A stretch of 50,107 bases of DNA from a bacterium (GTDB lineage: Bacteria; Bacteroidota; Ignavibacteria; Kapaibacteriales; UBA2268): contig JAUIIX010000015.1 of the NCBI GenBank assembly GCA_030431515.1, forward strand, positions 1 through 50,107, written 5' to 3'. Both the position numbers and the translations under genes were made by a program. How positions within the stretch are numbered: the stretch's first letter is position 1; the number at the start of each line of letters is the position of its first letter. Shown here piece after piece: positions 1 through 50,107 of the stretch. The notes under the pieces are model-generated. The model searched no databases and was not told the origin of the DNA. It saw nothing but the letters and a program-made list of their open reading frames with translations.

Positions 1-545
1 AAAAACTCTACGTCATTCTGAACGTAGTGAAGAATCTCCAAAAAATTACCACCTTACTTAATCCGTGAAATCTGCGTAATCCATAAAATCTGTGATTCTG
101 AATTCCCCGTCATTCAGAGCGAAGCGAAGAATCAATATTAAACGATATTAGAAACCTTCCGAAGGTTCAAAACCTTCGGAAGGTTAAAACTAAATCCCCC
201 AAAAACCCTAACGTCATTCAAAGCGAAACGAAAAATTGTATTATAAATAAGGGTTGACTTCCCTCAAAATTCCCCTCGGTCATTGAGCGTAGTCGAAATG
301 TAAAAAAGGGGTTTTGTTTGGCTTGCCGACGTTGTATTTCTTGCTTATTTCAATAAAAATACTCAACGTCATTCAGACCGATGCGTGGAATCCATTAAAA
401 TCTGTGATTCTGAATTCCCATCGTCATTCAGAGCGAAGAGAAAAATTTTATTATAAATAAGGGTTGACTTCTCTCAAAATTCCCTTCAGTCATTGAGCGT
501 AATCGAAATGTAAAAATGGGAAAGATTCTGAAACAAGTTCAGAAT
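1..545. repeat. Mosaic of short intergenic repeats
   Basis: No credible gene is present. The stretch is built from recurring pieces. The core GTCATTC(A/T)GA(G/A)CG(A/T)AG recurs near 12, 109, 211, 369 and 424. A GTCATTGAGCGTA(G/A)TCGAAATG piece recurs near 281 and 490. A block of about 80 bp at 230-308 is repeated almost exactly at 441-520, and the segment 77-133 recurs at 390-446. A GGCTTGCCGACG piece near 320 reappears near 4560. Related pieces lie at 4375-4760 and 24080-24155. No transposase or ORF is associated with them. This fits non-autonomous intergenic repeats that have duplicated locally; their function is unknown. Confidence 0.8.
153..185. repeat. 15-bp inverted repeat, 3-bp spacer
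   Basis: AACCTTCCGAAGGTT (153-167) is followed by CAA and its exact reverse complement (171-185). Each arm is itself nearly palindromic, so either a long hairpin or two small ones could form. A further single copy of the arm lies at 40768-40782. There is no T-run right after it, so a terminator role is not obvious. Confidence 0.8.
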
Positions 546-552
546 GAAGAGG

Positions 553-584
553 CAAAAAAAAAGCCCAAACATAAGTTCGGGCTT
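553..584 (-). terminator. Terminator of the prolyl oligopeptidase gene
   Basis: The hairpin AAGCCCAAAC-ATAA-GTTCGGGCTT lies at 561-584 with one mismatch in the stem. It is preceded on the plus strand by an A-run (554-562), which reads as a T-run after the stem in the minus-strand transcript. It sits about 20 bases past the stop codon at 605. The same stem sequence is used behind ccoP at 37311-37334. Confidence 0.8.
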
Positions 585-604
585 GATTTGAATTGTTATT
601 TAAT

Positions 605-2740
605 TTAGAATTTTGGAGTTACACCCATTTCATAGAACATAAATGAATATAAATCAGCAACTTCTTCAATTGCTTTTGTAAGAGATTTACCTGCTCCGTG
701 ACCTGCTTTTGTTTCGATGCGAATAAGAACAGGGTTTGCTCCTGAATGATATTCTTGTAGTCTTGCAGCAAATTTGAATGAATGTGCAGGAACTACTCTA
801 TCGTCATGATCTGCAGTAGTTACCATAGTAGATGGATATTTTGTTCCTTCTTTTAGATTATGGTAAGGTGAAAATGTTTTTAAGTAATTAAACATTTCTT
901 TTTCCTCTGGGTTACCATAGTCATCCATCCATGCCCAACCAATTGTGAATCTATGGAATTTAAGCATATCAAGCACTCCTACAGCCGGGAATGCTACTTT
1001 GAATAAATCAGGACGTTGTGTCATACAAGCACCTACTAATAGTCCACCATTTGAGCCACCTTGGATTGCTAGTTTTTCAGATGAAGTATATTTATTCTCG
1101 ATTAAATACTCAGCTGCTGCAATAAAATCATCAAATACATTTTGTTTTTGCATTTTAGTACCAGCCATGTGCCATGCTTCACCATATTCTCCACCACCTC
1201 TTAGGTTAGCCATTACAAAGATTCCACCTTGCTCTAATAATGAAATTCGAGAAGGAGAAAATGAAGGAGTTAAGCTAATATTAAATCCGCCATAACCATA
1301 AAGTAACGTTGGGTTAGAACCGTCCATTTTGATACCATTTTTATAAACGATAAACATTGGAACTTTTGTACCATCTTTAGATTTATAAAATACTTGTTCT
1401 ACTGTGAAGTCTTTAGGATTAAATTTAACATCTGCTGACATATATTCTTCACTTTTACCACTTGCTACATCATATTTGAATATTGTAGGTGCATAATTGA
1501 ATGAAGTGAATGAATAGAATAATGTCATTTGGTCATCTTTTCCACCAAAACCACTTGCTGTTCCTAAACCTGGTAATTCGATTTCTTTTTCTTGTTTTCC
1601 AGTGTAGTCATATTGGAAAAAACGAGTAGTTGCATCTTTTAAGTAAGAAACAAATAATTTACCGCCAGATTTAGATACACCTTGTAATAAGTCAGTAGTT
1701 TCAGGTATTAATACTTCCCAATTTTCTTTCGCAGGATTTTTAGCGTCAATTTTAACAAGTCTATTCATTGGTGCATCGATATTAGTTACCATTAAAAGTT
1801 GGTCATCGAAGTTTCCAATTACACTATGTTCATTATTAAAATCACTAACAATATTGATTACATCATTCATATCTGTAAGTGATTTAGCATTCTTTAAGTC
1901 TTTTATCATAAGAGATTGTCCACCTGTACCTTCAGAATAATAGATAAGCAAGTATCTTTCATCATCAGTAGTTCCAGCGTAGATATTTCTCTGAGGGTGA
2001 TTAGGGAAATAATGCACTAATTGGTCTTTTTCTTGAGGGTCACCAAGTTTATGGTAATATAATTTGTGGTATTCATTTTTAGCTTTTAGTTCATCGCCAT
2101 CTTTTGGTTTATCGTAACTTGAGTAAAAGAAACCGTCTTTGTACCAAGAAGCACCAGAGAATTTTACCCAGTTAATCTCATCACTAAGTTCTTTTTTAGT
2201 CTCTACTTCCATTACTTTGAAAGTCGTCCAATCTGAACCAGATTTTTGAATTGAAATAGCAACATATTTATCATCGTTTGAGAAAGATGCAATACTTGCT
2301 GCAACTGTTCCGTCATCAGATAAGGTATTAGGGTCGAAGAAAACTTCAGCTTCGCCGTCTAAGCCCTTTTTATAATAATAAACTGATTGATTTTGCAGAC
2401 CATCATTTTTAGTAAAAAAGTAGTATTCACCATGTTTAGATGGAGCAGAGATTTTTGGATAATCATTTAATTCAGTTATTCTATTTTTAAAGTCATCTTT
2501 AAAAGTAATTTTAGATAAATAGTCTTGAGTAAACTTATTTTGAGCTTCAACCCAAGATTCAGTTTCTTTGCTTCTATCATCTTCAAGCCAAACATAAGGA
2601 TCATAAATAGTATCACCATGTCTAATTTCAAAGCTATCGAGTTTTGTAGTAGTAGGGTAAGTCATTTTCATTTCTTCTATTTTTTCTTGATTACAAGAAA
2701 TTAGTAAAAAAACCATCAAAAGTGGTAACGTTTTTAACAT
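605..2740 (-). CDS. Prolyl oligopeptidase family serine peptidase (lipoprotein)
   Basis: S9A prolyl oligopeptidase of about 711 residues, the usual size. It should cleave short peptides after proline, probably in the periplasm. The N-terminal half is the beta-propeller region; the C-terminal alpha/beta-hydrolase domain carries GGSNGG (Ser near 561), DHDDRVVP (Asp near 645-650) and AGHGAGKS (His near 681), a complete catalytic triad. The N-terminus MLKTLPLLMVFLLISC ends in a lipobox-like LISC, so it is probably lipid-anchored. I chose the ATG at 2740 rather than the in-frame start at 2773 because AAAGGA lies just upstream of it and the signal peptide then starts correctly. It is a single gene with its own promoter and terminator. 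Confidence 0.93.
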   Translation of the reverse strand: MLKTLPLLMVFLLISCNQEKIEEMKMTYPTTTKLDSFEIRHGDTIYDPYVWLEDDRSKETESWVEAQNKFTQDYLSKITFKDDFKNRITELNDYPKISAPSKHGEYYFFTKNDGLQNQSVYYYKKGLDGEAEVFFDPNTLSDDGTVAASIASFSNDDKYVAISIQKSGSDWTTFKVMEVETKKELSDEINWVKFSGASWYKDGFFYSSYDKPKDGDELKAKNEYHKLYYHKLGDPQEKDQLVHYFPNHPQRNIYAGTTDDERYLLIYYSEGTGGQSLMIKDLKNAKSLTDMNDVINIVSDFNNEHSVIGNFDDQLLMVTNIDAPMNRLVKIDAKNPAKENWEVLIPETTDLLQGVSKSGGKLFVSYLKDATTRFFQYDYTGKQEKEIELPGLGTASGFGGKDDQMTLFYSFTSFNYAPTIFKYDVASGKSEEYMSADVKFNPKDFTVEQVFYKSKDGTKVPMFIVYKNGIKMDGSNPTLLYGYGGFNISLTPSFSPSRISLLEQGGIFVMANLRGGGEYGEAWHMAGTKMQKQNVFDDFIAAAEYLIENKYTSSEKLAIQGGSNGGLLVGACMTQRPDLFKVAFPAVGVLDMLKFHRFTIGWAWMDDYGNPEEKEMFNYLKTFSPYHNLKEGTKYPSTMVTTADHDDRVVPAHSFKFAARLQEYHSGANPVLIRIETKAGHGAGKSLTKAIEEVADLYSFMFYEMGVTPKF

Positions 2741-2770
2741 ATTGTTTCCTTTATTTAAAAAATTATTACA

Positions 2771-2802
2771 CAAAAATACGAATTTTAATTAATAAGTTGC
2801 AA
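2771..2802 (-). promoter_or_regulatory. Bacteroidota-type promoter of the prolyl oligopeptidase gene
   Basis: Read on the minus strand, TTTTTG (TTG at 2802-2800) is followed after 21 bases by TATTTTTG (2778-2771). This matches the Bacteroidota primary sigma consensus TTG-N19-23-TAnnTTTG. The gene start at 2740 is about 30 bases downstream. Confidence 0.6.
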
Positions 2803-2832
2803 AAATCAAACAATTAGATGTATAATTATAAT

Positions 2833-3261
2833 TTATTCTTCTAAATTATTCAATTTCAGTTTTTCAGATTGTTTTAAATATAATATAATTAAAACACCTT
2901 CAAATAATAGAGCTGTTGGAATTATCAATGAGTCCGTAAATAATTCATAATTCTCGCTTGGTAGGATATTGACAGAATCTTTAATTATAAAAATTATAAA
3001 AATAGCAATACTTAAATAAGCAATTGATTTAATCAGATAAAAATTAATTTTTGCTAAGTCAATGTTAGATGAGATATTTTTAAAAATATTATCACCATAA
3101 GCGTACATTATCATTGATGAGCCAATTAAAAACATCAAAACCACAGGTATAATCTCGCTTCTACTTGCATTCATTAAGTCAATCATTGAAAAAGAAAATA
3201 AGAATAAAACTGCGTTAATAATATAAAATGCACTAATAATTCTGTTAAACATATTTTTCAA
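2833..3261 (-). CDS. Small four-helix membrane protein, unknown function
   Basis: I do not recognise the family. The 142-residue product has four strongly hydrophobic segments (about residues 9-27, 37-54, 72-95 and 108-128) with short polar loops and a charged tail ending NNLEE, so it is an inner-membrane protein. The listed start is a TTG at 3261; AAAAAAGG lies 8-9 bases upstream of it, whereas the ATG at 3252 would be 18 bases away, so TTG is preferred. No partner gene is adjacent in the same orientation except the prolyl oligopeptidase downstream, which has its own promoter. Confidence 0.6.
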   Translation of the reverse strand: MKNMFNRIISAFYIINAVLFLFSFSMIDLMNASRSEIIPVVLMFLIGSSMIMYAYGDNIFKNISSNIDLAKINFYLIKSIAYLSIAIFIIFIIKDSVNILPSENYELFTDSLIIPTALLFEGVLIILYLKQSEKLKLNNLEE

Positions 3262-3594
3262 AATTCACATCCTTTTTTACAAAAGTAAGGAATAATTTAA
3301 GTTTTTAAAAAAATGTGAAATATATCATACTTAAATTTATCTAACGGAATGAATATAGAGTATTAAATTATTAGTATAGTTAATTAAGCACTAATCTTTA
3401 CATATACTAAAAGTTAAAAATAAAAATAATTATTTATGCAAAATAGCAGTAAATATCGGATAATGTTATTATATAAATCTATATAAGTTAAATAAAAATC
3501 AAATCTGAATAAAAAAATGTTTGGTAGAATGAAAAAAATACCTTATTTTTGTAATCCTAAAATTAGTTCAAATTGAAATTTTGAGGTTTGCTAT
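3262..3594. other. Intergenic gap between divergent genes
   Basis: This very AT-rich gap of 333 bases separates the membrane protein gene (minus) from the plus-strand unit starting at 3595. I see no ORF with a ribosome binding site. The only recognisable element is the promoter at 3520-3551. Confidence 0.6.
3520..3551 (+). promoter_or_regulatory. Bacteroidota-type promoter for the 3595 gene and rpsU
   Basis: TTTG at 3520-3523 and TATTTTTG at 3544-3551, separated by 20 bases, match TTTG-N19-21-TAnnTTTG exactly. Transcription would start about 7 bases later and run through the 3595 gene into rpsU. No other promoter is visible in front of rpsU. Confidence 0.7.
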
Positions 3595-3999
3595 ATGGCA
3601 AAGAAGAAAGTAAGAAGAGCGAAATACATAACATTGTATTCACCATTTTTGATGAAAGAGACTAAACACGAGTTAATCGGAGAAGCCGTCGAAACTGAAA
3701 ATGGGAGACAACAATGGGCAAGATGTACACGCTCAAGACATTCGCAGTTGGTTAACTTAGATGCAATCGACACAGAAATAGATAAGTCTAAAGCAGTAGT
3801 TCATATTAAGAAGGAAGATGCTATTCAGTATTCTCCCGATAAGGAATACAAAATTGGTGATGTTATATTTCATTCTGTTTGGGATGATGTAGGTATTGTT
3901 AGGGCTAAAGAAGTTACTTCTACTGGTGGAAATTGTATTTTAGTACAATTTGAACTAAATAACGAAAAGAAATTAATTGAAAATTATTCTGTAAATTAA
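3595..3999 (+). CDS. Conserved-looking basic protein upstream of rpsU
   Basis: The 134-residue protein has a basic N-terminus (MAKKKVRRAKY). Its C-terminal part (about residues 80-128) reads IGDVIFHSVWDDVGIV ... ILVQFELNNEKKLIENY. That spacing of GD-V-H, G-V, V-F and K-L-I resembles the Tudor/KOW-like C-terminal module of UvrD/PcrA helicases and related nucleic-acid-binding tails. The resemblance is by eye only. The ATG at 3595 has GAGG about 8 bases upstream. The gap to the rpsU start is about 20 bases, so the two genes are probably cotranscribed, and a translation- or RNA-related role is plausible but unproven. I do not recognise a named family. Confidence 0.7.
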   Translation: MAKKKVRRAKYITLYSPFLMKETKHELIGEAVETENGRQQWARCTRSRHSQLVNLDAIDTEIDKSKAVVHIKKEDAIQYSPDKEYKIGDVIFHSVWDDVGIVRAKEVTSTGGNCILVQFELNNEKKLIENYSVN

Positions 4000-4005
4000 A
4001 TTTAT

Positions 4006-4022
4006 AAGGAGTGAACACATTG
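4006..4022 (+). promoter_or_regulatory. Ribosome binding site that fixes the rpsU start at TTG
   Basis: AAGGAG (4006-4011) is followed by 8 bases and then TTG at 4020. An in-frame GTG at 4011 overlaps the AAGGAG itself and cannot be served by it. Starting at TTG also yields MIGVTIQ, which matches the usual bS21 N-terminus. Confidence 0.8.
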
Positions 4023-4214
4023 ATCGGTGTTACTATTCAAAACAACGAAAACATTGATAGAGCTATCAAGCGTTTTAAAAAGAAATACGAAAGAAGTGGA
4101 GTTTTAAGAGAATTTAAAGCTCGTACTCAGTTTGTCAAACCATCTATCGAAAAACGTTTGGCTCGTATCAAAGCATCTAGAAGACAACATAAAATTCAAA
4201 AAGAACAAGATTAA
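4020..4214 (+). CDS. rpsU: Ribosomal protein bS21
   Basis: The 64-residue basic protein of the 30S subunit binds near the 3' end of 16S rRNA. The sequence is typical: MIGVTIQNNENIDRAIKRF, then KKKYERSGVLREF and a lysine/arginine-rich helix to the end. I place the start at the TTG at 4020. It is the second gene of a unit with the 3595 gene and is followed by a strong terminator. In Bacteroidia, bS21 helps sequester the anti-Shine-Dalgarno sequence and rpsU keeps a strong SD, allowing autoregulation. Here most genes have SDs, so the same mechanism should not be assumed. Confidence 0.95.
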   Translation: MIGVTIQNNENIDRAIKRFKKKYERSGVLREFKARTQFVKPSIEKRLARIKASRRQHKIQKEQD

Positions 4215-4244
4215 TTTTTGATTATTTTAATTTTAATGTAAATC

Positions 4245-4275
4245 GGCAAGGAAATATTTTTTTTCCTTGCCTTTT
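4245..4275 (+). terminator. Terminator of rpsU
   Basis: GGCAAGGAAA (4245-4254) pairs with TTTCCTTGCC (4262-4271), followed by a T-run. It lies about 30 bases after the rpsU stop. Confidence 0.85.
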
Positions 4276-4374
4276 TCTGCTTGATTGAAAGTATTTTAAA
4301 ATTCCGATCAAGAAAATATGACCGATTTAAAATATTAATTTTGTAAAGTTGCAAGAATTAGGATACATTATTAG

Positions 4375-4765
4375 CTGAAAGAGCTGAGTATCCGTCATTT
4401 CGATTCCGCTCATGGCATATAAATCCAAGTTTATTTAGCAACTTGTAATTAGCGTAGTTGAAATAAGCGAAATATCCAAATAACCCCCAAGGTCATTCTG
4501 AGGCGTAGCCGAAGAATCCATCTTCTCTCAAAATTCCCCTTTTTTTTAAAAAGCGGTTTCGGCTTGCCGACGGGGTATGTCTTGCTTTCTTTAATTATGA
4601 ACGATGTAAAAAATTGTATTATGAATAGAGTTGGGCTTTAGTCAAGCCAGTATGTATGATATATTAATGGCTTTAGCCAAATTTGCAACGATTTCTCTCT
4701 TCATTCCATAACCCCCAAGGTCATTCTTCGACTTCGCTAAATTTCATATTAAAATTATAAGATTC
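4375..4765. repeat. Second block of mosaic intergenic repeats
   Basis: This part of the 625-base gap 4215-4839 has no credible gene. It contains fragments of the family seen at 1-545: GTCATTTCGATTCCGCTCAT (4395), a GTCATTCTGAGGCGTAGCCG piece (4492), GGCTTGCCGACGGGG with TCTTGCTTTCTTT (4561-4592), and AAAAAATTGTATTATGAATA (4608). The phrase CCCCCAAGGTCATTCT occurs twice (about 4484 and 4711). Order and spacing differ from the first block, so the pieces seem to shuffle independently. Confidence 0.7.
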
Positions 4766-4786
4766 AACTCTTAGCATTAAATTACA

Positions 4787-4813
4787 CAAAAAAAAAGAGG
4801 CAAAATGCCTCTT
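4787..4813 (-). terminator. Terminator of the hisC-FAH operon
   Basis: AAGAGGCAAAATGCCTCTT (4795-4813) forms a tight hairpin. The A-run on its left (4787-4796) is the T-run in the minus-strand transcript. The upstream gene stops at 4840. Confidence 0.85.
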
Positions 4814-4839
4814 ATTAATTATTTGATTTTAATATAATA

Positions 4840-5850
4840 TTAAACGTTTTTCTTCTTTGCTAAAATTGATGTAGAATTTTCGTTTAAGACTATTTTGTTT
4901 GTTAATTTACCTAATAAGTCTATTTCTAATTCCATTGTGTCGTTGTTTTGCAACCAAACTGGTGTAAACTCTTCGCCTTTTTCTGTGGCTTCTCTTGCCC
5001 ATGTTCCGTTTAATTCTAAATAGCATCCTGTTCCTACTGTTCCAGAACCAATCAAATCACCTGGTCTTACTTCTACTCCGTAAGAAACTCTTTCGATTAT
5101 TTCTGCAAATGTAAATGTCATATCTTTTGTATTACCTTCACTTACTTGTTTGCCATTGTGAAATGCTTTCATAGTTAGGTCGTACTGATTACCAAAAGGA
5201 GTTGAGATTTTTCTGCTTTCAAGTTCATCTGGTGTATATAAAAATTGACCTATTGTTGTTGCAAAATCTTTACCTTTTGCAGGACCTAAATTCAATTTCA
5301 TTTCTTCCATTTGTAGTAATCTTGCTGATAAATCATTCATAATAGTATAACCAGCAATATAGTTATCTGCTTCTGATGAAGGAATATTTTTCCCTTTTTT
5401 ACCAATTACTACTGCCCATTCAAGTTCAAAGTCTAGTTTTTCAAGGTGGTCTTTTTCTACTATAACATCACCTTCGCCAAAAACAGCATTGTGATTAGTT
5501 AAGTAAAATATTGGGAATTGATAAAACTCTTCTATCATATCCACACCTCTATTTCTTCTAGCAGACTCAACGTGCTGTTGGAAAGCATATCCATCTCTAC
5601 ATGAAGTTGGATTAGGTACTGGAGATAAAATTTTATTAGCATTTACACTTGTAAAATTGTCTTTAATTGAATCAAAAACAAGTTTAGCTTTATTCATTCC
5701 ATCTTCTTCTAAATTAAGAAAATCAGCCATATTATTAGGTAATGATATGTTTAATTTCTTTGCTTCTTGTTCCAAATCAGCAAATTTATTATCAATAACT
5801 AATGCTAATCTTTCTTTATTATCTGAGTTTATTATTGTTGCGAATATCAT
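4840..5850 (-). CDS. Fumarylacetoacetate hydrolase family protein
   Basis: FAH-family enzyme of 336 residues, the length of the short bacterial fumarylacetoacetase-like type. These enzymes hydrolyse C-C bonds of acylpyruvate-type substrates, classically the last step of tyrosine/homogentisate breakdown. Divalent-metal ligands are visible in FELEWAVVIGK (the E-x-E pair) and in TIMNDLSAR (Asp). ATAAGGAGAGCAAT lies directly before the ATG at 5850. It is the second gene of a two-gene operon, 10 bases after an aminotransferase, which supports a role in aromatic amino acid catabolism, although substrate choice in this family cannot be read from sequence. No homogentisate dioxygenase is in the window. 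Confidence 0.85.
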   Translation of the reverse strand: MIFATIINSDNKERLALVIDNKFADLEQEAKKLNISLPNNMADFLNLEEDGMNKAKLVFDSIKDNFTSVNANKILSPVPNPTSCRDGYAFQQHVESARRNRGVDMIEEFYQFPIFYLTNHNAVFGEGDVIVEKDHLEKLDFELEWAVVIGKKGKNIPSSEADNYIAGYTIMNDLSARLLQMEEMKLNLGPAKGKDFATTIGQFLYTPDELESRKISTPFGNQYDLTMKAFHNGKQVSEGNTKDMTFTFAEIIERVSYGVEVRPGDLIGSGTVGTGCYLELNGTWAREATEKGEEFTPVWLQNNDTMELEIDLLGKLTNKIVLNENSTSILAKKKNV

Positions 5851-5860
5851 ATTGCTCTCC

Positions 5861-6946
5861 TTATTTTGAATAAATTACTTTTGCTGCTTTTTCTGATTGT
5901 TCTACTGTTCCTGTGCTAATTCTAATCGCGTTAGGCAATCCAAACATTGGTAATTGTCTAACTACTATTCCATTATCTAAAAACTTATTACATAAAGTTC
6001 TTGCTTTTACTTCATTATCTAAAATCATCATCACAAAATTAGCAGATGGCTCTGTTCTTGCAATTCCTGCATTATCAATTGCGTCTAAAAGTATATCCAT
6101 AGATTTATGATTTACTTCTAACATTTTACCAATAAAATCTTCATCATCTAAAGCTGCTACTGCTGCTATTTGTGCTAATGAGTTTGGTTCGAATGGTAAT
6201 TTAACTCTATTCAAATAGTTAATCATATATTCTGGTGCATAAGCAAATCCAACTCTTAAGCCTGCCAAACCATAAGCTTTTGATAAAGTTCTGATAACAA
6301 TTAAGTTTTCATTTTCAAATTCAAATCCATCTAAATAGCCAGGCATACTTTTAGCATATAGCCAATATGCTTCATCTAATATAACTAAAACATCTTTAGG
6401 TACTTTTGCCATAAACTTAACAAAATCACTATGAGTAAACATAGTAGCAGTTGGATTGTTTGGGTTAGCAAGATATATTACTTTTGTTTTTAAAGTAATT
6501 TTAGATAGTATAGCGTTCAAATCAAAAGAGTAATCTTTTTTCATTGGAACTAAGATTGTAGTCATACCTTGTTTATTAGCATTTACATAAGTGCCAATAA
6601 AAGTAGAAGATGCAGTTAATAATTCATCACCTTTTTTGAAGAAAGTATAAAAAATATACTGTAAAATAGAATCAGAACCATGTCCAACCATAAGGTTTTT
6701 TGGATCTTTGTTAAATTTTTCTGCTAATTTTGCAATTAACTCTGGCGAAGTAGGGTCTGGGTAAATGTTAAGTTCACCAATATTATTTTTAATTGCTTCA
6801 ATAGCTAATGGAGATGGTCCTAAAGGATTTTCGTTAGATGCTAAGTTGATCAATTTTTTAAACTCTTCCCTCGTTATATTCCTGTCTATCTTATTTCCTG
6901 ACTTGTAAGGCACTAAATTCTCAATATGTTCTGACACTTTTATCAT
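5861..6946 (-). CDS. HisC-like PLP aminotransferase
   Basis: Class I/II PLP-dependent aminotransferase of the histidinol-phosphate aminotransferase family, about 361 residues. Key motifs are SNENPLGPSP (N-terminal arm), GHGSDSILQY, ANPNNPT, LDEAYWLY, and TLSKAYGLAGLRVG with the PLP-binding Lys near residue 223. The ATG at 6946 is preferred over the in-frame start at 6979 because a GGAAAAAGTT stretch precedes it and the family N-terminus begins here. HisC homologues also transaminate tyrosine and phenylalanine. Because the next gene encodes an FAH-family hydrolase and no other his gene is nearby, an aromatic aminotransferase role is at least as likely as histidine synthesis. Confidence 0.85.
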   Translation of the reverse strand: MIKVSEHIENLVPYKSGNKIDRNITREEFKKLINLASNENPLGPSPLAIEAIKNNIGELNIYPDPTSPELIAKLAEKFNKDPKNLMVGHGSDSILQYIFYTFFKKGDELLTASSTFIGTYVNANKQGMTTILVPMKKDYSFDLNAILSKITLKTKVIYLANPNNPTATMFTHSDFVKFMAKVPKDVLVILDEAYWLYAKSMPGYLDGFEFENENLIVIRTLSKAYGLAGLRVGFAYAPEYMINYLNRVKLPFEPNSLAQIAAVAALDDEDFIGKMLEVNHKSMDILLDAIDNAGIARTEPSANFVMMILDNEVKARTLCNKFLDNGIVVRQLPMFGLPNAIRISTGTVEQSEKAAKVIYSK

Positions 6947-6978
6947 AACTTTTTCCAATTTTGCAATAAAAATTAGCA

Positions 6979-6986
6979 CAAAAATA
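6979..6986 (-). promoter_or_regulatory. Possible -7 element of the hisC-FAH operon
   Basis: On the minus strand TATTTTTG matches the TAnnTTTG element and sits 33 bases before the ATG at 6946. No TTTG is found at the expected 19-21 base spacing, so only half of the promoter is supported. Confidence 0.4.
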
Positions 6987-7194
6987 AGGAAAATTTTTCA
7001 CTTAATAATAAATTAGACAAAATATTAACTAAATAAACAATTTTATATAGACTTGAACTGTAATTTAGACTATTTATTAAAATTTATTAATAATAATTTT
7101 ATGCAATTGCTTTAATATTATAAGATTAATAATCAACATTATTTTATTTTAATTAAATACTTCGTAATTTCGCATTTTAATAAATGTAGCAAAA

Positions 7195-9213
7195 TTGAAA
7201 TTCCTATTAATTATACTTTTTAGTTTTCAAATTCTTCTTTCACAAGAAAGGGATACTTTTGAATTAAAACCAAGATTAGGTGTATATTTTCACCCTGGTC
7301 TTTCTATCCATTTTGCTAAAATTAAAGGTCTTCCTAATATCCCAAGTTGCTGCCCAGAATACACTACAACTCTTGGCTCTTCTTACGAACCTGGTATTAC
7401 TCTCAATTATCCAATAAATTATAATTGGTTAGTAAATTCAAGAGTTAGTTATGGATTCTCAAATGTAGATTTTACTTCAATTGAAGATGGAATTGCTGTA
7501 AACGTAGATGGTGTAACTGTCCAAGGTGAAAGTACTCATAATCTAATGACGGATTTTTCTTTTTTGAATTTAGATTTTAATGCAATGTACACCTTAGATG
7601 GTAAGATTAATTTTATGTTTGGTCCTCGTTTAGCATTTATAATGAATGCAAAATATGAGCAGAATGAAATACTTACAAAGCCATTTGATAGAGGTGTTTT
7701 TATTCCTGAGTATTCCAGAAAAAGAAATGAATTTGCAGGTGAAATTGACAACAAAGCAATAATGCTTTTCGGTTTAAACTTTGGTGCGTCATATAGATTA
7801 CCTTTAACTAAAAATGGATCTCTATTTTTAGTTCCAGAGTTTTTCTATCATCTGAATTTTAATAATATTGTTTCTGATTCTACTTGGGCTATGCATAATA
7901 TTAATCTTGGTTTAGCAGTCGAGTTCAGACAACCGCCACCTCCTCCTCCGCCACCACCACCGCCAGCTAATCCTCCAATGCCTAAGTTGCCAAATGTTCG
8001 AGAGAATCCAAGCATTAGTGCAGATGTTGCAATTATGCAACTTGATGAATTTGGGAAAAAACAAGATAATATTGGTGTTAAAATTGAAGATTTTATTTCA
8101 TTCAATATGCGTCCATTGTTGAATTATGTATTCTTTGATGAAAATTCAGCACAAATACCAAATAGATATTTAAGGTTTACCAAAAAGCAAGCACAAGAAT
8201 TTACTAATAAATCTTTACAAAACCTGAATGCAATTGAAACATACTATTATGTATTAAATATTTTTGGTAAAAGATTAAAAGATAATCCTGATGAAAAAGT
8301 TACTTTAATTGGTACTAACCAAGATGAAGGTGAAGAAAAGAATAATCTTGAATTATCAAAGCAAAGAGCCGAATCAATTAGAGACTATTTTGTAAATATT
8401 TGGGATATTAATTCAGATAGAATCAGAGTTCAAGCAAGAAATTTACCTAAGCAATACTCTCGTTCTGATACAATAACTGGATTAGAAGAAAATAGAAGAG
8501 TAGAAATAAATGTAAGCACTGATTTAGCTGGTTCGGTACTAACTGTTGATACTTTAAGACAAATATCAAAGACTACTATTAGATTTATTCCAGAAGTGAA
8601 AGCAGAAGCAGGGCTTGATTCTTGGAATTTTTCATTAAAGCAAGGTAATAGAGAAATATTAAGTAAGAATGGAAATTCTGATTTACCTAATTTTATTGAT
8701 TGGGTATTTGAAACTGGTGACCCTAATGCTCCGAAAGATGGTGGAGAGATATTTTATGATATTGAAGTAAATGATAAAATCGGACAAAGAGTAAAAAGCA
8801 AAACTAAAAAATTAAAAGTTGAGCAATTAACTGTAGATAGAAAAAGATTAGAACGCAGAAAAGATAAAGAATATGAATATTATGGCTTAATTTTGTTCCC
8901 TTATGGTGGAGCAGACTTAGGTGAAGAACACAGAAAAGTAGTTGACATAGTAAAAGATAGAATAAAAGAGAATCCAAATATAGACAATACTCAAGTAAAG
9001 ATCTATGGCTTTACTGATATGGTTGGTGATGATAGAATAAACAAACGTATTGCAAATGCAAGAGCAGAAGCTGTTTATCGTAGATTAAATATCAGAAATG
9101 CATATTATGAAGGTGTTGGTAAAGATAAAATACTTTATGATAACTCCTTACCAGAAGGAAGATTCTATTGTAGAACTGTTCAAATTGAAGTGGAAACTAC
9201 TGTAGGCGAGTAA
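7195..9213 (+). CDS. Outer-membrane protein with two OmpA-like domains
   Basis: Exported 672-residue protein. A signal peptide (MKFLLIILFSFQILLSQ) is followed by a beta-rich region to about residue 245 that looks like an outer-membrane barrel, then a run of about ten prolines (near 246-257). Two OmpA-type peptidoglycan-binding domains follow. The first (about 310-460) has FFDENSAQIP, LSKQRAESIRDYF and ENRRVEI. The second (about 575-670) has FPYGGADL, YGFTDMVGDDRIN and IANARAEAVY. The start is a TTG at 7195; the upstream ATG runs straight into a stop. It probably links the outer membrane to the cell wall. It stands alone, with no operon partner. Confidence 0.8.
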   Translation: MKFLLIILFSFQILLSQERDTFELKPRLGVYFHPGLSIHFAKIKGLPNIPSCCPEYTTTLGSSYEPGITLNYPINYNWLVNSRVSYGFSNVDFTSIEDGIAVNVDGVTVQGESTHNLMTDFSFLNLDFNAMYTLDGKINFMFGPRLAFIMNAKYEQNEILTKPFDRGVFIPEYSRKRNEFAGEIDNKAIMLFGLNFGASYRLPLTKNGSLFLVPEFFYHLNFNNIVSDSTWAMHNINLGLAVEFRQPPPPPPPPPPPANPPMPKLPNVRENPSISADVAIMQLDEFGKKQDNIGVKIEDFISFNMRPLLNYVFFDENSAQIPNRYLRFTKKQAQEFTNKSLQNLNAIETYYYVLNIFGKRLKDNPDEKVTLIGTNQDEGEEKNNLELSKQRAESIRDYFVNIWDINSDRIRVQARNLPKQYSRSDTITGLEENRRVEINVSTDLAGSVLTVDTLRQISKTTIRFIPEVKAEAGLDSWNFSLKQGNREILSKNGNSDLPNFIDWVFETGDPNAPKDGGEIFYDIEVNDKIGQRVKSKTKKLKVEQLTVDRKRLERRKDKEYEYYGLILFPYGGADLGEEHRKVVDIVKDRIKENPNIDNTQVKIYGFTDMVGDDRINKRIANARAEAVYRRLNIRNAYYEGVGKDKILYDNSLPEGRFYCRTVQIEVETTVGE

Positions 9214-9303
9214 TAAAATCTTACTATTTTACTAAATAAAATTAAGCAATTTAAATATTCAAATTAATAAAATCAAAAAAAAATACAAAAATGTGTAAAA
9301 ATA

Positions 9304-9335
9304 TTTGTTTATTATAAATAATTGCTTTAATTTTG
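9304..9335 (+). promoter_or_regulatory. Bacteroidota-type promoter of rpsF-rplI
   Basis: TTTG at 9304-9307, then 20 bases, then TAATTTTG at 9328-9335: an exact match to the Bacteroidota consensus. The leader to the rpsF ATG at 9385 would be about 43 bases. Confidence 0.75.
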
Positions 9336-9384
9336 TATTCTTTTTACTATAATATAAATAAATTATATTTCGACGGAGAAAATT

Positions 9385-9771
9385 ATGATTAAAAAACGGT
9401 TATATGAAACGACCTTCATTGTTAATGCAGCACTTGAAGACCAAGATATAGACGCAGTCGTTTCAAAAGTCACCGCTTTTCTAACAAGCCACGGTGCAGA
9501 CATTACTAGTGTTGAGCGTTGGGGTAGAAAAAGACTTGCGTACCCAATCAATAAAAAATTCAATGGTTACTATGTACATTGTATCTATGAATTTTTACCT
9601 TCTAACATGGGTATATTAGACAGATTCTTAGTATTAGAAGATACAGTGTTAAGATATTTAACTCTTCATCTAAGCGAAGAAATGATTCAATTAAGAAAAG
9701 ATGTTGCTATGGGTCTTCTTGATGAAGAAACTGAAGAAGAAAGCAAAAAAGATAATAAAAAAGATAATTAA
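9385..9771 (+). CDS. rpsF: Ribosomal protein bS6
   Basis: bS6 of the 30S platform, 128 residues, which partners bS18 in the ribosome. The family pattern is clear: LYETTFIVNAAL at the N-terminus, VERWGRKRLAYPINKKFNGYY in the middle, and VLEDTVLRYL. The C-terminus is an acidic then lysine-rich tail (EETEEESKKDNKKDN). CGACGGAG lies about 6 bases before the ATG. rplI follows after 20 bases. The bS18 gene, normally next, is absent. Confidence 0.96.
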   Translation: MIKKRLYETTFIVNAALEDQDIDAVVSKVTAFLTSHGADITSVERWGRKRLAYPINKKFNGYYVHCIYEFLPSNMGILDRFLVLEDTVLRYLTLHLSEEMIQLRKDVAMGLLDEETEEESKKDNKKDN

Positions 9772-9791
9772 TTTAATCAAGGATTTATAAA

Positions 9792-10238
9792 ATGAGAATA
9801 ATTTTAAGACAAGATATTGAATCCCTTGGTAATATAGGCGAGATAGTAAATGTAAAACCTGGTTATGCAAGAAACTATCTTATCCCTCAACAATTTGCTT
9901 ATTTCGCTACTAAAGGTGCTGTAAATAAAATTGAGCAAGAGAAAAAACAATATTTAGTTAAAATGGCTGAAGTTAAATCTACAGCTGAAAGATTAGCAGT
10001 ATCGTTTGAAGAGTTACAAGTAACTATAGCTATGAAAGTTGGAGAAGAAGGAAAACTTTATGGTTCAGTTACTACTCAAATGATTGCTCATGAATTAAGT
10101 ATTCAAGGTTACGATATAGATAAAAGAGATATTACTATCGTAGATCAAATCAGAACTCTTGGTGTATTCCAAGTTAAAGTTAAACTTCACCCTGAAGTTC
10201 AAGCTAACCTTAGAGTTTGGGTTATAAGCGAAGAATAA
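9792..10238 (+). CDS. rplI: Ribosomal protein bL9
   Basis: bL9 of the 50S subunit, 148 residues, the usual length. The N-terminal rRNA-binding domain shows the signature IGEIVNVKPGYARNYLIPQ; a long connecting helix (KIEQEKKQYLVKMAEVKS) leads to the C-terminal domain with GEEGKLYGSVTTQMIA. CAAGGA lies about 8 bases upstream of the ATG. It is cotranscribed with rpsF and followed by a terminator. Confidence 0.97.
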   Translation: MRIILRQDIESLGNIGEIVNVKPGYARNYLIPQQFAYFATKGAVNKIEQEKKQYLVKMAEVKSTAERLAVSFEELQVTIAMKVGEEGKLYGSVTTQMIAHELSIQGYDIDKRDITIVDQIRTLGVFQVKVKLHPEVQANLRVWVISEE

Positions 10239-10263
10239 TAATTCATCACTATATAATTTTTTA

Positions 10264-10297
10264 AGAAAGCCGTCTATTTTTTAGATGGCTTTTTTAT
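10264..10297 (+). terminator. Terminator of rpsF-rplI
   Basis: AAGCCGTCTA pairs with TAGATGGCTT (one G-T pair) around 10267-10291, followed by TTTTTATTTTAT. Confidence 0.85.
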
Positions 10298-10377
10298 TTT
10301 ATTTATACAGATTTTTTTTTATAACGAAAATTTCTTAATTTTATCATATTTATAACTACAATTTTCTAAGGACTTTT

Positions 10378-13300
10378 ATGAAATTAATAATACTCTTTTT
10401 ATTAGCAATCTCTATTTCTAATGCAAATAATGAATCTTTCTTTATCCAAAATGATGGACAAAAACAAAATGATATTCTTTATTATGCTGAATTAAATGAT
10501 TTGAATATTTTTATTAAGCAAGATGGTGTTTATTTTGACTTTTATCAAATTGAAAAAAGTAGTAACAAGCAAGTAAACAAAATTGGACATTTAGTTAAAT
10601 TAGATTTCGTAAATGGAAACACTTTAAATTCATTTGAAAATACTGCTACTGGTAAAATGAATTTTTTATTAGGTAATGATAAAAGCAAATGGAAAACTAA
10701 TGTTAATATTTATAATAATATTAAAATAAATGAAGTGTTTGAAGGAATTGATTTAAAATTATATTTTGATAATAATATGCCAAGATATGATTTTATTATT
10801 AATAAAAATTCAAATCCTGAAGATATTAAATTCAAATTTAATACGGTAAATAAGCTTAAAGTTAATGGTAAAGAGTTTTCTGGTGAAATTAGTGTTGGGG
10901 AGTTTTTTAACGATAATTTATTTGCTTATCAAATAGTTGATGGAGTTAAAAAAGAAGTAAAATGTAATTTTAAAGAAATTGCAGAAGGTGTTTTAGCTTT
11001 TGATTTAGGTAATTATGATAAAAATCTTGATTTAGTTATTGATCCAATTATTTATAATTCATATATGACTTGGGGTGGTAAAGAATCAGGTTTGGCGATT
11101 CAGAATATTGATGCAAACACTTATGTTGTTGCAGGAACTACAGAATCTATGGATTTCCCTGCTACTGAAGGAGCATACCAAGAAGAAGTAATAGAAAGTC
11201 AGAATATATTTATTGCTGAATACAAAAGAGATGGTATTTTTCATTCTTTAGTAAAAGGTACTTATCTTGGTGGAGCGGCGAGTGATAAAGTCTCAAAATT
11301 AGAAATTGATAATGGAAAAAACATTTACATTTGTGGAACTACAAGTTCTTCTGATTTCCCAGTTGCTGGAATGATAGACCAAGTTTATGGCGGTAAAAAA
11401 GATGGCTTTGTAGCTAAATTAAATCCAGAAATGACTGAATTAACTTATTCATATTATGTTGGTGGTGACGAAGATGATGAGATTTTAGATTTTGCTCTTG
11501 CAGAAGGTTCCATTTATTTTTGTGGTTATACTAAGTCACTAAATTTACCAGTTAAAAATGGTATTCAAGATAGTTGGAGAGGTGCATCAGATGGCCTGTT
11601 TGGTAGAAGCAACCCAGAAGGAAGTAGTTTAGATTATCTTACATATTACGGTGGTTCTGGTGAAGATATTATTACTGGAATTGACTTAAATCCTATAGAA
11701 GATATTATTTGGATAGGTAGTTCTAAATCTTATGATTTTACAGTATATCCTTCTGGACAAAAAGTGCAAGGTGATAATTTTGATATTATAACTGGTATAT
11801 TTAGACATGACTTATCTGAAACAATTCTTAGTACTTTTATTGGTGGAACTGAAGATGATTATGGTGTAGATGTAAAACATGTTTCTGGTCAAGAATATTA
11901 TTTTTTAGGATATAGTTATAAAGAAGGAACTAAAACAATACCGACTGTATCAGATTCTTATCAAGAATTTAATGCAGGTGGTGCTGATATTTTATTTGGT
12001 TTACAAAAAGGAGTTAATACCTTAAATGCAACTTTCGTAGGTGGTAGTAAAGACGATATTCCTCATAGTTTACATCACTTTTCACCTAATGGCGATTTCC
12101 TTATCTTAGGAGAAACTTCTTCTAATAATTTCCCAGTTGTAACTACTGAAAGTCAGCCACAACAATATAAAGCCAAAAAAGATGGATTTATTTGTATTAT
12201 AAATAAAGATTTCAAATCATTATCTTATTCTACAGTTATAGGTGGTAGAGAAGACGACGTTATTTATTCTGGCGATATACTTGGAAATGGCTCATATAGA
12301 TATATAGGCATGACTACATCAAATGATATGACAATGATAGGTAAGCCATCAAATAAATCGTCTAATGGTACTGCTGCATTCGTAGGTATAGTTAATAATG
12401 GATCAATGACTATGCAAAATCCAAATGGTGGATTTGACTACTGTCATCGTTTAGTAGTGCCTATTATTTTTGATTACAAATTGCTTGATGGTGATAACTT
12501 AGTTGACATTTATTTAAGTAATGATAGTTTAGGAATATTCAAATTATTAGTAAAAGATTTTTCTGAAAAAAGATATGAGTGGACTATTCCAACTGATATA
12601 GCACCTGATAAAAACTACAAAATAATAATATCTCATAAATCTGGGGTTTTTGTTGAATCAGTATCTAAATTTGGAATCAAACCATCTCCAAAAATTGAAT
12701 CATTCTCCTTAGCAAGTGGTGATTTATCTTCTTGTGTTGGTGCTAAAGTGTCATTTGTAGTTGAATATTCAGATGCTACAGAACCAAATTTTATATGGAA
12801 AAAAGACGACAAACAAATTGCTAAAAATACAAGTAATACATTCACAATTGAAAGTTTAAAAGATAGCGATAGAGGTGTTTACACTGTAGAAGTAGAAGGA
12901 TATTGTAATCCGAATGCAATTAGTGATGAGGTATTTCTTGATGTAGTAAAAACAACAAATATTATTAGTAAATCAGACGATGTTGAATTAAACGAAGGTG
13001 CTAAATTAGATATTAGTGTAAATGTCGAAGGTGGAGATTTAAAATATCAATGGAGTTTGAATAATAATACATTAGCTGGCAAAACATCAAGTAACTTAGT
13101 AATTAATAGTATTAGCAAAGTTGATGAAGGTAATTATACTTGTGAAGTAGAAGGAAAATGTGGCGAAAAAGTTACATCTGACCCAATCAAAGTCAGTTTA
13201 AAAACTACAAGTGTAGAGCATAATAAAGAATTCAGATCAATAATTGCTACTTCAAGTAAAGTTGAATTTGAGTACAATTCTTATAATTATTCTAATTCAC

Positions 13301-13470
13301 TAATAAGCATAATAGATATGAATGGTAAAACACTAATCAATTTAGACTATACTATAAAAGAAGGAAGAAATAAAATTGAAATTCCCGTGAATTTAGATAA
13401 TGGAATGTATATACTAAGTGTTTTAGAAAAAGATAAAACAAGTAGTATAAAATTCATAGTAGTAGAATAA
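10378..13470 (+). CDS. SBBP-repeat/Ig-domain protein with T9SS sorting domain
   Basis: Secreted 1030-residue protein. A signal peptide (about 1-16) is followed by a region starting FFIQNDGQKQNDILYY, typical of the DUF7948 domain (to about 215). Then comes a propeller of SBBP-type repeats (about 225-680) marked by recurring GG(x)xDD: TYLGGAASDK, YYVGGDEDDE, TFIGGTEDDY, TFVGGSKDD, TVIGGREDD, with (S)xDFPV phrases. Two Ig-like domains with DxGxYTxEVEG motifs lie at about 765-950. The last 80 residues form a T9SS type A sorting domain (IIDMNGKTL, LDNGMYILSV, IKFIVVE). TCTAAGGAC precedes the ATG. It is probably surface-displayed or secreted; its function is unknown. It is a paralogue of the protein at 40945-44103. 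Confidence 0.85.
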   Translation: MKLIILFLLAISISNANNESFFIQNDGQKQNDILYYAELNDLNIFIKQDGVYFDFYQIEKSSNKQVNKIGHLVKLDFVNGNTLNSFENTATGKMNFLLGNDKSKWKTNVNIYNNIKINEVFEGIDLKLYFDNNMPRYDFIINKNSNPEDIKFKFNTVNKLKVNGKEFSGEISVGEFFNDNLFAYQIVDGVKKEVKCNFKEIAEGVLAFDLGNYDKNLDLVIDPIIYNSYMTWGGKESGLAIQNIDANTYVVAGTTESMDFPATEGAYQEEVIESQNIFIAEYKRDGIFHSLVKGTYLGGAASDKVSKLEIDNGKNIYICGTTSSSDFPVAGMIDQVYGGKKDGFVAKLNPEMTELTYSYYVGGDEDDEILDFALAEGSIYFCGYTKSLNLPVKNGIQDSWRGASDGLFGRSNPEGSSLDYLTYYGGSGEDIITGIDLNPIEDIIWIGSSKSYDFTVYPSGQKVQGDNFDIITGIFRHDLSETILSTFIGGTEDDYGVDVKHVSGQEYYFLGYSYKEGTKTIPTVSDSYQEFNAGGADILFGLQKGVNTLNATFVGGSKDDIPHSLHHFSPNGDFLILGETSSNNFPVVTTESQPQQYKAKKDGFICIINKDFKSLSYSTVIGGREDDVIYSGDILGNGSYRYIGMTTSNDMTMIGKPSNKSSNGTAAFVGIVNNGSMTMQNPNGGFDYCHRLVVPIIFDYKLLDGDNLVDIYLSNDSLGIFKLLVKDFSEKRYEWTIPTDIAPDKNYKIIISHKSGVFVESVSKFGIKPSPKIESFSLASGDLSSCVGAKVSFVVEYSDATEPNFIWKKDDKQIAKNTSNTFTIESLKDSDRGVYTVEVEGYCNPNAISDEVFLDVVKTTNIISKSDDVELNEGAKLDISVNVEGGDLKYQWSLNNNTLAGKTSSNLVINSISKVDEGNYTCEVEGKCGEKVTSDPIKVSLKTTSVEHNKEFRSIIATSSKVEFEYNSYNYSNSLISIIDMNGKTLINLDYTIKEGRNKIEIPVNLDNGMYILSVLEKDKTSSIKFIVVE

Positions 13471-13484
13471 TCTAAAATAAGCAT

Positions 13485-13519
13485 TTAAAAAAGCCACTTT
13501 ATAGTGGCTTTTTTTTTAC
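13485..13519. terminator. Bidirectional terminator between convergent cargo genes
   Basis: AAGCCACTTTATAGTGGCTT (13491-13510) has an A-run on the left and nine Ts on the right. It can serve both the plus-strand gene ending at 13470 and the minus-strand gene whose coding region ends at 13516. Confidence 0.85.
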
Positions 13520-15372
13520 CTCACCACCTGAAACTTCTCACTAAATACCTCACTATTATTCTTCATAACTTGCAGAATATAAGTGCCACTATCCAAATAA
13601 TTAAAATCAAGAGTAGGCGATAAATTACTGCTTTTTATTACTCGACCTTGTAAGTCAATTAATCTATATGTATGACCAACTATTTCTTTACTGTATAAAA
13701 TGTTATTCTTAAACTCAAAGTTTGGATTACTTTTTACAGATGTTATTGGACCGGCTACAAAATTAAATCCTGTTTTATCTTCGGTAATGCCAACATAACT
13801 GTACTCTTCTGGGGTAAATGTATATTCATCTGAAAATGCTTTGTATGTATAGTTAAACCCTTGCTCTATATTTTCAAATAAATAAAATCCTTCTTCATTT
13901 GTTTTTACTGTGTCATATTCTTTTCCAGATGTTGATATATGCTTTATAGATTGTATAGAAATATCTTTTATACCCACTTGATTATTATACACATTACCAG
14001 AAATATTATGGAATATTTTTTTACTACTTGCTTGAAAATTAATGATAGTATCATTTATTGTTGATATTTGAATTTTATCTGGATAATAAAAGAAAGGTCT
14101 ATAGTTAAAGTATTTATTATAAACTTGCAATGTATATTCTTTACCAGGTCGAATTTGTATAAATTGATAATATCCGCTACTATCTGTCATTGTTATTCGA
14201 TTATCGAGTGCTACAGGTATTTCTGCTTGTGGCTTTTCATCTTCCATTACATAACCACTAATAACTAATATATCTTGTGGCTTAGGTGCAAGATTATCTT
14301 CTGTCATTCTAAATAAATAGTCATTATACTTTAAATATAATGGAGTGTCGCCTGCATATTCTATGTTTGAACTTAATAAATGAATTTCTAACATTTCTTT
14401 AGATTGTTCCCTTTCGTAATACCAACTTTCTCCAGCATCATAAGTGTAACATATTTTATAATCTGAACCGGTTGCAATTCCAACGGAATCATTTTTAAAT
14501 TTAATTGTACCAAAACCTCTCGAATCACTATATTTTGCTTCTACATTATAAGCCAAATGGCTATAGAAAATATCTAATACACATTTCCAAGTTTTTCCAT
14601 TATCTGTAGATTTTAACATAAAATCTCTACTTCCAACATTTTTTATTCTTTCGTTTGTTCCTGCCAAATAAATAATATTATCTGTTTTAAACATACTTAC
14701 AAGATTTAAATTATAATCTAATTTACTTAATAATATTTTTTCTTGAGATTTAAGATTAAAACTTTCAATTACATATTGATATCTTAAACTAACTGTATCA
14801 ATATAATAATTTAAAAGAAAAATTATACTGTCATTTATAAATTGTGCATCAGTCATAAATGGTTGATTATCTACCCTGTCTATTTTTATTTTTTTTTCAG
14901 TGTCAAAGCCATCAAATGTTGAAACATAATAATAGTACTCTTTCAATTCTCCACCTGAAGTATCAACTTCAAATCTCCAAGTGAACCCAATATTTTTATC
15001 ATACATTTTAAATACATTATGTATATTAATCAATCCATTACAAATTGTATCTTTAGTTTTAAAACCATCACTTGTTCTAACTATACCACAACCTCCATAG
15101 TAGGGAATGAAATAGTTTAGAGAATCCGGAAAGCTTAATTCAATATCAAAATCTTTATAATTTAAATGATCATCGAATAAGAATTCCCATGTTTCACCTT
15201 TGTTTGTTGTTTTATAGATTTCACCAGTAAAATTTGAAACAAGAAAACAATTATTTGAATCAGGACAAAATATATCTACTACATTTTTGGGTCCTGTCAA
15301 ATCTATTTTCTCCCACACATTTTGCGAAAATGCTATATATGGTAAAAATATTATCAAGATTAATTTATACAT
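13516..15372 (-). CDS. Ycf48-like T9SS cargo protein
   Basis: Secreted protein of 618 residues: signal peptide (1-16), then a BNR/Ycf48-type beta-propeller to about residue 365 with IYKTTNKGETW, LKSTDNGKTW and YTYDAGESWYYE. Two carboxypeptidase-regulatory-like (transthyretin-type) domains follow at about 370-455 and 460-540 (ISGYVMEDEKPQ; ISGNVYNNQVG, with NEEGFYLFENI). A T9SS type A sorting domain fills about 545-618 (IDLQGRVI, SGTYILQVMKNN, KFQVVR). Function unknown; probably a surface or secreted protein. The ATG at 15372 lies 2 bases after the stop of the preceding gene, and its ribosome binding site AAGGTAG is made of that gene's last Arg codon and stop. Close relative of the gene at 16067-17917. 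Confidence 0.85.
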   Translation of the reverse strand: MYKLILIIFLPYIAFSQNVWEKIDLTGPKNVVDIFCPDSNNCFLVSNFTGEIYKTTNKGETWEFLFDDHLNYKDFDIELSFPDSLNYFIPYYGGCGIVRTSDGFKTKDTICNGLINIHNVFKMYDKNIGFTWRFEVDTSGGELKEYYYYVSTFDGFDTEKKIKIDRVDNQPFMTDAQFINDSIIFLLNYYIDTVSLRYQYVIESFNLKSQEKILLSKLDYNLNLVSMFKTDNIIYLAGTNERIKNVGSRDFMLKSTDNGKTWKCVLDIFYSHLAYNVEAKYSDSRGFGTIKFKNDSVGIATGSDYKICYTYDAGESWYYEREQSKEMLEIHLLSSNIEYAGDTPLYLKYNDYLFRMTEDNLAPKPQDILVISGYVMEDEKPQAEIPVALDNRITMTDSSGYYQFIQIRPGKEYTLQVYNKYFNYRPFFYYPDKIQISTINDTIINFQASSKKIFHNISGNVYNNQVGIKDISIQSIKHISTSGKEYDTVKTNEEGFYLFENIEQGFNYTYKAFSDEYTFTPEEYSYVGITEDKTGFNFVAGPITSVKSNPNFEFKNNILYSKEIVGHTYRLIDLQGRVIKSSNLSPTLDFNYLDSGTYILQVMKNNSEVFSEKFQVVR

Positions 15373-15374
15373 TT

Positions 15375-16070
15375 CTACCTTAATATTATGAATTTACTTG
15401 AAATTATTTCTTGGTTTTCAATATTGATTAATAAAATGTAAAAACCATTTTGATAATTCTCAATATTTATGTCAAATTCATTTCGTCCTTTCTTTATAAA
15501 TATATTTTGAGAAATTAATTCAATACCTTGTAAATTAATTATCTTATATTGTGAAGATGGAAATGATAGATTAGAATTTATTTCAATATGAATTTTATCT
15601 AGTTTTTGTGAAAACTTATAATTAAAATCTTTATATTGCTCTAATTCATTCTCATTTTCTATATTTATTTTATAAGCAGTATAATTAATGGAATCTAAAT
15701 TATTTAACCATTCATCACATTTATAATTACAATTAGATGAATCGTAAACAAATTGTTCTCCTACATTTCTTTGATTATAATATAACTTCATATTATCACA
15801 TGTATCTTGAGAATTCCATTCTTCTATTACTTCTATGTCAATTCTATTTGACACAGTCAAACTTCTACATACTTTAATACCAACTACACAACATTCCGAT
15901 TCATCGCAAGGAACTAATGCGAAATTAGGTGTTGGGTTTGCAATAGTTCCATGTTGACCTAAAGGAATTTGTGTCCAACATGAGTTTTGAACTATTCGCC
16001 AAGTAGAATTTTTGTTTTCTCTTTCCATAATTTCATAAGAAGTATTTCCAAAAAATTTATTGCATATCAC
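15375..16070 (-). CDS. T9SS cargo fragment without signal peptide
   Basis: 231 residues ending in a T9SS sorting domain (YKIINLQGIELIS, YQNGFYILLINIENQ, KFIILR). The N-terminus MICNKFFGNTSYEIMEREN is not a signal peptide, so the protein as read could not enter the Sec pathway that T9SS cargo needs. The preceding part is cysteine-rich (VPCDESECCVVGIKVC, DTCDNMK, CNYKCDEW). The only start available is a GTG at 16070 overlapping the upstream stop as GTGA, with AGGTGGTAAG just before it. The simplest reading is the 3' end of a larger cargo gene whose 5' part was lost by recombination at the sorting-domain boundary. A coupled, truncated but expressed protein remains possible. Confidence 0.6.
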   Translation of the reverse strand: MICNKFFGNTSYEIMERENKNSTWRIVQNSCWTQIPLGQHGTIANPTPNFALVPCDESECCVVGIKVCRSLTVSNRIDIEVIEEWNSQDTCDNMKLYYNQRNVGEQFVYDSSNCNYKCDEWLNNLDSINYTAYKINIENENELEQYKDFNYKFSQKLDKIHIEINSNLSFPSSQYKIINLQGIELISQNIFIKKGRNEFDINIENYQNGFYILLINIENQEIISSKFIILR

Positions 16071-17917
16071 CTTACCACCTGAAACTTATGAGTAAATACC
16101 ATCTGCTCACCTTTTGTAACATGCAATATATAAGTCCCTGTCTGCTCGGCGTTTAGGTTTAATTCCTTGGGGAGAATGCCGCTATTTATTACTCTGCCAG
16201 TAAGTGAGAAGATGTGGTACTGCATACCTACAAATTCTTTACTTATTAAAACATTATTTTTTATTTCAAAGTTTTTATTTTCTTTAATTGATGATATTGG
16301 AGATGCTTCAAAATTAAAATATCCGTGATTTTGAATTAAAAAAATATCTTTTTCTAATGGCTCAATTTTATAAGTTTCAGATTTAGGTAATAATTTATAA
16401 TAACCAGCAATGATTGAATCGAATCTATATAAACCATCTTTATCTGTTACAGTCGAATAAGTTGAACCACCATCTAAACTATCAAAATTGACTTTAATTC
16501 CTTCAACTCCAACACTATCAGACAATACATATCCAAATATAAAATATTTTCCATATTTCAGTTCACTTTCAAAATCTATCCCACTTGTATCTGAAGTTAA
16601 TTCAAAGGAATGTACTGGCGAATACAAAAATGGTTCATAATGATAATCTTCTTTTGGTCCTGAATCTATATATTTATTTAGTGCAGTAACCGAATATGTT
16701 CCAGGGGACAATTTTGTAAATTTGTAATTACCTTCTTCATCTGTCATAGTTATTCTATTGCTATTTAAGCGAATTGGTATATGTGTTATTGCAAGACTAT
16801 CATCTGATATTATTTTACCACTTATAGTCAATGTGTCTTCGGGTTTTGGTGCTAGATTATCAACTTCTAATGTATGAATTGCTCCTGTGAAGTCCCCAAT
16901 AATTGCTCTATCACCAGCATAAGTAACAAGCATAGTTGGGGGAGAGAGAGAATCTATAATCCTTGGTAAATTTTGTTCATAAAACCAACTTTCACCACCA
17001 TCATAAGTATATAGAATTTTACCAAACTGACCAACTGCAATTCCAACTGAATCATTTTTAAATGCGATATCTTGTAAGCCAAAAGGTCTATTAAAAACAA
17101 CTTTACCATTTGACCAGCCTGTATATAAATCTAAAATTGTTCTCCAAGTTTTTCCTGCATCAGTACTTTTAAATACAGCATCATGTCCTGAACCACCTGT
17201 TATTCCATCTTTTTTTCCACATAAATAAAACACAGAATCATTTGCAAATTCAATTTCTAAATATGACATATCTGGAAAATTAATTGTTATAAATTCATCA
17301 GTTAGAAAATTATATCTGAAAAATTGTCTTTGATAAATGTAGGTTTTGCCAGGTTCATTTGATTCCTGTAATTCCTTACCAAAATTAGATAAAATACCCA
17401 TTGACAAAGTATCATTATATTTTTTTATAACGTGTGAATTTAAAATAAAAGGTAATTGAATAGTATCAAAAGTTTTCCAACCGTCATAAGTTTTATAAAA
17501 CTTTACTGGCATATTTGCAATACCATTTCTATCATCAAACATTATCAAATCATCAATGAAGTTGTTATAACCAATATCAATTTTTTCAAAATTGCTTCCA
17601 AAATCTGTTGATTTTAATATAATTCCACCATAGAATGATATATAAATTAATGAATCAAAAACTTCTATATCTCTATATGCTTCTACATTATATTTTGTTA
17701 AATCGTTAAGAAGGAACCAATTACTTCCATTATTCGTTGATTTATATAAATAATTTGGCGTACCTCTTGTTGAAATCATGTATATATTATTTGAGTCAAT
17801 TACTTCAATTTTTTTTATAACAGATTCTTCAGGAGTTCCATTCAAATCAAGTCTAACTTCCCAGATATTCTGGGAAGAAAGACTTGTTAGACATAAGATG
17901 AAAATTAAAAACAACAT
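16067..17917 (-). CDS. Ycf48-like T9SS cargo protein
   Basis: 616-residue secreted protein built exactly like the gene at 13516-15372: signal peptide (MLFLIFILCLTSLSSQ), Ycf48/BNR-like propeller (LYKSTNNGSNW, ILKSTDFGSNF, VFKSTDAGKTW, YTYDGGESWFYE), carboxypeptidase-regulatory-like domains (ISGKIISDDSLAI; FGYVLSDSVGVEG with DKDGLYRFDSI) and a T9SS sorting domain (FSLTGRVI, QTGTYILHVTKGEQ, KFQVVR). The phrase FKNDSVGIA recurs in both. The ATG at 17917 lies 2 bases after the stop of the orphan sorting domain upstream. Function unknown. The two copies presumably arose by duplication and have diverged. Confidence 0.85.
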   Translation of the reverse strand: MLFLIFILCLTSLSSQNIWEVRLDLNGTPEESVIKKIEVIDSNNIYMISTRGTPNYLYKSTNNGSNWFLLNDLTKYNVEAYRDIEVFDSLIYISFYGGIILKSTDFGSNFEKIDIGYNNFIDDLIMFDDRNGIANMPVKFYKTYDGWKTFDTIQLPFILNSHVIKKYNDTLSMGILSNFGKELQESNEPGKTYIYQRQFFRYNFLTDEFITINFPDMSYLEIEFANDSVFYLCGKKDGITGGSGHDAVFKSTDAGKTWRTILDLYTGWSNGKVVFNRPFGLQDIAFKNDSVGIAVGQFGKILYTYDGGESWFYEQNLPRIIDSLSPPTMLVTYAGDRAIIGDFTGAIHTLEVDNLAPKPEDTLTISGKIISDDSLAITHIPIRLNSNRITMTDEEGNYKFTKLSPGTYSVTALNKYIDSGPKEDYHYEPFLYSPVHSFELTSDTSGIDFESELKYGKYFIFGYVLSDSVGVEGIKVNFDSLDGGSTYSTVTDKDGLYRFDSIIAGYYKLLPKSETYKIEPLEKDIFLIQNHGYFNFEASPISSIKENKNFEIKNNVLISKEFVGMQYHIFSLTGRVINSGILPKELNLNAEQTGTYILHVTKGEQMVFTHKFQVVR

Positions 17918-17919
17918 TT

Positions 17920-18123
17920 TTACCTTGTAATAATAATTTTACGTGTTAATATATGTTTTCCACTTTCAAAAATGTTAAGCATATAAACACCTGTGTTTAA
18001 GTTGCTTAATCTTACTGGAAATTCATTTATACCTATTTGCAATTTAGATTCTCTCTCTTCAATTATTCTACCCTCTATCGATTGTAATTGAAGTTTGAAA
18101 TGATTTGATTCAATTTGTGACAA
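17920..18123 (-). pseudogene. Orphan T9SS sorting domain (cargo gene remnant)
   Basis: The 67 codons encode only a T9SS type A sorting domain (LQSIEGRIIEERES, LNTGVYMLNIFESG, KIIITR), with no signal peptide and no passenger. The only in-frame start is a TTG at 18123 without a good ribosome binding site. It directly abuts the Ycf48-like gene and ends ACA-AGG-TAA, which serves as that gene's ribosome binding site. It is most likely the 3' remnant of a deleted cargo gene, perhaps kept because it carries the upstream signals of the next gene. Confidence 0.65.
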
Positions 18124-18493
18124 TAACTTATAATAATTTCACAAAATCTTGTCAGCAACTTAAAATACATTTTTATTATTTCCAAATTATTTTAAAAATA
18201 TTTCAAAATATATTTAAAAATAAAACATAGAATAAAGAGCATAAATCACTAATTTTTTTTAGACTTATTTTTTTAGCCCTTGTAACACACAATAATTCAA
18301 ACAATTTACAAGAAAAGTGCAAAAACCAAAAAATGAAAAATTAGTGATTTAGAGAATATTATCTAAGCAGATAACGCAAATTTGTTTTCACTTTAAAGAC
18401 AATAATATTTTTGCTGTTATTTAGCATCACATTGAATCCAAAAAAAAAGCCACGCAATTGCATGGCTTTCATTTCAAATATTTGAAAGATAAA
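18124..18493. other. Gap with inverted repeat and lpdA terminator
   Basis: No gene is seen in these 370 AT-rich bases. A perfect 15-bp inverted repeat (AAATCACTAATTTTT at 18243-18257, its complement at 18336-18350) encloses 78 bases that have no ORF. The lpdA terminator is at the right end. Confidence 0.6.
18441..18470 (-). terminator. Terminator of lpdA
   Basis: AAAGCC and GGCTTT flank an inner GCAATTGC palindrome (18447-18470). An A-run on the left (18441-18448) is the T-run on the minus strand. Confidence 0.8.
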
Positions 18494-19894
18494 TTAGATA
18501 TTTACAGCTTCATCATAAGCGGCAGCAGATGCTTCCATTACTGCTTCTGATAGCGTAGGGTGTGCGTGAATTGTTTTGAAGATTGACTTGCCAGTTCCGC
18601 CAAGTTCTCTTGCTAATCCAACTTCTGCAATCATTTCTGTAACATCAGGTCCAATCATGTGAGCACCAAGTACTTCACCATATTTTGCATCAAATATCAT
18701 CTTCACAAAACCAATAGCTCTACCAATACCGTGAGCTTTTCCGTTTGCTGTGAATGGGAATTTACCAACTTTAACTTCATATCCAGCTTCTTTTGCTTTC
18801 TCTTCAGTAAGTCCAACAGATGCAACTTGAGGAACACAATAAGTACAACCTGGGATATTTCCATAGTTGATACCATGTTCGCCGTGACCAGCTAAGTATT
18901 CAACAACAGCAATACCTTCGGCAGATGCTTTGTGAGCCAATGCAGGAGCACCAATAACATCACCAATAGCAAATATATTAGGAACATTAGTTCTGCAAAT
19001 ATGATCAGCTTTGATAGTTCCTCTATCCACTTGAACGCCAACTGCTTCTAAGCCAATACCTTCGATATTTGCCTGAATTCCAATAGCATTCAATGCTTTT
19101 TCAGCTTGGATTGTTTCAACTTTTCCATTTTTCTCATAAGTAATCAAAGCACCATTAGCATTTGATTTAGCAGAAGTAACTTTAGCACCTGTTATACATT
19201 TGATACCAGATTTCTTAAAGTGTCTTTCCAATTCTTTAGAAATATCTTTATCTTCAACAGGAACAATTCTATCTTGAAATTCAAGAATAGTTACGTTAGT
19301 TCCCATTGCATTATAGAAATATCCAAATTCAACACCAATAGCACCAGAGCCCATAATAACTAAGTCTTTAGGAGCTTTTTCTTGAATCATAGCTTCTGTA
19401 GAAGTTAAGATATTTTTTCTATCAACTTCGATCCCAGGTAAAATTCGAGTTCTTGCACCAGTAGCGATAATAATATTTTTAGCAGTAATAGTATCAGTTA
19501 CAATACCATTAGGGTCTTTAACTTCAACTGTAGTTTTATTTTTAAGTACACCAAATCCAACAACATGCTGAACTTTGTATTTGCCAAATAAGTATTTAAC
19601 TCCACCAGACATTTGATTAGCTACACCACGAGAGCGTTTCACCACAGCAGGAAAGTCAATATCATATTTCACATTATTAAAACCAAAATCGTTAGCATGA
19701 CCTAAAAAATTAGCATACTCAGCTGATTTCAAAAGTGCTTTCGACGGAATACATCCCCAATTAAGACAAACTCCACCAAGTTCAGATTTTTCAACACAAA
19801 TAGTTTTCATACCAAGTTGACTGGCTCTAATCGCCGCTACATATCCACCAGGTCCAGAACCAATAACAACTAAGTCACAATTATGATTTGCCAT
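18494..19894 (-). CDS. lpdA: Dihydrolipoyl dehydrogenase
   Basis: FAD-dependent E3 component that reoxidises dihydrolipoamide for the 2-oxo acid dehydrogenase complexes and possibly the glycine cleavage system. Of 466 residues, it starts with the FAD-binding VVIGSGPGGYVAAIRA, then the redox-active disulfide in GGVCLNWGC (Cys43 and Cys48), the NAD-binding GSGAIGVEFG, the second FAD motif IFAIGDVIGAPALAHKA, and the catalytic His in HAHPTLSEAVMEA. Length and order are typical. AAAAGGAAAA precedes the ATG. It is a single gene; no E1 or E2 subunit is nearby, so which complex it serves cannot be told. Confidence 0.96.
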   Translation of the reverse strand: MANHNCDLVVIGSGPGGYVAAIRASQLGMKTICVEKSELGGVCLNWGCIPSKALLKSAEYANFLGHANDFGFNNVKYDIDFPAVVKRSRGVANQMSGGVKYLFGKYKVQHVVGFGVLKNKTTVEVKDPNGIVTDTITAKNIIIATGARTRILPGIEVDRKNILTSTEAMIQEKAPKDLVIMGSGAIGVEFGYFYNAMGTNVTILEFQDRIVPVEDKDISKELERHFKKSGIKCITGAKVTSAKSNANGALITYEKNGKVETIQAEKALNAIGIQANIEGIGLEAVGVQVDRGTIKADHICRTNVPNIFAIGDVIGAPALAHKASAEGIAVVEYLAGHGEHGINYGNIPGCTYCVPQVASVGLTEEKAKEAGYEVKVGKFPFTANGKAHGIGRAIGFVKMIFDAKYGEVLGAHMIGPDVTEMIAEVGLARELGGTGKSIFKTIHAHPTLSEAVMEASAAAYDEAVNI

Positions 19895-19927
19895 TTTTAA
19901 TTTTCCTTTTTTGATTACATTATCCTA

Positions 19928-19935
19928 CAAAATTA
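19928..19935 (-). promoter_or_regulatory. Possible -7 element of lpdA
   Basis: TAATTTTG on the minus strand matches TAnnTTTG, 33 bases before the lpdA ATG. The -33 TTG is not evident at the expected spacing. Confidence 0.4.
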
Positions 19936-20133
19936 AGAAATTTTTATGAATATGTATAAAATAAAGTTTTTTTGCGGGTGTGAATAGATGGATTAACTGT
20001 CAATTTAGTTTTTAAAAAATACATTATTTCATTCTTGAGCTTGTTTTGTATGCAAAATCACTTGAAGTTTAATCTTTTCTAAAGGTGAATTACTTACATT
20101 ACATTACTTTACAACTTATTAAAAAAGTATTTA

Positions 20134-20456
20134 TTACTCATTGTAGTATTTGTTTGAATTAGGATGCATTACTTTTTCGATACCTTCATTGACTACTCCC
20201 ATTTTAATAGCTTTAAATATTCTCAAAAAGGAAGGGATTTCAACCGCCCCCTTTTTTTCATTTATAATAATCTTTTTACATTCTTGTATTAATATATCTT
20301 TATTACAATTAAAAGGAAACTGATCAAAATTAAAGTTTGGATTATTAGCTATAAAAATATTTTCCTTTTTTTTAATACAATTAAAATAGTACTTAACAAC
20401 CATCTATCTAATTCTTTCATTTGATTTTCATCTGATAATAAAGGATAAAAACTCAT
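20134..20456 (-). pseudogene. Small unknown gene with an apparent frameshift
   Basis: The ATG at 20456 has a strong AAAGGA ribosome binding site. It reads MSFYPLLSDENQMKELDRW and about 16 more residues, then stops just past a run of eight A (minus strand; T-run at 20366-20373). Adding one A would join it to the open frame that runs from there to 20134 (KENIFIANNPNFNFDQF to PNSNKYYNE), giving one protein of about 107 residues. The alternative ATG at 20403 lies in the second frame directly after an in-frame TAG and has no ribosome binding site. The gene may be broken, read by slippage on the A-run, or hit by a homopolymer sequencing error. I do not recognise the family. Confidence 0.55.
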
Positions 20457-20618
20457 TATTCCTTTAAATGATAATTTTTAAAAGTACCATTTAAGTATTT
20501 TTTTAATAAATTAAATCTGTCAACTTTCTTTAGGACAGGACAATCACAATTCTATATTATAATTTGATTAAATTATTCTTATTTTTGTAAAACAAAGTAA
20601 ATACAAAAAGGAATTATT

Positions 20619-21413
20619 TTGAATAATAAAATATTAGATTTTAATATGAATATTAGAAAATTTTACGACTTATCTATAAAACAAGAATTTTCAGAACAGC
20701 AAACTAATTCATTTGGTGTGCCGAAAGCAACTGCAAAACCCTTTCAAATTGATAATTTCGTAGGTGATACTAACCAAGGTGGCTCCTGCAATTTTGACGA
20801 AATTAAAATCATTCCTCACTGCAATGGTACTCATACTGAATGTATAGGACATATTTTAAATAGTAGAGATTCAATTGTAGATTTATTAGATGATGTATTT
20901 GTACAAGCACTACTAATTTCTTGCTACTCGGTATCGGCTGAAGAAAATACAGACAAGTATATTCCATATATCACATCAGATGACTTACTGATAACAAAAT
21001 CTGAGTTAGAAAAAAATATTAAAGATTATGATTTAGTCGGCAAAGCTTTAATTATTAGAACAATCCCAAATCCAGATTCTAAACAAATCAGAGATTACAA
21101 CCAATCCCCAAGTCCTTTTTTTACAAATGATGCTATGCAGTATATTTTTGATAAGGGTGTTAAACATTTACTTGTTGATTTACCGAGCATAGATAAGGCC
21201 TACGATGATGGTATGCTTTCTAATCATAGAATATTTTGGGATGTGGAATTAGGAGTAAAAGAGAAGAAATATAGTAAAGAACATCACAAAACAATCACAG
21301 AATTTATATATGTGAACGATGAAATTCATGATGGCGAGTACTTGTTAAATTTGCAAATAGCACCTTTTGATTTAGACGCATCCCCTTCAAGACCAATTAT
21401 TTTTGAGATTTAA
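20619..21413 (+). CDS. Cyclase (kynurenine formamidase-like) family hydrolase
   Basis: 264-residue member of the metal-dependent cyclase/KynB-like hydrolase family. The metal-binding signature HxGTHxD-x(3)-H appears here as HCNGTHTECIGH (about residues 67-78), with Glu in place of the usual Asp. Further family-like parts are FFTNDAMQYIFDKGVKHLLVDLPSID and the C-terminal IAPFDLDASPSRPI. The TTG at 20619 is the best start: AAAAGGA lies 7 bases upstream, while the ATG at 20646 is too far. Such enzymes hydrolyse amides or cyclic esters; the substrate is unknown. It is transcribed alone, and its end meets the next gene tail to tail at 21416. Confidence 0.75.
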   Translation: MNNKILDFNMNIRKFYDLSIKQEFSEQQTNSFGVPKATAKPFQIDNFVGDTNQGGSCNFDEIKIIPHCNGTHTECIGHILNSRDSIVDLLDDVFVQALLISCYSVSAEENTDKYIPYITSDDLLITKSELEKNIKDYDLVGKALIIRTIPNPDSKQIRDYNQSPSPFFTNDAMQYIFDKGVKHLLVDLPSIDKAYDDGMLSNHRIFWDVELGVKEKKYSKEHHKTITEFIYVNDEIHDGEYLLNLQIAPFDLDASPSRPIIFEI

Positions 21414-21415
21414 AA

Positions 21416-22672
21416 TTAAACAACAATCGTGAAATGCTGGGCAGTATCGGCTGAATTAATTTCATTTAATTCTTTGCTGATATCATCAACGCTGATTTTT
21501 AAAGAACTTAAATTGTAATTGTTTTTTTCGAGAGAAGAAACTAATTTATCTTTAAATGAATCTAATGATTCGATAAATTTATTATTTTCATTCGACATAT
21601 AAACTTTTAATTGCTTCTGGAAAGCAATCATTTTATTCTTTACTTCACCAAGATTTTCTACTGGAACAGAAAAATTAAAACTAATTGGCTCAAGTTTACT
21701 ACTTGTGTAATTCCTTTTCGTTATTCTAATTATAAAATAATAATTTTCGAAATAATAAGGAATAAAGTATTGTAAAGGTGCTTTACCTGAAAAACTAATA
21801 ATATTCCACAAACTCAAAGCAGAAATCAAATCTCTAATTTTATTAGACTTTGCCTTATAGCTTTTACTAACTTTTTCACTTTCATCAATTTCATTTAAAA
21901 TTTCAAAAAATGATTTTTTATCTTTGTCATCACTTATAGCCAAAATAAAAAGATTATTCTTGTTATATTTATTTTTCTTTACATCATCAAGTAATTCAGC
22001 AAGTTCAGATTTTAATGGCTCAGGAAGTTCATTGATATTCTTATCTATATAATTCAAACTATCGCTAATTACATTTTCTTCAACATATAAAGGAATTAAC
22101 TTTTTAATTAAATTAATTGATAAAGGTAATTTACTTAAATTTAATTCAATAGATAATTGCAAAAATTGTCTTAAAGTAGATTCATATTTATGATCTTCAT
22201 AATATTTATTATAAACTTTATTAATACTTAATAAATCTTCTCTTACAATTGAATTTTTATAAGTTCTAAATACATTAACAAGTTCAGTATAAAATTCAGT
22301 TTTAGGTAAGTCCAATATCCTTAATAACTCATCAGTAGAAAAAGTAGCTTCCCTCTTTCCCGTAGGAACTTCATGAACTTTTAATATTAAATAAGGGTTA
22401 GTTTCATTTACTTTAAATAAAAGCGAATCATCTTTAATTAAATTCTTGCCAACGTAAGCTTTAAAAGTACCAGTTGGAATTCTAACATAAGCCACTTCAT
22501 CATCAACTCTTTCAAGAATCGTAGCTCTCACTACCTCGCCAATTCTGAGCTTAGAATGCTTGTTTTCTTGCTTAGGACTACTTTGCTGTTGGCCAGAATA
22601 TTGATTTCCACCACCACCACCAGAAATGGCTGTGATATTATGAGTAGATTTTATATTTGATATTTCTGACAT
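21416..22672 (-). CDS. Unknown protein with FliK-like N-terminal pattern
   Basis: 418 residues without signal peptide or membrane segment. A Gly/Gln-rich N-terminus (GGGGGNQYSGQQQ, residues 18-30) precedes a region LRIGEVVRATILERVDDEVA ... FKAYVGKNL ... LILKVHEV (about 41-103). Its alternation resembles the L-x-G-x-x-V-A-V pattern of flagellar hook-length (FliK)-type proteins. The remainder is Lys/Asn/Leu-rich, mostly helical, ending in another beta-rich stretch (about 310-418). There is no flagellar gene in the window, so the resemblance should be treated as weak. It ends 2 bases from the convergent gene. I cannot assign a function. Confidence 0.6.
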   Translation of the reverse strand: MSEISNIKSTHNITAISGGGGGNQYSGQQQSSPKQENKHSKLRIGEVVRATILERVDDEVAYVRIPTGTFKAYVGKNLIKDDSLLFKVNETNPYLILKVHEVPTGKREATFSTDELLRILDLPKTEFYTELVNVFRTYKNSIVREDLLSINKVYNKYYEDHKYESTLRQFLQLSIELNLSKLPLSINLIKKLIPLYVEENVISDSLNYIDKNINELPEPLKSELAELLDDVKKNKYNKNNLFILAISDDKDKKSFFEILNEIDESEKVSKSYKAKSNKIRDLISALSLWNIISFSGKAPLQYFIPYYFENYYFIIRITKRNYTSSKLEPISFNFSVPVENLGEVKNKMIAFQKQLKVYMSNENNKFIESLDSFKDKLVSSLEKNNYNLSSLKISVDDISKELNEINSADTAQHFTIVV

Positions 22673-22738
22673 AATCCTAAATTAAGATAAACGTATTAGT
22701 TCATTATTATTATAAATTCCACATAAAAACTGCAATAA

Positions 22739-23497
22739 TTATGCCGAAACTTGCCTTAATCTTTCATACAAAACAATAGCAGTAGAAACCGATGCATTCA
22801 AAGAATTTATCTTACCTTTCATCGGGATTTTAACAAGAATATCACATTTTTTCTTAATAATCGGTCTAATACCTTTACCTTCATTTCCAATTACCAAAAC
22901 AACAGGTCTATCAAAAATATTATCAGTGTAATCCTTTTCACCATCCATCTCAGTTCCAACTATCCAATATCCCATTTCTTTAGCAGTTTCCAAGCTATTA
23001 CTAAGATTAACAACTGATGCAATATCAATTATTTCCAATGCACCTGTCGAAACTTTAATAGCTGCAGGAGTAATTGGTGCAGAATTTTTTTCGCTTATTA
23101 AAATACCAGCAGCACCAGAACATTCAACTGTTCGAGCAATAGCACCCAAATTATGAGGATCTTCAATACTATCCAGAGCAACAATAATCGGGTATTTCTC
23201 TTTTTTCAGTGCTTTTTCAAATAATTCAAAATCTTCTAAAACTTCAACTAAAGCTTTAAGTGCAATTACACCTTGAGAGTCTCCATTTTCGCAACCAATT
23301 CTTTTTTCAAGTTCTTTGAATTTGCGATTATCCATTTTAGAGACAGCAATTTTATTCTTCTTAGCTTCAGCCATGATTTTATTAATCACCCCACCTGAAG
23401 CCGAAAAAGAAAAGAATACCTTGCTAATTTTTGGGTTTTCTTCTGCTAATAATTGACTTATTGGGTTTCTACCATACACATAATTTTCATCTTTCAT
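22739..23497 (-). CDS. rlmB: 23S rRNA 2'-O-ribose methyltransferase, RlmB/SpoU family
   Basis: SpoU-family (SPOUT) methyltransferase of 252 residues that should methylate a ribose 2'-OH of 23S rRNA, in E. coli G2251. The N-terminal part (YVYGRNPISQLL) is the RNA-binding domain of this group. The knot motifs follow: DPHNLGAIARTVECSGA (motif 1), VLVIGNEGKGIR (motif 2) and KIPMKGKINSLNASVSTAI (motif 3). The ATG at 23497 overlaps the thioesterase stop as ATGA and has AAAGGA 9 bases upstream. The ATG at 23506 directly abuts that site and is rejected. It is translationally coupled to the thioesterase gene. Confidence 0.9.
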   Translation of the reverse strand: MKDENYVYGRNPISQLLAEENPKISKVFFSFSASGGVINKIMAEAKKNKIAVSKMDNRKFKELEKRIGCENGDSQGVIALKALVEVLEDFELFEKALKKEKYPIIVALDSIEDPHNLGAIARTVECSGAAGILISEKNSAPITPAAIKVSTGALEIIDIASVVNLSNSLETAKEMGYWIVGTEMDGEKDYTDNIFDRPVVLVIGNEGKGIRPIIKKKCDILVKIPMKGKINSLNASVSTAIVLYERLRQVSA

Positions 23498-23904
23498 TCT
23501 ATCCATTCCTTTGAAGTTCGATACACAACACCTCTAAAACTCGCAACTAAAACACTATCTTTAGTAATATCAATATCAAAAACAGCTTGTTTATTCGATA
23601 TAGATTTTAAACTACTTTCAGCAATAATCACATCACCAAGTTTCAATGCTTGAAACCAATTAGTTGACGCTTCGATTGATACACTTTTTCTACCATAACT
23701 ATTTGAAGCAAAAGCTAGAGCAGAATCAGCCAAAGAAAAAACAATCCCACCATGAGCAATATCGAACCCATTTAGCATTTCCTCTCTAATAGTCATTTTC
23801 AAGATAGCTTTCCCTTCTTCGATTAGTACCTTTTCGATACCTAACCATTTAGAAAACCTATCATTATCAAACATTAGACTAACAATTTGATTAGCATTAT
23901 CCAT
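23494..23904 (-). CDS. PaaI-type hotdog-fold thioesterase
   Basis: 136-residue hotdog thioesterase of the PaaI/YdiI group, which hydrolyses acyl-CoA esters. The signature GFDIAHGGIVFSLADSALAFAS carries the HGG turn and the Asp/Ser region of the active site, followed by SIEASTNWFQALKLGDVIIAES. The length is typical for a single hotdog domain. It is the first gene of a pair with rlmB, overlapping it by four bases (ATGA). In other bacteria PaaI itself belongs to phenylacetate breakdown; no such genes are here, so the substrate is unknown. Confidence 0.85.
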   Translation of the reverse strand: MDNANQIVSLMFDNDRFSKWLGIEKVLIEEGKAILKMTIREEMLNGFDIAHGGIVFSLADSALAFASNSYGRKSVSIEASTNWFQALKLGDVIIAESSLKSISNKQAVFDIDITKDSVLVASFRGVVYRTSKEWIE

Positions 23905-24074
23905 ATTTATTCATTTTTTTATTTTACAAAATTACAAAAATGCACATTCAAAACCGATAAATTGTTGAAAAAATATAGAATAAGGGAATTAAAGTAAAAA
24001 GCAAAGAAGAAATCATATCTTTAAAAATAAAATACAACTAATGTAAATTAAAAAACTTTATAAATATTAATTTT

Positions 24075-24160
24075 GCATTGTTATTCAGAGCGAAGCGTGG
24101 AATGACGAGAGAGTTTCTCGACTACGCTCGAAATGACAAAACAAGTTCAGTATGATGGAA
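24075..24160. repeat. Third copy of the mosaic intergenic repeats
   Basis: The 361-base gap 23905-24266 has no gene. It carries TTCAGAGCGAAGCGTGGAAT (24086), then TCGACTACGCTCGAAATGAC (24117) and AACAAGTTCAGTATGATGGA (24140). These are the same pieces as in 1-545, but in a compact form where AATGACGAGA and TTTCTCGACTACG are joined head to head. The rest is AT-rich without visible signals. Confidence 0.7.
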
Positions 24161-24266
24161 AAATATAAACATAATCAACCCAAATTTCTATTCACTATAC
24201 CCCACAACTTAAATTTATAAATTATTTTTCGTATTTTGTATTTTTTTAGAAAATAAAAGTACAAAA

Positions 24267-25679
24267 ATGAATAAAACAAAGAAATTTCCAGATACCTTAG
24301 TCATTATTTTTTCCTTTATGATACTTTTTATAATCCTAACTTGGATAGTTCCAGCAGGTGAATTTGATAGAGAATTAGTTAATGGAAAAAATGTAATTAT
24401 TCCAAATACTTATCATAAGGTTGAGCAAAGTCCTAAGTTGATTGAACTATTTATTATGCCGATTAAAGGATTTGTGTCTGCTGCGGAAATCATTGGTTTT
24501 ATTCTTATTGTAGGTGGGGTTTTTACAATTATAAATTACACAGGTGCTATTAATGCAGTGCTATTTAAAATAATAAAGGCGAGTAAGACTAATCCAACTT
24601 TGAAGAAAATGGTAATCCCGATTATTATGTTTTTCTTTTCGCTCGGGGGTGCCACCTTCGGTATGGCGGAGGAAACCTTAGTATTTATAATGATTACTAT
24701 TCCTCTTAGTATCTCACTTGGTTATGATGCTATTGTCGGAATATCTGTTGCTTTTGTTGGTGCAGCAGTTGGCTTTGCTGGTGCATTTTTTAATCCATTT
24801 ACGATTGGTATTGCTCAAGGTATAGCCGAAATACAAATTTTTTCAGGTTGGGAGTATAGAATCTTTGTTTGGCTTATTTTCACTCTTGCAGGTATTTTAT
24901 ATGTTAGTTACTATGCTCGTAAAGTAGAAAAAGACCCTATCAAAAGTTTAGTAGGTGATATTGAATATGATGATAAAGTAATGAATTTGGAAGAGCAAGA
25001 TTTACAATTAAATGGGCGAAGAATTGCGATTTTATGTTTGTTCGGATTTGCTATTTTACTTCTTGTTTTAGGTGTACAACAAGAACCACTTGTTTTTGAT
25101 TGGCTAAGTAAATGGTATATTGAAGAAATTAGTGCATTATTTCTTGCTTTAGGTATTGCTTCTGGTTTGATTTACGGAATAGGACCAAGCAAAATGGTTT
25201 CTTACTTTGGAGAAGGTGCAAGAGAAATGGCTATGCCGGCTTTGATTGTTGGTTTTGCGAAAAGTATTATCCTTATTGGCGAAGAAGGTAGAATCATTGA
25301 TACAATTTTATTTAGTGTTTCAAATTTGGGCGAGAATTTGCCAAACTATGTTTCTGTGCAAATTATGTTTTTTATGCAAACAGGTATTAATTTCTTTGTA
25401 CCATCTGGCTCTGGACAAGCGGCTCTTACGATGCCATTAATGGCTCCACTTAGTGATATTCTTGGAATCAGTCGTCAAACTGCCGTTCTTGCTTATCAAT
25501 TTGGTGATGGTATTACTAATATGATAATCCCTACAAGTGCTGTACTTATGGGAGTATTACAGATTGCAAAGATTCCTTATGATAAATGGTTCAAATTTAT
25601 TGTTCCTTTAGTCGTCTTATTAACTATTATTTCAATGATTTTATTAATAATTCCGGTTGTGTTTTTCAACTGGCAGTAA
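24267..25679 (+). CDS. YfcC-family integral membrane transporter
   Basis: 470 residues with about 12 hydrophobic membrane segments. It resembles the YfcC/DcuC-like short-chain carboxylate or amino acid carrier family: an N-terminal FPDTLVIIFSFM and WIVPAGEFDRE, the conserved GGATFGMAEETLVF, GFAGAFFNPFTIGIAQGIA, and near the end MQTGINFFVPSGSGQAALTMP followed by QFGDGITNMIIPTS. Members are annotated as basic amino acid antiporters or C4-dicarboxylate carriers, so the substrate is open. The ATG at 24267 is preceded by an A-rich leader without a clear SD. A DCC-family gene begins one base after the stop, so the two are probably cotranscribed. Confidence 0.8.
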   Translation: MNKTKKFPDTLVIIFSFMILFIILTWIVPAGEFDRELVNGKNVIIPNTYHKVEQSPKLIELFIMPIKGFVSAAEIIGFILIVGGVFTIINYTGAINAVLFKIIKASKTNPTLKKMVIPIIMFFFSLGGATFGMAEETLVFIMITIPLSISLGYDAIVGISVAFVGAAVGFAGAFFNPFTIGIAQGIAEIQIFSGWEYRIFVWLIFTLAGILYVSYYARKVEKDPIKSLVGDIEYDDKVMNLEEQDLQLNGRRIAILCLFGFAILLLVLGVQQEPLVFDWLSKWYIEEISALFLALGIASGLIYGIGPSKMVSYFGEGAREMAMPALIVGFAKSIILIGEEGRIIDTILFSVSNLGENLPNYVSVQIMFFMQTGINFFVPSGSGQAALTMPLMAPLSDILGISRQTAVLAYQFGDGITNMIIPTSAVLMGVLQIAKIPYDKWFKFIVPLVVLLTIISMILLIIPVVFFNWQ

Positions 25680-25680
25680 G

Positions 25681-26109
25681 ATGGCAAATAAATTAAAAGA
25701 TGAATATGTCCTATTATATGATGGCTACTGCCCTACTTGCAATTGGGCAGTTAATTTTATATTAGACAAAGATAAAACTGAAAAGACAATGAAATTTGCT
25801 GCTTTGCAAAGTGAATTTGCTGAGCTTATTATGAAGTCAAACTCAGATTTGAGAAATGTTGATTCTGTTATTATATTTGGAAAAAAATCTGGAAGACTCT
25901 GGATTAAGTCAGATGCTTTTTTAGTAGCAATGAAGTATTTGGGTGGTAATTACAAATATTTTGGGATTTTTAAAATTATTCCAAGATTTATACGAGATTT
26001 ATTTTATGACCTCTATGCTAAAAATAGATATAGATTTACTGGCAAATATGATGTTTGTATGATACCTGACAAACAAACTATAGACCGCACAATAGAATTT
26101 AAAAATTAA
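25681..26109 (+). CDS. DCC-family (DUF393) thiol-disulfide oxidoreductase-like protein
   Basis: 142-residue member of the DCC family, named for its D-x-x-C-x-x-C motif, seen here as YDGYCPTC (Cys17 and Cys20). The rest is typical: FAALQSEFAELI, SVIIFGKKSGRLWIKSDAF, IIPRFIRDLFYDLYAKNRYRF and a late Cys in KYDVCMIP. Redox activity is predicted from the CxxC but not proven for the family. I start at the ATG at 25681; an in-frame TTG at 25657 lies inside the transporter gene. It sits just upstream of the cytochrome c maturation operon, which may be coincidence. Confidence 0.85.
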   Translation: MANKLKDEYVLLYDGYCPTCNWAVNFILDKDKTEKTMKFAALQSEFAELIMKSNSDLRNVDSVIIFGKKSGRLWIKSDAFLVAMKYLGGNYKYFGIFKIIPRFIRDLFYDLYAKNRYRFTGKYDVCMIPDKQTIDRTIEFKN

Positions 26110-26210
26110 TTATTAATCCTATTCTAATTAAATTCAAACAACTATAAATATTATAAGTTTTAAGAGTAAAAATTCTTAATACAAAGTTTATTTATTCAAA
26201 ATAATTTAGT

Positions 26211-26218
26211 TAATTTTG
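26211..26218 (+). promoter_or_regulatory. Possible -7 element of the ccm operon
   Basis: TAATTTTG matches TAnnTTTG and ends only 8 bases before the ccmC ATG at 26227. If used, the mRNA would start almost at the start codon (a near-leaderless transcript). No TTTG is visible at the expected upstream spacing. Confidence 0.4.
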
Positions 26219-26226
26219 TAACTGAA

Positions 26227-27297
26227 ATGAGACTAATTGTAATGATATTGTTTTTGGGGTTCGCTCTAGTATTTGGATCTTACCTCAATTTAGAAAAAGC
26301 TCGACCATTCTATTGGAAAATGGTTGCAGTTTTATTGATTTTTTTTGCTGCTATTTTTACTTTCCTACCTCCAATTGCTGGTAGTTTTGCTGATGCAAGA
26401 TTTGTTTCCAGAATAGAAGACAAAAAAGTCGTTGATTTAAGTTTAATTATCGATTCTAAAAGTGTTGAGTTTAAAGAAAGCAGAAATGCTTATTATGCTG
26501 AAGCATCTTACCCTCAACATATTTTTGAAAAAGAAAAAGAAATTAAAAAAGAAAATATAAAATTTGAAGATTCACTTCATAAGAAATTAGTATTTGATAA
26601 GGAATTGCTTGTAAAAGCATTCTTTATAGAAGAAGCTAATTTGTATAAGGTAGTTGAATTAGTTCAGATAGAGCCAAGTTTTATTTATCCTTATGTTCCT
26701 GCACTTATGCAGAGAATCCGAAATTTGAATTATCACGTTCCTATGGCTTGGATTGCAGTAATAGCTTTTTGTGTGTCAATGATATACTCAATTAAATATC
26801 TTAGAAATAATAATATAGCTAATGATATTAAAGCATCATCGGCAGCAATGATGGGATTGATGTTTGCAGTCTTGGCAACTACAACTGGAATGGTATGGGC
26901 TAAATTTAATTGGGGAAGTTTTTGGAATAATGATCCACGTCAAGTTACTATCTTATTTCAAATTATAATTTATTTGTCTTACTTTGTTCTTCGCTCTACT
27001 ATAGATGAAGAAATTAAAAAGGCAAGACTTTCGTCAGTGTATTCAATATTTGCTTTTTTAAGTGTTCCATTGCTTGTTTTCATCATTCCAAGGCAGTTTG
27101 CGAGTTTGCACCCTGGAGCTCAAGATGATGGAACAACTGGACCAGTAGTAGATCCTCAAAGTGGTATGCTCGATTCTGCGTTGGCTTTGAGTTATTATAT
27201 TTCTTTAGCAGCTTTTATTATAATATTCTTTTGGCTTTTGAGTCTAAACGTCAGACATAGAATGCTAAAAAGAAAATTGGAGTTATTAGATGTATGA
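26227..27297 (+). CDS. ccmC: Cytochrome c maturation protein CcmC-like (haem export)
   Basis: 356-residue membrane protein of the CcmC/CcsA haem-handling family. Two N-terminal membrane segments are separated by a large loop (about residues 60-150) from four later ones, and the WWD-type haem loop is seen as VWAKFNWGSFWNNDPRQVT. Histidines that could ligate haem lie in RNLNYHVPMAW and ASLHPGAQDDGT. It is longer than the usual CcmC (about 230-250) because of the loop after the first two helices. CcmC passes haem to CcmE. It begins the ccmC-D-E-F-tlpA operon; its end overlaps ccmD. Confidence 0.8.
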   Translation: MRLIVMILFLGFALVFGSYLNLEKARPFYWKMVAVLLIFFAAIFTFLPPIAGSFADARFVSRIEDKKVVDLSLIIDSKSVEFKESRNAYYAEASYPQHIFEKEKEIKKENIKFEDSLHKKLVFDKELLVKAFFIEEANLYKVVELVQIEPSFIYPYVPALMQRIRNLNYHVPMAWIAVIAFCVSMIYSIKYLRNNNIANDIKASSAAMMGLMFAVLATTTGMVWAKFNWGSFWNNDPRQVTILFQIIIYLSYFVLRSTIDEEIKKARLSSVYSIFAFLSVPLLVFIIPRQFASLHPGAQDDGTTGPVVDPQSGMLDSALALSYYISLAAFIIIFFWLLSLNVRHRMLKRKLELLDV

Positions 27298-27451
27298 ATT
27301 TTTAGAAAATAATTCTATGTATGTAGTTCTGATAGTTGTATTGATTATCTGGACAGGGATTTCATTTTTCCTATTTTACACAGAAAATAAAATAAATAAA
27401 TTAGAAAAAAAAGTTGACGAATTAAAAATCAAAGAAGGAAGTCATGAATAA
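27290..27451 (+). CDS. ccmD: CcmD-like small membrane protein
   Basis: A 53-codon gene. It begins at the ATG at 27290 inside the end of ccmC (8-base overlap) and ends inside the first codons of ccmE. The product MYEFLENNSMYVVLIVVLII continues with WTGISFFLFYTENK and a charged coiled tail (KLEKKVDELKIKEG). One membrane helix followed by a basic/acidic coiled segment, and this exact position between ccmC and ccmE, are what define CcmD, which stabilises the CcmC-CcmE haem complex. The tight overlaps suggest translational coupling. Confidence 0.8.
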   Translation: MYEFLENNSMYVVLIVVLIIWTGISFFLFYTENKINKLEKKVDELKIKEGSHE

Positions 27452-27830
27452 TAGATATCTAATCGGAGGAGTTGTAATACTTCTTTTTGTGGCAATTGCT
27501 ATTTATAGCTTTAATGATAAAAAAGTTGGTTACTCAGATATTGAAACTGCTTCTACTTCGGGTGAGACAGTTCAGGTGTCAGGTATTTGGCTCAAAGAAA
27601 TGCAGACAGAATATAATTCTATTGACAATATTTTCACTTTTCATATCAAAGATGATAATGGAACAGAAACAAAAGTGATATACGAAGGTGCTAAACCAAA
27701 TAACTTTGAATTAGCCGACAAAATTGTGGTAAAAGGGAAGTTCCAAGAGGGTCATTTCCAAGCATCGCAAATACTTACAAAATGCCCTTCTAAGTATGAA
27801 GGTAAAGAAGAAGACGTTTATAAAAGTTAA
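27444..27830 (+). CDS. ccmE: Haem chaperone CcmE, Cys-type
   Basis: 128-residue periplasmic haem chaperone: an N-terminal anchor helix (about 5-22), then an OB-fold (VQVSGIWLKEMQ, FTFHIKDDNG, KIVVKGKFQEGHFQASQILTKCPSKY). In the common form haem attaches to His in HxxxY; here the site is Cys114-PSK-Tyr118, the CxxxY variant known from some Deltaproteobacteria and Archaea. AGAAGGAAG lies directly before the ATG at 27444, inside ccmD. It is the third gene of the ccm operon and receives haem from CcmC to pass to CcmF. Confidence 0.88.
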   Translation: MNNRYLIGGVVILLFVAIAIYSFNDKKVGYSDIETASTSGETVQVSGIWLKEMQTEYNSIDNIFTFHIKDDNGTETKVIYEGAKPNNFELADKIVVKGKFQEGHFQASQILTKCPSKYEGKEEDVYKS

Positions 27831-27848
27831 TTTAAGAAAGATAAAATA

Positions 27849-30191
27849 ATGACTGGTAAAATATTAGTTTATATCACTCTTTTCGCTTCACTTAGTTCTA
27901 CGATTTTTTATTTGATTGCTGCCAATAAAGGTGGTGTATTTCAAAAAATTGCTCGCCTATCATATTATGCATTAACTGCATCAATTGTGATGGTTTCTAT
28001 GTATTTATTATCGGAAATCTTATCGCATAATTTCCAATATACATATATCTGGGAATATTCTTCTAAAGAATTGCCGCATAACCTATTGACTGCCACATTC
28101 TATGCTGGTCAAGAAGGTTCTTTCTTGCTTTGGGGTTTATTACTAACTCTAATTGGTTATTTCCTAATGCCTTATGTGCAGAAGTATGATTATGAAAATT
28201 ATGTAATGGGTTTCTACTCTTTAATACTTGTATTTATTACAGTTATATTAGCATTAAAAAGTCCTTTTGAGTATGTTTGGGAGTCTTTTCCTAATATACC
28301 TGTTGGTCACTTGCCTGAAAATGGTCGAGGACTTAACCCAATACTCCAAAACTATTGGATAACTATTCACCCACCAATTCTATTTGCTGGTTATTCTGCT
28401 ATGTCGGTACCGTTTGCATTTGCAATGGCTGCCTTGGCTAAACGAGATTATAGAAATTGGATGAATGTATCTATGCCTTGGCTATTATTTGCTACTGGTA
28501 TCTTAGGATTCGGTATTATGCTTGGTGGTTTTTGGGCTTATGAAACATTGGGCTGGGGTGGTTTTTGGGCATGGGATCCAGTAGAAAACTCTTCATTAAT
28601 CCCTTGGTTAATTGCTGTTGCCTTAGTTCATACTATGCTTGTTTCTAAAAAGACAGGTGGTTTATTAAAGACTAATATATTCTTAGCAATTTTTGCATTT
28701 GTAGCTGTACTTTATGCTACTTTCTTGACTCGTAGTGGGGTTTTGGGAGATTCTTCAGTTCACTCATTTGTTTCTCCAGGTCAGACAGTTTATAACTTAC
28801 TATTGATAATGATGCTTACTTTTATTGTCTTGTCAACAGTTGGTTTATTTATGAGATTAAGAGATATGCCTAATCCGAAGTCATCATTTAAGATGAACTC
28901 TAAGGAATTTGGCTTGTCAATTGGTTCAGTAATTATTTTATTGATTGCATTTATTGTTTTATTAGGTACAAGTTGGCCGATTTTATTACCACTATTAGGT
29001 ATGGAAAAATCTGTTATCGAACCTCAAATGTATGATCAATTTAATTTACCATTAGCAATTGTATTATTATTTTTGAACTCATCAATATTATATTTTAATT
29101 GGAAACGAAACGATACTAATACTTTACTTAAAAAGACTTTTCCTGCTTTAATATTTGGTGTATTTGCAGCTATAGTATCTTCATTTTTAGGTATTAATAA
29201 AGCTCAAGACATGCTTTTAGTTTTTGCAGCTTTTTTCTCATTATTTATTAATTTTAGTTTTGTAGCTAAAACTATCTCTAAAAGCCCTTCATTAGTAGGA
29301 GCTTATGTTGCTCACGTAGGTATTGGTTTATTGATACTTGGAGCTTTATTTAGTGGTGCATACGAAGTAAAAGAACAAATTAGATTAGAGCAAGGTCAAG
29401 AAGCTAAATTCTTAGATTATACTATAAAGTTTGAAGATAAAGAGCAAATTGAAAGACATTGGCAAGATAGAGAAAAGTATCGATATAACTTTAAAATTAC
29501 TAAAGGCGATGAAAGTTTTTATGTTCACCCTATAGTTTATTGGAGTGATTTTAATAAACGTGAAGCTCCTTTCTTTGAGCCAGGTATTCATACTTATGCA
29601 AGTAAAGATTTATATTTTTCACCTTATTCTATTGAAACTAAGTATAAGCATCCGCCAATAGTAGTAAGTAAAAATATGAAAACTAATGTAACTATAGATA
29701 CAAATTACAGTTTACAATTATTGAAATTTATAATGCCAGGACCAGAATCTTTTTCTGGCTCGCAAATCAAATTTGGTTCTTATGTTAGAATAAGTGGTAA
29801 AGATTTTGTAATTGAAGATACTTTATACACTCTTATCGACCAAGAATCTGGTTTTAATATTCCTGTTTGGAAGACATTTGCAGAAGCTGGATTTGATGTT
29901 GGATTTATGCAATTAGATGTAGATAAGGAAAACCTTGGTGAATCTAAAGCTGTATATGCCTTCAGACAAATTGGCGGAGTAATGGAAAGACCTTATGAGA
30001 TATTTACTCTCGAAGCATCAAGTAAACCATTAATTTTATTAGTTTGGTTTGGAACTATATTGATTGCTTTAGGATTTTTCTTCTCGATTTACAAATACGT
30101 TAAATCTAATAATAAGATTAAATTAGCAATGAAAAAATCTGAAGAAGAAGAAATATTAGTTGCAAATACAAGTATTGATGCAACAGAATGA
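27849..30191 (+). CDS. ccmF: Cytochrome c haem lyase subunit CcmF
   Basis: 780-residue polytopic membrane protein that, with CcmH/CcmG, attaches haem to apocytochrome c. Typical parts are AGQEGSFLLWGL near residue 90, the haem-ligand region ITIHPPILFAGYSAMSVPF, the WWD motif AYETLGWGGFWAWDPVEN (about residues 230-250), and TFLTRSGVLGDSSVHSF. A large periplasmic domain (about 490-720) precedes a final membrane helix and a charged tail. Length is within the CcmF range. It lies 18 bases after ccmE, and tlpA follows after 60. No ccmH gene is adjacent. Confidence 0.92.
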   Translation: MTGKILVYITLFASLSSTIFYLIAANKGGVFQKIARLSYYALTASIVMVSMYLLSEILSHNFQYTYIWEYSSKELPHNLLTATFYAGQEGSFLLWGLLLTLIGYFLMPYVQKYDYENYVMGFYSLILVFITVILALKSPFEYVWESFPNIPVGHLPENGRGLNPILQNYWITIHPPILFAGYSAMSVPFAFAMAALAKRDYRNWMNVSMPWLLFATGILGFGIMLGGFWAYETLGWGGFWAWDPVENSSLIPWLIAVALVHTMLVSKKTGGLLKTNIFLAIFAFVAVLYATFLTRSGVLGDSSVHSFVSPGQTVYNLLLIMMLTFIVLSTVGLFMRLRDMPNPKSSFKMNSKEFGLSIGSVIILLIAFIVLLGTSWPILLPLLGMEKSVIEPQMYDQFNLPLAIVLLFLNSSILYFNWKRNDTNTLLKKTFPALIFGVFAAIVSSFLGINKAQDMLLVFAAFFSLFINFSFVAKTISKSPSLVGAYVAHVGIGLLILGALFSGAYEVKEQIRLEQGQEAKFLDYTIKFEDKEQIERHWQDREKYRYNFKITKGDESFYVHPIVYWSDFNKREAPFFEPGIHTYASKDLYFSPYSIETKYKHPPIVVSKNMKTNVTIDTNYSLQLLKFIMPGPESFSGSQIKFGSYVRISGKDFVIEDTLYTLIDQESGFNIPVWKTFAEAGFDVGFMQLDVDKENLGESKAVYAFRQIGGVMERPYEIFTLEASSKPLILLVWFGTILIALGFFFSIYKYVKSNNKIKLAMKKSEEEEILVANTSIDATE

Positions 30192-30251
30192 TATTTTTTT
30201 CGTCTTATAATTGTAGTGATTTTTATAAATAAAATTTTAATAAGGAAAATA

Positions 30252-30830
30252 ATGAATCCGAAAAAAATAATGTATAGCACAGTTTTAATATTATCAGTAG
30301 TATTTGCATCTTTTTTGATACTTGATGATGAAGCAGTAGCTGAAGTTGGTTCTGATAAAATGACTGTTCCTACAGTTACTGAAGTAATGGCAGGCAAAGG
30401 TAAAAAAGCTCCTGATTTTATGTGGAAACAAGATGGGAAGGATATGTCTTTCTCTGAAATGACTAAAGGTAAAGTAGTTTTTGTAAACTTTTGGGCAACT
30501 TGGTGTCCTCCTTGTAGAAAAGAAATTCCTGATATTATTAAGTTAAACAAAGCTTTGAAAGAAAAAGGAAGTAATGTTGTATTTATAGGAATTGGCTTAG
30601 ATAGAGGCGATGATGCTAATGAGAAATTAACATCATTTATTAATTCAAGCAAGTTTAATTACCCTGTTTACCACGAATCAACTGGTAAATTGGCTGATGC
30701 ATTTGGTGGAGCATCTTCAATTCCTACTACATATATCGTAAGTAAAAAAGGTGAGATAGTAGAGAAAATCGTAGGAATGCGTTCATACCAAGACTTCGAA
30801 AATTCAATCAAAATGGCAATGACGAAATAA
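30252..30830 (+). CDS. TlpA/CcmG-like thioredoxin-fold protein
   Basis: 192-residue exported thioredoxin-fold protein anchored by one N-terminal helix (about 8-23). The active site is FWATWCPPC (Cys85 and Cys88), and the cis-Pro loop is SSIPTTYIV. It is probably the apocytochrome c disulfide reductant of the operon, as CcmG/ResA/TlpA proteins are; the position after ccmF supports this. I start at the ATG at 30252, which has TAAGGAAAATA in front, not at the in-frame GTG at 30216, which lacks one. A GNRA-loop terminator follows. Confidence 0.85.
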   Translation: MNPKKIMYSTVLILSVVFASFLILDDEAVAEVGSDKMTVPTVTEVMAGKGKKAPDFMWKQDGKDMSFSEMTKGKVVFVNFWATWCPPCRKEIPDIIKLNKALKEKGSNVVFIGIGLDRGDDANEKLTSFINSSKFNYPVYHESTGKLADAFGGASSIPTTYIVSKKGEIVEKIVGMRSYQDFENSIKMAMTK

Positions 30831-30849
30831 TTTTCTTACCTCAAATCTA

Positions 30850-30890
30850 TAAAAAAGAAAGACCACAAGCAATTGTGGTCTTTTTTTTTG
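30850..30890 (+). terminator. Terminator of the ccm operon
   Basis: AAAGACCACAA-GCAA-TTGTGGTCTTT (30858-30883) is a perfect 11-bp stem with a GNRA tetraloop followed by more Ts. The 305-base gap 30831-31136 otherwise shows only a possible leuS promoter. Confidence 0.9.
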
Positions 30891-31099
30891 TGCTCTGTAA
30901 CCTTCAGTTTCAAATTCATATTATCCTTATATTTATTACAATAAGATAGGCATCATTATATACGATGTTTGAAAACGCTCTTTAAAGATTTGTAAATAAC
31001 ATTTTTAAAATCCTAAGTTATAATTTAATAAAAAATTATTCTAAATTTCTTAAATATCTGTAACTGAAAATCTAAAGAGCATATAAGATTTATTTTTCG

Positions 31100-31107
31100 T
31101 AAATTTG
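31100..31107 (+). promoter_or_regulatory. Possible -7 element of leuS
   Basis: TAAATTTG matches TAnnTTTG and lies 30 bases before the leuS ATG. A -33 TTTG is not visible at the right spacing. Confidence 0.45.
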
Positions 31108-31136
31108 TACTTTGATTTTTATATTAAAATAAAATT

Positions 31137-33797
31137 ATGACTTACAACTTCACAGATATTGAAAAGAAATGGCAAGAGTTTTGGGAAGATAACAAAACTT
31201 TTAAAACTACAAATGATACTTCTAAAGAAAAATATTATATTTTAGATATGTTTCCTTATCCTTCTGGTGCTGGACTACATATCGGACACCCTGAGGGTTA
31301 CACTGCTACTGATATTATCAAACGCTACAAAAGAATGAAGGGCTTTAATGTACTTCATCCTATGGGCTTTGATGCATTTGGTTTACCAACTGAAAGATAC
31401 TCAATGCAGACTGGAATTCACCCTGAAATTGCCACAAAAAATAACATCGAGAATTTCTGCCGACAACTGAAAATGATTGGACTTGGTTATGATTGGGATA
31501 GAATGATAAACACTACTGACCCCAATTATTACAAGTGGACGCAGTGGATGTTTCTGTTGATTTATAATTCTTGGTATGATGAAAGCACTCAAAAAGCAAG
31601 ACATATTAATGAGTTAGAAATACCAAGCGAGTTTACTGATGCCGCTGAAATCGAAAAATTTAAAGATGATAATCGTCTTGCTTATATTTCTAATATTCCT
31701 GTGAATTGGTGTGAAGAATTAGGTACTGTTCTGGCAAATGAAGAAGTGGACGAATGGAAAGAAAAGGGCTACACTGTAGAGCGTAAGCCAATGAGACAGT
31801 GGATGTTAAAAATCACAAAATATGCTCAGCGTTTGCTTGATGATTTGGAGCAAGTAGATTGGCCACAATCAACTATGGAAATGCAGAAACATTGGATTGG
31901 TCGTTCGGAAGGAGCAGAAGTTGATTTCAAAGTAGATGGACATGATGAAAGCATTAGAGTTTTCACTACTCGCCCAGATACTATTTTTGGTGCTACCTAT
32001 ATGGTTTTAGCTCCTGAACATGAATTAGTTAGTAAAATAACAATTAAAAATCATAAAGATAGAGTTGAGAAATATCAGCAGTTAGCATCTGTCAAATCTG
32101 ATTTGGAACGTAGTGAATTGAATAAAAATAAGTCTGGTGTTTTCACTGGTGCTTATGCAATTAATCCATTAAACGACGAGAAAATTCCGATTTTAATTGC
32201 GGATTATGTGCTTGCTGGATATGGAACTGGTGCAATTATGGCTGTTCCTGGTCATGATGAAAGAGACCATGAATTTGCAAAATCTCTTGAATTGAAAATC
32301 ATACAAGTTGTTGCCCCTACTGATAATAAAGACTTAGATATAGAAAAAGAGGCCTTTGCTGAACACGGTGTTGCTGTAAATTCGTCAAGCAACAATCTTG
32401 ATATTAATGGACTTAGTACAAAAGATGCAAAAAGTAAAGTGATTGATTTTCTTGAAAGTAATAAAATTGGCGAAAGAAAAATTAACTTTAGATTAAGAGA
32501 TTGGCTGTTTTCACGTCAAAGATATTGGGGTGAGCCAATTCCGATTATTTACTTTGAAGATGGAACAAAACGTGCAATGGAATTGGACGAATTACCTCTT
32601 AGATTGCCAGAAGTTGATAATTTTCAACCAGCTGGAACAGGCGAAAGTCCTCTTGCAAATGTTGATGCATGGATAAATTATAAAGACCCAAAAACTGGAA
32701 AAACTGGAAAAATCGAAACTAATACTATGCCTCAATGGTCTGGCTCTTGCTGGTATTATTTGCGATATATCGACCCACATAATGATACAAATTTTGTTGA
32801 TAAAGAGCTTGATAAATATTGGATGGGTGATAATGGAGTTGACCTATATGTAGGTGGTGCAGAACACGCAGTTCTCCATTTGCTATATGCTCGTTTTTGG
32901 CATAAAGTATTATTTGATTACGGTTTAGTGAATTCAAAAGAACCATTTCATAAATTATTCCATCAAGGTTTGATTATGGGATTAAGTTACAAAACTAAAA
33001 ATAATGTGCTTATTCCAAATGATAAAGTTGAAGAAAAAGATGGAAAATTCTTTAATATTGAAAATGGGGAAGAACTGGAAGAAATAGTTGCTAAAATGTC
33101 TAAATCTTTGAAAAATGTTGTCAATCCAGATGATGTAATTCGAGATTATGGAGCTGATGCTCTTCGACTTTATGAAATGTTTCTCGGACCACTCGAACAA
33201 TCTAAGCCTTGGAATACAAATGGAATAGAAGGTGTAAAAAGATTTTTAGATAGAGTTTGGAGAATGTTCACAAAAGAGGAAAGTGAAGGAAATTATATCA
33301 TAAATCCAGAAATTCAAGATGTAGAAATAAATGACGACCAAAATTATATCTTACATAATACTATCAAAAAAGTAGGCGAAGATATAGAAAATTTGAGTTT
33401 CAATACTGCAATTTCACAGATGATGATATTTGTTAATGACTTGTATAATCAAAGTCCTAAGCCAAAAGAAGCAATGGAAAAATTCTTGCTTTGTTTATCA
33501 CCATTTGCACCTCACATAGCTGAAGAATTATGGGCTATGTTAGGTCATAAAAATACAATAGCAATTGAGGAATTTCCCTCTTACGATATAGAGAAAACCA
33601 AAAAGCAAAACATTGAAATGGTAGTTCAAGTATTAAGTAAAATACGAGCTAAAATTGATGTAAAAGCTGGTTTATCACAAGATGAAGCAGTTGAAATTGC
33701 AAAAGCCAACCCTAACATTCAAAAGTATATGGAAGGCAAACAAATAAGAAAAGTAATATTTGTGAAAGATAAATTAATTAACTTTATAGTAAATTAA
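31137..33797 (+). CDS. leuS: Leucyl-tRNA synthetase
   Basis: Class Ia synthetase that charges tRNA-Leu, 886 residues. The HIGH motif appears as [10 protein letters not shown] near residue 43; the CP1 editing domain contains [20 protein letters not shown] and [26 protein letters not shown] and the catalytic [10 protein letters not shown] are in the second half; the anticodon-binding and C-terminal domains complete it. The ATG at 31137 has an A-rich leader without an obvious SD. It is transcribed alone and ends in a terminator at 33816. Nothing is missing from the expected domain set. Confidence 0.97.
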
Positions 33798-33815
33798 AAT
33801 TTAAATAAATAGCAC

Positions 33816-33847
33816 AGTGCTTATGAAAAATTGTAAGCACTTTTTTT
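33816..33847 (+). terminator. Terminator of leuS
   Basis: AGTGCTTA (33816-33823) pairs with TAAGCACT (33834-33841) and is followed by a run of Ts. The next start codon (33852) lies right behind it. Confidence 0.8.
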
Positions 33848-33851
33848 AAAA

Positions 33852-34412
33852 ATGAACATAGAAGTTAGACAACAAAAATTAGCAATTGGAGATAAATACG
33901 AAGTATTTATTGATGGAAATTTAAAGTATAAAGTAAAATCTACTTTACTCAAGCTATTTTTGTCTGAGTTACAGGTACTTGATTTAAGTGATAATAGGGT
34001 TGGAGTTATTAACCAAGGATTTGATTGGTTTAAACTAAAGTATTCTATTAATCTTTATTATCTACTCCCGTTTGAAATAAATACTAAACGTATTTTTGCA
34101 ATGGAATATGAGGCAAAAATTAATAGCGATACTTATTTAATAACTCGACATGCTGGATTAAAAATATCAGTCTTTAAAAATGGAACTCAAATAGCAAGTG
34201 CCTCTAAAAATCACTTCACTTGGTTTGAAGGAGATATATTTACAATGGAAGTTGAAAGTCACATCGATCCATTAATCATGATTAGTATTATTCTTTGTAT
34301 CGACAACTTTTATTATAATGACAACAACCGAGATGGTATGTTCACATTAGATTTTGGAAACCTTGGCATATTCTCAAAAAAGAACAATTCAAAGTGGAAA
34401 GCCAGAGGGTGA
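33852..34412 (+). CDS. LURP-one/Tubby-like fold protein, unknown function
   Basis: 186 residues, cytoplasmic, beta-rich. The alternation of short strands (QQKLAIGDKYEVFIDG, YKVKSTLLKLFLSELQVLDL, YLITRHAGLKISVFKNG) and the final hydrophobic helix region (HIDPLIMISIILCIDNFYY) resembles the LURP-one-related (LOR) / YxjI-like family with a Tubby C-terminal fold. The assignment is by pattern only. The ATG at 33852 directly follows the leuS terminator and has no SD, only an A-rich leader, so read-through from leuS may express it. No other partner. Confidence 0.6.
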   Translation: MNIEVRQQKLAIGDKYEVFIDGNLKYKVKSTLLKLFLSELQVLDLSDNRVGVINQGFDWFKLKYSINLYYLLPFEINTKRIFAMEYEAKINSDTYLITRHAGLKISVFKNGTQIASASKNHFTWFEGDIFTMEVESHIDPLIMISIILCIDNFYYNDNNRDGMFTLDFGNLGIFSKKNNSKWKARG

Positions 34413-34438
34413 TGAGGAATTAAAATAATTATATTAAA

Positions 34439-35020
34439 TTATAAATTAGTAAACTCAATTCGCAAATCATTAAAACTTACTAATAATTCAGGTAAAGTCA
34501 TTGTTTTAATGTTTAACTCTTTACACATAGAAGGAATTTTTTTAAATAATTTATTATCATTACTAATTTCTGATTCTTCAGTTACAATAATAACATCAAT
34601 ATTATCTCTTTTGTAATTAAGAGCTAAAATAATTTGCTTAATATCAGCTCCATTCATAAATATATTTTTTTGTATTTCATACTCGATTTCTGAAATTTTC
34701 TTTTGCTTCAGTACTACTGAATTTACAAATTGATTATCAATTTGTCTTAATAATTTATTAGGAGCTGGAGCTAATAAATTATCAGTTTTTATAGGAAAAT
34801 TTATAGACTTTAGAAAATAATTATCGTTTAAGTAATTTAGAGTTGATAAAATATCACCTTTTGAAACATATTTACATTCATCATATACTTTATCAATGAT
34901 TAATAATTCTCCAGATTCTAATTTTGATTTTATATATTTAGAAAGAATATTTTTAGAATCTATTTTGATATAATATCTAACTAATGAAAGTAGTGAATTT
35001 GTATCAATAATTACTTTCAT
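34439..35020 (-). CDS. PIN-domain protein (DUF4411-like), probable toxin-type nuclease
   Basis: 193 residues with the layout of a PIN-domain RNase: MKVIIDTNSLLSLVR (first acidic residue Asp6), a second acidic site in LLIIDKVYDECKY, a later GADIKQIILAL and IIVTEESEIS near the end. This resembles the DUF4411 branch of PIN proteins. Its start overlaps the stop of the ImmA/IrrE-like peptidase gene by four bases (ATGA), so the two are translationally coupled. DUF4411 and ImmA/IrrE (COG2856) genes are often paired in predicted toxin-antitoxin or defence modules. RNA cleavage is inferred from the fold, not shown. Confidence 0.7.
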   Translation of the reverse strand: MKVIIDTNSLLSLVRYYIKIDSKNILSKYIKSKLESGELLIIDKVYDECKYVSKGDILSTLNYLNDNYFLKSINFPIKTDNLLAPAPNKLLRQIDNQFVNSVVLKQKKISEIEYEIQKNIFMNGADIKQIILALNYKRDNIDVIIVTEESEISNDNKLFKKIPSMCKELNIKTMTLPELLVSFNDLRIEFTNL

Positions 35021-36174
35021 ATTAAATACCCACTTAATTTATCTGATTGGATGTTTAGTGATTTACAAAATTCAAATTCGCTTAAAACTCCTTCATAGTA
35101 GGCTGTTTGTAAAGTTGAAATAAGTAAAGGTGAGTTGATAGGTTTTGGGACTGAACCTCCTCGTTTAATACCCATTAATTTATCTGATTCTTTTTGCTTT
35201 AGTTTATTTTCTTGCATTTTTTGAAATTTTTCTTCAAAATCAGCTTTAATTAAATTATAATCTTTTTGTGAAATTTTATTTAAATAAAGCAATCGTGTAT
35301 ATAATGCTATTTTACTAATATGAGTTTGGTTTGAAATAAAATTAATTTTTTCATAATAATAATCATTTATTGAATTAGCTGAATTAATTTTTTCAATTTC
35401 AACATCTAATTCACCTACAAGAAAATGGTAAGCAAAATCATTGCACCACCTTTCAACTGAAGTTAAATTATTATTAGAAAAATTACTTAATTCTAATTGT
35501 TCAATCTCTTCTTCATTTAAAAGATAATGTCCTAATTCGTGAGCAAGTGTAAATATCTCTCTTCTAAATGAATTTTGATGTCGTTTTAATACAATAACAT
35601 TTGGGTTTAGATAAAATCCATCAATATTTGCTCTTTCTTTTTTATTCCATGTTTCTACAAATTCAAAAACTAAAATATTAAAAGCTGCTAATTTAGAAAT
35701 AGAATTTTTCAAAAACTCTCTTAAATCATTATCAAAAACTGGATAAAGTTTTTCTCTTAATTCTAATGCTACAACTTTAGGATTTTGATTTATTGAATAA
35801 ATAGGTAATTCTCTTTCAATTTTAATATCTGATAATTTTGAAATAGCAGATAAAGATATTTTTAACTCTTCAAATTGGTTTACAATTTTCTTTGCACCTA
35901 TATTAAGATCAGCATTAAATTTATTCTTTCTAAAAAAAATACTTGATTCATTAGTTTCAATTGGAGCTTTGGGATCTAAGTAGTAATTTAAACCTTTTTT
36001 AAAAAATTTATCTATCCTTTTTAAAGTATTTACTTTTATTTCAGAGGACAATATATCTCTATTAGTTAAAGGTGTTTTAAGTCCTTCACTAATATATAAA
36101 ACAAGTTCATCTGCTGAAATATTGTATAATTTCAATAAATGATTTAAACGCGATATGTTTTGTTCTACTAACAA
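35017..36174 (-). CDS. ImmA/IrrE-family metallopeptidase
   Basis: 385 residues. A zinc-protease signature HELGH sits at 212-216 with a following acidic LLNEEEIEQ that can supply the third ligand: the ImmA/IrrE (COG2856) type. The N-terminal 75 residues (LNHLLKLYNISADELVLYIS) look helical and may be a degenerate Xre-like helix-turn-helix, as is common in this family. Its C-terminal 60 residues (about 325-385) are a small helical domain. The start is a TTG at 36174 with a weak AGGTAT upstream. Such peptidases cleave regulators, for example repressors or antitoxins. It lies upstream of and overlaps the PIN gene; the -7 element at 36224-36231 probably drives both. Confidence 0.8.
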   Translation of the reverse strand: MLVEQNISRLNHLLKLYNISADELVLYISEGLKTPLTNRDILSSEIKVNTLKRIDKFFKKGLNYYLDPKAPIETNESSIFFRKNKFNADLNIGAKKIVNQFEELKISLSAISKLSDIKIERELPIYSINQNPKVVALELREKLYPVFDNDLREFLKNSISKLAAFNILVFEFVETWNKKERANIDGFYLNPNVIVLKRHQNSFRREIFTLAHELGHYLLNEEEIEQLELSNFSNNNLTSVERWCNDFAYHFLVGELDVEIEKINSANSINDYYYEKINFISNQTHISKIALYTRLLYLNKISQKDYNLIKADFEEKFQKMQENKLKQKESDKLMGIKRGGSVPKPINSPLLISTLQTAYYEGVLSEFEFCKSLNIQSDKLSGYLI

Positions 36175-36223
36175 GATATAGAAATACCTATATAATAATT
36201 ATAAAATATCTAACTATAAACTA

Positions 36224-36317
36224 CAAAAATACAAATAAAAATTTTATTATTTAAAAAACTACTTTTCATACTCAGTTTTCAGAGCTTCGTTCATTTGAGT
36301 GAATCCTAATTCTGAAT
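36224..36317. repeat. Direct repeat copy A: promoter plus SRPBCC gene end
   Basis: About 95 bases that recur at 37178-37271 with few differences. On the minus strand the block contains the last codons of an SRPBCC-type gene followed by TTTTTATTTGTATTTTTGTA, which includes a TATTTTTG -7 element (36231-36224). Here it lies in front of the ImmA/IrrE-like gene. Confidence 0.8.
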
Positions 36318-36325
36318 AGTAATTA
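36259..36325 (-). pseudogene. Remnant of an SRPBCC gene 3' end
   Basis: Minus-strand reading gives YYSELGFTQMNEALKTEYEK and a TAG stop, matching the last residues (KSELGFALMNEALKVECER) of the intact SRPBCC gene at 36718. No more of the gene can be read upstream. It is one of two such orphan ends in the islet. Confidence 0.75.
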
Positions 36326-36361
36326 TTTATTTTAATGATTGATAGGTTAAAATACTTTAAA

Positions 36362-36607
36362 TTAATAAACATTATCGTGGTTGTGAATATCAATTAATAA
36401 ATCTGTAATATTCCCTTTTTTTACATCACCATTTGCTAAATTCATTTCAGCTTCTTCAGCCCTATAAATTAATGATTCTTCTTTTAGAGAAAAATTTTCA
36501 AAGTATTCATTATCTATAAATTTAACTTTAATATTATTCTTTTTAGCAAATTCTGACAACATATCAATGTCTCTTTGCTTTTTTGAATCTAAAATTGCTA
36601 CAGTCAT
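36362..36607 (-). CDS. Small acidic protein, unknown (antitoxin-like size)
   Basis: 81 residues, no signal peptide or membrane helix: MTVAILDSKKQRDIDMLSEF, then KKNNIKVKFIDNEYFENF and an acidic tail with EEAEMNLANGD and IDIHNHDNVY. I do not recognise the family. GGTAAG precedes the ATG at 36607. Its size, charge and place just upstream of the ImmA/IrrE-PIN pair would fit an antitoxin or accessory protein, but that is a guess from context. A remnant of an SRPBCC gene separates it from the ImmA/IrrE-like gene. Confidence 0.5.
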   Translation of the reverse strand: MTVAILDSKKQRDIDMLSEFAKKNNIKVKFIDNEYFENFSLKEESLIYRAEEAEMNLANGDVKKGNITDLLIDIHNHDNVY

Positions 36608-36717
36608 ATTATCTTACCAAAATATTTAATCTTAATTTTATCGACGAATATAAAATATTTTTATTTGTTAGTTTTAAGATTTACTAATTGAATTAAATTT
36701 CACTAAATTAATAAAAA

Positions 36718-37146
36718 CTACCTCTCACATTCAACTTTAAGAGCTTCGTTCATTAGGGCAAATCCTAATTCAGATTTATCGAGAATACCTTTCATAAATC
36801 CAACTAAGATTCCACTAAATATTTCACCATGAATAAATTTAGTTTGAGAGTCGCTTATTTTTTCAATAATAAAATAATGTTCACCATCAAAAATTCCTTT
36901 GATCCCGACTTTCCCTTTCCATCTCAATTCTTTATTTTCATCAAATTTAAGTAGTGTAGGTTTAAAAGTCATAGCATTTCCACCAGGAGGACACAGGGTA
37001 ACTGTTAAACTATCTCCAACATTGCCATTACATTTTATAGATTTAATAAAAGGATTCCAATTTTGATGTTCTTCAAAGTTAGATAGTACTTGCCAAACTT
37101 TTTCTGCACTTGCATTTATTATTATTTCAGTATCTATTTTTCTCAT
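36718..37146 (-). CDS. SRPBCC-domain protein
   Basis: 142 residues of the SRPBCC (START/Bet v1-like) fold, which binds hydrophobic ligands in a deep cavity. Typical opening: TEIIINASAEKVWQVLSNFE, then HQNWNPFIKSI, the central strand KELRWKGKVGIKGIFDGEHY and the closing long helix KSELGFALMNEALKVE. The ATG at 37146 has AGGAT 6 bases upstream and is preferred over the GTG at 37149. No defined substrate. Its promoter region is repeated before the ImmA/IrrE-like gene, and two truncated copies of its 3' end flank it. Confidence 0.85.
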   Translation of the reverse strand: MRKIDTEIIINASAEKVWQVLSNFEEHQNWNPFIKSIKCNGNVGDSLTVTLCPPGGNAMTFKPTLLKFDENKELRWKGKVGIKGIFDGEHYFIIEKISDSQTKFIHGEIFSGILVGFMKGILDKSELGFALMNEALKVECER

Positions 37147-37177
37147 CACTTATCCTATTATTAATTCTTCATTATTA

Positions 37178-37271
37178 CAAAAATACAAATAAAAATTTTA
37201 TTAGTTAAAAACTACTTCTCACATTCAATTTTAAGAGCTTCGTTCATTTGGACAAATCCTAATTCTGATTT
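37178..37271. repeat. Direct repeat copy B: promoter plus SRPBCC gene end
   Basis: Second copy of the 95-base block described at 36224-36317, including the TATTTTTG -7 element (minus strand, 37185-37178), which here lies in front of the intact SRPBCC gene. Confidence 0.8.
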
Positions 37272-37283
37272 ATTAATATGAAA
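37212..37283 (-). pseudogene. Remnant of an SRPBCC gene 3' end
   Basis: Minus-strand reading gives INKSELGFVQMNEALKIECE then K and a TAG stop, nearly identical to the end of the intact gene at 36718. Upstream sequence runs into the ccoP terminator, so the 5' part is gone. Confidence 0.8.
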
Positions 37284-37303
37284 GAGTTTAAAGGAGTATA
37301 TGT

Positions 37304-37334
37304 ATAAAAAAAGCCCAAACTATTGTTCGGGCTT
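37304..37334 (-). terminator. Terminator of the cbb3 oxidase operon
   Basis: AAGCCCAAAC-TATT-GTTCGGGCTT (37311-37334) with an A-run on the left that is the T-run for minus-strand transcripts. The same arms as the terminator at 561-584. Confidence 0.85.
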
Positions 37335-37358
37335 AGTATTAAATTGAGATAAGAAAAA

Positions 37359-37952
37359 TTAGTTAGCATCTGTAGGGAGTTTTTCTGTTCCATCCCAAAG
37401 ATCTCCTTGCGGGTCTTTTGGTGCAGCTGGACTTGTCCCTTTTAAACTTCTAATGTAATTTGATACTGCTATTACATCTTGTTTTGATAGGATAGATCTC
37501 CATGCAATCATCCCTTTTTCTGGAACTCCATCTACTATTGTCCAAACTATGTCTGTCATACTTCCTCCGTGCATCCAATTGTCATCAGTAAGATTAGGTC
37601 CAATTCCTCCACCACCATCTTTTGCGTGACAAGAAGCACAGTTAACTTGATAGACTTTTTCACCTTTTTCTAACATAGCTTTATCATCACTCATAGGTGC
37701 AAACATCTCACCTTTAGTAAATTCTTCTTTTGGCGTTTCTGATTTAGGTGCGTTTTCATCTTGAATAAATTCATTAGCATATTCTTGAAGCTGTAAATCT
37801 CCAATTTCAGCTACATGGTAGTAAAACATATATACTACCCCAAATAAAGTACATAATATAAATAGCATTACCCACCATTGAGGAAGAGGATTGTCAAATT
37901 CCTCAATACCATCATAATTATGATCTAACAGTTTATCTTCTACTCCAGCCAT
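37359..37952 (-). CDS. ccoP: cbb3 oxidase subunit III (CcoP), single haem
   Basis: 197 residues. The N-terminal domain is typical of CcoP: DHNYDGIEEFDNPLPQWWVM and one membrane helix (about 27-46). A single cytochrome c domain follows with CASCH (Cys105, Cys108, His109) and a likely axial Met148 in EKGMIAW. Classical CcoP has about 300 residues and two haem domains, so this one lacks the second. It transfers electrons from soluble donors into the oxidase. GGGGAGG lies about 8 bases before the ATG, inside the end of ccoQ. It is the last gene of the cco operon, with a terminator behind it. Confidence 0.9.
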   Translation of the reverse strand: MAGVEDKLLDHNYDGIEEFDNPLPQWWVMLFILCTLFGVVYMFYYHVAEIGDLQLQEYANEFIQDENAPKSETPKEEFTKGEMFAPMSDDKAMLEKGEKVYQVNCASCHAKDGGGGIGPNLTDDNWMHGGSMTDIVWTIVDGVPEKGMIAWRSILSKQDVIAVSNYIRSLKGTSPAAPKDPQGDLWDGTEKLPTDAN

Positions 37953-37954
37953 TT

Positions 37955-38134
37955 TTAGACCTCCCCTAAATTATTATTTTCTTCTAAAGGTATATTACTC
38001 ATAGAGTCAGCAACTTCTTTTTTCATCTTGTAAGTATTCCAAATAATAAATGAAAAGAATAAAAAGAATACTACTAATGCTATTAAAGGTAATAAATTAC
38101 TTTCGTTAGCTGAGTTTAATATATTTTTAAACAT
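37955..38134 (-). CDS. ccoQ: CcoQ-like small membrane subunit
   Basis: A 59-codon gene. It reads MFKNILNSANESNLLPLIAL, then a membrane helix (about 14-33) ending IIWNTYKMKKEV and an acidic tail ending in LEENNNLGEV. It sits between ccoNO and ccoP, the normal place for CcoQ, with AAGGAGAAAAATA directly before the ATG at 38134. It ends 2 bases before the ccoP start, so translation is probably coupled. CcoQ stabilises the complex. The identification rests on position, size and topology. Confidence 0.8.
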   Translation of the reverse strand: MFKNILNSANESNLLPLIALVVFFLFFSFIIWNTYKMKKEVADSMSNIPLEENNNLGEV

Positions 38135-38145
38135 TATTTTTCTCC

Positions 38146-40320
38146 TTATTCAAATTGATTAGCAGTTGATTTAGGATCACCTTTGATATCTGTACCCATT
38201 CTTTGTAGGTAAGCTATCATCGCAATGATTTCTTTTTTCTTGTCAACATCAATTCCAGCTGATTTTAGATTAGCAGCAATTTGTTCTGCTTGTTTCATTA
38301 AATCATTAAGAGCATGTTTTTCGTATCCCTCTGGATATGGTACTCCAAGCGATGTCATTACTTCGATTTTTCTTTCTAATGAACTAACATCTAAGTCATC
38401 TTCTATCATCCAACCATAACGAGGCATAATAGATCCTGGTGACATTGAAGTTGGGTCTTTCATGTGTTCATAGTGCCAAGCATCTGGATATTTACCACCA
38501 ATTCTATGTAAATCTGGTCCAAGTCTTTTTGAACCCCATTGAAATGGTCTATCATAAACAAATTCACCTGATTTAGAATACTCTCCATATCTTTCTGTTT
38601 CTGCTCTAAATGGTCTAATCATTTGAGAGTGACATACATAGCAACCTTCTCGAACATAAATATCTCTACCTTCTAATTCAAGTGGTGTATATGGTTTTAC
38701 AGAAGATATTGTAGGAACATTTGAGTTGATTGTGTAAAGTGGAATTACTTCAACTAATCCACCAATCATAATCAATACTAATACTCCAATATGCATTGTT
38801 ATTGGTTGTCTTTCTAAAAATCTTAGTTTACCTTCACCTTTTTCAGGTACAAACTTTTTAGGTAATGGTGGTGCTTGATGTTCTTCATCTTTATCAAATT
38901 TACCTTGCTTTGCAGTTTTAATTAAATTATAAACCATTATTAAAGCACCAGTTAAAAATAGAGTTCCACCAATAGCACGTAATGCATATAAAGGTACAAT
39001 TTGAGTTACAGTTTCTAAAAAGTTAGGGTATAATAATTGCCCATCAGCTGTGAACTGCTTCCACATCAAACTTTGTGTAATACCAGCCCAGTACATTGGA
39101 ATTGCATATAATATAATCCCTATCATACCAATCCAAAAGTGAGTTGTAGCAAGCTTTTTTGAATAAAGAGTAGTTCGCCACATTTTAGGTACTAAATAAT
39201 ATAAAATACCAAAAGTTAAAAATCCATTCCATCCTAAAGCACCAACGTGTACGTGGGCTATTGTCCAATCAGTATAGTGAGTAATTGCGTTTAATGATTT
39301 GATAGAAAGCATCGGTCCTTCGAATGTTGCCATACCATAAGCCGTTACTGCTACTACCATAAATTTTAAAATAGGATCCTCACGAACTCTATCGAATGCA
39401 CCTCTAAGTGTAAGTAATCCATTTAACATACCACCCCAAGATGGAGCAATTAACATTAATGAGAATACCATCCCAATCGATTGTGCCCAATCTGGTAATG
39501 ATGTATAAAGTAAATGGTGAGGTCCAGCCCAAATATAAATAAATATCAATGACCAAAAGTGAATAATTGATAACTTATATGAGTAAACTGGTCTATTTGC
39601 TGCTTTAGGCATAAAATAATACATTAACCCAAGATATGGAGTAGTTAGGAAAAATGCTACTGCATTATGTCCATACCACCATTGGATAAGTGCATCTTGT
39701 ACCCCAGCATAAACAGGGTATGATTGAAGAAAGCTTACTGGTACTTCAATTGAATTAAAAATATGAAGCACTGCAACTGTAATCCAAGAAGCAATATAGA
39801 ACCAAATAGCAACATACATGTGTCTTTCACGACGAGCCATTATAGTACGGAACATATTTATTCCAAAAATAACCCATACAACTGCAATTGCAATATCTAT
39901 TGGCCATTCTAATTCTGCATATTCCTTACTTTGAGTATATCCCAAAGGTAAAGTAATGGCAGCACTTACGATAATACTTTGCCAACCCCAAAAATGGAGT
40001 TTGCTAAACATATCAGACCACATTCTTGTTTTTAGTAGTCTTTGCAAGGAGTAATATACACCCATAAATATACCATTCCCTACAAATGCAAAAATAACTG
40101 CATTAGTGTGTAATGGACGTAATCTGGAAAATGTTAACCAGGGTATATCAAAATTTAAGTCAGGTAAATATATTTGAAATGCTATAATTACCCCGACTAA
40201 CATCCCAACTGCACCCCAGGTTACTGTAGCAATTGTGAATAGTTTTACAATTTGGTTATCATACGAGAATGTATCTAAACCAACGGGCTTTGCTTGAACG
40301 TTATCATTCGTTTCGCTCAT
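38146..40320 (-). CDS. ccoNO: cbb3 oxidase fused subunits I and II (CcoNO)
   Basis: 724 residues: a CcoN part (to about 480) fused to a CcoO part. CcoN supplies the haem-copper core: histidines in RLRPLHTNAVIFAF, WYGHNAVAFF, WAGPHHLLYTSLPDWAQ and DWTIAHVHVGALGWNG. The CcoO part has one haem c site CYVCHSQMIRPF and a likely axial Met in GSIMPRYGWM. This fusion is usual in Bacteroidota. It reduces oxygen to water at the membrane, typically with high oxygen affinity. AAAGGAG lies upstream of the ATG at 40320, inside ccoS (17-base overlap). It needs the haem c apparatus at 26-31 kb. Confidence 0.95.
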   Translation of the reverse strand: MSETNDNVQAKPVGLDTFSYDNQIVKLFTIATVTWGAVGMLVGVIIAFQIYLPDLNFDIPWLTFSRLRPLHTNAVIFAFVGNGIFMGVYYSLQRLLKTRMWSDMFSKLHFWGWQSIIVSAAITLPLGYTQSKEYAELEWPIDIAIAVVWVIFGINMFRTIMARRERHMYVAIWFYIASWITVAVLHIFNSIEVPVSFLQSYPVYAGVQDALIQWWYGHNAVAFFLTTPYLGLMYYFMPKAANRPVYSYKLSIIHFWSLIFIYIWAGPHHLLYTSLPDWAQSIGMVFSLMLIAPSWGGMLNGLLTLRGAFDRVREDPILKFMVVAVTAYGMATFEGPMLSIKSLNAITHYTDWTIAHVHVGALGWNGFLTFGILYYLVPKMWRTTLYSKKLATTHFWIGMIGIILYAIPMYWAGITQSLMWKQFTADGQLLYPNFLETVTQIVPLYALRAIGGTLFLTGALIMVYNLIKTAKQGKFDKDEEHQAPPLPKKFVPEKGEGKLRFLERQPITMHIGVLVLIMIGGLVEVIPLYTINSNVPTISSVKPYTPLELEGRDIYVREGCYVCHSQMIRPFRAETERYGEYSKSGEFVYDRPFQWGSKRLGPDLHRIGGKYPDAWHYEHMKDPTSMSPGSIMPRYGWMIEDDLDVSSLERKIEVMTSLGVPYPEGYEKHALNDLMKQAEQIAANLKSAGIDVDKKKEIIAMIAYLQRMGTDIKGDPKSTANQFE

Positions 40321-40495
40321 AAGCAGTCTCCTTTAAATTATTTTTATTAGTTTTTTCATCATCATCTAAAAGTATTCTCATTGCAGGTGTAGTCATATCG
40401 TCAAACTGGTCTTTCTTTAGGGCAAACCAGAAAACAACAAGGAAAGACCCTGCTAATAGAACACTTACAATTATTAGTAAAAAGATTACAGACAA
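40304..40495 (-). CDS. ccoS: cbb3 oxidase maturation protein CcoS
   Basis: 63-residue protein with one N-terminal membrane helix (MSVIFLLIIVSVLLAGSFLV) and the typical CcoS continuation WFALKKDQFDDMTTPAMRIL followed by acidic residues. CcoS is needed for cofactor insertion into the oxidase. It is first in the operon and overlaps ccoNO. The start is a TTG at 40495. A TTTG-N19-TAAATTTTG pattern (40556-40525, minus) could be its promoter, with one extra T in the -7 element. The other maturation genes ccoG, ccoH and ccoI are not in the window. Confidence 0.88.
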   Translation of the reverse strand: MSVIFLLIIVSVLLAGSFLVVFWFALKKDQFDDMTTPAMRILLDDDEKTNKNNLKETAYERNE

Positions 40496-40524
40496 TTTTA
40501 TCTTAAATATTAATTTTTAATAAG

Positions 40525-40556
40525 CAAAATTTATAAATTTTTATGAAAATTCCAAA
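40525..40556 (-). promoter_or_regulatory. Possible promoter of the cco operon
   Basis: Minus strand: TTTG (40556-40553), 19 bases, TAAATTTTG (40533-40525). The -7 element has one T more than TAnnTTTG. It lies 30 bases before the ccoS start. Confidence 0.4.
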
Positions 40557-40944
40557 TTTATTTAATAATAAATAAGAATATTTTTCTTAAATAACAGAAA
40601 TAAACAGATATTTATACAATTTGCAAGTAATAAAAGGTAAATTTATGGAAAATATTATTTTAATACTAATAGTATTTTTTAGATTTTGCAAATAGTATAT
40701 ATATATACACATAGACACAATTTTTAGGAAAACATCACGGAAAAGGGTGAATTATTTTAGAAGCCTTAACCTTCCGAAGGTTTGTTATACTATATAGTTA
40801 TTTTATTGTTTATCAGAAATAAAATCAGAATTAAAGATTTTGCCTGGTTAAAGAAGATGAATGTTATCATTTAGAGCTATGCAAAATATTAATCTGAAAT
40901 AAAATAGTGAACGCAAATTTGCGTTCACTACGATTTAATTATTT
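40557..40944. other. Gap with single palindromic repeats
   Basis: No gene is visible. An AACCTTCCGAAGGTT copy of the 153-185 repeat lies at 40768-40782, TATATATATACACAT occurs near 40697, and a perfect 26-bp palindrome at 40905-40930 (arms TAGTGAACGCAAA) lies next to the end of the following gene. The palindrome has only four Ts behind it on the minus strand, so it is a weak terminator candidate for the gene ending at 40945. Confidence 0.6.
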
Positions 40945-43900
40945 TTACTTAATAATAGCAAATTTATAAGAAATAACTTTATGATTTACAATTACAGAAA
41001 ATAAATAAGTTCCATTTTCAAAATCTGCTGGAATCTCTAATTTATTAGTTCCTTGTGATAAGTAAATATTATCAGAATATACTTCTTTACCACTTAAATC
41101 AATAATTTGAGTAATAGCCAAACCACTATAATTAACTTTTAATTCAGTATTTATGTTATTACCATCATAATAAAAAGTATCAAGTAATTGAGAATTAGAA
41201 ACGGATTTAGTTGAAGTAATTGTTACATTAATTGGGTCAGAAGTAACACTTTCACCACAACGTCCATTTACTTCACAAGTGTAGTTACCTTCATCTGCAA
41301 AATCAGCAACAGCAATAGTTAAAGTTGATTTAGTTTGACCAGAAAGATTATTATTATTTAACTTCCATTGATAAGTTAAATCTCCACCTATAGCATTTAA
41401 TATTAATTCTAATTTCTCCCCTTTAAGTAATTCAAGATCATCTGTTTTGCTATCAATAGAAGTAAGTGGAGCAACATCTATATTAATATCTTCGCTAATT
41501 GCATTAGGATCACATTCTCCCTTTAAAGACAAAGAATATTTTCCTGAATTATTGGGTTGTAAGTTTTTAATTATAATATTATTAGTATCAGTAGTATACA
41601 AATCTTTATTGTTAAATTTCCAATTATATTTTGCATTGTAAACATCTTTAACTTTTGCAGTCAACCTAACAGAATCCCCAACACAATATTTACTTTTATC
41701 CAATTTAAACTCTTCAATTTTTGGAGTTTGATTAATAATAAAATTATTTTGAGAAGTAGCATAAAAGCCATTAGGATGTTCTATTAATATTTTATAGGAA
41801 GAATCAGGAATTACCGAGTTAGGAACAATCCAACTATAAACTTTATTCTTTATTTTTTCACCAATCAATTCTTTAGTATTTAATTTATTATTGATTAAAT
41901 AGATATTAAACCCATCTCCTTCTGGGAAATCAGTATATGACCATACCGCTGTAATTGGAATAGATGGACAATAACTATTCCCTCCATTAGGTGAATTCAT
42001 GTTGAACTGACCATTATTTGACATCCCAATAAAAGCATCTAAATTATTTCTTTCTATATTAGAATTCAATCCTTTACTATAAAAATCATCAGAAGTAGTT
42101 TCACCACCATAAATAAAATTACCATTAGGGAAATATGCAGCGGCATTTACTTTATCATCTTCAGATCCACCAATAAATGAAGAATAAGAAATCTTTGAAC
42201 CAAAGATATTTACTTCACACAACAGTCCGTCATATTTGCCTTCAAGTCTCGGTGTCTTTACTTCATTATTTATTTGCGGAAAATTAGTAGAATTTGTAGT
42301 TCCTGTAATAAAGAATGATTGTCCATTAGGACTTTTAGCTAAACTTAGTGGTATATCATTGTTTTTTCCACCTATAAAAGTTGATATTTCAACATCTTGA
42401 GTTTCAAAGAAGTTTGAAAGTCCGAATTTTACTGCTATTACGTCTGACATCCTACCAAAAAGTATATCAATTTCACCTGCATTTTGTTTTTGTATAAGCC
42501 CTTCTTTTGTTTCTATTGTCTGAGTTTCTTCTTTTTCACTATATCCTAAAAAATAATAATTCTTACCTGAATTTGCTACAACATCTACACCATAGTCATT
42601 ATTAAAACCGCCAAAATAAGTACAAAGTTGAAGAAGTCCAGCACCTTCAGAAAATCTACCTATCATCATATCTGTTCCACCATTAAAATCAGTATCATAA
42701 GCTTTATTTCTATCTCCCCAGCCACCTCTTGGGTAAGTTATAAAATCTCCTGACTCTGTAGTTGCTATCCAATAAATGTATTCTAAGTCGTCAACATCTA
42801 TTCCATTTACTTTGTCGTCCATAGAACCACCTAAATAAGTTAGAAACTCAAAAGATGAACCATTTGGTCTTGATGCACCAAACATACAGTCATATCTACC
42901 CTTTAGTACATTTTGAAAGGCACTTACTGTATTCAAATCTAGGGAATTAGTATATCCTCCAAAGAAAACTTTTCCATTACTTATTGCAATATCATTTATT
43001 CCATCAACTTCACTTCCACCTACGAAGTATGCATAATCTAATTTATTTAAACTGTCATTTAAAACCGCAACAAAACCATCTTGATTTCCTTTGTAAGTAT
43101 TATTAGCAAAATTTTTATTAGGAAAATCGCTTGACAATGTACTACCACCAAAATATAATTTATTATTTTTGTAGATTATATTTGATAAAATGTCTTTATC
43201 TGATCCACCAAAAAATGTAGCTGTTTTTAATATATTTTCAGTTCCTTTCTTATAAAATTTAGCAATAAAAATATCTTCTTCCAATCCAAATTCTTTCTGA
43301 TAAACACCTGTAGTTGTTGGAAAATCTGGTGACGTAGTAACTCCTGCAACATAGTAATTGTAATCATCAATAGTTGCTATTGATTTAATATAATCATCAC
43401 CAAACCAGTTTAGTAATGAAGAGTAAACAATTGGGTCAATTACTAATTTTTTAGATTTATCATATTCACCTATTTTAAATTCTATCATACCATCATTTGA
43501 TTCTTGAAAAGAACATTCTATTTTTTGCTTCTCATTATTAACTATTTGATAAGCAAATAAATCTGAACTTTCAAATTCACCAATATTGATAAATGTTTTA
43601 ATTTTATTATCTTCGACTATTGAATTAAAAGCAGAATTAAAATTAAATTTAATTTGTGACGGATCTGCATTCGGATTCAGAATTATATCATATCGTGGCA
43701 TATTTTTATCAAAATATACCCTTAAATCAATATTGTCATAAATATTATTTAAAACTATTTCTTTAGTAGTTTCGACATTTTTAAACCATTTAGTTTTATC
43801 ATTACCTTTTATATAATTATACTTTGTAGAATTATCTTTACTTTTTAAAGTTGTAAATTTTGATTTCTCAAAATCTAATTTAACCACATGACCTTTTTTT

Positions 43901-44103
43901 GTAACAGATTTATCATTTCTATTAACTTCTTCATAGAAGTCATAATAAAATCCATCCTCTTTCAGAAAAATATTTAAACCATCATATTGAGCATAGTACA
44001 AAATATCAGATTTTACCTGACCTTCATTTTTGATAAATAATACTTCTTGATTTGAAAATAAGGAAAAAGTAAAAATTGAGAAAAGTAGTAAATAAATTTT
44101 CAT
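40945..44103 (-). CDS. SBBP-repeat/Ig-domain protein with T9SS sorting domain
   Basis: 1052 residues, full-length paralogue of the 10378-13470 protein: signal peptide (1-17), DUF7948-type opening (LFIKNEGQVKSDILYYAQ, and ending KKLVIDPIVY near 225), SBBP-type repeats marked by GG(S/x)xxDD (FFGGSDKDI, YFVGGSEVDG, TYLGGSMDDK, TYFGGFNNDY, TFIGGKNNDI, SFIGGSEDDK), two Ig-like domains (TYQWKLNNNNLSG, EGNYTCEVNGRCGESVTSDP) and a T9SS sorting domain (IIDLSGKEV, ENGTYLFSV, SYKFAIIK). AAGGGG precedes the ATG. Surface or secreted, function unknown. The last Ig domain is close to that of its paralogue. Confidence 0.85.
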   Translation of the reverse strand: MKIYLLLFSIFTFSLFSNQEVLFIKNEGQVKSDILYYAQYDGLNIFLKEDGFYYDFYEEVNRNDKSVTKKGHVVKLDFEKSKFTTLKSKDNSTKYNYIKGNDKTKWFKNVETTKEIVLNNIYDNIDLRVYFDKNMPRYDIILNPNADPSQIKFNFNSAFNSIVEDNKIKTFINIGEFESSDLFAYQIVNNEKQKIECSFQESNDGMIEFKIGEYDKSKKLVIDPIVYSSLLNWFGDDYIKSIATIDDYNYYVAGVTTSPDFPTTTGVYQKEFGLEEDIFIAKFYKKGTENILKTATFFGGSDKDILSNIIYKNNKLYFGGSTLSSDFPNKNFANNTYKGNQDGFVAVLNDSLNKLDYAYFVGGSEVDGINDIAISNGKVFFGGYTNSLDLNTVSAFQNVLKGRYDCMFGASRPNGSSFEFLTYLGGSMDDKVNGIDVDDLEYIYWIATTESGDFITYPRGGWGDRNKAYDTDFNGGTDMMIGRFSEGAGLLQLCTYFGGFNNDYGVDVVANSGKNYYFLGYSEKEETQTIETKEGLIQKQNAGEIDILFGRMSDVIAVKFGLSNFFETQDVEISTFIGGKNNDIPLSLAKSPNGQSFFITGTTNSTNFPQINNEVKTPRLEGKYDGLLCEVNIFGSKISYSSFIGGSEDDKVNAAAYFPNGNFIYGGETTSDDFYSKGLNSNIERNNLDAFIGMSNNGQFNMNSPNGGNSYCPSIPITAVWSYTDFPEGDGFNIYLINNKLNTKELIGEKIKNKVYSWIVPNSVIPDSSYKILIEHPNGFYATSQNNFIINQTPKIEEFKLDKSKYCVGDSVRLTAKVKDVYNAKYNWKFNNKDLYTTDTNNIIIKNLQPNNSGKYSLSLKGECDPNAISEDINIDVAPLTSIDSKTDDLELLKGEKLELILNAIGGDLTYQWKLNNNNLSGQTKSTLTIAVADFADEGNYTCEVNGRCGESVTSDPINVTITSTKSVSNSQLLDTFYYDGNNINTELKVNYSGLAITQIIDLSGKEVYSDNIYLSQGTNKLEIPADFENGTYLFSVIVNHKVISYKFAIIK

Positions 44104-44262
44104 GATACCCCTTGTTAATTGTTAAATAAAGCTATCCTTAATGTATAAACACATCAATGTCATTTTAGTTACAAAATTTTTAATCTTTTTTGATAAGATA
44201 TTATTACAAAAATATAAAAATAATCTTAAATACGACTAAAATACTCATGATTTATTTATAAA

Positions 44263-46200
44263 TCAATCTAAAAAGTAAGTTTTCATAAGACCTTTGCCTT
44301 TTATTTCAAATTCACCACGCAGGGTGAAATTCCAGTTTCCTTCAAATTTTTCAAGTTCGGATTTGAAGTTTTCTGTGATTTGGATTTGTCCAGACTCACC
44401 TGTGCTTTCCATTCGGCTGGCTATGTTTACTGCGTCAGACCAAAGATCATATATGAATTTCTTTTCACCGATTACACCGGCAACTACTGCTCCGCAATCT
44501 ATTCCTATTCTGAAATGAATTTCTGTTCCGTCACTTGTTTTAAAGTCTTTCATTTCGGATTTAATGTCAAGAGCCATTAGAGCAGTTCGTTTTGCGTGGT
44601 CTGTTTGAATCTCTGGAATACCAGCAACTGCCATATATGCATCACCAATAGTTTTGATTTTCTCAAGTCCATGTTTATCAGCGAGTTTGTCAAATAATGT
44701 AAAAATATCATTTAACAAAGCAACAATTTCTTTTGGATTTGCATTTGAGGACATTTTAGTAAAGCCAACTAAGTCAATAAAGATTATACTTGCATTATCA
44801 AAATGATCTGCAATTGGATGCTCTTTTGCTTTTAATCTTTTTGCTATCTTAGCTGGTAAAACATTTAAAAGTAACTTTTCAGATTTACGACGTTGGATTA
44901 ATATTAATCCAATAATAATACCAAGACCTGCAATACCACCAAACATTGCATATCTTTGTAGTTTCTGATTTTCTTTTTCTTTTTTGAGAATTACAATTTC
45001 TTTTTCTTTTAATTCATTTTCACGTTTAGCTTCAAGATTTGCGATTTTTGTATTGTTTTCTGAAGAGAATATTGAGTCATTTAGTGATTTATATTCTTTA
45101 TAAGTTTCAAAAGCTTTTTTGTAGTCACCTTTTAATTGATAGGCTTCCGAGAGGTTATTGAGAAAATAAGATTGTTGATGTAATTCTCCAATTTCACTTG
45201 ATAAATCAATTGCTCTTTTGCTATTTTCAATTGCTTTAATGAGATTTACTTCTTTATTTAATAGCAATTCCATCTTATTCTCACTATTTTTTATAATTGA
45301 ATCTTGTGCTAAAGCAAAATGCAATTCTCCAACATTTCCGAGTCCTATTGCAATTCTATATTTATCTCCTAATTCTTCAAAGATTTCTAATGCTTTTTGA
45401 AAATACATAAGGCAATTAGAGTAATCAGATAGGGAATAATAAACATTACCAATACTTCCGAGAGCAGGTGCAATTCCTCTTTTATTTCCAAGTTTTTCAT
45501 TAATTTTTAATGCTTTAAGATAATACTCGAGTGCTTTGGAGTAGTCTGATTGATTTTGATAAATATGTCCTATATATCCAAGAATGTTTGCAATTCCTCT
45601 TTTATTTCCAAGTTTTTCATTAATTTTTAATGCTTTAAGATAATACTCAAGTGCTTTGGGGTAGTTAGATAGTTTTGAGTAAATTAGCCCAATATTTCCG
45701 AGAGCAAGTGCAATTCCTCTTTTATTTACAAGTTCTTCATTAATTTTCAATGCTTTAAGATAATACTCAAGTGCTTTGGGGTAGTTGGATTGACTTGCAT
45801 ATTGATTCCCAATATTTCCGAGATTATTTGCAATTCCTCTTTTATTTCCAAGTTTTTCATTAATTTTTAATGCTTTAAGATAATACTCAAGTGCTTTGAG
45901 GTAGTCTAATTTACCTCCATCATAATTAGATCCAAGTGAGTTATAACACTTAGCTTTACCAATTTCCCATCCAAGTTCTAAAGAAAGTTTTAATCCTTTC
46001 AAACCATAATCAATTCCTTTGTCAGGATTGATAAAGTGATATTCAAAAGATAATTCTTTAAGAAAATTAACCCCATTTGTATCCTCTTTAATTTTTGGCA
46101 ATTCTTTTAATAAAGAATCAATTTTTGCTTGTCCTTGAAGTTGAGCATTAGTTGTATTTAATGTAAGTACAAAAGTTATAATTATTAGTAATATTTTCAT
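44263..46200 (-). CDS. TPR-repeat class III adenylate cyclase
   Basis: 645 residues: signal peptide (to about 19), a periplasmic block of TPR repeats (about 60-340, four of them nearly identical, 40 residues each, with KALEYYLKALKINEKLGNKR), a coiled coil (about 375-410), a membrane helix (GGIAGLGIIIGLILI, near 415-435) and a cytoplasmic class III cyclase domain (about 465-640). Metal-binding Asps lie in FIDLVGFT and IKTIGDAYMAV; LWSDAVNIASRMES holds the adenine-selecting Asp and the Asn/Arg of the transition state, and KIKTIGD the Lys, so it should make cAMP. Sensing through the TPR block is inferred. One base separates it from the upstream paralogue. Confidence 0.88.
   Translation of the reverse strand: MKILLIIITFVLTLNTTNAQLQGQAKIDSLLKELPKIKEDTNGVNFLKELSFEYHFINPDKGIDYGLKGLKLSLELGWEIGKAKCYNSLGSNYDGGKLDYLKALEYYLKALKINEKLGNKRGIANNLGNIGNQYASQSNYPKALEYYLKALKINEELVNKRGIALALGNIGLIYSKLSNYPKALEYYLKALKINEKLGNKRGIANILGYIGHIYQNQSDYSKALEYYLKALKINEKLGNKRGIAPALGSIGNVYYSLSDYSNCLMYFQKALEIFEELGDKYRIAIGLGNVGELHFALAQDSIIKNSENKMELLLNKEVNLIKAIENSKRAIDLSSEIGELHQQSYFLNNLSEAYQLKGDYKKAFETYKEYKSLNDSIFSSENNTKIANLEAKRENELKEKEIVILKKEKENQKLQRYAMFGGIAGLGIIIGLILIQRRKSEKLLLNVLPAKIAKRLKAKEHPIADHFDNASIIFIDLVGFTKMSSNANPKEIVALLNDIFTLFDKLADKHGLEKIKTIGDAYMAVAGIPEIQTDHAKRTALMALDIKSEMKDFKTSDGTEIHFRIGIDCGAVVAGVIGEKKFIYDLWSDAVNIASRMESTGESGQIQITENFKSELEKFEGNWNFTLRGEFEIKGKGLMKTYFLD
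45440..45920. repeat. 120-bp tandem repeats inside the TPR region
   Basis: Four copies of a 120-bp unit, in frame, coding for the TPR motif. The segment TTTAATGCTTTAAGATAATA (plus strand) recurs near 45507, 45627 and 45867, and as TTCAATGCTTTAAGATAATA near 45747. Copies differ at only a few positions in their conserved half; the other half, at the turn between helices, varies more. This points to recent unequal crossing-over or slippage, so repeat number probably varies between strains. Confidence 0.85.
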
Positions 46201-46201
46201 T

Positions 46202-48034
46202 TTAATTTCCCAAATAATAAGTTTTCATTAATCCCTTGCCTTTGATTTCAAATTCGCCTCTAAAAGTAAAATTCCAATTTCCTTCAAATTTTTCAAGTTC
46301 AGTTTTGAAATTTTCTGTGATTTGAATTTGTCCCGACTCTCCAGTGCTTTCCATTCGGCTGGCTGTGTTTACTGCATCAGACCATAAGTCATAAATAAAT
46401 TTCTTCTCACCGATAACACCTGCTACTACTGCTCCACAATCAATACCAATCCTGAATTTTATCTCAGTCCCGTCGCTTGTTTTGAAGTCTTTCATCTCTT
46501 TCTTAATGTCAAGAGCCATTTGAGCTGCTCGTTTGCTATGGTCAGCTTGGATTTCTGGAATACCAGCAACTGCCATATAGGCATCACCGATAGTTTTTAT
46601 TTTCTCAAGACCATGCTTATCAGCAAGTTTGTCAAACAAAGTAAAAATATCATTCAATAAAGCAACAATTTCTTTAGGGTTGGCATTTGAAGACATTTTA
46701 GTGAAACTAACTAAATCTATAAAAATTATACTTGCATTATCAAAAAGATCAGCGATTGGATGCTCTTTTGCTTTTAATCTTTTTGCTATTTTTGCAGGTA
46801 AAACATTTAAAAGTAACTTTTCAGATTTACGACGTTGGATTAATATTAATCCAATAATAATACCAAGACCTGCAATACCACCAAACATTGCATATCTTTG
46901 TAGTTTCTCATTTTCTTTATCTTTCTTCAAAATTACTATTTCTTTTTCTTTTAACTCACTCTCTCGTTTTGCCTCAAGATTAGCAATTTTCGTATTATTT
47001 TCGGAAGAGAAAATTGAATCTTTAAGAGTTTTATATTCATTATAAGTTTCAAAAGCTTTTTTGTAGTCACCTTTCAATTGATAGGCTTCTGACAGGTTTT
47101 TCTTAGAATTTGAAATTGAAAATTTGTCACCAGTTTCTTTAAAAAGATCTAAAGCCAATATACTATATCTAATAGATTTATTTAAATTAACTTCTTTATC
47201 TAATTTCAGTTGAAATTTGTTTTCACTATTATTAATTGCTTTATCTTGAGACATTAATAGATAAGAATATCCTATATTTCCAAGAATTCGAGCTTCCCCT
47301 GATTTATTTTTACTATCTTTATAATATTCTAATACTTCAAAATAATATTCTAGAGCTTTTGGATAATCTGATTGAAAAGAGTAAATATTTCCAATATTTC
47401 CAAGGCAAAGTGCAATACCATCTTTATTATCTATTTCTTTATAAATTTCTAATGCTTTAATAAAATAATCTATTGATTTTGGATAGTCTGATATGAATCC
47501 ATAAACACTACCTAAACCTAAAAGATCATTTGCTACTTTTATAGTATCTCCTAATTCCTCATTAATCTTAAGTGCTTTTTGAAAATACTCGATAGACTTA
47601 GTATTGTCTGATTTATGGTGATATATTACTCCTATGTTTCCTAAAAATCCTGCTTGACTTGATTTCAATTTTAATTTTTCTGCAATTTTAAGACCTTTAA
47701 AATAATTATCAAGAGCTTTAGGATAATTTGATTTAGCTTTATAATTAATTCCTAATGAATTATAACTCTTTACCTTACCAAAATCCCAATTTATTTTATT
47801 AGCAAGATCTAAAGATTGTTTTCCATATTTAATACCAAAATCTGGATTAATATCTGAATAATTATAGGATAAGGATTTAAGTAGAATTACCCCATTCGTA
47901 TCTTCTTTCATTTTTGGAAGTTCTTTAAGTAAAGAATCAATCTTAGCTTGACCTTGGAGTGTTTTACTTAATTCTGATTGTAATTGAAGGGAGCTGAATA
48001 GAAAAACTATAATTGTTATTTGTAATGTTTGCAT
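46202..48034 (-). CDS. TPR-repeat class III adenylate cyclase, paralogue
   Basis: 610 residues with the same layout as its neighbour: signal peptide (to about 20), TPR repeats (about 60-300, diverged rather than identical), coiled coil, membrane helix (near 385-405), cyclase domain (about 430-605). FIDLVSFT (Ser where the neighbour has Gly), IKTIGDAYMAV and LWSDAVNTASRMES keep all catalytic residues. From the coiled coil to the end the two proteins are nearly identical by eye, while the TPR halves differ, so they probably sense different partners with one output. It is the first gene of the pair and ends one base before the next ATG (TAA-A-ATG). Confidence 0.88.
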   Translation of the reverse strand: MQTLQITIIVFLFSSLQLQSELSKTLQGQAKIDSLLKELPKMKEDTNGVILLKSLSYNYSDINPDFGIKYGKQSLDLANKINWDFGKVKSYNSLGINYKAKSNYPKALDNYFKGLKIAEKLKLKSSQAGFLGNIGVIYHHKSDNTKSIEYFQKALKINEELGDTIKVANDLLGLGSVYGFISDYPKSIDYFIKALEIYKEIDNKDGIALCLGNIGNIYSFQSDYPKALEYYFEVLEYYKDSKNKSGEARILGNIGYSYLLMSQDKAINNSENKFQLKLDKEVNLNKSIRYSILALDLFKETGDKFSISNSKKNLSEAYQLKGDYKKAFETYNEYKTLKDSIFSSENNTKIANLEAKRESELKEKEIVILKKDKENEKLQRYAMFGGIAGLGIIIGLILIQRRKSEKLLLNVLPAKIAKRLKAKEHPIADLFDNASIIFIDLVSFTKMSSNANPKEIVALLNDIFTLFDKLADKHGLEKIKTIGDAYMAVAGIPEIQADHSKRAAQMALDIKKEMKDFKTSDGTEIKFRIGIDCGAVVAGVIGEKKFIYDLWSDAVNTASRMESTGESGQIQITENFKTELEKFEGNWNFTFRGEFEIKGKGLMKTYYLGN

Positions 48035-48107
48035 TTTCTTATTATAAATAATCGTTTTTGTATATTGATTTTATGCAATTTAATAAATAATCTTAGTATA
48101 TAAACAT

Positions 48108-48143
48108 AAAAAAAGTCCAACTATTAATAGTTGGACTTTTTTA
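48108..48143 (-). terminator. Terminator of the superoxide dismutase gene
   Basis: Perfect 30-bp palindrome at 48111-48140 (arms AAAAGTCCAACTATT) with A-run left and T-run right, so it can work in both directions. It lies 25 bases past the sod stop codon at 48165. Confidence 0.88.
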
Positions 48144-48164
48144 ATAAAATTATAATATTAGATA

Positions 48165-48839
48165 TTATTTAGCAGCATTGTATCTTCTTGTTACTTCTTC
48201 CCAATTTACTAAATTCCAAAATGCAGCTATATAATCAGGTCTTCTATTTTGATAATTCAAATAGTAAGCGTGTTCCCAAACATCTAATCCTAATATTGGC
48301 ATACCTTTTACTTCAGCTATATCCATTAATGGATTGTCTTGATTAGGTGATGATGTTACTACTAACTTGCCATCTTTTACAATAAGCCAAGCCCAACCAG
48401 AACCAAATCTTGTTGCAGCAGCTTTAGAAAACTCTTCTTTAAATGCAGCAAAAGAACCAAAAGAATCATTAATTTTTGTAGCTAATTCACCACTTGGTTC
48501 ACCACCACCTTTAGGTGATAAAATAGTCCAAAATAATGAATGGTTATAGTAACCACCACCATTATTCCTAACTGCAGCATTTGATCCTGCTACTTTCATT
48601 AAGTCTTCAATTGACTTACCTTCTAAATCAGTTCCAGCAATAGCGTTATTCAAATTATTAGTATAACCATTATGATGTTTTGAATAATGGATTTCCATTG
48701 TGCGAGCGTCAAAATGTGGCTCTAAAGCATCATAAGAATAAGGTAGTTTAGGTAATTCGAAAGCCATAGATTCTCCGTGATTTATGAATAATATTGAAAT
48801 AGTTAGAATTGCTTTGATAAAAATAACTTTTTTTAACAT
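48165..48839 (-). CDS. Superoxide dismutase, Mn-type, exported
   Basis: Fe/Mn-family superoxide dismutase, about 224 residues including an N-terminal extension. [20 protein letters not shown] is a signal peptide, cut probably after GESMA, so the mature enzyme ([18 protein letters not shown]) is extracytoplasmic, unlike most family members. Metal ligands are the first His in YSKHHNGY, His in YYNHSLFW, and Asp and His in [18 protein letters not shown] and NQDNPLMD (Gln in the Mn-type position) argue for Mn. The ATG at 48839 is chosen; an in-frame TTG at 48851 is possible. It converts superoxide to peroxide and oxygen. It is transcribed alone. Confidence 0.9.
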
Positions 48840-48922
48840 ATCAAATTCCAATCTTTATTTGTTTAAAAAACTTAAAGTCTAAGACGGAAATTCAATAAAA
48901 TTATTTTATTAATTCCTATATA

Positions 48923-50107
48923 TTAATCTATCCCTTTTATTATATTTATTGATTTTTGAAAGCTACCTGATTTCATCTCTACAATGTAAAAACCAGGTGC
49001 TAAGCTTTTAAAAGGAATCTGTGAAATTGGTAATTGAGGGTCTATTGTATAATTATCCAGATGAATTTTTCCTGCTCCATCTAATACCCTAATATTTATA
49101 ACTTCTAAGGCATTCTCTTGAAATTCAAGGTTCAAATTATTAGCTACAGGATTTGGATAATATTTGAATATTGGATTAATATTATAATCGCCTAATCGTT
49201 CTTTTGCTAAAGCAACTGCTGGATAAATATTAACTTTTCCATATCCCCACCTATTAGACCCATTAGCCCTTATATCGCCTGTGTATCCATCGTTAATAGC
49301 TGTTGCTTGAAGTATATCAACTATATCTTTCGGTCCGAGGTAAGGGTTTACTGTAAGCATCAGAGCTATTACACCTGTCACAAAAGGTGAGGACATTGAG
49401 GTGCCCGACATAGTTCCGATATAATGCTGAATATTATTATAAGATCCAAAATCTGCAACCCCATTTTCTGTGGTTGATGCTTCTATATATGTTCTATCAC
49501 CTGGATTTAAGGCAGAAGTTATCATGTGACCTGGAGCACTTATTTCTGGCTTTAGTTTTTCATTTGGCGTTGGCCCTAATGAAGAAAAAGGTGCAAGATC
49601 ATAAGTTATATATTCGCTATCAACTTGGTAATTCATATAATTACGAAAATATCTACTCGAAGTATATGCAGCAACTGTAATTACTGAATCTGCATTACCA
49701 CCTATTTCACCTATTTGATAATTATTAGTTCCATCCACTAAATCACTTCTTCGTAAATTGGTAAAAACACCTGAAATAGCACCTCCTAGCCCACAATTCC
49801 ATGCAAATACTTTTCCATTTCCAGAGCTAATTTCTAATAAAGGATCGCCATCACCAGATATTCTTTCTACCTCTACGAATATTCTTTTTCCATAATTAAA
49901 ATTACTAAAAGTAGTTTTGACTCTAAATAAAAATCGTGAATTTCCATTGTTCACAACATAATAATCTCTTAAATCGCTATTAGTGCATACTAACTCAGAG
50001 AATACTTTACTATTATTTTCTAAATTCCCAAACCTAATGCAATAATCTTGTCCTTTGTGATTCCAAATATCTAAATATATTGATTCTTCACCTTGTTCAT
50101 TATGATA
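48923..50107 (-). CDS. Subtilisin-like (S8) protease with T9SS sorting domain, 5' truncated by window
   Basis: The reading frame stays open to the right edge of the window, so about 394 C-terminal residues are seen (first residues YHNEQGEESIYLDIWNHKGQ) and the start is outside. The catalytic Ser lies in GTMSGTSMSSPFVTG, preceded by the substrate-binding ISAPGHMITSALNPG; the Asp and His of the triad must be upstream. After the protease domain (WGYGKVNIYPAVALAKERLG) comes a T9SS sorting domain (FKYYPNPVANNLNLEF, VLDGAGKI, APGFYIVEMKSG, SINIIKG). It is a secreted protease, probably exported by Sec then T9SS. The GTG at 49954 is internal. Confidence 0.9.
   Translation of the reverse strand, partial: YHNEQGEESIYLDIWNHKGQDYCIRFGNLENNSKVFSELVCTNSDLRDYYVVNNGNSRFLFRVKTTFSNFNYGKRIFVEVERISGDGDPLLEISSGNGKVFAWNCGLGGAISGVFTNLRRSDLVDGTNNYQIGEIGGNADSVITVAAYTSSRYFRNYMNYQVDSEYITYDLAPFSSLGPTPNEKLKPEISAPGHMITSALNPGDRTYIEASTTENGVADFGSYNNIQHYIGTMSGTSMSSPFVTGVIALMLTVNPYLGPKDIVDILQATAINDGYTGDIRANGSNRWGYGKVNIYPAVALAKERLGDYNINPIFKYYPNPVANNLNLEFQENALEVINIRVLDGAGKIHLDNYTIDPQLPISQIPFKSLAPGFYIVEMKSGSFQKSINIIKGID

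Follow-up and report, generated by a model that had tools for sequence, protein, structure and literature searches.

The array analysed here lies on the minus strand of a 50,107-nucleotide stretch of bacterial DNA (the whole of which we call the window) and consists of two complete T9SS cargo genes, encoding proteins of 616 and 618 amino acids, together with two relics, truncated at the 5' end, of a further cargo gene. The sequence comes from a 160-contig draft assembly, in which misjoining of paralogous repeats is possible. The features, in the direction of reading, are:

18155..18342, minus strand: leader and presumed promoter region, 87% over 208 columns against positions 4543-4750 of locus L056, which precede the long first gene of contig C54
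17920..18123, minus strand: relic 1, the last 67 codons (sorting domain) of a first, Cys-rich cargo gene (PF18962 32.2 bits, cut-off 27; TIGR04183 24.5 bits, cut-off 23)
17915..17925, minus strand: junction 1, AGG TAA AA ATG by direct reading (AGG 17925-17923, TAA 17922-17920, ATG 17917-17915); the AGG is the presumed Shine-Dalgarno (SD) sequence of the 616-aa gene, its A at -8 on the SD distance profile
16067..17917, minus strand: complete cargo gene, 616 aa, with a signal peptide (by eye), BNR/YCF48-type repeats, CarboxypepD_reg/SdrD_B-type domains and a weak sorting domain
16067..16072, minus strand: junction 3, by direct reading the AGG of the 616-aa gene (16072-16070) overlapping GTGA (16070-16067)
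15375..16070, minus strand: relic 2, a 231-codon open frame holding the last ~206 residues, with the Cys-rich end and sorting domain, of a first-gene homologue
15370..15380, minus strand: junction 2, AGG TAG AA ATG by direct reading (AGG 15380-15378, TAG 15377-15375, ATG 15372-15370); its AGG presumably serves the 618-aa gene as SD
13516..15372, minus strand: complete cargo gene, 618 aa, a paralogue of the 616-aa gene (34% identity), with a signal peptide (by eye)
13481..13510, minus strand: terminator-like stem and T run 3' of the last gene, seen by eye

The array may form one transcript. A terminator scan reported only 18470-18445 (minus strand) and 14210-14233 (plus strand), the stem at 13481..13510 being absent from its output, and a promoter scan was uninformative because it found 52 sites when 41.5 were expected in shuffled sequence.

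The 616-aa and 618-aa proteins align end to end, and each has a closer relative in the same genome: the 616-aa protein is 71% identical to a 621-aa cargo on contig C54, and a copy of the 618-aa gene (88% identical in nucleotides) stands at the start of contig C38, where it is cut by the contig edge. A scan of named genomes with the alignment of the two proteins gave 10 loci at 21-31% identity, covering query residues 34-353 at most. The initial annotation had described four cargo genes, each ending in a T9SS sorting domain. Similarity to the domain was indeed found at all four ends, but the 616-aa protein scored below both cut-offs (18.5 bits for TIGR04183, cut-off 23, and 18.9 bits for PF18962, cut-off 27), while the 618-aa protein passed TIGR04183 (24.9 bits) and not PF18962 (19.8 bits), and relic 2 scored just below the TIGR04183 cut-off (22.5 bits) and 30.0 bits for PF18962. 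The count of four independent cargo genes was ruled out: by eye, signal peptides were present only on the 616-aa and 618-aa proteins and on neither relic, and the relics match a 1242-aa frame on C54 only over its last ~70 and ~206 residues.

That frame, elsewhere in the same genome, ends in AGG TGA and is followed after a gap of 4 nt by the 621-aa cargo gene, and the locus is a long version of the ancestral gene pair. In the 1242-aa frame, as in its two relatives, the sorting domain was the only one that Pfam names. The C54 locus aligns at one end with window positions 18342-18155 and at the other with 18145-16068, while the ~3.7 kb of gene 1 that lies between these parts is absent from the array; relic 1, whose frame opens with TTG, is identical to the C54 gene tail at 56/64 residues, and relic 2, over 15378-16019, is 29% identical to residues 1037-1242 of the C54 frame. 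One truncation breakpoint thus falls near the start of the sorting domain and the other ~200 aa before the gene end.

Direct reading of the minus strand bore out the junction sequences of the initial annotation and also its observation that Arg-AGG is the final codon of all four frames. These four ends are not four independent cases, as they fall into two families, the first-gene tails making up one and the second-gene tails (QVVR-AGG) the other, and the two AGG-stop-AA-ATG junctions are alike by descent, given the long version of the ancestral pair on C54. The further proposal that each AGG serves as the SD of the next gene is plausible at junctions 1 and 2, where AGG stands at -8 and the short-gap relatives examined also have AGG as last codon, but fails at junction 3, which is the end of a gene abutting relic 2, its GTG lying in no credible context for a cargo start.

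An AGG lies at -13 to -7 in 157 of 581 ATG starts of this genome (27%) compared to 4% at -48 to -42, and the -8 position of junctions 1 and 2 (spacer of 2 nt) is a distance used in this genome. At 38 of 131 close junctions in a genome sample an SD-like triplet (AGG, GGA or GAG) starts within the upstream gene, a raw count made without a shuffled control. A search for 16S in the window's own assembly found none; a 16S match was obtained in 6/20 genomes, and all 3 relatives for which a full-length 16S was read carry CCTCC at its 3' end. This suggests that the organism uses pairing between SD and anti-SD. The objection that SDs are impossible here since Bacteroidia do without them was rejected because SD enrichment is clear in this genome and in samples of two relatives. 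This T9SS-rich lineage has SD sites at many starts, in contrast to what is reported for the class Bacteroidia (PMC9976891), and the next gene may therefore influence the choice of codon at gene ends in it.

Related gene pairs were compared for gap length and position of AGG (19 loci inspected, 3 dropped with the second gene out of view, 16 kept together with the two window junctions; the set is not exhaustive, several weaker matches to the C54 frame without a locus being left out). AGG was the last codon in all six pairs with gaps of 6 nt or less, the two window junctions included, in neither of the two with gaps of 9 nt (G020 and G052b), where AGG instead spans the stop or falls in the gap, and in none of the ten with gaps of 56 nt or more, for which we chose the exact start among candidates. 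The six are not six independent events because the short-gap pairs are taken to be mostly one orthologous group; with the terminal-Arg share of AGG given below as the expectation, five independent cases would give P ~0.015 and four P = 0.034.

Last codons were counted more widely using simple longest-frame gene calls made by script rather than by a gene finder. From 224 candidate sorting-domain genes 150 were scored, of which 148 were readable to a stop and 2 were not; only 9/148 end in AGG and the commonest last residue is Lys (65), so AGG as a rule of sorting-domain ends was rejected. By the initial annotation's own standard its proposal would be refuted if AGG showed no excess before close downstream starts in such genes, and no such excess was seen. 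In this genome (141 gene ends, admitted only with a called gene of 100 aa and with 150 nt downstream) AGG was last in 1/16 with a close downstream start and 8/125 without (P = 0.67), a comparison of low power. This count left out gene 1 of C54, the 616-aa and 621-aa genes and relic 2, which were not in the sorting-domain list, and relic 1, which was under the length limit; adding all of these but relic 1 by hand gave 3/18 against 10/127 (P = 0.21). Pooling with 400 kb sampled from each of two relatives, rather than their whole genomes, gave 2/21 against 9/171 (P = 0.34). Among Arg-ending genes the terminal codon is AGG in 18/42 (0.43) compared to 7% of internal Arg codons. It counts against the SD reading that terminal AGG is frequent also where no gene follows, as in three second genes of the family (on C54, on C38 and the 618-aa gene of the window).

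With the homology, the truncations, the junction sequence, SD use in the genome and the terminal AGG of the short-gap relatives examined all observed, we consider it probable that the array represents eroded tandem copies of a two-gene cargo operon, in which the tail AGG is the ordinary minimal SD of the second gene. The locus would then be two diverged tandem copies of a conserved operon, a Cys-rich T9SS cargo followed by a propeller-type cargo, each copy having lost the 5' part of its first gene but still carrying that gene's 3' tail, the second gene and the junction between them. The second gene would start 2 nt past the stop, with the last Arg codon of the tail recruiting ribosomes. Such an AGG in the tail is likely to be the usual bacterial arrangement, inherited with the gene pair, and persistence of the tails may be partly owed to their carrying the SD. 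It seems distinctly unlikely that selection maintains what is left of the dead first genes, their sorting-domain tails, as SD carriers or as short leaders that are translated and so set expression of the surviving second cargo; if true, the signal of an exported protein would have been put to new use as a 5' control element.

It is unlikely that the terminal AGG is unrelated to initiation, with G-ending codons favoured by stops and the downstream start reached by reinitiation or by A-rich, SD-independent initiation. The bias to AGG at terminal Arg codons, which persists in 14/35 Arg-ending genes without a close downstream start, the similar rise of AAG and GAG at the last codon, and the strong preference for A at -3 (63% of 221 starts) all agree with it, but AGG is enriched at this distance genome-wide and the two pairs with 9-nt gaps lack a last-codon AGG but have one further on. 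The initial annotation favoured portable junctions, at which the AGG doubles as an SD so that cargo modules could be cut and joined at sorting-domain ends and still be translated. The AGG of all four units, relic 2 directly adjoining the end of the 616-aa gene, AGG-TGATG at a further tandem sorting-domain pair of the genome sample (C138:116487-119275) and the sample of one relative, G051 (AGG at 1/2 close sorting-domain ends and 0/25 far ones, P = 0.07), would fit this, but the scarcity of AGG among sorting domains, the lack of excess before close starts in the own-genome and pooled counts, and the start of relic 2 well away from a sorting-domain boundary make it highly improbable; the array reads instead as a duplicated gene pair that has undergone two truncations. 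We regard chimaeric assembly of paralogous operons as a very unlikely origin of the relics, though it might be suspected from the draft assembly and from the contig edge that truncates a near-copy of the 618-aa gene, since the DNA differs from C54 by ~13% in the leader, ~18% in relic 1 and ~24% in the second gene, and the relic region is thus not made of misplaced C54 reads.

Overlap of an SD with the coding tail of an upstream co-directional gene is already described (Palleja et al. 2009, PMC2784483). The array resembles those cases in its spacer of <5 nt and in having SD-like purines within the final upstream codons, and differs only in that the upstream tail is a T9SS sorting domain. The 2-nt gaps are also within the range permitting coupling in the termination-reinitiation pairs of Huber et al. 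2023 (PMC10666635), but coupling here is putative, and an upstream translating ribosome at relic 1 is not assured because only TTG opens its frame. As with T9SS type A cargo (Por_Secre_tail, TIGR04183/PF18962), there is sorting-domain similarity at the four ends and a signal peptide on the two complete genes, in contrast to the two relics, which lack one and most of their gene. Literature searches found nothing for T9SS with translational coupling, and nothing related, judged by title, for T9SS with Kapabacteria. A striking junction repeat need not reflect a rule but can stem from the duplication of one gene pair, and the 67- and 231-codon frames are best labelled in annotation as gene remnants.

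Direct reading of the sequence reproduced the junctions of the array, in both sequence and position, as the initial annotation had described them:

17925-17915, minus strand: junction AGG TAA AA ATG, read from sequence
16072-16067, minus strand: junction with AGG overlapping GTGA, read from sequence
15380-15370, minus strand: junction AGG TAG AA ATG, read from sequence
16067-17917, minus strand: cargo gene of 616 aa which looks complete; signal peptide at the N terminus, recognised by eye, and the domains described below
13516-15372, minus strand: cargo gene of 618 aa which looks complete; signal peptide at the N terminus, recognised by eye, and the domains described below

All four frames of the array do end with an AGG (Arg) codon, but of the four tandem cargo genes proposed only the 616-aa and 618-aa frames look complete, the other two being remnants. 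The proteins of the two complete genes are paralogues (34% identity), and both have BNR/YCF48-type repeats, CarboxypepD_reg/SdrD_B-type domains and a sorting domain, the sorting-domain scores of the 616-aa protein lying under both cut-offs. A copy of the 618-aa gene with 88% DNA identity, cut by the contig start, lies elsewhere in the same genome (G000:C38:1-1577).

On another contig of this genome, C54, a 1242-aa frame ending ...IIITR (AGG TGA) lies 4 nt ahead of a 621-aa gene with 71% identity to the 616-aa gene. The window aligns to this locus in two blocks, 18342-18155 with the leader that precedes the 1242-aa frame (87%) and 18145-16068 with the last ~73 codons of that frame and the entire second gene (76%), while the ~3.7 kb separating these blocks in C54 is missing in the window, indicating that the 67-aa unit (relic 1) represents the tail of a first gene that has been deleted. 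Relic 2, the 231-aa unit that comes immediately after the 616-aa gene, has 29% identity to residues 1037-1242 of the 1242-aa frame, and so is a second remnant of the first-gene family. Over 64 codons, relic 1 and the C54 tail share 87.5% amino-acid and 81.8% nucleotide identity (dN 0.105, dS 0.87), compared to dN 0.20 and dS 0.83 for the whole second gene and dN 0.085 and dS 1.67 for its last 68 codons; by these values relic 1 still looks like constrained sequence, which is compatible with a recent deletion or with retained function, the one comparison fitting both. Two truncations are visible in the array, one of which took away gene 1's start and body and ends near the sorting-domain start (relic 1 homology starts at residue 1173 and the sorting-domain match of the 1242-aa frame at 1169) and the other leaving ~206 aa of the first gene; nothing points to a mechanism by which cargo is cut and joined at sorting-domain ends, as had been suggested. 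A (TA)14 tract (4871-4898 of L056, the C54 locus; G000:C54:22870-22897) falls in the stretch of the 1242-aa frame that encodes the signal peptide; it may act as an on/off switch by slipped-strand mispairing, or its length may have been misassembled. The upstream ATG at L056 4828 is, as assembled, out of frame with the body of the 1242-aa frame.

The first gene, encoding a Cys-rich T9SS cargo, had a match in 21 of the 54 family genomes searched (own genome included), and the second gene, encoding a propeller-type T9SS cargo, was adjacent at 16 of 19 loci inspected, in 13 genomes (own included). In a 14-sequence alignment, 18 cysteines are invariant in the part that the first genes share, ~350 aa preceding the sorting domain, and this region gave no Pfam match in the three proteins scanned. 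The cargo pair, Cys-rich and propeller-type, is conserved at L056, L064, L065, L067, L068 and some of L190-L215. Counting the pair loci inspected together with the two window junctions, AGG was the final codon in 6/6 cases with a gap of 2-6 nt (the two window junctions, C54 and relatives' loci in G003, G052a and G051), in 0/2 with a gap of 9 nt and in 0/10 with a gap of at least 56 nt. Of the two 9-nt junctions, that of G020 has AAA as last codon and AGGA within the gap, and that of G052b has TAAGG across stop and gap. A Fisher test gave P = 5e-5 (6/6 versus 0/12), or P = 5e-4 excluding the window copies (4/4 versus 0/12), with loci that are non-independent because the short-gap ones seem, judged without a tree, to be mostly one orthologous group. 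Set against the AGG share of 0.43 among terminal Arg codons, five independent retentions give P = 0.015 and four P = 0.034. Together these give moderate support to a Shine-Dalgarno (SD) role for AGG in this gene pair. The first-gene frame is interrupted, as assembled, in the G051 and G052a homologues, which fits with the first gene sometimes being lost while the second gene and the junction remain.

From these directly read features we infer how the array would be transcribed, initiated and coupled: most likely a transcript would start in the retained leader, read through relic 1 and the 616-aa gene, then relic 2 and the 618-aa gene, and end near 13500 at a terminator-like stem (noticed by eye and absent from the scanner's list), each complete gene probably being initiated from the AGG in the tail preceding it.

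By sequence, this organism does appear to use SDs, with an AGG peak at -11 to -8 (221 control starts) and AGG at -13..-7 in 27% of 581 ATG starts versus 4% at -48..-42. Samples of two relatives (G020 and G051) had AGG at 29% and 30% of starts versus 4-5%, and CCTCC was present at the 16S 3' end in all three relatives read. In raw counts made without a shuffled control, the own-genome sample has an SD-like triplet at 56 of its 131 close junctions, and in 38 the triplet begins inside the upstream coding sequence, a common arrangement in this genome and one already described in general: SD-bearing genes tend either to follow the preceding gene at <5 bp, their SD then lying within that gene's coding sequence, or to be >8 bp away (PMC2784483). 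Unlike the class Bacteroidia, as described in PMC9976891, this T9SS-rich lineage has SD-like AGG at 27-30% of its starts; its T9SS sorting domains number at least 150.

The expected excess of AGG before close starts among sorting-domain genes was not seen in the own genome (141 gene ends; AGG last in 1/16 with a close downstream start versus 8/125 without, P = 0.67) or when pooled with the G020 and G051 samples (2/21 versus 9/171, P = 0.34), a test of low power because few sorting-domain genes have close neighbours. Taken separately, sorting-domain ends gave 1/2 versus 0/25 in G051 (P = 0.07) and 0/3 versus 1/21 in G020. All genes gave 4/111 versus 14/539 for the 650 gene ends of the own-genome sample (P = 0.37) and 7/204 versus 21/1043 for the three samples pooled (P = 0.16). 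AGG makes up 18 of 42 terminal Arg codons versus 7% of internal ones, and is over-used even where there is no close downstream start (14/35), so AGG before a stop is by itself weak evidence for an SD. The second genes of C54, C38 and the window (at 13516) end in AGG with no close gene behind. AAG and GAG are likewise over-used as last codon before the stop (650 gene ends, own-genome sample). Another tandem of two sorting-domain genes, which share their last residues and are joined by AGG-TGATG, lies at G000:C138:116487-119275.
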